Shown piece by piece: positions 1 to 32,942 of a DNA stretch of 32,942 nucleotides. Below the pieces are notes generated by a model. The model searched no databases. It was not told the DNA's origin and worked only from the letters and a program-made list of their open reading frames with translations. The stretch's first letter is position 1, and each line of letters opens with the position of its first letter. The position numbers and the translations under genes are program-made. The DNA comes from Deltaproteobacteria bacterium. GTDB lineage: Bacteria > Bdellovibrionota > Bacteriovoracia > Bacteriovoracales > Bacteriovoracaceae. The stretch covers positions 1-32,942 of the forward strand of contig SBGE01000015.1 in assembly GCA_006226755.1 (NCBI GenBank). Direction: 5' to 3'.

Positions 1-9
1 GAATAATAT

Positions 10-735
10 ATGAAACTACTAAGCATCGTAGCACTACTCTTTTCTTTTCAACTTTTGGCCGCTGAAAAGTATTGGCCAACAAAAGAACAATTTATTCGTT
101 TTCAAAAAGCTGATTTGAAAGAAACAGAACAAATGCTGAAAGACGGATTTGATCCAAATGTTACTTACAATACCAATGGTCCTATTAAAGGCCAAGGTGA
201 AACACTTCTTGTAGGGGCCATGGTCGCAGGTTTTCAAAGACCGATGGACGATCCAAGACGAGGTGACTCTTATAATCGTTATGAGTATATGAAGCTCTTA
301 CTAAAGTATGGAGCTGATCCCAATAAAATGGTCATTGAAGGAAGTTACAGGCAAGGAACGGCCATGCATTGGGCCGCTAAAATGTGCTCTGTCCTTCTTT
401 TTGATCTTCTTATTCAATACGGTGGAAAGCCAAACGAGCGTTACTGGTACTATACTTTTGAACCTACTCCAAAGGTTTCAGGGATTACCACTTTTGGCAC
501 TGCCGCCAGAGAAGGTTGTTACCCGGTCGCCATCTACATGATGGATAAACTTAAATTAAAACCATGGGAACCAAACTGTTCTCCAGTCTTTGTGGTTTCA
601 ACTGATAGGTTTGAACCAAATCGTCCAGGAAGAAGTAACCATACTAAAGTTGCAGAGGCGATTGATAAGCGTTTTCCTAATCTTTATGATAATGACTGGG
701 AAACTCTTTGTCCTGAAGATGACGCTGAAGATTAG
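10..735 (+). CDS. Exported ankyrin-repeat-like protein
   Basis: A 241-residue protein with a classical signal peptide: Lys2, a hydrophobic stretch to about residue 17, and cleavage probably after LLAA. The mature part holds degenerate ankyrin-type units, each a helix pair ending in a G-x-D/K-P-N turn: about 34-50 (ending GFDPN), 91-105 (YEYMKLLLKYGADPN) and 116-142 (GTAMHWAAK to GGKPN). A weaker unit follows near 160-180. Ankyrin repeats bind proteins; no enzymatic motif is visible, so the likely role is a periplasmic or secreted protein-binding module, partner unknown. Only 9 bases precede the start in this window, so its promoter and ribosome site cannot be judged. A terminator lies 65 bases downstream, so this is the last or only gene of its transcript. 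The ankyrin assignment is good; the function is not known. Confidence 0.8.
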   Translation: MKLLSIVALLFSFQLLAAEKYWPTKEQFIRFQKADLKETEQMLKDGFDPNVTYNTNGPIKGQGETLLVGAMVAGFQRPMDDPRRGDSYNRYEYMKLLLKYGADPNKMVIEGSYRQGTAMHWAAKMCSVLLFDLLIQYGGKPNERYWYYTFEPTPKVSGITTFGTAAREGCYPVAIYMMDKLKLKPWEPNCSPVFVVSTDRFEPNRPGRSNHTKVAEAIDKRFPNLYDNDWETLCPEDDAED

Positions 736-756
736 GATATCCGAACTGCCCATTCT

Positions 757-777
757 TTAAGGTATTCAATACCTTAA
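757..777. repeat. Perfect 10-bp palindrome between gene and terminator
   Basis: TTAAGGTATT and its exact reverse complement AATACCTTAA are separated by a single C. Directly attached is a pair of CTTAAG hexamers (773-778 and 783-788), spaced 10 bases apart, about one helical turn. It sits upstream of the hairpin terminator at 800. It could be a protein-binding site or an extra RNA hairpin; the sequence alone does not decide. Confidence 0.6.
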
Positions 778-799
778 GTTCACTTAAGCTAAGACTTCC

Positions 800-824
800 A
801 AGCCCCTGATTTCGGGGCTTTTTT
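800..824 (+). terminator. Rho-independent terminator after the ankyrin-like gene
   Basis: A 7-bp stem AAGCCCC/GGGGCTT (800-806 and 814-820) with a 7-base loop runs directly into six T residues (819-824). This is a textbook intrinsic terminator for the gene ending at 735. Confidence 0.9.
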
Positions 825-870
825 GTATTATCCGATCAAACAAATCCAGTATTCGTCCGATAATAAACTT

Positions 871-3800
871 ATGAAATTGCTGGTTTTGTTGTCCATTTTC
901 ACCCTATCATTTTCAGCCTACTCTACTGACTACGTCAGTTCGACTCATAATTATTTTTGCGAAAAGCTTGGTATCAATCTTCCAAAGTTTCCAAAAACAT
1001 TCATCAAATGGACACGAACCCAAAGGAAAGGGTGCTTGGTTGAAGATCCTGATTTAGAAAAACACGAAGATATTCGCCACCTCTTCACAGCGAAAGATAA
1101 GTCAGAAACACCTGAGCAAAGACAGCAAAGAGCTGTTTGCGAATGTCTAAAATCTAAATCAAAAGTTCAAGAAAAGCTTTACGAATGGAAGACTGAAGAG
1201 AAGTACACCAAGTGGATGGATGATATTGTTTGGAAGAGAATGGGAGATCACTTTAAGGGTCAACTCTACGAACAATTTAATCGTATGTTGCAAATGGATG
1301 TCCTGCTTCAACGTGGCGACGTTAATGAAAACTTCATGATGTATGCTCCAAAATGTCGAATGAAGTCGGTTGTTGAGCAGATTGACAGTATGCGCGGGAA
1401 AAAAATTACTGAAAGTGATAGAGATGGAAAAGAAGTTGTCTATGACTGCAGCGACAAAAAACTTTTTGACCGCCGCATGCGAGTCATTCTTGGCACCAAA
1501 GACACAAAGGACTTTCAAAAAAGAATGGAAGCGAGTCTCTCTAAAATTGTCAAAAATGAACTGACTGATGAAGACGTCAAAGCCGGCAGGTGTATGACTT
1601 ATAAGGGATATCTCGCTAGCCGCGCGCCTTCTTCTCTACGTTTTGAAATCCTCGATCAAATAAAAATGGCTCAGCAAAAAAATCAAGGAAACAGAAAAGA
1701 ACTGACAAATGCCCTTCGAAAAATATTTGACGATTATAATGGTAAATACGCCAGTGATGATAAAGCTTCGAGTACCAATCCTCTTTTTAATGATGACTAT
1801 CTAGAAAGTATTCTTGGTGAAGATGCCCTCTATGGCTCAACGAATGAAGGCATAGGTAAAAAACTTAAATCCCAAGTCAATGGTGCTCGCTTTAGAAACA
1901 AAAGAAAAACAAATGAACTCCAAGGGGATCCTTTTCTTCAATCACTATTAAGTGATCCTGATTTTTTTATGAGTTTTGCGAGAACCAAAAATCCACAAAT
2001 GGGATTTCACGATAAAGACAATCTTAAAAAAGTTTTCGAGGATCAAGATAGAAAATGTGAATCACTAAGTTCTCCAGCTCTAATGGCCAGAATGTTTTGT
2101 AATCCTAAACTACCTCCGGTAGATATTAATTCCATTAAAAATGATCTGGCACCTGAAGTCACTCAGAGCATGGACAATAACAAAAACCCTTTTGGAGCCA
2201 AAGTTAATGAGTACATGGCGGCTAAATACGTTTGCCACCCAGAGAAAAAAAGAGTTGATGGGAAAAAAAGACGTTGGACACCTGTGGAAAAAGATCCAGA
2301 AGATTTTATTCTTGAATACACACTGAACCCTAAAGGAAGACTCCTTTCAGATCTTGAAATTCTTGGGATTAAAAATACCAATGATCCAAGGTACAAAGAT
2401 CATCGAACTGAGTTTGAAAGAATTAATCAGCAAATGTGCCCATACATAGATGAGAAGTGTCGTGGAACAAATATGAAAGGTGAAGGTTGTAACCATATCC
2501 GACATGTTATTGCCTCTTCTCCAGCCAGACGTTACACACTTGAGGCTTTCAAAAAAGTTCAATACGGAAAAGATGTTCTCGAGTTAACGGATGAAGAAGC
2601 AAAAGAACTGAAAAGTCAGTTAGATGAAATTATCTCAAAATACAAAAGACCATTTAGTGTCTTGGGACTTCGTGAAGAGCTAAAAAACAAGCTTGCTGAA
2701 ATCTATATCGGCATCATTGAGAAAAAAACTGGCAAACAACTCGAAAAGCCAATTCATCTCTACCACCAAGCCCTCGTTTCATCAGGTCTAGTTTCCAAAA
2801 TTCATGATCATGTAAAAACTTTAGTTGATGCTCATACATATGGTTATGGACGAAACGTGACAATGGAAGCAAGAAGAGATACGGCCTTTTTGGAGTTTTA
2901 TGGTGAAGGTTTAAAAGAATATTTTTCCAAGCTTCCAAAAGAAGAAGGTGGCACGAGGATTAGTAGTAATGCAGATGTGACACCTGAGATGATTCTTCAA
3001 TATGCTAAATCACTTGGGAAGACCAAAGATGAAATGTTAAAGCCTCATTACGAAAAATCCCTCGAGACAAAAACAAGTCGTCTCTACAGAGCACTCATGG
3101 GAGGCACTCACGATAAAATTGTAGCCGATGATTCATCTCAAGGGGCCGTGGGAACAAACTACTTTACTGATTATGTTTTAGCCGCAAGTAAAACCGAAGA
3201 ACAAAACGTTGAAGCCTATAGAAGAGGTCTGGGTGGCCCAGATGGAGAATCATCAAAGACATCTATGACTTGGGCTCCACCTCCTCCTTGTATGGGTAAA
3301 ACTTGTGTCGACTCAGATGGAAATATTATTGACCAAACGGGAATGACTTCAAGCCCAGGTGACGCTGGTGGCGTTCCTTATGAGCGTTCTATTAATAGAA
3401 ATGAAGCTGATCCTCCCAAACCTGATGTCATTGCAAATACTGATGTTGGTATCGATATCAACTCGACCAACGGGGTGAATGCATCAAACGACAATAATGG
3501 AACACCTACAGTGTTCAATCCTGGTAATCAAACTAGAATCGTAGGTCAGCCTACAACTGTGGTGACGACGAGACGAACTTCTTTTAGTGATCCTGATGCA
3601 ACCGTAGTCAACATAGGCGGTCAAAGAAGAGTGATGGTCCCAACAACTAATGTCGGTGCCAATGACGGTGGAGACTCCGGTGATGATGTTGACACCAGTC
3701 CTCCAATTAAACGGGCCGAAACAAAAGCTCCCGAAGGACCGACTCGCGATGAAAACATGGATCGTATTGAACAAAACCTAAAAGACTACGAAACGTTGGA

Positions 3801-4644
3801 TAAAATTGCAGAGATTAGAAAACAGCTTACTCAAGAGCAAGAAAAAACCAGAAGAACTCTCCACGATCTCAAAACAGATAGAGAGCTGGCAAAGTTCAAC
3901 ACCGGAAATAACACTATTGCTCAAGGGAACATATTACCAAGTAACTTTGGTGCTTCGAATGATGACGGGTCATCTGGAGCCAACTACACCCCTACTTACG
4001 GTGTTTCCACCAACTCATCCAAGAAGTCTGACTTCGACCATGTCATGAAAAATGGAGAACTCCCAGGCCCTTCAGGAGCTTCTGCTGGTGGTAGAGGTCC
4101 AGCTTCTGCCGGCGGTGGAGCAACTGGACTTGGCGCTTTAGGCATTGGTGGAGGCATCAGTGGTTCTGCACTCGGTGGCATAGCTGAGAAGTTGAACATG
4201 AAAGATCCTTCTGTTTTAAAAGCGATCAAAAACGCCAAGATTCAGCTTCAAGCAGAGAACGTTTTCCCTTATCAGTTAGTCCAAGAAATGGGGATTGCAG
4301 AAGTGGTTGGAACTTTCGGACTTGAAGGTCAAACTTTTTATGCTCTAGAAATCAAAGATTTCAACTTTACTCTTCATAAAATTGACCTCTCTAAAAAGGT
4401 GGTTGAAGAAGGTGGACTATCTGGAAAAAGAAAAGAACTTCTCGCCTCTTTAACACTTTTAAGAGGAACAGTTGGCGCAGAGGCCACATTCAAACAAATT
4501 CAGAATTCTTATGTAGTTGAATCCTCTAAAACACTAAGTACTAATGAGGATAAGAAAAAGCTCTTCTTGAAGACTATGACCTATGAGGAATTAGACAAAC
4601 TTCTGGTCACTGCCGTTCATAAAGAGCTTAAGATCAAACAATAA
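871..4644 (+). CDS. Very large exported protein of unknown function
   Basis: I do not recognise this 1,257-residue protein. I start it at ATG 871, which gives a clean signal peptide (MKLLVLLSIFTLSFSAYS); the in-frame TTG at 823 lies in the T-run of the preceding terminator. Regions seen: a charged, helical N-terminal half with scattered cysteines; a proline-rich CxxxC segment (PPPPCMGKTC, near 3277-3308); an Asn/Gly/Thr-rich low-complexity stretch (about 3400-3700); a charged probable coiled coil (about 3757-3890); a Gly/Ala-rich linker (about 4075-4180); and a C-terminal globular part of about 150 residues. There is no transmembrane segment beyond the signal and no enzyme motif I can name. 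The layout suggests a secreted or periplasmic scaffold. No convincing Shine-Dalgarno precedes the ATG. Its stop codon abuts that of the convergent lipoprotein gene with no base between. Confidence 0.85.
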   Translation: MKLLVLLSIFTLSFSAYSTDYVSSTHNYFCEKLGINLPKFPKTFIKWTRTQRKGCLVEDPDLEKHEDIRHLFTAKDKSETPEQRQQRAVCECLKSKSKVQEKLYEWKTEEKYTKWMDDIVWKRMGDHFKGQLYEQFNRMLQMDVLLQRGDVNENFMMYAPKCRMKSVVEQIDSMRGKKITESDRDGKEVVYDCSDKKLFDRRMRVILGTKDTKDFQKRMEASLSKIVKNELTDEDVKAGRCMTYKGYLASRAPSSLRFEILDQIKMAQQKNQGNRKELTNALRKIFDDYNGKYASDDKASSTNPLFNDDYLESILGEDALYGSTNEGIGKKLKSQVNGARFRNKRKTNELQGDPFLQSLLSDPDFFMSFARTKNPQMGFHDKDNLKKVFEDQDRKCESLSSPALMARMFCNPKLPPVDINSIKNDLAPEVTQSMDNNKNPFGAKVNEYMAAKYVCHPEKKRVDGKKRRWTPVEKDPEDFILEYTLNPKGRLLSDLEILGIKNTNDPRYKDHRTEFERINQQMCPYIDEKCRGTNMKGEGCNHIRHVIASSPARRYTLEAFKKVQYGKDVLELTDEEAKELKSQLDEIISKYKRPFSVLGLREELKNKLAEIYIGIIEKKTGKQLEKPIHLYHQALVSSGLVSKIHDHVKTLVDAHTYGYGRNVTMEARRDTAFLEFYGEGLKEYFSKLPKEEGGTRISSNADVTPEMILQYAKSLGKTKDEMLKPHYEKSLETKTSRLYRALMGGTHDKIVADDSSQGAVGTNYFTDYVLAASKTEEQNVEAYRRGLGGPDGESSKTSMTWAPPPPCMGKTCVDSDGNIIDQTGMTSSPGDAGGVPYERSINRNEADPPKPDVIANTDVGIDINSTNGVNASNDNNGTPTVFNPGNQTRIVGQPTTVVTTRRTSFSDPDATVVNIGGQRRVMVPTTNVGANDGGDSGDDVDTSPPIKRAETKAPEGPTRDENMDRIEQNLKDYETLDKIAEIRKQLTQEQEKTRRTLHDLKTDRELAKFNTGNNTIAQGNILPSNFGASNDDGSSGANYTPTYGVSTNSSKKSDFDHVMKNGELPGPSGASAGGRGPASAGGGATGLGALGIGGGISGSALGGIAEKLNMKDPSVLKAIKNAKIQLQAENVFPYQLVQEMGIAEVVGTFGLEGQTFYALEIKDFNFTLHKIDLSKKVVEEGGLSGKRKELLASLTLLRGTVGAEATFKQIQNSYVVESSKTLSTNEDKKKLFLKTMTYEELDKLLVTAVHKELKIKQ

Positions 4645-5349
4645 TTAAAGTGTTGTGAAAAGAAAATCTCTCACTTCAGTCACTTCATTGGTATTCATGT
4701 TTCTTCTTTCAAACTTCAAGACACCTTCAAAAAGATTTCTCTTTGAAACGTATGCTGTCGTTTGAGTGGTAAAAGTCCTTCCATCACGAATGGCCCTATC
4801 GTATTGATTAACGACTCTCACAACAGGAATATCACCAATAAGACCTTCAGTAGCTGAGATCAGTCTAGAGTTTGAACAACGTCTTCCCATTTTTCTACAA
4901 TTGTAATCGTGATCGATATGTTCTCTTACTTCTTCACGAAGATCTTGAATAAGCTCAGCATGACTGACATAGCGTGAAAATGCTCCATCTCGTGTTGAGA
5001 AATTTCCACATCCAAAAGGTTGGTTAGGAAAAAGATCAGACTTTTTTGTTTTTCTTAATTGAAGCATTGGCATTCCACCAAATGGAGGAAAAGAACTGGC
5101 AGTGATTTCTTCAGTCACTGTGGTCCAGTAAAGGCAAAGATTCCCATTTCTGCCTTTCGTCTTGAATTGTTCTCTAACTACTTTCTTTTGCCCCACTCTC
5201 AAATTAGTTGAAGCATTCGAAACTTGAGTCATGAACATATCAATATCGTTTGGTGTGAATGGAATTTCCTGAGCAGAGCCCTTCTTATTATCGCTTCCAC
5301 AAGCGACAACCAATAAAGCAATCAATGCAAATGACATTACCTTTTTCAT
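4645..5349 (-). CDS. Hypothetical lipoprotein
   Basis: A 234-residue protein with a lipoprotein signal peptide: MKK, a hydrophobic core, and lipobox VVAC with the lipidated cysteine at residue 17, followed by GSDNKK. No aspartate directly follows the cysteine. The mature part has a few cysteines (CLYW, FGCGN, YNCRKMGRRC) and ends in an alternating beta-like pattern (TTQTTAYVSKRNLFEGVLKF), suggesting a small beta-rich periplasmic domain. I cannot assign a family. It faces the large exported-protein gene and their stop codons abut (TAA then TTA), so it is transcribed alone. A purine-rich GGAGGG site lies just upstream of its ATG. Confidence 0.85.
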   Translation of the reverse strand: MKKVMSFALIALLVVACGSDNKKGSAQEIPFTPNDIDMFMTQVSNASTNLRVGQKKVVREQFKTKGRNGNLCLYWTTVTEEITASSFPPFGGMPMLQLRKTKKSDLFPNQPFGCGNFSTRDGAFSRYVSHAELIQDLREEVREHIDHDYNCRKMGRRCSNSRLISATEGLIGDIPVVRVVNQYDRAIRDGRTFTTQTTAYVSKRNLFEGVLKFERRNMNTNEVTEVRDFLFTTL

Positions 5350-5520
5350 AATCCCTCCTAACTCTCTGAAAACAAATAATCACAAGATACCTACTCGAGT
5401 CAAAACCCCAAGTAGTTCTTACAGTACCTAAGTTATTGAAATATGTATCAGATGTTAGAAAGAGACCAATCTCTATGTCTCTAGAGGGCGTTTTGCTACT
5501 ACCTAAGAGCTTTTTAGAAG

Positions 5521-5805
5521 TTAATCCGTCCCATCTCCACCACCAGAGACTCCAGCAGTTTTGAAGATCTCACGGACTTTGTTAAATGGCAGAATGATCT
5601 TTACCTGCTCTTGAAGCTTATAGGATTTCTTAGATAAAACTTTTTTAGGAAGCTTTGATTTATATTTTTGATTAATTTGAACCACGATGTGATTTTCTTT
5701 GATGTCGACAACTTTTCCTTCGACTTGCATGTATTTCAACATTCCACTGTGAAGAGGAAGAGAAATAAATGAAACAGTTAAAAGTATGAGGAGTGATTTT
5801 TTCAT
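5521..5805 (-). CDS. Small exported protein, third gene of a micro-operon
   Basis: A 94-residue protein with a signal peptide (MKKSLLILLTVSFISLPLHS). The mature part (VEGKVVDIKENHIVVQINQ) resembles one small beta-barrel strand set of OB or SH3-like type, then lysine-rich residues and a Gly-rich tail (SGGGDGTD). No cysteine is present, unlike its two upstream partners. Its start overlaps the stop of the preceding gene as ATGA, so translation is probably coupled. No family recognised; the beta-barrel reading is inference from pattern only. Confidence 0.75.
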   Translation of the reverse strand: MKKSLLILLTVSFISLPLHSGMLKYMQVEGKVVDIKENHIVVQINQKYKSKLPKKVLSKKSYKLQEQVKIILPFNKVREIFKTAGVSGGGDGTD

Positions 5806-6035
5806 TTCTTCACCACTCCTTTTGCCCTTTGAACTTTTAATTCTTTGGACTGTAACTTACAAACAAGTTTCACGGGACAACCTGTTTCAAGTTTTTTACA
5901 AAAAATAGGAGGTGCACCTGCTGCTTTATAAACACAGATACTTTTTCCCTGATAAGTAATAGTTGTTGGCAGGTCATTATCTGCAGCTGATACCTGAGCA
6001 CTCATGGCCAGACCGAGTAGAGTTTCTAAAATCAT
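5802..6035 (-). CDS. Tiny exported protein with CPx4C motif, second gene of a micro-operon
   Basis: A 77-residue protein with a short signal-like N-terminus (MILETLLGLAMSAQVSAADN) that lacks the usual basic start. The mature region has four cysteines, three in the pattern C-x6-C-P-x4-C (from FCKKLETG to LVC). The same pattern occurs in the gene immediately upstream, so the two may be diverged paralogues. It overlaps both neighbours by four bases (ATGA), the mark of a translationally coupled operon. The even number of cysteines fits disulfides in the periplasm. Function unknown. Confidence 0.7.
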   Translation of the reverse strand: MILETLLGLAMSAQVSAADNDLPTTITYQGKSICVYKAAGAPPIFCKKLETGCPVKLVCKLQSKELKVQRAKGVVKK

Positions 6036-6388
6036 TGTTGAACTCCTGATCCTTGTCCTGAAGTTGGAGTTTCATTACTTGGAAGATCTTCTTGAAGAGT
6101 TGCGAGTTCTCCATCTTCAATCGTGACACCTGAGTCTTTAGAACAAGTAATCAAATCCGGACATTGAAGATCGGCAAGAGCAATACAAGAGACGCTTGAA
6201 GTTAAGGTCACTCCCTCTCCAAATGTACATACAGCTTGTCCATAGCAAACACCAAATCGGTCGCTCGGTTGCTTGACGATAATTGGGCTCTCTGAATATT
6301 TACAGTTTCTGGCATTGAAAAAGTCTGGAACGTCCGCAAGGACAGATAGACTTGTCAAAAACAGGGCCGAGAATATGAAAACTCTCAC
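6032..6388 (-). CDS. Small cysteine-rich exported protein, first gene of a micro-operon
   Basis: A 118-residue protein with a clear signal peptide (MRVFIFSALFLTSLSVLA, cleavage before DVPDFF). The mature part holds six cysteines in about 55 residues (NARNCK, FGVCYGQAVC, VSCIALADLQCPDLITC), including C-x7-C-P-x4-C like its downstream neighbour. The tail is acidic and then Gly/Gln/Ser-rich, probably disordered. The promoter should lie in the 56 bases separating it from the divergent gene at 6445, though I see no confident hexamer pair there. An overlapping reading frame at 6385-6951 on the same strand is the shadow of the divergent gene. No known family recognised. Confidence 0.75.
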   Translation of the reverse strand: MRVFIFSALFLTSLSVLADVPDFFNARNCKYSESPIIVKQPSDRFGVCYGQAVCTFGEGVTLTSSVSCIALADLQCPDLITCSKDSGVTIEDGELATLQEDLPSNETPTSGQGSGVQQ

Positions 6389-6444
6389 AATTTCGCTCCC
6401 TTAATTAAAGTTTCACTTAAATAAGATACTTGAAAAGACGATAA

Positions 6445-7386
6445 ATGAAAAAAGTTAAATCGTTTTTGCACTGGAAAGGTCTGATGAACACGACTAAAAA
6501 CGTCGACTATAGTGTCGCTGACATTCTCGAAAAGTCTGTGATCGATGCCTTCGATATCGCTGCTATTTTTTACAATCAGCTTTATCTTCGAAGAAAGGAA
6601 GCTTTCCCGGGATTGTCTTTGGTGGACTTCTCTAGAATCTTTGACCTTGGTGAAAAATCGATTCGAAACCTGACCCCATCTACCTTGGAAAGAGTCGGTG
6701 AAAAAACCGCTGTTAAAATGGCGAGAGGAACAGTTGATTCCACCTGCTGTACTCTTCTTAGCGAAGATGAACAAAGAATTTATCGACGTTACCTGAATCA
6801 ATATCGGGACAAGTTCAAAGACAAGCGAGGACGCAAGACTTCTGGCGAAGACGAAATGGTCGAAGACCGTGAGCTTTTGATCAATGAGTTTGTCACCAAG
6901 TACACCAACTCGAGAGACTTGATTGAACTTCTTTGCCATCTCTTCTCCCACGACGGATTAAGAAAGACTTTCTCTCTCACTCCTGTTCAACAACTCGCTC
7001 TCAAAGAGCTTTTGGCCTTTGAGTATGCTTATGAAACTGGATGGGAAACATTCAAGATTAACTCGAAGTATTCCACCCAATTCAAACTTCATCCCTCATT
7101 GGTCAACACCATGTGGGACTTAGGACTTGAAAAGGCCGAAGCTTACATGCGACGAAATCACGTCGTAATCAATTCCATCTCACAAGACGAAATCCTCCCC
7201 GAGGATATCGCCAGAGTTGAAGAGTCTCTGATCAAGTCCAAAAAAGTCTTTGATGAGGCGGTCAAAAAAGCGTCTGAGAACCTCAACAAAGAAAGGGTTC
7301 AAGTGATTTACGGAAGACTGTTTTCAGGCTTCGTCCACCCACTCCCTCGTATCAAAACTGACGATTCATCCGAACCAACAGAATAA
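6445..7386 (+). CDS. Cytoplasmic protein of unknown function
   Basis: A 313-residue, mostly helical, charged protein without signal peptide or membrane segment. I do not recognise the family. Residues 40-80 (SLVDFSRIFDLGEKSIRNL) could be a degenerate helix-turn-helix, but I would not call it DNA-binding on this alone. The middle (about 115-160) is strongly charged and the C-terminus ends in a helical region and a disordered tail. Two starts are possible: ATG 6445, with no clear Shine-Dalgarno, and ATG 6484, preceded by GGAAAGG four bases upstream. The second would remove 13 basic residues. It is divergent from the cysteine-rich micro-operon and convergent with the FecR-domain gene, so it is a single-gene unit. 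Confidence 0.75.
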   Translation: MKKVKSFLHWKGLMNTTKNVDYSVADILEKSVIDAFDIAAIFYNQLYLRRKEAFPGLSLVDFSRIFDLGEKSIRNLTPSTLERVGEKTAVKMARGTVDSTCCTLLSEDEQRIYRRYLNQYRDKFKDKRGRKTSGEDEMVEDRELLINEFVTKYTNSRDLIELLCHLFSHDGLRKTFSLTPVQQLALKELLAFEYAYETGWETFKINSKYSTQFKLHPSLVNTMWDLGLEKAEAYMRRNHVVINSISQDEILPEDIARVEESLIKSKKVFDEAVKKASENLNKERVQVIYGRLFSGFVHPLPRIKTDDSSEPTE

Positions 7387-7411
7387 GTTTTTCTCTTCTC
7401 ACCTGACCCTG

Positions 7412-7451
7412 AAAAAAGGGGGGATTGGAGGGATCCGAAGACCCCTCCAAT
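7412..7451 (-). terminator. Hairpin with distal T-run, between convergent genes
   Basis: A perfect 9-bp stem ATTGGAGGG/CCCTCCAAT (7424-7432 and 7443-7451) with a 10-base loop. Read on the minus strand it is followed by six C and then six T (complement of 7412-7417). On the plus strand only TTTA follows, so it may also end the gene at 7386 weakly. Confidence 0.5.
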
Positions 7452-7551
7452 TTAGATTGTGTTCATAGGCGAGATTATTGTTAAAACCCCTCTAAATAGA
7501 ATCCAACGGTAGGCTCAACTTTCATCTATCCGAGGGCGGAATTTGTCTTCT

Positions 7552-7587
7552 AAAAGGGGCCCAAGGCTTTAGGAGGGCCTTGGACCC
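7552..7587 (-). terminator. Likely terminator of the FecR-domain gene
   Basis: An 11-bp stem with one C-A mismatch (GGGCCCAAGGC at 7557-7567, GCCTTGGACCC at 7577-7587) and a 9-base loop. On the minus strand it is followed by CC and TTTT (complement of 7552-7555). It is the first T-tailed hairpin met by transcription leaving the FecR-domain gene. Confidence 0.55.
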
Positions 7588-7615
7588 ATTTCTCACACAC
7601 CACTGAGAGAAACCA

Positions 7616-7646
7616 TTTGAGAAAAGATGTGTTATCGTTTCTCAAA
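7616..7646. repeat. 9-bp perfect inverted repeat
   Basis: TTTGAGAAA (7616-7624) and TTTCTCAAA (7638-7646) are exact reverse complements around a 13-base spacer. There is no T-run on either side, so a terminator is unlikely; a binding site or RNA hairpin remains possible. Confidence 0.5.
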
Positions 7647-7764
7647 TACAGAATACCCTGCAACGCGTCAAATGTCTGATTTTTAAGGGATTTTTGTTAA
7701 AAAGGCGGTTTTTACCACTGCTTTGGAAAGGGGCATTGGCAAATATCGGGGACTTAGAAATGCT

Positions 7765-8646
7765 CTATTGTGGGTATTTTCTACGGATTTTCTTACGGGT
7801 CGTTTCATACTCATCTAGCTTCTCATTGAGCTTATTAAGAGTATCTCTCCAGGACTTATTAGAGGTCTTTGAATCATCTTCATATTCAGGTGAACCTAGT
7901 GAAGAAGGTTCTCTTCCATCACCAAAGAGTCCAGCGGAATCAAATTCATTGAGAAAAGGTTGAAACTGAGTCTTGTAATCAGAGCCAGGGGCCAAGAGTC
8001 TTTTAAGCTCTGCATCCGGTAGTCTTTGAATGTCGTATTTAGTCTCATCACCTTTAGCGACAGAAATATAATGATCACCTACTCCAAAAGATTTTTCAAA
8101 ACCTGTGACTGAATCAATCAATTTAGCGGACCCTTCAATCAATGCCATTTGATTCACGTCAACTCCACCTTTGGACTTGAAGCTATTAGCAAGAATCTTG
8201 GTTCCTCTAATCCCCATGGAGATGTTACCAGTTTTAACTTTTAACTGATCTGGTCGTTTGGATTTTAATCTGAAGTAAGCTCTGACTTTACCCTTAACGA
8301 CATTTAGAGTGGCATTACGATCTCTTTGAGTCTTGAACTCCCACTCTTCCATTTTCACAACTGATTCCACACCAAGAGTGATGATGGAAGTATCTGTTAA
8401 CTGAATTTTCATCACAGATGATTTTCCAGTCCAAATGGTATCGTCTTTATAAACTTTGAAACCTTTTTGAAGCTTTCTCTCTTCTCCATCATCACCTTTT
8501 GCAAAACCCTCACCTTTTACGAGCATAACTCTTCCCATAAAATTAGGAGTCACACTTGAAGTTGTTGGATCAAAAACCATATCTTCTTGAGCAAAGGAGA
8601 GACTGGCAAACGCCATCAAAGTGAATGTTAGGATCAGATTTTTCAT
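7765..8646 (-). CDS. Exported FecR-domain protein
   Basis: A 293-residue protein with a signal peptide (MKNLILTFTLMAFASLSFA). Residues about 40-165 match the FecR fold: GRVMLVKGEGF, a GFKVYKDDTIWTGKSSVMKIQLTDTSIITLG segment, then KGKVRAYF and a conserved KTGNISMGIRGT. This domain in TonB-linked FecR proteins is periplasmic and signals to a sigma factor, but in this group it often occurs as a free exported protein with no FecI partner, as here: no sigma factor or TonB receptor is nearby. The C-terminal 90 residues are charged and probably helical, ending in a basic tail (TTRKKIRRKYPQ). The 250 bases upstream, shared with the divergent lipoprotein gene, must hold both promoters; I see no convincing hexamer pair. 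Confidence 0.85.
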   Translation of the reverse strand: MKNLILTFTLMAFASLSFAQEDMVFDPTTSSVTPNFMGRVMLVKGEGFAKGDDGEERKLQKGFKVYKDDTIWTGKSSVMKIQLTDTSIITLGVESVVKMEEWEFKTQRDRNATLNVVKGKVRAYFRLKSKRPDQLKVKTGNISMGIRGTKILANSFKSKGGVDVNQMALIEGSAKLIDSVTGFEKSFGVGDHYISVAKGDETKYDIQRLPDAELKRLLAPGSDYKTQFQPFLNEFDSAGLFGDGREPSSLGSPEYEDDSKTSNKSWRDTLNKLNEKLDEYETTRKKIRRKYPQ

Positions 8647-8896
8647 TTCACTCAGCTTATCATTAGATTTGTAGAAGAATTCATCGAAGTTTTAGCTCTA
8701 TGAATTCACACTCTTTTATCGGTCTTCCAATCGATTTTCTTGAGTGGGAATGCCTTCTTTTTGAGGGAGGAAATTCCTTTTCTATCTAGACAACTACTTG
8801 AAATCTTGAAAAAGCACTGTATCTCCTTGGATTTCCACTAATCTATATAAAAGACATTCAATAAGTGACCGAAGAGTTGTTGTCAGTGGAGTACAT

Positions 8897-10690
8897 GTGA
8901 AAAATCTTAATGTATTTATTCTTGTCCTTTTAGGACTTGTTTTCATTTCCTGTGAAGATGGTACCGGCCAAAACGGGTATATCTATCCCAATAATGAATA
9001 TCAAACCACAGATCAACTTCAGTATGGAGCAAAAACCAACGAATGTTACCGCGCTAGGTATGCACTGGAAAATAATCCAGAGGCCAATGTCGAGCAATTG
9101 ATTTGTGAAAGAGATGAAAACGGAAACATCACCAAAAAAAGAAAAGTGACTTACATTACAAGAGACGAAAGTACTCTTCGAACGATCACCAATTTTGCGA
9201 CTTCTTTTTTGAACAAGGATAAAGAAACCAGAGAAAAAGAAGGCGGCGAAGGTTGTAAGTGTGAACCGATGGGTGAATCTTGTGCTCCAAAATCATGTAC
9301 CTGTTCAGAAATTTGTCCTGCCACGGCCGAGATCTTGAAATCCAGACAAAGTTATATTCGTCCGACTGCAGAGAACTCTATGTTCTACAACAACTCTTCA
9401 AGTCACAATGACACAGCTTATGAAACATATCCATTGAGTGGCGGTTATTGTTCAGGGCACGTTCGCCAAAGACAAAAATTCACTTACCTTGCAGACTTCC
9501 AGCCTGATCTAAGAAGTACACCAAAAATGAAAGTTGGTGATGAAACCTGGAAGAAATATACCAAAGCTGAGATTGATGGAGTTGTTCAACAAAGAAAAAC
9601 TGTCTTTCATGGATTCAAGGATTTTACAGATCTCAAAGAAAAAGATCCTGAGCTCGGAGATTATCTTAAATCTCAACTAGGCGTAGAAAAGCTTGAGGAT
9701 ATCGAGAAAAATCCACATATGTCGGGTTATCGCTACAAGAAAAAAGGAGACACATACTGGAGTCTTCTAAACGATATCGAATTCAAAAATCCTGATAAAG
9801 AAAAAATTCCAGCAGATACCGCTTATGAACCCTACTCTGGCAAAAGAATTCCCCCAATGCATGAAGAGGCTGAGTATAGAGAGTTTATGGAGCGGCAAGT
9901 TCAACTTGTCTCACGTTACAGTCAACCCGCAGTCATCCCTGGTTTTTCAAATCTTTTGGAATTGAGTGCTGATCCTCAATACGATGAGATCATTGGAAGT
10001 AATGCCGCTATCGATTGGAAACATTACGCTGAGCTCGATGATGATATGGCAAGAAAGGGAACTCGTATTGTTGAAGACAAAGGTCATGACAAACCTATGA
10101 CCAAAAAACAAATTGAAGATATGATGAAAACCGTCAAAGAGAGAATGCCTGAATTCGATCCTTCCAAATCTAAAGAAGAATGGAATAAAGGTGGTCCTTG
10201 GGAAACCATGCCTCTCTCTTTCCGAGCCAAGAATAAAGATGCAACTGCTGGTACTCAACACCTTTACCATGCTGTCGAAGTCTGGGCCTGGAAGAAACTC
10301 CCGGATGGAAAAGAATGGATTTGTATTGCTGATCCCAACTCCCCTCCCGGAGGAAATGATGACTGTAACGTACGTTTCGTCATCGATCCAAATAATGAAG
10401 CTGAACCCATCACTTATAGTGAATGGCCGAACCGGACAATTGGTAAAATGATGCTTGAGCCTTCAGCTGAAGGGCAAAATGGACGCTACATGATCCAGTT
10501 GGCTCATGCCTGTCGTCACAAGAATAAAAATAATTTTTACATGGGCTGTGATGCTAAAGGTAAAGATGATGTCAATTGTGGTGACAAAGATTACGAATCA
10601 ATTGATGTGGATGAACTCGAAAGAGATGCTAATGAAAGAATTGAAAGACAGCGAAGAAAGCTTGAAGAAGCGCCGGGAGAAGAATCATGA
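8897..10690 (+). CDS. Lipoprotein with possible papain/C58-like peptidase triad
   Basis: A 597-residue protein starting at GTG 8897. The N-terminus ends in a lipobox-like VFISC with the candidate lipidated cysteine at residue 19, followed by Glu-Asp; Phe at -3 is atypical. Residues 120-140 form a dense cysteine cluster (C120, C122, C129, C134, C136, C140). Further on, GGYCSGH (C185), HLYHAVEVWA (H458) and CIADPNSP (D479-P-N) occur in the order and local context of the Cys, His and Asp of C58/YopT-like papain-fold peptidases (G-x-C-x-G, then H-A, then D-P-N). The spacing of 273 residues between Cys and His is long, so an insertion is required. The C-terminus is charged and helical. Its stop overlaps the next gene's ATG (ATGA), so the two products probably work together. 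The peptidase call is inference from motifs only. Confidence 0.8.
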   Translation: MKNLNVFILVLLGLVFISCEDGTGQNGYIYPNNEYQTTDQLQYGAKTNECYRARYALENNPEANVEQLICERDENGNITKKRKVTYITRDESTLRTITNFATSFLNKDKETREKEGGEGCKCEPMGESCAPKSCTCSEICPATAEILKSRQSYIRPTAENSMFYNNSSSHNDTAYETYPLSGGYCSGHVRQRQKFTYLADFQPDLRSTPKMKVGDETWKKYTKAEIDGVVQQRKTVFHGFKDFTDLKEKDPELGDYLKSQLGVEKLEDIEKNPHMSGYRYKKKGDTYWSLLNDIEFKNPDKEKIPADTAYEPYSGKRIPPMHEEAEYREFMERQVQLVSRYSQPAVIPGFSNLLELSADPQYDEIIGSNAAIDWKHYAELDDDMARKGTRIVEDKGHDKPMTKKQIEDMMKTVKERMPEFDPSKSKEEWNKGGPWETMPLSFRAKNKDATAGTQHLYHAVEVWAWKKLPDGKEWICIADPNSPPGGNDDCNVRFVIDPNNEAEPITYSEWPNRTIGKMMLEPSAEGQNGRYMIQLAHACRHKNKNNFYMGCDAKGKDDVNCGDKDYESIDVDELERDANERIERQRRKLEEAPGEES

Positions 10691-11538
10691 AAAAAACTTT
10701 TCTTCTCTTATTAAGTGCTATTCTGTTTTCGTCTTCTGCATTGGCCATATCTGCCAAGCAGGCGTTGATTCAAAATGCCATCAACAAACATGAAAAAAAC
10801 ATTCTGGCGGCAATGAAAAAGAAAAATGCCTCTCAGGATGAGATCTTTGAAACGTACGTCCTCGCGGCAAATGAAATGAAGGCCTATAGTGCATTTAAGT
10901 TCGCCCGCCAATTCTATTACAAAGCGATTGACCTCGATGGTGTGACTGTCGATAAATCAAGACTCTTTTTTTCTTTGATCAATATGGATCTTCTTGAAGG
11001 AAAAAGTGGAAAAGACTCTTACGATGAGCTTATTCACTATCAGAAGAAACACAAAGTGAAAGATCGAAAGTTCGTTAATCTCACAGCTCATTACTATAAG
11101 GTACTGATCAACCAGAAACTCAGCTCTGAAGTTCTTTCCAAAACGGAACTTCAAGAGATTGAAAAAGATTTTACTTATTTCACTCCCCTCAAGTGGAACG
11201 ACATTCAAATTCATGTCAGCAGGAAAGACTTCAAAAAGGCCTTGGATCTGCTCTCTACCATGGATATGAATCGTGCTCCTATCAATCAAAAAATTATTTC
11301 TGATCTCGTTACCGTCAAAACAGAAGAAAAGAGCAATAAGACGAATCCTCTTTTGTGTGAGCCGCAATTTAAGAAATACCCTGGAAGTCAAAGTGCCAGT
11401 TACACCATGAAATTGTGCAAAATTTTACTGGATGAACGCTTCGGAAAGGGCTTCAATCCTAGTGATGTGGAAAAATTGGCAAAACTCATCGAACAAAAAG
11501 CACCGACTCAGAAATTCCTTCTCGACGCCCTGAAATAA
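10687..11538 (+). CDS. Exported helical (TPR-like) protein
   Basis: A 283-residue protein with a signal peptide (MKKTFLLLLSAILFSSSALA). The mature part is almost entirely helical, with units such as AYSAFKFARQFYYKAIDLDG (about 54-73) and SYDELIHYQKKHK that look like diverged TPR or Sel1-type helix pairs. Only one or two are near the TPR consensus. Two cysteines near the end (LLCEPQ, MKLCKI) could pair. It overlaps the upstream lipoprotein gene by four bases and has no other operon member: the next gene has its own promoter. A role as partner or chaperone of the lipoprotein is a reasonable guess from coupling alone. Confidence 0.75.
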   Translation: MKKTFLLLLSAILFSSSALAISAKQALIQNAINKHEKNILAAMKKKNASQDEIFETYVLAANEMKAYSAFKFARQFYYKAIDLDGVTVDKSRLFFSLINMDLLEGKSGKDSYDELIHYQKKHKVKDRKFVNLTAHYYKVLINQKLSSEVLSKTELQEIEKDFTYFTPLKWNDIQIHVSRKDFKKALDLLSTMDMNRAPINQKIISDLVTVKTEEKSNKTNPLLCEPQFKKYPGSQSASYTMKLCKILLDERFGKGFNPSDVEKLAKLIEQKAPTQKFLLDALK

Positions 11539-11638
11539 TCCATAGGAATCTCCGTAGAGTCGAAGCGTTATTTGAAAAATATTTTCATTTATTTTTTGCC
11601 GACGCTGCTATCTGCCCGAAGGTCCGTGAAATGACTTT

Positions 11639-11667
11639 TTGCCAAAGACCGATCTTACTGCTCTAAT
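11639..11667 (+). promoter_or_regulatory. Sigma70-type promoter of the ParB-family gene
   Basis: TTGCCA (11639-11644) and TCTAAT (11662-11667) are separated by exactly 17 bases; each hexamer matches the consensus at five of six positions. Transcription would begin near 11674, leaving a leader of about 36 bases that contains the GGAG ribosome site at 11697. Confidence 0.7.
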
Positions 11668-11709
11668 ATTTGCCACACAACACACACACGATTTACGGAG
11701 ACATTGACC

Positions 11710-12645
11710 ATGCAAAAAGTGGCCCTCGATCAAATCATCGTTACGAACCCTTATCTTCGCATTAACACTGACATTGATTCCCTTAAGAAGAGTATTGAAA
11801 CTGTCGGCTTGATCAATCCGATCACCATCAATGACAAATTTGAACTCCTCGCGGGCGGACGTCGTTATCAGGCGATGAAAGAGCTAGGATGGACCGAAGC
11901 CCCTGTTCAAATGGTCGAGAGAGACAGTCTTGAACAAGAATTGATCTCTATCGACGAGAACCTGGTCAGAAAGCCACTCGATAAACTCGAGTTCGAGAAA
12001 TGTCTCAACCGAGGACGTGAGATCTATGAAGAGCTCAATCCTCTCGCCAACAAAGTGGACGTCGAGGTTAAGGATTTGACCCCGGAAGAAAAAAGAGCGG
12101 AAAAAGCGGAAGAAGAAAGCGACACCACTTCGTTTGCGGCGATTACGGCCGAAAAAACAGGACTTTCAAAATCTGTAATCAAAAGTGCAATTAAAAGAGA
12201 TGCACTTTCATCAGAAAAAGTAAAAGAGGCCAGAGGACTCGGCGACATTTCAGCCAGTCAGGCCAATGAGATCATCAAGCTTGATAAGGATTCACAAGAC
12301 AAGATTCTTCCTTACATCCAAAACAAAACAGTTAAAGATGTGAAGAAGATTGTTGAAGTGGCCAAAAGTGAAAGTATAGATGCGGCCATCGAAGAATCGA
12401 TGGAACTGACACCAACTCCAAGAGAATTTGTTCAACTCAAAGTAACAACTAAGAAGATGAATAAACTTATCTCTCAAATTCTTCTCGAAGATATTCAATT
12501 TGAAGGAAAGGACCTCGACATCATCATCAAAGACATGAAAAAGCTGATGGAAGAGGGACAAGACTTCTTGAATCGCTACGATGAGGAGAATTTCGCTCCC
12601 ATGGGAGCTGATTCTGATAGCTACGAAGAGAGTAGTTTCCAATAG
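11710..12645 (+). CDS. ParB-family DNA-binding protein without a ParA partner
   Basis: A 311-residue protein. I use ATG 11710 because GGAG lies nine bases upstream; the in-frame TTG at 11704 would be only three bases from it. The N-terminal ParB domain carries the nucleotide-binding motifs GGRRYQA (49-55; usually GERR) and ENLVRKPLDKLEFEK (83-97). Canonical ParB proteins use these to bind CTP and slide on DNA. A charged linker (about 110-140) follows, then a helix-turn-helix (SFAAITAEKTGLSKSVIKSA, 141-160) like those in ParB-type proteins of mobile elements, and a helical C-terminus ending in an acidic tail. No parA, parS-like repeat or replication gene is nearby. It may be an orphan regulator or nucleoid protein, and is probably not the main chromosome-partition ParB. 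It has its own promoter and terminator. Confidence 0.85.
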   Translation: MQKVALDQIIVTNPYLRINTDIDSLKKSIETVGLINPITINDKFELLAGGRRYQAMKELGWTEAPVQMVERDSLEQELISIDENLVRKPLDKLEFEKCLNRGREIYEELNPLANKVDVEVKDLTPEEKRAEKAEEESDTTSFAAITAEKTGLSKSVIKSAIKRDALSSEKVKEARGLGDISASQANEIIKLDKDSQDKILPYIQNKTVKDVKKIVEVAKSESIDAAIEESMELTPTPREFVQLKVTTKKMNKLISQILLEDIQFEGKDLDIIIKDMKKLMEEGQDFLNRYDEENFAPMGADSDSYEESSFQ

Positions 12646-12668
12646 TTAGCCATTCGAATACAGTGAAA

Positions 12669-12712
12669 GCGCGGGAGCACTAAAAGAATTACACTCTTTA
12701 GACGCACCGCGC
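12669..12712 (+). other. Imperfect hairpin competing with the ParB-gene terminator
   Basis: GCGCGG (12669-12674) pairs with CCGCGC (12707-12712), and inside it CTAAAAGA pairs with TCTTTAG with one bulge. The GCGC at 12709-12712 is also the left arm of the terminator that follows, so the two structures cannot form together. This is the geometry of an attenuator; function is not shown. Confidence 0.4.
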
Positions 12713-12731
12713 TCAAGCGTAGCGCATTTTT
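12709..12731 (+). terminator. Probable Rho-independent terminator of the ParB-family gene
   Basis: GCGCT/AGCGC (12709-12713 and 12721-12725) form a GC-rich 5-bp stem with a 7-base loop, followed by A and five T (12727-12731). It lies 64 bases after the stop codon and 45 before the next gene. Confidence 0.65.
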
Positions 12732-12776
12732 GGGCTAAACTCGCTCCCAACACAGATTATAAATAAGGGAGACGTA

Positions 12777-13412
12777 ATGAAATCATTGATCACATTGATG
12801 TTCGTGCTTGCACTCAGCACACCGGCCTTCGCCAACAGAGCGACGGACGTATGGCAAAACTATTTTCCAGAAATGGATTGTAACCGTAATCCTTGTGCAA
12901 AAAATGTTTCAGCAGATGCTCTCGAAGAGTTTCTTGAAAAGGCCTCTTATCATAGACCTGAAAAACTAAGAAATACGACTTATGCATTCCTTGTTGATTT
13001 CACCATGCACTCAAAAAATAAAAGAGGTTGGTTGATCAATCTTAAAACGGGTGCTGCTGAAGCGATGCATGTTGCTCATGGAAAAGGTAGTGGAGACGGT
13101 TCCGGTCGAGCTGTTCGTTTCTCAAATAGAAACAACTCAAAAATGTCTTCGCTAGGACTTTATATCACAGCTGAAACTTATCATGGTTCAAATGGTTACT
13201 CTTTGAGACTTGATGGTCTTGAGAGCACCAACAGTGCTGCTCGTCCACGTGCTATCGTTATGCATGGAGCTGACTATATGTCATCAAGCTTCATTAACAG
13301 TAATGGACGTGCTGGTCGTTCTTGGGGGTGTCCAGCCATCGCTCAAAACATCAAGACGAGAGTGATCAACTCGCTTAAAGGTGGATCGCTTTTCTATCAC
13401 TACCATAACTAA
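12777..13412 (+). CDS. Secreted L,D-transpeptidase-type murein enzyme (YkuD_2 family)
   Basis: A 211-residue protein with a signal peptide (MKSLITLMFVLALSTPAFA). The catalytic domain shows the family's histidine (VMHGADYMSS, H163) and cysteine (GRSWGCPAI, C185) in the YkuD_2 arrangement. Enzymes of this fold cut or re-link L,D bonds of peptidoglycan stem peptides using the cysteine as nucleophile, in the periplasm. The length is close to typical for the family and all key residues are present. An AAGGGAG ribosome site precedes ATG 12777. It is a single gene after a terminator and faces the kinase-Nudix gene with seven bases between the stops. In a predator, such enzymes could act on self or prey wall; the sequence does not say which. 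Confidence 0.9.
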   Translation: MKSLITLMFVLALSTPAFANRATDVWQNYFPEMDCNRNPCAKNVSADALEEFLEKASYHRPEKLRNTTYAFLVDFTMHSKNKRGWLINLKTGAAEAMHVAHGKGSGDGSGRAVRFSNRNNSKMSSLGLYITAETYHGSNGYSLRLDGLESTNSAARPRAIVMHGADYMSSSFINSNGRAGRSWGCPAIAQNIKTRVINSLKGGSLFYHYHN

Positions 13413-13419
13413 GACAGAA

Positions 13420-14355
13420 TTAATCAAGGAGCCCGAGTTCCCTTAGGGCTCCTTCATAAATGGGTTGTTTAAAGTCCACGACTTCTTCAACCAAGACCTT
13501 CGGCTCCACCCAACGATAAGAATCGAAATCATCAGTTTCTACAATTTCTTTTTCTTGCTCAGAATCAACAAACACTAAAAAGTAGTGCTGACATTGACCG
13601 ATCTGGTAGCGCTTCCTCGTCCCTTTTCTCCAGACATAGCGAAGTCCCGATGTCGGACCTTTTTTGATAGTGAAGTTTTTTAGGCCAAGTTCTTCTTCAA
13701 GTTCTCTGGTAATGGCCTGTTCGAGAGTTTCACCTGACTCTACTCCCCCTTGAGGGACTTGGTAGTTTTTCTCAGGGTATTTAGAATCTCTTCGATGGCA
13801 AAAGAGGATTAGTCCATCACTTCTTTGAACAAATGCCGCTGCATTAAGCCTGAAAAAGTCCTGGGCCACTTCGAGGGCAACTTCATACGGTGTTTTCCCA
13901 GTCGTATCGACTTGTTGATCGATCAAAGAAAAATTCAAATTATCTTTTTGAATTTCAAGAATGGTATCTGTTCGCTCAAGCTCCCACTCTACACAATCGC
14001 GATTACGATTACAGATTCGATGTTTCAACTCTCCATTTTCAGATTCTAGATAGGCAAATTTGAAATCCACATGGGCAGGAATAAGACTTTTGATCATCGT
14101 CAATTCAGAATCTTTTCCTATCACATAATCGAGAACGGCAACATTGTGCTCACCTTCAAGTTTTTCCAGAGCATGTTGAACACCTTCTCTTAGAACTCTT
14201 TCTAAATGTTCAGGGTTGTGAACTGAGAAACCTTCAAAGTTTGAAAAATTATCGATTTCTACATGAAGACAATGTTCTATTAACTCCACCAATTCACTTG
14301 CTGTGGTGGATTTTCCTACTCCCAATGTTCCAGAGAGAAGAATGATCTTTTTCAT
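13420..14355 (-). CDS. P-loop kinase fused to Nudix hydrolase
   Basis: A 311-residue two-domain cytoplasmic protein. Residues 1-165 form a P-loop kinase-like domain with Walker A GTLGVGKST (9-17), a D35 (VEIDNF) and a Walker-B-like strand VAVLDYVI (72-79), resembling small nucleoside or AAA_33-type kinases. Residues 170-311 form a Nudix domain with a complete Nudix box (G203 to L225, GX5EX7REUXEEXGU) in the context YQVPQGGVESGE, like RppH and diadenosine-polyphosphate hydrolases. Nudix enzymes cleave nucleoside diphosphate-linked compounds with metal bound by the box glutamates. The fusion suggests phosphorylation and hydrolysis of related nucleotides, or of RNA ends. It overlaps the upstream glycosyltransferase gene by four bases and ends the five-gene series. 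Both domains look intact; the substrate is unknown. Confidence 0.85.
   Translation of the reverse strand: MKKIILLSGTLGVGKSTTASELVELIEHCLHVEIDNFSNFEGFSVHNPEHLERVLREGVQHALEKLEGEHNVAVLDYVIGKDSELTMIKSLIPAHVDFKFAYLESENGELKHRICNRNRDCVEWELERTDTILEIQKDNLNFSLIDQQVDTTGKTPYEVALEVAQDFFRLNAAAFVQRSDGLILFCHRRDSKYPEKNYQVPQGGVESGETLEQAITRELEEELGLKNFTIKKGPTSGLRYVWRKGTRKRYQIGQCQHYFLVFVDSEQEKEIVETDDFDSYRWVEPKVLVEEVVDFKQPIYEGALRELGLLD
13426..13454. terminator. Hairpin at the convergent gene junction
   Basis: AAGGAGCCC (13426-13434) and GGGCTCCTT (13446-13454) form a perfect 9-bp stem with an 11-base loop, 14 bases after the transpeptidase stop and inside the last codons of the kinase-Nudix gene. No good T-run follows on either strand, so termination is only plausible. 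Confidence 0.4.
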
Positions 14356-15392
14356 GGATTGAGACGTATAATTTCACCCTTGAAGCGCGCCTGATGAAAC
14401 TTATTGATAGTGTTATGGAGCTGATCAGGGTCATATTGAGCAAATTCTGAATCCATCTGATCAATGGCCTTTTCAATCTCTTCTTCAGGTTTTTTCTCTA
14501 CCAGAATTGAGTTTTCTTTTATCTTCTGATCAAAGAATGGGTTATCAGTTGAAATCACAGGTCTTCCGGTTGAAAGAGCACTCAAAGCAAAAGTTGGGAA
14601 GGCCTCTTTGGTCAGATCAATCACGGCCCTTGAAGCGGCAAATAAAGGCGCCAACTCTCCGTTACATTTATAGCCATGAAACAGGTTTTGTTTTTCCTGA
14701 GTTTTCAATCTTTCAAGATGGGCATCTTGACCGACAAAAATATAAGGTGTCCCCTTCTTGGCAAAAAGACGCATCAGCTTTTCTGCAAGTATGTCATCCA
14801 CACTTTCTGCATTGATGACATAATAATTGTGATCAAAGACCCCTTTTGGTCCAACTGGGAAATCCTGAACATGAATAAAAGGAGGAACGATCTTTACCTT
14901 GGTATCTGAACCAGTTTTCACAAAGTCTTGATAACTTTCATGTGAAAGCCAAACCTCAGAAGCTTGTTCAAATGATTTCTTAGCCCAATTCTTTACCATG
15001 GATCCAAAAACTTTTTCTCTAAGACTTCCACTCCCTGGAAGATAAGCAGTGTCATAGAGATAAGTAATTTGCTTAGGCTTATCGCACTTTGAAATCCCTT
15101 GGCTCAAACCTCTAGAAACATTGAGGATCAAATCAGTAGAACAGGGAATATGAAGTTTCTTACAAGCACTTGGAACCAACCAGGATTGTTTTTTTAAATC
15201 CTGCTCATTTTTAATTTTATGAGTCAGAAAACTACTGGTAATTTTTCTTTGCTCAATTGGTCCGAGGATTTCCCCAGGCTTATGGGCCAGGGTGTACATG
15301 GTGGCGTCCTCATAAACTTCAAGAAAAGTTTGGACGATTTCCATCGCAAAGTTTTTTTCAACCAATAGATCTGTGCTTACAACTGTCTTCAT
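14352..15392 (-). CDS. Glycosyltransferase (GT4-like)
   Basis: A 346-residue cytoplasmic protein of GT-B type. The C-terminal half shows family features: YYVINAESVDDILAEKLMRLF, TPYIFVGQD, the HGYKCNGELAPLFAASRAVIDL segment, and EAFPTFALSALSTGRPVISTD, where a GT4 donor-binding E-x7-E motif is expected. Here the first Glu is present and the second is Ser, a modest departure. Such enzymes move a sugar from a nucleotide donor to a glycan or lipid acceptor at the inner membrane. Its start codon shares one base with the stop of the UDP-glucuronate-decarboxylase-like gene, so UDP-xylose or a related pentose is a fair guess for the donor. It overlaps the kinase-Nudix gene by four bases. Confidence 0.8.
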   Translation of the reverse strand: MKTVVSTDLLVEKNFAMEIVQTFLEVYEDATMYTLAHKPGEILGPIEQRKITSSFLTHKIKNEQDLKKQSWLVPSACKKLHIPCSTDLILNVSRGLSQGISKCDKPKQITYLYDTAYLPGSGSLREKVFGSMVKNWAKKSFEQASEVWLSHESYQDFVKTGSDTKVKIVPPFIHVQDFPVGPKGVFDHNYYVINAESVDDILAEKLMRLFAKKGTPYIFVGQDAHLERLKTQEKQNLFHGYKCNGELAPLFAASRAVIDLTKEAFPTFALSALSTGRPVISTDNPFFDQKIKENSILVEKKPEEEIEKAIDQMDSEFAQYDPDQLHNTINKFHQARFKGEIIRLNP

Positions 15393-16366
15393 TATTTAAG
15401 AGTCTTAAAATATTCCGCTGTTTGTTTGAGACCTTCTTCAAATCCAACTTGAGGTGCGTAATCACTTACTGATTGAATTTTTGTTAGATCTGGTCTTCTT
15501 TTTTTCGGGTCATCTTTAGGTAGAGGGAGATAAGAGAGCTTCGATGAACTTCCCAAAACCTTGATGATAAACTCAGCACACTCTTTGATGGTGTACTCGT
15601 CAGGGTTTCCGATATTAAAAGGAGTATTATCATCTGAATGCATCACAGTGTGCATCGCCTGACATAGATCGGTGACAAAACAAAATGATCTAGTCTGTGA
15701 TCCATCTCCATAAATGGTGATGTCTTCATTTTTCATAGCTTGATTGATGAAATTGGGAATCACTCGCCCATCATCTGGTCTCATTCGAGGTCCATATGTG
15801 TTGAAGATACGAACAATTCGAGTATCCACTTTGTAGCGATTGGCATAACTCATGGTCATCGCTTCAGCAAAGCGCTTGGATTCATCATAACAGGCCCTTG
15901 GTCCGATTGGATTCACATGGCCGACATAGTCTTCTCTTTGTGGGTGAATTTCTGGATCTCCATAGACTTCAGAAGTTGAAGCTTCGAGAAAACGTGCCTT
16001 TTTCTCTTTTGCTAGTTCCAAGAGGGCCATAGTTCCTTCACTATTCACTCTCATAATTTCAAGAGGCAGTGTCGAAAAATCGATTGGCGAAGCCGGTGAA
16101 GCCAAAGAGAAAATATAATCAACATCAAGGCCTTTGAAGTCAGGAAGACCTTCATAAATGTTACATTCATGAAAATCAAAATTTTCATATTTTGAAAGCA
16201 GTTCAATATTTGACCTTGATCCAGTGATGAAGTTATCAAGGCCGATGACACGTGCACCTAACTTCAAATATTTTTCTGCCAATGTTGAGGGAACAAATCC
16301 TGCTGCTCCAGCGACGATCGCCGTTTTCCCTTCTAATGAATCAGGAAGTTGAATTTTTTTCGTCAT
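15392..16366 (-). CDS. NAD-dependent SDR enzyme, UDP-glucuronate decarboxylase-like
   Basis: A 324-residue extended SDR protein. The NAD-binding loop is GAAGFVPSTL (20-29), where the usual third glycine of GxxGFxG is proline. Catalytic residues are in place: STSEVYGDP (130-138), Y160 and K164 in CYDESKR. The regions PASPIDFSTLP, RIFNTYGPRMRPDDGRVIPNF and YGDGSQTRSFCFVTD closely follow UDP-glucuronate decarboxylase (UXS), which makes UDP-xylose from UDP-glucuronate. The product would feed the adjoining glycosyltransferase. No UDP-glucose dehydrogenase is in the window. It follows the transporter gene by ten bases and overlaps the next by one. A UDP-glucose/glucuronate epimerase is the main alternative. 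Confidence 0.85.
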   Translation of the reverse strand: MTKKIQLPDSLEGKTAIVAGAAGFVPSTLAEKYLKLGARVIGLDNFITGSRSNIELLSKYENFDFHECNIYEGLPDFKGLDVDYIFSLASPASPIDFSTLPLEIMRVNSEGTMALLELAKEKKARFLEASTSEVYGDPEIHPQREDYVGHVNPIGPRACYDESKRFAEAMTMSYANRYKVDTRIVRIFNTYGPRMRPDDGRVIPNFINQAMKNEDITIYGDGSQTRSFCFVTDLCQAMHTVMHSDDNTPFNIGNPDEYTIKECAEFIIKVLGSSSKLSYLPLPKDDPKKRRPDLTKIQSVSDYAPQVGFEEGLKQTAEYFKTLK

Positions 16367-16376
16367 ATCTCTACCT

Positions 16377-17276
16377 CTAATAATGCTTGATTTGTATCAT
16401 GGTGGAGCCCAGAAGTAACAACGCTCCCCCCATTAGTTGCAGGGGGTCAAGCTTAGCATCCAAGACCACCCAATTGACCAACACTGCGAAAAAAGGAAAG
16501 GCCATTTCCGCCAGAGCACAAAGTCTGGCCGAAAGTTTTTTGAGCCCGTGGTAATAGAGCCACATACCTGCAACTCCTGAGAGTAAAACCATTCCCGAGA
16601 TCTTGCCCCAGACTGCTGGAGAATTGGAAAAAGAGACTTCGTCCATACTGATAAAAGGGAGAAGACACAGAAGCCCCATGGCAAAACGACCAAACATAAT
16701 TTCTGTTTCGTTATATCCTTCCTTGGAAAGTTTCTTTCCAAATGGGGTTGAAGCTCCCCAACTGATAATGGCGACGAAGGTCAATCCTATTCCAGTCAGG
16801 GCCTTTGGGTTTGAAAAAGCTTTTCCAAAATCCATATCTGAAAGACCGGGAAAGACTTCTTTGTAAGAGACCATCAATCCCCCAATCAAACAGGGAACGG
16901 CCCAAAGAAGAAATTCTTTTTTAATTCGTTCTTTAAGAACAATTCGGGCCAACGTTATGGCCACTAAAGGTTGGAGTTTTTGAAGAAGAATCACCAATGA
17001 GGGATTGATCATAGTGAATGCCTTGGTGAAACTCAAAGTTCCAAGCGCTGATCCAAGTCCCCCGATGACAATAAAGTAACTGATATGTCCAACTTGCATC
17101 GACCAAATTTTCTTACGCCCCTTAAAAGCGGCCCAAAGAAAAATGATCGTCAAAAGAAGATGTTCCGTCAAAACGATCTTGGTCGCAGGCACTCCCTCTC
17201 CAAGAAGTGGATATCTGATCAGGGTATCAATGGCCCATAGTGCACAGGCGGCAAAGATCAGAAGGATGCCTTTCAA
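16377..17276 (-). CDS. EamA/DMT-superfamily transporter
   Basis: A 299-residue polytopic membrane protein with about ten hydrophobic segments in two similar halves, the normal layout of EamA (DMT) permeases. The first half starts MKGILLIFAACALWAIDTL and contains the family-typical FTKAFTMINPSLVILLQKLQPLVAI; the second begins IGLTFVAIISWGASTPFGKKL. Family members export amino acids or other small metabolites, and some carry nucleotide sugars. The substrate cannot be read from sequence, though the position between trmFO and sugar genes allows a sugar-linked role. Its start overlaps trmFO by four bases. Confidence 0.88.
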   Translation of the reverse strand: MKGILLIFAACALWAIDTLIRYPLLGEGVPATKIVLTEHLLLTIIFLWAAFKGRKKIWSMQVGHISYFIVIGGLGSALGTLSFTKAFTMINPSLVILLQKLQPLVAITLARIVLKERIKKEFLLWAVPCLIGGLMVSYKEVFPGLSDMDFGKAFSNPKALTGIGLTFVAIISWGASTPFGKKLSKEGYNETEIMFGRFAMGLLCLLPFISMDEVSFSNSPAVWGKISGMVLLSGVAGMWLYYHGLKKLSARLCALAEMAFPFFAVLVNWVVLDAKLDPLQLMGGALLLLGSTMIQIKHY

Positions 17277-18634
17277 AGTTCAACTCCTTCAGAAAGAAAT
17301 CCATCAAACACACTCCTGGCCCTTTCAGCTGCTAATTGCTTTTTGATCTTCTTTCTCTTTTTTCGATCTCTTCTTTGTTCCTTGTTCAAAGTCACTGGAG
17401 GAAGTAATCCAAAATTGATATTTGAAGGAACTGGTTTTTCACAAGTCATGATGTAGTTAACCAAACAACCTATTCCCGTTTCCACTGGAAATTGCACTGG
17501 TTCAAGACCTTTAAGTTTTCTATAAACTTGATAGCCAACATATAGTCCCATGGCCGAGCTTTCAGTGTAACCTTCAACTCCACTGATTTGACCGGCAAAA
17601 TGAATCTGAGGATATTTTTTAGAACTCATGTCAAAGTTCAGTAGTTTGTTGGCATTGAGAAAGCTGTTTCGATGAACACTACCGAGATGAATAAAAGTCG
17701 CCTCTTGAAAGCCAGGAATTTTCCTGAAAATCCGAACTTGCTCTGGGTAAGTTAAACGAGTTTGGAAGCCGACCAGATTGAAAGCACTTCCCAAGAGGTT
17801 TTCTTTTCGAAGCTGGATACAAGCATAAGGTCGTTTTCCATCTGGCATTTCAAGACCAATTGGTTTCATACAGGAGAACCTGGCGGTATCAACTCCCCTT
17901 TCGGCCATCAGATCCACAGGCAAACAGGCCTCAAAGAATTTCCAGTCTTCAAAATCTTTGGCCTGTACTTTGACTCCATTGACCATCTCATTAATCAGGT
18001 CCTCATACTCTTCCTGATTAAGCGGGACATTCAAATAATCTGCCTGCTCCCCCTCTTCTTCAGAAACTGGCTTATGACGATCTTTGAAATAAAGTTTGGA
18101 ATAATCCAAGCTATCAGCATCGACTACTGGAGCAATGGCATCATAGAAATACAAATCATCGCCAGAAATATTCTCTTGAATCCATTTGGACATGCCATCA
18201 GTCGTCAAAGGTCCTGTCGCCAAAATAATCTGCTGGCAGCCTTTTTCCTCGGCCAAAGCAAGAGGATTAACAACATCCTGATCGATGATTTCGATAAGAG
18301 GATTTTCACTCAGACGTTTTGTCATCTCCGCTGCAAACATATCGCGATCAACAGCAAGAGCATCTCCAGCTGGAACTGCATGTACTTGTGCAACATTTAA
18401 AACCAGAGAATTGAAGGCCTGCATTTCATATTTCAAGAGCCCGTGCCCAGAATTGGGGTCCTTTGATTTGAGAGAATTCGTACACACTAATTCTGCAAAA
18501 TCAGGATTCTTTTGGGCCGGACCAAGTTTGATTCTTTTGACTTCCGCCAAGACAACCGGAATCCCTTTCGAGGCCAAATAATTTGCTGCTTCACTACCGG
18601 CCAGGCCTGCGCCGACCACCAATACTTTACTCAT
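17273..18634 (-). CDS. trmFO: TrmFO, folate/FAD-dependent tRNA (uracil-54-C5) methyltransferase
   Basis: A 453-residue flavoprotein that methylates U54 in the T-loop of tRNA, taking the carbon from methylenetetrahydrofolate and the electrons via FAD. I see the N-terminal FAD-binding motif VVGAGLAGSEAA, the family block CTNSLKSKDPNSGHGLLKYEM with its conserved cysteine, the second active-site region RFSCMKPIGLEMPDGKRPYACIQLR, and the C-terminal FAGQISGVEGYTESSAMGL. Length is normal. I choose ATG 18634 because AAGGA lies five bases upstream; the in-frame TTG at 18649 has no such site. It heads the five-gene minus-strand series, and is divergent from nadE across 96 bases. Confidence 0.95.
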   Translation of the reverse strand: MSKVLVVGAGLAGSEAANYLASKGIPVVLAEVKRIKLGPAQKNPDFAELVCTNSLKSKDPNSGHGLLKYEMQAFNSLVLNVAQVHAVPAGDALAVDRDMFAAEMTKRLSENPLIEIIDQDVVNPLALAEEKGCQQIILATGPLTTDGMSKWIQENISGDDLYFYDAIAPVVDADSLDYSKLYFKDRHKPVSEEEGEQADYLNVPLNQEEYEDLINEMVNGVKVQAKDFEDWKFFEACLPVDLMAERGVDTARFSCMKPIGLEMPDGKRPYACIQLRKENLLGSAFNLVGFQTRLTYPEQVRIFRKIPGFQEATFIHLGSVHRNSFLNANKLLNFDMSSKKYPQIHFAGQISGVEGYTESSAMGLYVGYQVYRKLKGLEPVQFPVETGIGCLVNYIMTCEKPVPSNINFGLLPPVTLNKEQRRDRKKRKKIKKQLAAERARSVFDGFLSEGVEL

Positions 18635-18730
18635 TGAATCCTTACTCAAAGCTTTGAAGTTGTGTTAATGTTCAAACATTGAAACACGATGCCATCTCTT
18701 TAGAGGCAATTTACTCGCAGAAGGCCATTC

Positions 18731-20440
18731 ATGCAAATTCATCTTTATCAAACGAAGCATACAATTGGTGATTTTGACGCAATTAGACAATATCTCGAAT
18801 CCAAAACCTCTGATCTGCAAAGACCTGGAGTCCATCTGTTTCCAGAGCTCTTTCTTACCGGCTATCCGCTGCAGGATCTGGTCCTTCAAAAAACCTTTAT
18901 TGAGAGCTACCTAGAGATTCGAAATTGGCTCGACGGATTTGCCAAACAGTTCAACGATTCACTGATTTTACTTGGAGGATTGAATTACCATTTCGACGAC
19001 AATGGTCTTCCTCGTGATATTGAAAACTGCGCCTTTGCCATCCAATCAGGCAAAGTCGAGAAGGCCTATACCAAAGTTCTTCTTCCCAATTACGATATAT
19101 TTGATGAAGAAAAGTATTTCTCTCCAGGAACGTCTGCCTGTGTTCTCACTTACCAAAATCAGAAAATTGGAGTGTTGATCTGTGAAGACATGTGGGTCTC
19201 TTCCCTGCATCCAGTTGATCCTGTGAAACTTTTGGGAGACTCATGCTCCGATCTCGATCTGGTGGTCAACCTTTCAGCTTCGCCTTTTCACTTAGGAAAA
19301 GAGGAAAAAAGATTAAAGCGTGGAAAAGAAATCTCCAAAGGTCTTGGAGCACCATTTGCTTATTGCAATAGAGTCGGTGGTGAAGATGAAATCCTCTTTG
19401 ACGGAGGAAGTTTCATCGTCAATGGAGAGAATGAATTATGGCGTGGAAATCTTTTTCATATCGATCAAATCAGTCTGGATGTTCCAAGCTTTAATGGTCA
19501 AAAAGAAGAAGGCAAAGCAGATATTGAAAATACTTGGGAATCCCTCTTCTCACCGGCACTCGACTCTCAAAAACCTCCTCGTCTCCCTGAAATGACTGAT
19601 GAGTTATGCCAACTGACTCTCCAGGCCCTGGCCTTTGGGATCCAAGAATACGCCGCCAAGTGTGGCTTCAAAAAATTTCTCGTGGCCCTATCTGGCGGTA
19701 TCGATTCAGCTCTTGTAACGGCCATTGTGCGTCTCTCTTTAAAAGAAGGACAAAGCATGGAAGCCGTCTACATGCCGGGCTTTTTCTCTGCAGAAGAGTC
19801 TTATAATTGGTCGCTGGAACTTTGTAAGAACCTCGGAATTCCTTTCAAAGTGCAGCCCATTAAATTTCTTCATCGAACAATCAGCAATGATTTCAAGCAA
19901 AATTTTGGTGAGGAACTTCAAGGTTTATCCGACGAAAATATCCAAAGTCGATTGAGGGGGGCGCTTATCTACGCCCGCTCCAATCAAACAGGGGCCATGG
20001 TTTTAAACACCTCCAACAAATCTGAGATTGCTGTTGGCTACTCCACTCAGTACGGCGACAGTGTCGGTGCATTGAGTGTGCTTGGAGATCTCTACAAATC
20101 TGAAGTTTTTGCTCTCTCGAAATATATCAATAAGGCCCATGGAAATTTGATTCCGGATGGAATCATCACTCGCCCACCATCGGCAGAACTTCGAGAAAAT
20201 CAAGAAGACAGTCAAAGTCTTCCCGCCTATGAAAGACTCGATGCCATGCTCGAAGGAATTCTTTCTTACCGAATGGGTCTGAAAGAGTTACAAGGTTCAG
20301 GCTTTCAGAGAGAGGAATTAGAAAAAGTGTATGGCCTTTACAAGAAAAGTGAGTATAAAAGGAGTCAGTTTTGCCCGATCATCAAAGTGAAGGCGAAAAG
20401 TTTTGGTTTTGGATACCGAATACCGATTTGCAAAAAATAA
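18731..20440 (+). CDS. nadE: Glutamine-dependent NAD+ synthetase
   Basis: A 569-residue cytoplasmic enzyme performing the last step of NAD synthesis: ATP-dependent amidation of deamido-NAD with ammonia from glutamine. The N-terminal nitrilase-type glutaminase domain (1-260) carries the catalytic triad E39 (LFPELFLTGYP), K115 (YTKVLLPNYD) and C151 (VLICEDMW). The C-terminal synthetase domain has the ATP P-loop SGGIDSA (321-327), NTSNKSEIAVGY and the conserved TRPPSAELRENQEDS block. All key residues are intact and the length is usual for the long two-domain form. An AGAAGG ribosome site precedes ATG 18731. The next gene begins 37 bases after its stop. Confidence 0.96.
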   Translation: MQIHLYQTKHTIGDFDAIRQYLESKTSDLQRPGVHLFPELFLTGYPLQDLVLQKTFIESYLEIRNWLDGFAKQFNDSLILLGGLNYHFDDNGLPRDIENCAFAIQSGKVEKAYTKVLLPNYDIFDEEKYFSPGTSACVLTYQNQKIGVLICEDMWVSSLHPVDPVKLLGDSCSDLDLVVNLSASPFHLGKEEKRLKRGKEISKGLGAPFAYCNRVGGEDEILFDGGSFIVNGENELWRGNLFHIDQISLDVPSFNGQKEEGKADIENTWESLFSPALDSQKPPRLPEMTDELCQLTLQALAFGIQEYAAKCGFKKFLVALSGGIDSALVTAIVRLSLKEGQSMEAVYMPGFFSAEESYNWSLELCKNLGIPFKVQPIKFLHRTISNDFKQNFGEELQGLSDENIQSRLRGALIYARSNQTGAMVLNTSNKSEIAVGYSTQYGDSVGALSVLGDLYKSEVFALSKYINKAHGNLIPDGIITRPPSAELRENQEDSQSLPAYERLDAMLEGILSYRMGLKELQGSGFQREELEKVYGLYKKSEYKRSQFCPIIKVKAKSFGFGYRIPICKK

Positions 20441-20477
20441 ACTGAATCGAGAATACATATCAACGCAAGGAGAACCC

Positions 20478-20966
20478 ATGTCAAACAAAACTGCTGAAGC
20501 CGTACTCAAGAGCTGGAAAGAAGTTAAAGTCGAAATCGAAGGACTACTCAAAAGCTCAAAAATCAAAGAAGTTCAAACAACTTTTCAAACTTTCGTGAAG
20601 AGTGCTGAAAAAGATATCAATCGTGTTGTCGACAAAGACATCCCTAAATTGGTGAAGAAACTTCAATCTGAAAGAAAAACACTAGAAAAGGCCATCGATA
20701 AAGCTGTTCAAGAAGAAATCAAAAAGGCCAAGAAGTTCATCGCTGAACAAAAGAAAGAATTGACCAAACTTCAAAAGAAAGTTGAATCATATCTTCCAAA
20801 AGTTGCAAAAACTGCTTCCAAAAAGAAGACAACAAAGAAAAAGGCCGCCAAGAAAACAACGAAGAAGGCCACGGCAAAAGCTACTCCTAAAAAGAGCCCA
20901 GCTAAGAAGACGACTAAAGCAAAAGCAGCTCCAAAGTCCACAAAGAAAGCCGCAAGACACGTTTAA
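20478..20966 (+). CDS. Histone H1-like basic protein
   Basis: A 162-residue protein in two parts. Residues 1-110 are helical and charged (KEVQTTFQTFVKSAEKDINRVVDKDIP), probably coiled coil. Residues 112-162 are a Lys/Ala/Thr/Pro tail with repeated KKTTKK, AKAT and SPAKK units, as in bacterial histone H1-like and AlgP-type proteins that bind DNA or RNA non-specifically. The start is ATG 20478, with AAGGAGAA four bases upstream; a longer in-frame reading from 20403 lies inside nadE. A strong terminator follows at once. Dimerisation through the helices and nucleoid binding through the tail is the likely role, inferred from composition. Confidence 0.8.
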   Translation: MSNKTAEAVLKSWKEVKVEIEGLLKSSKIKEVQTTFQTFVKSAEKDINRVVDKDIPKLVKKLQSERKTLEKAIDKAVQEEIKKAKKFIAEQKKELTKLQKKVESYLPKVAKTASKKKTTKKKAAKKTTKKATAKATPKKSPAKKTTKAKAAPKSTKKAARHV

Positions 20967-20980
20967 TTTCAAGAACTTCA

Positions 20981-21013
20981 GACCCTTTGTTGACTACAGC
21001 AAAGGGTCTTTTT
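20981..21013 (+). terminator. Rho-independent terminator of the nadE/H1-like unit
   Basis: A 9-bp perfect stem GACCCTTTG/CAAAGGGTC (20981-20989 and 21000-21008) with a 10-base loop, followed by five T (21009-21013), 14 bases after the stop of the H1-like gene. Confidence 0.92.
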
Positions 21014-21068
21014 CCTTCTCGCATTCTATTCTCTCAGGTACAATACATCCCGTCTTAAGAGAGAAATT

Positions 21069-23276
21069 TTGACCCAAAGGGTTATTTTGAAAAAACTAGA
21101 ACGAAGTCTAGGACTAGTTCCCGTTATTGCGATCAGTATTTCTTCCATGCTTGGAAGTGGTATTTTTGTACTACCAGGAATTGCTGTAGAACAAACCGGA
21201 CCCTCGGTCTGGATGGCCTATTTGCTATCTGCTCTTTGCGTTCTTCCTGCCGCCATTTCTAAAGCTGAACTCGCCACCGCCATGCCTACAAGTGGTGGGA
21301 CATATGTTTATGTGGAACGAACTTTCGGTCCAATGGCAGGAACCATTGCCGGACTTGGACTCTTCCTCTCTCTACTTCTAAAAAGTGCTTTTTCCTTAGT
21401 GGGATTTGGTGCTTATCTAACTGTCATTGCAGATGTCAGTCTCAAGCAGACTGCCATGATTTCTCTGATCTTTATCGTACTTCTCAATATTTTTGGTGTT
21501 GGGAAAATCAGCTCTCTTCTAATTGGAATTGTGACTATTTCCATTTTTACCTTATTTGGTTTGGCCGGATATTCAATGCCTGATATCGATATGGCCAATA
21601 TGAAACCCTTTTTCACAGGTGGGATTGATGGATTCTTAGGTGCAACAGGGATTGTGTTCGTCTCTTTTGCTGGTGTGACTAAAGTCGCGGCCATAGCTGA
21701 AGAGATTCGAAAGCCAGAAAAAAACCTACCTCTTGGAATTCTTGTCTCCTTGTTAATTGTCACCATCATCTACTGCTCAGTCAGTTTTGTGATGGTATCC
21801 GTCTTGGGGGCAGGAAAACTGGCCGGTGATTTAAAACCAATTTATCACTTGGCCGAAACAGTCGGCGGACACAATATCGCCCTCTTTGCTTCAATTGTCG
21901 CCATTATGACCATGATATCCATGGCCAATGCTGGAATTCTTGCCGCTTCTCGTTTTCCCTTTGCCATGTCGAGAGACCATCTACTTCCCTCTTTTCTTGG
22001 AAAACTCCAAAGAAGATTTTTGACTCCCATCAATTCAATCATTCTGTCGGGAATTGTCGTTTTTTTCATCTTAGGTTTTTTGAATGTCGCCAAGATTGCC
22101 AAATTGGCTTCGGCCTTTATGATCATGATTTATGTAATTGAGAATGTGGCAGTCGTCGTTTTACATGAATCAAGAATTCAGTGGTACGATCCAAAGTTTC
22201 GCTCACCTCTTTATCCATTTTTTCAAATCATCGGTATCATTTCCGGACTGATTCTCCTCTTGGCGATGGGCCATATTGTCATCACGGCCATTGCAGGAAT
22301 CTCAATTCCAGGGATTATTCTGTATTTTTCCTACTCGAGAAGAAGAACAACAAGGAAGGGAGTAATTGGCATTAGAGGTCGTCGTAAAGATTTGACTGAA
22401 GAAGAAAACAATCCCGGCGAGGTCATGGAATCCATGGACCTTTCGATGGAAGCGACAGTTGTGGTTTCACTTTTTGGTCACGAACGCTCTCCTGAAATGT
22501 TGATCGAAATGGGAGCTGCTCTTAGTGACGGAGGTAACCTCGAAGTTACTCACGTAACTGAAGTTCCAGAACAAACTGACCTCAAAGACCTCATTGAGGA
22601 ACCTGCAGAACTTAAGTCTCTACGAAGAAGAGTCGTGGCCATGGCCATGCACCAGAACATTTCTCTTACTTTTGATCCGGTAGTTTCCCACGACCTGGGT
22701 CGAACTCTCTACGACATCAGTCTCAGACTTCATTGCAATTGGCTGTTGAAAGAATGGGGTGGAAAAAGAAAGGGTTACTTCACGTTTCATAACCCTATTG
22801 GTTGGCTTAAAGGTCATCTCCAATGCAACCTTGGAGTTTTCAGAGACGCAGGTGTTCGTTATATTAGAAAAATCATGGTAGTGGTGAAGTTCGATATCAA
22901 TGATAATTTGGTTGTTGATACGGCAGATCACCTGGCGATGGTAAATAAGGCCGATATCACATTGGTCCATTTCAAAAAAGAATCTGAAGCTCACAAGAGT
23001 GCTGAAGAAACAGAAAGTCAGCTCTATGATTTGACTACTCATTGCCACTCGAGAAGTTTTGTTCAAGTCATCTCTGGACGAGACGAGATGGAAACATTGC
23101 TGGGATACACCGCAGAGTTCGATTTAGTGATCTTTGGTTCGGGAGAGAATAGTTTGTTCTCAAATGTGTTTGGAACCAATGATGATTATTTAATCGAAAA
23201 GGCCGCGTGTTCGGTTTTGGCCGTGAATTCCTCTCGAGCGACTCAGACCCTTCAGGAAAATGCTAAAAATTCCTGA
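21069..23276 (+). CDS. APC-family amino-acid permease fused to UspA-like cytosolic region
   Basis: A 735-residue membrane protein. Residues 1-430 hold about twelve hydrophobic segments of the APC (amino acid-polyamine-cation) superfamily, with the hallmark helix-1 sequence SSMLGSGIFVLPGIA and the later GIVFVSFAGVTKVAAIAEEIRKPEKNLP. Residues 450-735 are cytosolic and resemble two universal-stress-protein folds (ATVVVSLFGHERSPEMLIEM; RKIMVVVKFDINDNLVVDTA), ending in LVIFGSGENSLFSNVF and CSVLAVNS, which recall the USP nucleotide-binding loop. Permease-USP fusions are known; the tail probably senses nucleotide or stress. The start is uncertain: TTG 21069, or TTG 21087 (MKKLERSLGL), which has AAAGGG five bases upstream and fits better. 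Confidence 0.88.
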   Translation: MTQRVILKKLERSLGLVPVIAISISSMLGSGIFVLPGIAVEQTGPSVWMAYLLSALCVLPAAISKAELATAMPTSGGTYVYVERTFGPMAGTIAGLGLFLSLLLKSAFSLVGFGAYLTVIADVSLKQTAMISLIFIVLLNIFGVGKISSLLIGIVTISIFTLFGLAGYSMPDIDMANMKPFFTGGIDGFLGATGIVFVSFAGVTKVAAIAEEIRKPEKNLPLGILVSLLIVTIIYCSVSFVMVSVLGAGKLAGDLKPIYHLAETVGGHNIALFASIVAIMTMISMANAGILAASRFPFAMSRDHLLPSFLGKLQRRFLTPINSIILSGIVVFFILGFLNVAKIAKLASAFMIMIYVIENVAVVVLHESRIQWYDPKFRSPLYPFFQIIGIISGLILLLAMGHIVITAIAGISIPGIILYFSYSRRRTTRKGVIGIRGRRKDLTEEENNPGEVMESMDLSMEATVVVSLFGHERSPEMLIEMGAALSDGGNLEVTHVTEVPEQTDLKDLIEEPAELKSLRRRVVAMAMHQNISLTFDPVVSHDLGRTLYDISLRLHCNWLLKEWGGKRKGYFTFHNPIGWLKGHLQCNLGVFRDAGVRYIRKIMVVVKFDINDNLVVDTADHLAMVNKADITLVHFKKESEAHKSAEETESQLYDLTTHCHSRSFVQVISGRDEMETLLGYTAEFDLVIFGSGENSLFSNVFGTNDDYLIEKAACSVLAVNSSRATQTLQENAKNS

Positions 23277-23342
23277 TACTTAGCCTAAAAACTTCGCATT
23301 TTAACGCTTTACAAAACACTATCGGAACGTTAGTTTCTGCCT

Positions 23343-24380
23343 ATGCCAATTAAGCTCCTTTCCATTCTCCTTTTTGTCATCACAGCACTCAGTACTGGAG
23401 AGGCCAGGACCCAACAAAAATCCGTTTTTGGACCAGATGATCGGGATAGAATCACCCAAACCGGAATGGCTCCTTATCTACGCATCGGCCAGGTTGGAAA
23501 TACTTGTACAGGTTTCATGATTGGTGAAAGCCATGTTTTAACAGCTGCAAAATGTGTCTTCGATCACATCAATAATAAGTGGATTGATGGAATTTATTTC
23601 ACTCCTGCTCGCGATGAAGAACAAACGCCTTTTGGTATTAGAGATTGGGAAAAAGTTCACGTTCATCAAAACTTTGCTCAAAAAGGTCTTTCAGATTGGA
23701 ACTTTGCAGTCATCAAATTGAAAAAACCGCTAGGCCGATCGACTGGCTACTTCTCTCTACCTTCTACTGATAATTATGCCGGTCCAGTTGAGATCCCAGG
23801 CTACCCTATGGATAAACCGATAAATACCATGTGGACCTCATCGTGTTTTGCCAACACCAGATCGAATCATTTGTACTACAAATGTGATACCTATGCGGGA
23901 ATGTCCGGTGCGCCGATATTAGTTGAAACCAATGGAGGCCACACGGCCTATGGTATTCACATCAATGAAGGAATAGAGGAAAACAGTGCTCTATACCTAG
24001 GAAATTTGAAGCGTTACTATATCAACCGATGGATGACCGATAACACTCCAGGTGGAACACTTACTAACAATAATCCTCATGCCAACAATGAAATTAAATT
24101 CAACAACATCTGGCTGAAAAATAACTGTGGTCTCAATTTGAATTTCAAACTGAAATACACAGACACAGATGGTGTTCTAAGAGAGATGGAAAGTTCTCTC
24201 GCTTTCAGTGAAGAGAACTTCATGTTCAAAACTAGAACTTCTGTTTACTTTATCAAAATTGAAGATTCAGAATGGATGGAAATGAAAATCACAGACTCTC
24301 AATGGGGAAAAGTGATTGATTATCTTCCTTGTCAGTATCCGTATGACTACTGGTATGTCACACCGATATCTCCTCTCTAA
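23343..24380 (+). CDS. Exported trypsin-fold protein lacking the catalytic histidine (pseudoprotease)
   Basis: A 345-residue protein with a signal peptide (MPIKLLSILLFVITALSTGEA). The first 230 residues follow trypsin-like/V8-type serine peptidases: CTGFMIGESHVLTAAKCV, SDWNFAVIKL (D118) and YAGMSGAPIL (S188). In the first motif the catalytic histidine is lysine (K70, codon AAA at 23550-23552; the usual form is TAAHC). The Asp and Ser are kept and the frame is open, so this looks like a retained non-catalytic protein, perhaps a binding or inhibitor-type homologue. Residues 240-345 form an added beta-rich C-terminal domain I cannot identify. Its last 23 bases overlap the 3' end of the convergent phosphoesterase gene. 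Confidence 0.85.
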   Translation: MPIKLLSILLFVITALSTGEARTQQKSVFGPDDRDRITQTGMAPYLRIGQVGNTCTGFMIGESHVLTAAKCVFDHINNKWIDGIYFTPARDEEQTPFGIRDWEKVHVHQNFAQKGLSDWNFAVIKLKKPLGRSTGYFSLPSTDNYAGPVEIPGYPMDKPINTMWTSSCFANTRSNHLYYKCDTYAGMSGAPILVETNGGHTAYGIHINEGIEENSALYLGNLKRYYINRWMTDNTPGGTLTNNNPHANNEIKFNNIWLKNNCGLNLNFKLKYTDTDGVLREMESSLAFSEENFMFKTRTSVYFIKIEDSEWMEMKITDSQWGKVIDYLPCQYPYDYWYVTPISPL

Positions 24381-25434
24381 AAGGTCTCCAGTTGCCTTGC
24401 CAAACATTTAGCGCAGCACTTCTGACCGTCTGAGTTTTCGAATGAACATCTATCAAACAATACGTAAGTTTTGACACATGATCGTGAAGACCTGCATCCA
24501 TTGAAGGAATTGGGTTCCATGTTCCTGTGTTGAAATAGTATTTTCCTTCAGGAAATCGTCTCCACTCCTGAAGATGAGTATGCCCCATAACTACTGTGTG
24601 AAGATGAGGGTTACGCTTGAGGATACTCTTGGCCTTCTTCTCATAGCGAGGATAAATCGTAATTTGCTTGAGAATACTCATACTGGTTCTAAAATTCTTA
24701 TTCTGCTTTACAAAATCTTCTGTTCTCGTATTCCAAAAATATTTCAATACGACCATCAACAAACGCCAAAAGAAAAAGAAATCGTTGATCATACTCCACT
24801 TGATATAGGCACTCATTGGCCTGACTTTATCAATATGGGGTCGGTGTTTTTTTAAAATGGGAAGCACCGAGATACAAAACAAACTTCCCCAGGGAAGATT
24901 CAGAATCTTTTTGTTACAAGGTCCATCTAGAAAGTAATTTTTAGGAGGAACTGTATTAATCACCTCAAAACGGTGACCGTGTTCAATATGAACACCATCT
25001 ATATTCATATCAAAAGCAAAATTCACCTCGTTTCCTACCAACTCATTGAAATGCTTTTGCGCCCCTTCGAAGGCCATTCCAGCATCATGATTTCCAATGA
25101 CATAGGAAACTTGTTTATTCGGGGCAGACAGGAATTTTCCCAAGGCTTCGAAAAAGAGCTTATGTCCTTTGTAGATCTCATCAATAGCGCGAACGGTAAG
25201 TTCCTCATCAATGATATGAGAAAACACTCCCTCTACATCGATTTGTATCAGGTTCAAAATATCACCATTCAAGACCAGATGAACATCTGCCCAATAATGA
25301 CGTCCACTTGAAAAATATTCGCAAAATTCTTTAAAACGCTCATCCTCAAAGAAATCTTCAAGAATGTTCAATTGACCATTTTTAAGAAATTTTCCCTTAC
25401 CTAGGTGAAGATCGGAGCAAACAATGACGAGCAT
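24358..25434 (-). CDS. Calcineurin-like metallophosphoesterase
   Basis: A 358-residue cytoplasmic protein with the full set of metal-binding motifs of the family: SDLHLG (D8, H10), NGD (56-58), GNHD (114-117), EHGHRF (H152/H154) and GHTH (284-287), followed by NTGTWNP. Such enzymes use two metal ions to cleave phosphomono- or diesters. The motif order recalls LpxH-type (UDP-diacylglucosamine pyrophosphatase) enzymes, but this protein is about 110 residues longer, with a basic, aromatic insertion (about 170-260, FFFWRLLMVVLKYFW) that could be membrane-associated. It begins two bases after the diguanylate cyclase gene and is the last gene of the three-gene operon, so a role in phosphate signalling is possible but unproven. 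Confidence 0.85.
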   Translation of the reverse strand: MLVIVCSDLHLGKGKFLKNGQLNILEDFFEDERFKEFCEYFSSGRHYWADVHLVLNGDILNLIQIDVEGVFSHIIDEELTVRAIDEIYKGHKLFFEALGKFLSAPNKQVSYVIGNHDAGMAFEGAQKHFNELVGNEVNFAFDMNIDGVHIEHGHRFEVINTVPPKNYFLDGPCNKKILNLPWGSLFCISVLPILKKHRPHIDKVRPMSAYIKWSMINDFFFFWRLLMVVLKYFWNTRTEDFVKQNKNFRTSMSILKQITIYPRYEKKAKSILKRNPHLHTVVMGHTHLQEWRRFPEGKYYFNTGTWNPIPSMDAGLHDHVSKLTYCLIDVHSKTQTVRSAALNVWQGNWRPFREEISV

Positions 25435-25436
25435 AA

Positions 25437-26459
25437 TTAGGCCTGTTTATCTTTTTTTTTAGGATCCAGAACCTCATCGGCCGGAGAAACTTTTCCACGT
25501 CCGGTGTTTTTTGCTTCATACATCATCTTATCTGCAATTTCGAGGATATCTTGTCTGGTGCTGGCATGCTCCGGAAAGGTCGCCACACCAATGGAAACGG
25601 TAATCTTTTTTTCTTCACCAGTCTTGTGGACAGTAAAATGATTATTTTTCACATTTTTAAGAATTCTTTCACCTACAATTTTCCCAGTCTCAATTCCTTC
25701 ATCTGGAAGAATAATCACAAACTCATCTCCACCGTAACGATAAAGAAAGTCTGATGTTCTAACTGTCTCATGAATGACATCGGCGACATCTTTTAGAAGT
25801 TGTGTTCCAACGATATGCCCATGTCCATCGTTGACTGACTTGAAGTGATCAATATCAACAAATAGAACACAGAAATGTTGTTTAAAATCTTCAAAATTCT
25901 GAATACAGGTATCCAAGTCTTTCATCAGTCGTCTTTGATTATAAAGCCCTGTCACATCATCTTTATAGATGAGATCCTGCGCCTGCTCAAAGGCCTGCCA
26001 TTTCTGGAACATGACATGAGTATTTTGAATAAAACGGGAGAGATAATTCATAATCTCTACAGGAATATCTTTTTCAACTTTCCACAAGCAAAAGAAAAAC
26101 TGTTTTTCACGAAGACCAATTCTTGCGCTGTAGTAACTCGCTTTTCCACTCTTATAGACTTCCCAACTTTCAAGGTTCGTATTTTGTTTTTCAAGCAGTT
26201 CAAGAACCTCATCCACTTCATCTGAAGAATAATTATCCGGAATGGCATTTTTATTCCAGTGAAGACGACACTTCTCTTTATTTTTTCCTGAAAGATTTTT
26301 TGAATACACAAGCAGAGGGTGAGTTTCAAACTCTTCTTGAAGAAGTTTATCTACTCCTTCATAGAGCTTTCGGATTTCATCCACATGATTGTACCCGGAA
26401 ACCAGGTCCAACATGGACTGAAAGCCCTTGATTAATGTATCACTCTTCTTTCCTGCCAT
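25437..26459 (-). CDS. Diguanylate cyclase (GGDEF)
   Basis: A 340-residue soluble protein. Residues 165-325 form a GGDEF domain that makes cyclic di-GMP from two GTP: DDVTGLYNQR (168-177), LFVDIDHFKSVND, the intact signature YGGDEF (242-247), and an inhibitory I-site RTSD (234-237) five residues before it, so product feedback is expected. The N-terminal 150 residues are a sensor-like region with no family I can name; the pattern SWEVYKSGKASYYSARIGLREKQFFFCLW is reminiscent of a GAF fold. There is no membrane segment. Its start overlaps the stop of the pseudo-receiver gene by one base (TAATG), coupling the two. Confidence 0.93.
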   Translation of the reverse strand: MAGKKSDTLIKGFQSMLDLVSGYNHVDEIRKLYEGVDKLLQEEFETHPLLVYSKNLSGKNKEKCRLHWNKNAIPDNYSSDEVDEVLELLEKQNTNLESWEVYKSGKASYYSARIGLREKQFFFCLWKVEKDIPVEIMNYLSRFIQNTHVMFQKWQAFEQAQDLIYKDDVTGLYNQRRLMKDLDTCIQNFEDFKQHFCVLFVDIDHFKSVNDGHGHIVGTQLLKDVADVIHETVRTSDFLYRYGGDEFVIILPDEGIETGKIVGERILKNVKNNHFTVHKTGEEKKITVSIGVATFPEHASTRQDILEIADKMMYEAKNTGRGKVSPADEVLDPKKKDKQA

Positions 26460-29239
26460 TAAACCTTCTTGATTTTTTCAATCAATTCTTCATCGAGTTC
26501 TAGATCATCCTCTAGTACTTGAATGGATCCTCTAAGTGTCTTCATGATCTTGGCCAGTTTCTCTTCAACCTTGACTTTATCTTCTCTGGCCTTGGTCTCC
26601 TTAATCGCCGAATTTTCCATATTGAACTCGAGTTGGTCAATCTTTCGTTTCAATTCGAGAATTTTCATATCACGACTTCTCACTTGTGACTCGCTGTCCA
26701 TTGTCACTAACTCAAGTTGACTTTCAAGTTCCTTCTCTCTTTGCTTCACCTGGTTAAAATCGATTCTGACTTTTTGACTGAGTCTGTCGAATTCTTTTTG
26801 CATCTGGCGACTTTTCTCTTCCGAGATCGCCTTTTTCTCATCCGCCAAACGAATGCGATACTGCATTTCTTCAATTTCATCCTGATGACGCTTCTTCACG
26901 ATGGTAAGTTCGATCTTTACTTCATCAAGCTCTGCCTTGAGACCGAGGTTTTCTTGGTCAACCAGTTTTTTCTCAGTTTTAAGATCATTGATATCTTTAA
27001 GCAGTCCATCTCTTTCTTCACGAAGTTGTCTGATAGTGGCCTGTAGCCTCATCAACTCATCTTCATTATAGGCACTCGCCACCCTTCTTTCAGGAGGAGT
27101 GATCTCAATTGTTTCATCTGAACTGGCCGGGGTGAAAGTTGCAACTTCTGCTCTTTGAGGAATATGAGCAACCATAGTTGGTTGAGTGGCGTCTTCATCA
27201 ACTCCTGAAGAAACCAACGTTTCAGTAGCATCTCCAGTATGATCATCATCTTCTTCAGAGGCACCCAGCAAGGTTTCTGTCATGCCATCTTCTTCCTCTT
27301 CACCGAGAGAGAATCCAAGTTCTTCATCCTCATCATCTTCTTCAATCAGGGAAGCCAGATCGACATCTTCAGATTCATCAGCAGACAAATCTTCCGGAAC
27401 TCTAGCTGCATCCAAGGCCTCTTTTGTTGCTCCGTCATTTGAAAAGAGCATGGTGGCAACAGTGGCCTCGTCGTCTATTCCTTCATCGTCATCTGCACCA
27501 GCTCCAAAATCGAGGACTTCATCTGTTTCTTCAGCACTCTCTAAAGAAGCGACTTCTGCCGTTTCTTCTTCATCCATGGCGTCAAGATCCATATCTCCCA
27601 TCAAATCATCATCGACATCAGAAACATCAACGTCATCATCCAGTTCCATTGCATCCAAATCAAAGTCATCTCCATCGTCAACTGCAGCATTGGCAGCTTG
27701 AACTTCTGCATCACTTAAATCGAGATCCATATCATCGCCAAGATCGAGTTCATCATCTATTGTAGAATCAGCTGACATCTCATCATCACCACCGCTGAGA
27801 TCTAGCTCATCATCGTCATCTCCAAAGTCTAAATCTTCTGAAGGCGAAGGTGCTGCAGACAATTCTTCATCATCATCTTCTTCTCCGAACTCGAGTTCCG
27901 CCACGGCCTCAGAATCGGACTCCCCTTCCTCATCATCACTGCCATCAATGGAAAACCCTAATTCATCTGAATCATCTTCAGAGTCATCTTGTTCCTCGAG
28001 AGTATCAAATTGCATTCCACCTGATGATTCTTCTGCTTCATCAGCATCATCATCTGAAGGAATGTTGAAGTCGAGGATATCGTCTTCATCATCACGGTCA
28101 GTCATATTAACCTCACTGTTTTGGGGAGAATCTTGTTCGGGTTCTTGAATATTAATTTCTTCGGCCGAAGAATCATCATCGGCCAACATTTCTGCAACTT
28201 CAAATTCACCTGTCGCTTCGTCTGTCACCATAGGCTCAGGAGCAACAATATCTTGCTTAGTACTTTCTTCCAGATATTCATCATCTGAAAGATCCATCTC
28301 AGGAGAAGAGATTTCTTCTACCGAAGGCTCTTCATCATCTCCTCCAAAATCGAGAGAGATGGCCGCAACATCAGCTTCATTGGTACTTTCTTCAAAGTCA
28401 TCATCATCGTCTCTTTCAGGAGTAGGTTCAGAAATTTCAAAATCAGGGAGTCCACCAGCTCCTTCACTGAACACACGGTCGAACTTTGCCTGAATTTTTT
28501 CATTTAGTTCACTTTCGTAAGTCACTTTCCAGTTTTCGTTGAGCACACCATGCTTTTCCAAAACTTTGGTTTCTTCATGAGAAAGCTTTACCGGCTCATC
28601 TGGAGCATCTTGAATATCGGTAGCAGTTTTCTGATCTCCATCTACTTCTTCATCATCTCCAGAGCCAAATTGAAGAATATTGTCCATATCTTCATCGTCA
28701 TCTGAATCACCAGAATCTCCTGGCTTTGGCATCTGCATTGGAGCAGCTTCAAAAACTTCATCATCATCTTCTTCAAAATCAGAATCAGATGCACCGCTGA
28801 GATCTGAGCGCACGCCAACAAAAGTCAGTTCAGCTTCTTCAACAGCTTTATCTCCTTCATTGAGAAGATTGTTTTCTTCGACGTAGTCAGCAATTTCAAA
28901 ATTATTTACAAGAGAAGCAACCAGCTTTCCTGTTAAAGGCTTTTTAATATAACCGTAAGCCGAGACTTCTGAGAGTTGATGTTTCTTTAATTCTTTGACT
29001 GAGGCCTTGGCCGTGATGATGATTCGAATCACCGACGTGTCTTCATAAAGTGTTGAGTTGACGAATTCGGCTTCTGATTTATTCCCATCGAGATCGATAA
29101 AGAGCAGAATCTTTTCATCAGAGGAATTGACGCAATCCTGCACTTCATCCAAGCTGGATGCCATCGTGACTTCGATCCCCTCTAGTAGGGACCCAATTTC
29201 AGCCACTTCGGGGTCTGTGGAGTAAAAGCAAATTCTCAT
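26459..29239 (-). CDS. Pseudo-receiver / acidic linker / coiled-coil protein (FrzS/AglZ-like layout)
   Basis: A 926-residue protein in three parts. Residues 1-120 form a CheY-like receiver: D49 (LLFIDLDG), T76 (IIITAKA) and K100-P101 (GYIKKP) fit, but the acidic pair after strand 1 is replaced by Ser-Thr (FYSTDPE), so it is probably a pseudo-receiver that does not phosphorylate normally. Residues 150-700 are extremely rich in Asp, Glu and Ser, likely disordered, with repeated short motifs of LDFG type. Residues 720-926 form a long coiled coil (for example IRQLREERDGLLKDINDLK). The layout matches the myxobacterial polarity proteins FrzS and AglZ (pseudo-receiver plus coiled coil) better than an ordinary response regulator. 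It heads an operon with a diguanylate cyclase and a phosphoesterase, so a polar hub linked to c-di-GMP is a reasonable inference. Confidence 0.85.
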   Translation of the reverse strand: MRICFYSTDPEVAEIGSLLEGIEVTMASSLDEVQDCVNSSDEKILLFIDLDGNKSEAEFVNSTLYEDTSVIRIIITAKASVKELKKHQLSEVSAYGYIKKPLTGKLVASLVNNFEIADYVEENNLLNEGDKAVEEAELTFVGVRSDLSGASDSDFEEDDDEVFEAAPMQMPKPGDSGDSDDDEDMDNILQFGSGDDEEVDGDQKTATDIQDAPDEPVKLSHEETKVLEKHGVLNENWKVTYESELNEKIQAKFDRVFSEGAGGLPDFEISEPTPERDDDDDFEESTNEADVAAISLDFGGDDEEPSVEEISSPEMDLSDDEYLEESTKQDIVAPEPMVTDEATGEFEVAEMLADDDSSAEEINIQEPEQDSPQNSEVNMTDRDDEDDILDFNIPSDDDADEAEESSGGMQFDTLEEQDDSEDDSDELGFSIDGSDDEEGESDSEAVAELEFGEEDDDEELSAAPSPSEDLDFGDDDDELDLSGGDDEMSADSTIDDELDLGDDMDLDLSDAEVQAANAAVDDGDDFDLDAMELDDDVDVSDVDDDLMGDMDLDAMDEEETAEVASLESAEETDEVLDFGAGADDDEGIDDEATVATMLFSNDGATKEALDAARVPEDLSADESEDVDLASLIEEDDEDEELGFSLGEEEEDGMTETLLGASEEDDDHTGDATETLVSSGVDEDATQPTMVAHIPQRAEVATFTPASSDETIEITPPERRVASAYNEDELMRLQATIRQLREERDGLLKDINDLKTEKKLVDQENLGLKAELDEVKIELTIVKKRHQDEIEEMQYRIRLADEKKAISEEKSRQMQKEFDRLSQKVRIDFNQVKQREKELESQLELVTMDSESQVRSRDMKILELKRKIDQLEFNMENSAIKETKAREDKVKVEEKLAKIMKTLRGSIQVLEDDLELDEELIEKIKKV

Positions 29240-29327
29240 TCTCTTCTCGTAGCTTAAGTCTATGATATCATTGTGCAGTTAAAGTACAATTCAAGGAAAA
29301 TCATGACCCTACGATAAGTAATATCGG

Positions 29328-29356
29328 TTGATTCTTTAGTGGTGCTTCATTAAAAT
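29328..29356 (+). promoter_or_regulatory. Candidate sigma70-type promoter of the bactofilin operon
   Basis: TTGATT (29328-29333) and TAAAAT (29351-29356) are 17 bases apart, matching the consensus at four and five of six positions. Transcription would start near 29363, 47 bases before the ATG of the first gene. The ribosome site of that gene is weak. Confidence 0.5.
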
Positions 29357-29409
29357 TATTACTGACTTAATCAATCGTAGAAATTGCCTACTTCAACAAA
29401 GATTGTTTT

Positions 29410-30450
29410 ATGGCTTATCGATTTACTCAAATGCTTCTTGCCCTCGTCTTCACGTTTACTGCAAACGCGAATGAGTTTTATCCAGAGAACTTGATTCAAC
29501 TGGATAGTTATTTTACTCATCACGTTTTGGTAGCGGAGAAGCTGACACACAAGCTCTACCTTTTTGAAAATAAAGACGGACTTCCTTCCTTGGTTAAGAC
29601 CTATCAAATGGCGACCGGAAAGAAATCTGGAGACAAGGTTTTCCAAGGTGACCACAGAACACCTGAAGGTGTTTACCAGTTCATCGATTTTCTTACTCAT
29701 GAAGATCTTCTCAAAAGACACGGCAAGCAAGGTGAAATTTACGGAGTGGGTGCATTCGTCATGAACTACCCTAACCCGATGGATGCACGCGATGGAAAAA
29801 CAGGCGGCGGAATCTGGCTTCACTCAACAAATGATGAAACTCGTATCGACAAAGGTCTTGATTCCAGAGGTTGTATTGTTTCTGCCAATAAAGATCTCAT
29901 CGATATCTCAAAATACATTGAACTCGATCGGACCAAGGTGGTTGTTGTTCATGAGCTCAACTGGTTGTCCAAAGAAACCTACCTGAGTCGTAAAAAAGAA
30001 ATTCTCGACGGTCTTGAAACCTGGAGAGCTTCTTGGGAAAAAGAAGATATCAAAGGCTACATTGAAGCCTATCACTCTAAAGAATTCCGAGATGACCGCC
30101 ATGGTGGGCTCGAAAACTTCCGTACTTATAAAAAGAATGTTTTTTGGGGCGAAGGAACTCCTGAAGTAGGCGTTTCCAATGTCAGCATCCTCGCAGGTGC
30201 CGACTATGTCCTGATCAGCTTTCTCCAGGATTACAAGTCAACTACGATTCAAGATATTGGTGTGAAAAAACTCTATCTCAAACGGAATGAGTGGCACCAA
30301 TGGAAAATCGTATACGAAGGTTGGACCAAGCAAGGAATCAGCGAAGAAGCCGACACACGAGTGGCCTTCAAGCCATCACTTCGTTTTTTCAAATCAGGTC
30401 AACCTGATCAGATCATGACTGTTCCCATCAACCAGAAGGAAAACAACTAA
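29410..30450 (+). CDS. L,D-transpeptidase-fold wall enzyme with NTF2-like tail (Csd6/Bd1075-like)
   Basis: A 346-residue protein with a signal peptide (MAYRFTQMLLALVFTFTANA). Residues 35-180 are a YkuD domain: HVLVAEKLTHKLYLFE, KVFQGDHRTPEGVYQF, and the catalytic GIWLHST (H138) and SRGCIV (C155). Residues 195-320 resemble an NTF2/SnoaL-like domain (WRASWEKEDIKGYIEAYHSKEF; WKIVYEGWT). This combination is that of Helicobacter Csd6 and Bdellovibrio Bd1075, which act as LD-carboxypeptidases trimming tetrapeptides to tripeptides and bending or twisting the cell. It is followed after three bases by a membrane coiled-coil gene and then a bactofilin, which strongly supports a cell-shape role. Cross-linking activity is the alternative. 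Confidence 0.9.
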   Translation: MAYRFTQMLLALVFTFTANANEFYPENLIQLDSYFTHHVLVAEKLTHKLYLFENKDGLPSLVKTYQMATGKKSGDKVFQGDHRTPEGVYQFIDFLTHEDLLKRHGKQGEIYGVGAFVMNYPNPMDARDGKTGGGIWLHSTNDETRIDKGLDSRGCIVSANKDLIDISKYIELDRTKVVVVHELNWLSKETYLSRKKEILDGLETWRASWEKEDIKGYIEAYHSKEFRDDRHGGLENFRTYKKNVFWGEGTPEVGVSNVSILAGADYVLISFLQDYKSTTIQDIGVKKLYLKRNEWHQWKIVYEGWTKQGISEEADTRVAFKPSLRFFKSGQPDQIMTVPINQKENN

Positions 30451-30453
30451 GAA

Positions 30454-31194
30454 ATGGAAACAAGGACAAGTTCCAAGAAGCTCGGCTTTCTCGTCTATGA
30501 AGCCGAAAATGCTCCTCGATATTACGAAATTAAAAAAAGCCTCTTGAAGTTCATTATTTATGGATTGCCTTTGACGACTCTGGTTCTTCTAGCAGTCGTT
30601 CTTATGGGTTCTGTCTACTTTGAGCAAATCTCAGAACGAGCAAAGAGAAAAGAGCCTGTGATCATCAAAGAACTTCGTGACAATGTCTCTGACCTTGAGA
30701 ATAGATTGGCCGAGGCTCAAGTTCTGACCAAGAATCTTGAAGATAGATTGGCCAAGGGAGATACCTCGACGGACATCATCAGAAATACAATGGGACTCTT
30801 CCTTCCTGTCCCAGGCATGCAGGACCTCACTCGTACACCTAACCTTGCCGTAGAAAATATTGAACCGGTGATCAGCGGAGACAGAATCCAACTGAAGTTC
30901 AATATCATCAACCAAACCAAGGACAATCAAAAACTTGCTGGCTACATTTTTGTGATGATGAAACATGCTGGAAAAATCCACGTCTTCCCTGAAAACAGCA
31001 TTGAAGAGAGTGAATTCAAAATCAAATTCAACTCCGGTGAATCATTTGCGACTCAACGTTTTCGTCCGGTGGATAATGTTTTCTTCCCTTACAAGTCAGG
31101 AAACATTGAAGATTTCCTTTTTAAAGTTTTGATCTTTTCAAGAACTGGTGACCTACTCTACAAGCAGCTGGTCAGCAAAAAAATGGCCCAATAA
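30454..31194 (+). CDS. Single-pass membrane coiled-coil protein of the bactofilin operon
   Basis: A 246-residue protein. A basic cytoplasmic N-terminus of about 30 residues (SSKKLGFLVYEAENAPRYYEIKK in part) leads to one membrane helix (about 33-54, FIIYGLPLTTLVLLAVVLMG), then a coiled coil (about 62-98, RDNVSDLENRLAEAQVLTKNLEDRLAK) and a periplasmic beta-rich domain of about 130 residues. No catalytic motif is visible. It lies three bases after the wall-enzyme gene and ten before the bactofilin start. By position and topology it could link the cytoplasmic bactofilin to the periplasmic enzyme, as Csd5 or Csd7 do in Helicobacter; no sequence relationship to these is claimed. Confidence 0.82.
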   Translation: METRTSSKKLGFLVYEAENAPRYYEIKKSLLKFIIYGLPLTTLVLLAVVLMGSVYFEQISERAKRKEPVIIKELRDNVSDLENRLAEAQVLTKNLEDRLAKGDTSTDIIRNTMGLFLPVPGMQDLTRTPNLAVENIEPVISGDRIQLKFNIINQTKDNQKLAGYIFVMMKHAGKIHVFPENSIEESEFKIKFNSGESFATQRFRPVDNVFFPYKSGNIEDFLFKVLIFSRTGDLLYKQLVSKKMAQ

Positions 31195-31204
31195 GGATAA
31201 TGTG

Positions 31205-31567
31205 ATGACTGACTATACTGAGCTTGTTAACAGAGAATTCACCCATATCGGCAGCCAATGTAAACTTCGTGGTGAATTTCATTTCACAGGGAAAACTCAA
31301 ATCTGTTGTCAGATGGAAGGGGAAATTCATATGGCCGACAAGAGTGAACTCTGTCTAGATCATGGTTCTCACTTCACCGGAACAATCTATTGTCACAATA
31401 TTGAAATCTATGGAAGATTCGAAGGTACTTTGAAGTCAACTGGTAAAGTCGTGATCTACTCACCTGCTGAAATCAACGGCCTAGTGGATTCTAATTCTCT
31501 CAAGATTCATCCAGGTGCTGTCCTCAATATGGATGGGCACACTCGAATTGAATCACCAAACGCCTAA
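31205..31567 (+). CDS. Bactofilin
   Basis: A 120-residue protein with the repetitive right-handed beta-helix pattern of bactofilins: short rungs with recurring G-x-[FILV] turns (GSQCKLRGEFHF, TGKTQICCQMEGEIHM, GTIYCHNIEIYGRFEGTL, STGKVVIYSPAEINGLV). Bactofilins polymerise without nucleotide into filaments at the inner membrane and place wall-modifying enzymes. I use ATG 31205, seven bases after AAGGA (31193-31197); an in-frame reading from 31148 would lie within the preceding gene. Five cysteines in a cytoplasmic filament protein of this size is unusual. It is the last gene of the operon; no clear terminator follows. Confidence 0.92.
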   Translation: MTDYTELVNREFTHIGSQCKLRGEFHFTGKTQICCQMEGEIHMADKSELCLDHGSHFTGTIYCHNIEIYGRFEGTLKSTGKVVIYSPAEINGLVDSNSLKIHPGAVLNMDGHTRIESPNA

Positions 31568-31593
31568 CTAACCTATAATTCTTACCACCTCAA

Positions 31594-31622
31594 TTGTAAG
31601 TCGGTCTCCAAGCTGTTATGTT
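31594..31622 (+). promoter_or_regulatory. Candidate extended -10 promoter of the trypsin-like protease gene
   Basis: TTGTAA (31594-31599) and TATGTT (31617-31622) are 17 bases apart, and a TG one base before the -10 element makes it an extended -10 type. A separate TATAAT at 31574-31579 lacks a well-spaced -35. Both hexamers are imperfect. Confidence 0.35.
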
Positions 31623-31655
31623 GCCTTGTGTTAAAACCATTTTGGGGAGAATAAA

Positions 31656-32642
31656 ATGAAAAAACAGCTACTTACGGCCGGACTTTGTGTCCTTATGTCT
31701 GCTTCTACTGTCGCTTTAAGCGCCACTCCGAAGATCATCTACGGAGAAGACAACAGACAGGAAGTTCTGGATTATCCAGATGCCATGTTTAGAGACTTGG
31801 CAAAATCAACGGCCGGTATGGTTCGAGCTTCAGCTTTAAGAACTGAATCAGGTTCAAGCATTGGTAACGACCTAGCTGATTCAATTGATAGCTTGAGGGC
31901 CATTCTTGGTGACTCAGCAATCGATAATATGTTGGCCGATAACGGACTTCAAACAGAAGAAGATGATTCAACTGAAGGATTCTATACTTTTAACACTTCA
32001 AACACACTTAGAAGAAGTATGGGTGTTTGTGAAAAAGAAAGATTCTCTAACCAAGTAACACTTCCAAGATGTTCAGGATTTCTTGTTGGTGAAGATATAC
32101 TTGTGACTGCTGGTCACTGTGTAACTTCAATGAGTGACTGTACAAACTTCAGATGGGTATTTGACTATACTGCAGGAACAAGCAAAATCAAAAAATCTGA
32201 CGTATATAAGTGTAAAGAAGTAATTGGTAGAAAGCAGACTCTTGGTCTTTTCGCGACTAAAGATTACGCCGTGATCAGACTTGATAGAAAGGCAGAAGAT
32301 AGAGAGCCTCTAAAATTCAGAAAAAGAGGAAGCGTCAAGAAAAACGACGAAATCGTAGTTATAGGTCACCCATCAGGTCTTCCAACCAAGATCGCTGACG
32401 GAGCAAAAGTTACCAAAGAAAGATTCAACTTTTTCTATGCGAACCTTGATACTTACGGTGGAAACTCTGGTTCAGCTGTTTTCAACAAGAAGACTGGTGA
32501 GGTTGAAGGTATCCTTATCCAAGGTGCTCAAGACTATGTAATGTCATCTGAAGGTTGTTATGTTTCTAATAGAACTGGAAACACTGCTGATGATGCCAAA
32601 GAAAAAGTTTTCAAGATCACTAAAGTAAAAGAAATCAAATAA
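31656..32642 (+). CDS. Secreted trypsin-like serine protease
   Basis: A 328-residue protein with a signal peptide (MKKQLLTAGLCVLMSASTVALSA). A region of about 110 residues, probably a propeptide, precedes the peptidase domain. The triad is complete: H154 (CSGFLVGEDILVTAGHC), D203 (TKDYAVIRL) and S271 (YGGNSGSAVF). These contexts are of the V8/glutamyl-endopeptidase-like type, not the classical GDSGGP type. Additional cysteines allow disulfides. It would hydrolyse proteins outside the cytoplasm; in a predator, prey proteins are a plausible target. Single gene, with a GGGGAG ribosome site and its own terminator. It contrasts with the histidine-lacking relative at 23.3 kb. Confidence 0.93.
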   Translation: MKKQLLTAGLCVLMSASTVALSATPKIIYGEDNRQEVLDYPDAMFRDLAKSTAGMVRASALRTESGSSIGNDLADSIDSLRAILGDSAIDNMLADNGLQTEEDDSTEGFYTFNTSNTLRRSMGVCEKERFSNQVTLPRCSGFLVGEDILVTAGHCVTSMSDCTNFRWVFDYTAGTSKIKKSDVYKCKEVIGRKQTLGLFATKDYAVIRLDRKAEDREPLKFRKRGSVKKNDEIVVIGHPSGLPTKIADGAKVTKERFNFFYANLDTYGGNSGSAVFNKKTGEVEGILIQGAQDYVMSSEGCYVSNRTGNTADDAKEKVFKITKVKEIK

Positions 32643-32649
32643 AAATTGC

Positions 32650-32684
32650 AAAGCCTGATATCTAAAAATATCAGGCTTTTTTTT
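32650..32684 (+). terminator. Rho-independent terminator of the protease gene
   Basis: A 12-bp perfect stem AAAGCCTGATAT/ATATCAGGCTTT (32650-32661 and 32668-32679) with a 6-base loop and a run of eight T (32677-32684). Seven bases separate it from the protease stop. Confidence 0.95.
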
Positions 32685-32694
32685 GACCAATTTC

Positions 32695-32942
32695 ATGACT
32701 ATTGAAGATTACATCAAAGACATTCCAGAAAAAGATAAAGAAGCCTTTAAAATGTTGAGAGCCACAATTCTCAAAAGTATTCCAAAAGGAATTGTTGAAG
32801 TTTTAAATAGTGGGCTGATTTCCTATCAATTGCCTCTTGAAAAATACCCTAAGACTTACAATAAACAGCCTTTGATGTATCTTGGGCTTGCTAGTCGTAA
32901 AGAAGGCATAACCTTGACCTTGACTGCTATCTACAATGACAA
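32695..32942 (+). CDS. DUF1801 (YdhG-like) protein, truncated by the window end
   Basis: The first 82 residues of a reading frame that continues past the window. The sequence IEDYIKDIPEKDKEAFKMLR, then LKSIPKGIVEVLNSGLISYQLP and KQPLMYLGLASRKEGITL, follows DUF1801/YdhG-type small cytoplasmic proteins of roughly 120-140 residues, some of which have been proposed as iron chaperones. The function is not established. The ATG lies 10 bases after the terminator T-run, with no clear Shine-Dalgarno, so the start codon could be wrong or transcription may begin very close to it. Confidence 0.75.
   Translation, partial: MTIEDYIKDIPEKDKEAFKMLRATILKSIPKGIVEVLNSGLISYQLPLEKYPKTYNKQPLMYLGLASRKEGITLTLTAIYND

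Follow-up and report, generated by a model that had tools for sequence, protein, structure and literature searches.

How might a periplasmic enzyme that trims the wall find one flank of the cell? According to Banks et al. (PMC8938487), there is no known mechanism by which bacteria direct a protein to one of their lateral sides, and the question is raised here by three co-directional genes at positions 29410-31567 of the window, the whole stretch of 32,942 nucleotides that was analysed (Table 1). They encode a YkuD+NTF2 enzyme, a one-pass membrane protein, called here the linker, and a bactofilin, with gaps of 3 bases (gene 1/gene 2) and 10 bases (gene 2/gene 3). The original prediction, made from the letters alone, had described this layout and these gaps, which the coordinates confirmed, and had proposed that the membrane protein bridges filament and enzyme in a self-contained shape module. 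Scans for promoters and terminators, which included the divergent region upstream of the trio, gave no match above chance.

Table 1. Features of the trio and its upstream neighbourhood (positions in the window; residues in the respective protein).
Feature	Position	Strand	Length	Basis
Divergent neighbour: receiver-like N-terminus, acidic low-complexity, C-terminal coiled coil	26459..29239	-	926 aa	
Divergent intergenic region, common to the trio and the upstream coiled-coil gene; presumed promoter region	29240..29409	.		
Gene 1, YkuD+NTF2 periplasmic LD-carboxypeptidase-type enzyme (Csd6/Pgp2/Bd1075 type)	29410..30450	+	346 aa	
Gene 1, YkuD domain	residues 39-179			
Gene 1, NTF2-like domain	residues 198-303			
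Gene 1, H138 codon	29821-29823	+		
Gene 1, C155 codon	29872-29874	+		
Gene 1, targeting-pocket equivalents Y275 and W305	W305 codon 30322-30324	+		
Gene 2, linker/adaptor: cytoplasmic β-hairpin, one TM, coiled coil, periplasmic Ig-like β-domain (predicted)	30454..31194	+	246 aa	
Linker residues 9-27 (strands 9-16/19-27), predicted cytoplasmic β-hairpin, LmdC type; proposed bactofilin-binding motif	30478..30534	+		AF2
Linker residues 28-100, TM running into coiled-coil helix (predicted)	30535..30753	+		AF2
Linker residues 131-243, predicted eight-stranded Ig-like β-domain; proposed enzyme- or wall-facing part	30844..31182	+		AF2
Gene 3, bactofilin (PF04519)	31205..31567	+	120 aa	

Gene 1 matched the Pfam families YkuD (PF03734, E 1e-13) and Cds6_C, the Csd6-type NTF2-like domain (PF24125, E 1e-19), both over the cut-off. 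Using phmmer, its closest PDB match was 7o21, Bd1075 of Bdellovibrio (E 1.7e-40, residues 22-311), followed by Pgp2 and Csd6 (4xzz, 6xj6). H138 and C155, the equivalents of H141 and C156 of Bd1075, were invariant among 40 relatives, in accordance with the enzyme, the NTF2-like tail and the two residues that had been named at the outset. By its domain pair and catalytic His/Cys, gene 1 can be assigned to the Csd6/Pgp2/Bd1075 family of LD-carboxypeptidases, and its product would be expected to trim tetrapeptides to tripeptides. The window also encodes a secreted YkuD_2-family protein (12777-13412, + strand; PF13645, E 5e-53), which belongs to a different sequence family from gene 1.

Targeting of Bd1075 to the convex face depends on its NTF2 domain, together with W303 and Y274, and the NTF2 domain of Pgp2 is reported to bind peptidoglycan (PMC8938487), a binding that could account for targeting even if no other protein were touched. 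Across Bacteriovoracales, the position of Y274 was occupied by Tyr in 114/116 sequences, and that of W303 by Trp in 106/116 and by Phe in 10/116; a Trp at this position is not restricted to Bdellovibrio. Outside this order, the W303 equivalent was present in 8/9 enzymes with an adjacent linker vs 10/24 without one (p 0.018, a statistic that ignores kinship), a difference that is suggestive only. One attractive, if putative, possibility is recognition of the linker's Ig-like domain by the NTF2 pocket. An extra YkuD-NTF2 protein closely resembling that of Bacteriovoracales (E 1e-136) occurs in a genome of another family (G186, C4_MAG_00031; L129/L182); its gene does not lie beside the linker of that genome and could have been acquired by gene transfer.

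The identification of gene 3 as a bactofilin was borne out by PF04519 (E 4.3e-19, 69 bits against a cut-off of 27.9). It is the second bactofilin of the window's genome, the other (G000:C81, L130) being located in a parA-parB-bactofilin-atp cluster. This parA-parB-bactofilin-ATP-synthase arrangement recurs across the phylum (L123-L125, L130, L131, L133, L135-L137).

The linker matched no Pfam or NCBIfam family, neither alone nor through 51 relatives. Hydropathy and charge indicated one TM segment starting at about residue 33 (about residues 33-51) after an inside-positive N-terminus; no second TM segment was found in any of 48 relatives, and the N-side flank was the more positive one in 35/48, which places the N-terminus inside in most of them. 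The AlphaFold2 model, obtained with 51 relatives (mean pLDDT 90), predicts a cytoplasmic hairpin, a helix that crosses the membrane and continues as a coiled coil (residues 28-100), and a periplasmic β-domain, in agreement with the one-pass, coiled-coil protein originally described. Foldseek retrieved generic Ig-like relatives alone, with low TM-scores, and there was no enzyme among the matches. An M23 peptidase domain (PF01551) was not found in the linker, whose head is predicted to be Ig-like, and no SH3 family was among the families listed. We also considered the linker as a divergent DUF6776 protein and dropped this idea: none of 51 linker sequences had a convincing Pfam match, and the families listed did not include DUF6776.

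Two weak linker matches in Bdellovibrionaceae and one in another family (f9) proved to be the N-termini of LmdC-type M23 peptidases and were rejected as linkers, but they led us to compare the hairpins. The linker hairpin and the N-termini of LmdC-type M23 peptidases aligned in register in a profile comparison (Prob 96, score 49-51), and the score dropped to 29-40 once the hairpin columns were shuffled; part of this score stems from the TM segment, the similarity of the hairpin being weak by itself. These values point to a strong similarity of plan and motif, short of proven common descent. In Rhodospirillum rubrum LmdC, mutating the hairpin abolishes recruitment by the bactofilin (PMC10945521), and by analogy the linker hairpin would bind the co-encoded bactofilin. 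LmdC-type M23 peptidases are near-universal in the phylum (54/59 genomes; L228-L257, G000:C259), and their genes were not adjacent to the phylum's bactofilin genes examined.

Within the window's order, Bacteriovoracales, the linker was found in 103/116 genomes (43/46 genera) and in 70/73 of the well-sequenced ones. The neighbourhood comparison revealed that enzyme, linker and bactofilin genes are contiguous in 70/70 loci (69 other Bacteriovoracales and the window), mostly with translationally coupled gaps of -4 to +15 bases, so the refuting condition set at the outset, a middle gene not conserved with the other two, does not hold. The arrangement is not due to chance, because order and strand were the same in every one of these loci, and the whole unit displays conserved coupling of a bactofilin gene with that of a wall hydrolase. 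On contigs of the Bacteriovorax/Halobacteriovorax type, the trio was complete in 42 cases and cut by a contig end in 3, with one exception (L188). The three well-sequenced genomes of genus g10 (G011, G019, G034) lack the linker, the YkuD enzyme and any bactofilin, a joint absence; weak linker matches in this genus corresponded to other proteins, located in a pilus-like cluster. Genus g10 belongs to Bacteriovoracaceae and has small genomes (2.4-2.9 Mb); its cell shape would be informative.

The divergent neighbour retains a conserved C-terminal coiled coil, and one of its relatives matches PF00072 (E 1.9e-8). This receiver/coiled-coil gene adjoins the linker locus almost everywhere in the phylum, in divergent orientation; it was rejected as an obligate fourth member, since it is kept in genomes without linker and bactofilin. 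The window encodes two secreted trypsin-like serine proteases (23343-24380 and 31656-32642), the second of which (PF13365, E 2e-18) lies directly 3' of the bactofilin gene and is a genus-specific neighbour replacing an M16 pair.

In the other families of the phylum, the bactofilin gene was directly 3' of the linker in 39/40 loci, the exception being a contig end, and none of these 40 loci had a YkuD gene adjacent to the linker. Most of ten genomes from sister families that carry linker and bactofilin encode a YkuD enzyme elsewhere. The module is therefore not self-contained, given that within the phylum the YkuD gene is part of the cluster only in Bacteriovoracales and sister families have linker plus bactofilin. 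Nor does the trio extend across Bdellovibrionota: in Bdellovibrionaceae-type genomes, including one whose Bd1075 is 85% identical to the crystal sequence, sensitive searches detected no linker, and the sole bactofilin is in the parA-parB-bactofilin-atp cluster, far from the enzyme gene. The Bd1075 gene of Bdellovibrio is placed head-to-head with FliL-M16a-M16b (L126, L127). The same M16 peptidase pair flanks linker-bactofilin in many families (most of L033-L119), and this common flank suggests a neighbourhood of common ancestry with subsequent loss. The linker is thus not universally needed; Bd1075 localises and works without a detectable one, and its targeting must work otherwise.

Outside Bacteriovoracales, a linker homologue was located directly 3' of YkuD in eight loci, of which L207 and L213 are weak matches, from KSB1, SM23_31, Latescibacterota, Desulfobacterota (Desulfobacterales) and others. 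The named-genome scan used the enzyme alignment, and its 80 loci are biased towards enzyme-containing ones. The homology was reciprocal: a model built from six outside linkers retrieved 102 proteins among the ORFs of the phylum, all of them known linkers. With a linker-based search of a Desulfobacterales class, the linker was found in 4/8 genomes and beside YkuD in 4/4, one of these loci (L260) also carrying a bactofilin. The gene that usually follows the YkuD-linker pair in other phyla encodes a Csd4-type M99 carboxypeptidase (PF17033), while no M99 gene adjoined the trio in the window or in Bacteriovoracales loci. M99 (Csd4/Pgp1) and YkuD-NTF2 (Csd6/Pgp2) enzymes are successive carboxypeptidases of the helical-shape pathway of Helicobacter and Campylobacter, to which PF17033 owes its name. 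A bactofilin gene was also present in two Desulfobacterales-type YkuD-linker loci, the order in L210 was YkuD, linker, M99, LmdC-like M23 and bactofilin, and all of the nine checked non-Bacteriovoracales genomes with a YkuD-linker pair have a bactofilin. The linker is the constant element of the cluster, and its partners vary by lineage.

In one deltaproteobacterial MAG (L197, JACRNJ010000025.1), a protein of 542 aa combines YkuD, NTF2 and the outer domain of the linker (residues 403-541, E 2e-19). The fusion gene lies between a bactofilin gene, from which 6 bases separate its start, and the gene of a Csd4-type M99 carboxypeptidase. The AlphaFold2 model of this natural fusion (30 paired rows) reached a pTM of 0.54, with a disordered tether (355-429) and no confident packing of the β-domain on YkuD-NTF2. 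Separate pairing with each partner, a fusion to the enzyme and an LmdC-type hairpin support the proposed bridge, in which direct contact with the enzyme is putative; pairing and fusion likewise favour physical recruitment of the hydrolase by the bactofilin.

We consider, with a probability of roughly 0.6, that the trio is a morphogenetic operon whose middle gene encodes a non-enzymatic adaptor joining the bactofilin polymer to the periplasmic LD-carboxypeptidase. We read the linker as an LmdC-like adaptor without an enzyme head that serves a separate LD-carboxypeptidase. Its homologues adjoin the enzyme gene, the bactofilin gene or both in several phyla, and in one genome its outer domain is fused to the enzyme, which makes it the best candidate for positioning the enzyme. 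According to this proposal, the bactofilin would polymerise beneath the inner membrane, the cytoplasmic β-hairpin of the linker would dock on it as the LmdC hairpin does, and the TM/coiled-coil helix would cross the membrane and reach into the periplasm. There, the Ig-like domain would hold or concentrate the soluble YkuD-NTF2 enzyme, directly or via local peptidoglycan, and the enzyme would trim tetrapeptides to tripeptides along the bactofilin track only, so that the restricted trimming may curve or otherwise shape the cell. The contact between linker and enzyme and the role of the trio in cell shape are both putative, and gene order alone is no proof of physical contact.

The same data could be explained if the linker anchors the bactofilin to the wall, its Ig-like domain binding peptidoglycan and placing the track, with a co-expressed YkuD enzyme that targets itself through its NTF2 domain. 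Csd5, which crosses the membrane and is bound to CcmA on the cytoplasmic side and, via SH3, to peptidoglycan on the outer side (PMC9507126), would be a precedent, and Bdellovibrio Bd1075 working without a linker, the linker-bactofilin pairs without an adjacent enzyme and the fusion model without predicted packing all fit such an anchor. We find it unlikely, however, as it leaves unexplained the YkuD-linker pairs that, in several phyla, lack an adjacent bactofilin and the fusion of YkuD with the β-domain. That fusion, together with the tight co-expression, would also suit an obligate complex in which the linker stabilises or activates the enzyme and the bactofilin modulates it, as Csd7 stabilises Csd1 in the Csd7-Csd1-CcmA system (PMC9507126); a stabiliser instead of a positioner seems distinctly improbable, given an enzyme without linker in Bdellovibrio and unlinked YkuD genes in sister families.

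Another view concerns the process served: instead of curvature, the operon could serve the division site, a pole or the growth of the predator within its prey. The operon has no known phenotype, poles and stalks are further sites of bactofilin action, and the conserved divergent neighbour is a receiver/coiled-coil protein without an assigned role. Nevertheless, the homologous enzymes Csd6, Pgp2 and Bd1075 determine curvature (PMC8938487), and linker operons elsewhere add M99, as well as M23 and bactofilin in L210, that is, several helical-shape enzyme classes, so we regard a different process as quite unlikely. That three functionally unrelated genes ended up in this order by chance is barely credible: some flanking genes (the M16 pair and the receiver/coiled-coil gene) are also syntenic, but the recurrent cross-phylum pairing, the fusion and the joint loss contradict it.

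Beyond the adaptor function preferred for the trio, the odds appear evenly balanced for a wider claim, namely that an undescribed cross-phylum adaptor family relays the position of the bactofilin through the inner membrane to LD-carboxypeptidases of the Csd6 type and, in some phyla, also to enzymes of the Csd4 type. If true, this would be a general device for targeting wall-trimming enzymes from the inside to the outside, and in these lineages it would account for the delivery of a periplasmic enzyme to one cell side. One-side targeting would become directly testable through the adaptor, the conserved targeting residues of the enzyme and gene-by-gene deletion in culturable Bacteriovorax relatives. 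Through the hairpin common to both, the principle of the bactofilin-M23 module would also apply to another class of enzyme. Bactofilin plus wall hydrolase is already known as a kind of system; the adaptor family, its pairing with an LD-carboxypeptidase and its cross-phylum spread were not found in the literature searched.

Regarding known systems, gene 1 resembles Bd1075 of Bdellovibrio bacteriovorus (PMC8938487, 7o21) in keeping YkuD and NTF2, the His/Cys pair, the pocket Tyr and the targeting Trp; unlike in the trio, the Bd1075 gene is away from linker and bactofilin, in its head-to-head position with FliL-M16a-M16b. Csd6 of H. pylori and Pgp2 of C. jejuni (4xzz, 6xj6) have the same domain pair and are similar to gene 1, although Pgp2 lacks the C-terminal Trp position. 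Operons with Csd4/Pgp1-type M99 genes are comparable to the YkuD-linker loci of other phyla, where M99 is adjoining, and differ from the trio of the window and Bacteriovoracales, beside which it is absent. The linker would work like Csd5 and Csd7 of H. pylori with CcmA, TM proteins that tie a bactofilin to wall functions (PMC9507126), but Csd5 has an SH3 domain and binds MurF, and no homology to the linker was found. A parallel in plan is offered by the bactofilin-LmdC (M23) module of Hyphomonas neptunium and Rhodospirillum rubrum (PMC10945521), which shares the two-gene coupling with a bactofilin and a bitopic protein with cytoplasmic β-hairpin, TM, coiled coil and periplasmic head, as predicted for the linker. 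Unlike LmdC, the linker has a non-enzymatic Ig-like head, and the hydrolase, of the YkuD-NTF2 LD-carboxypeptidase type, is a protein of its own that is joined to such a head in a single fusion; the linker would thus work like LmdC, but it is not LmdC.
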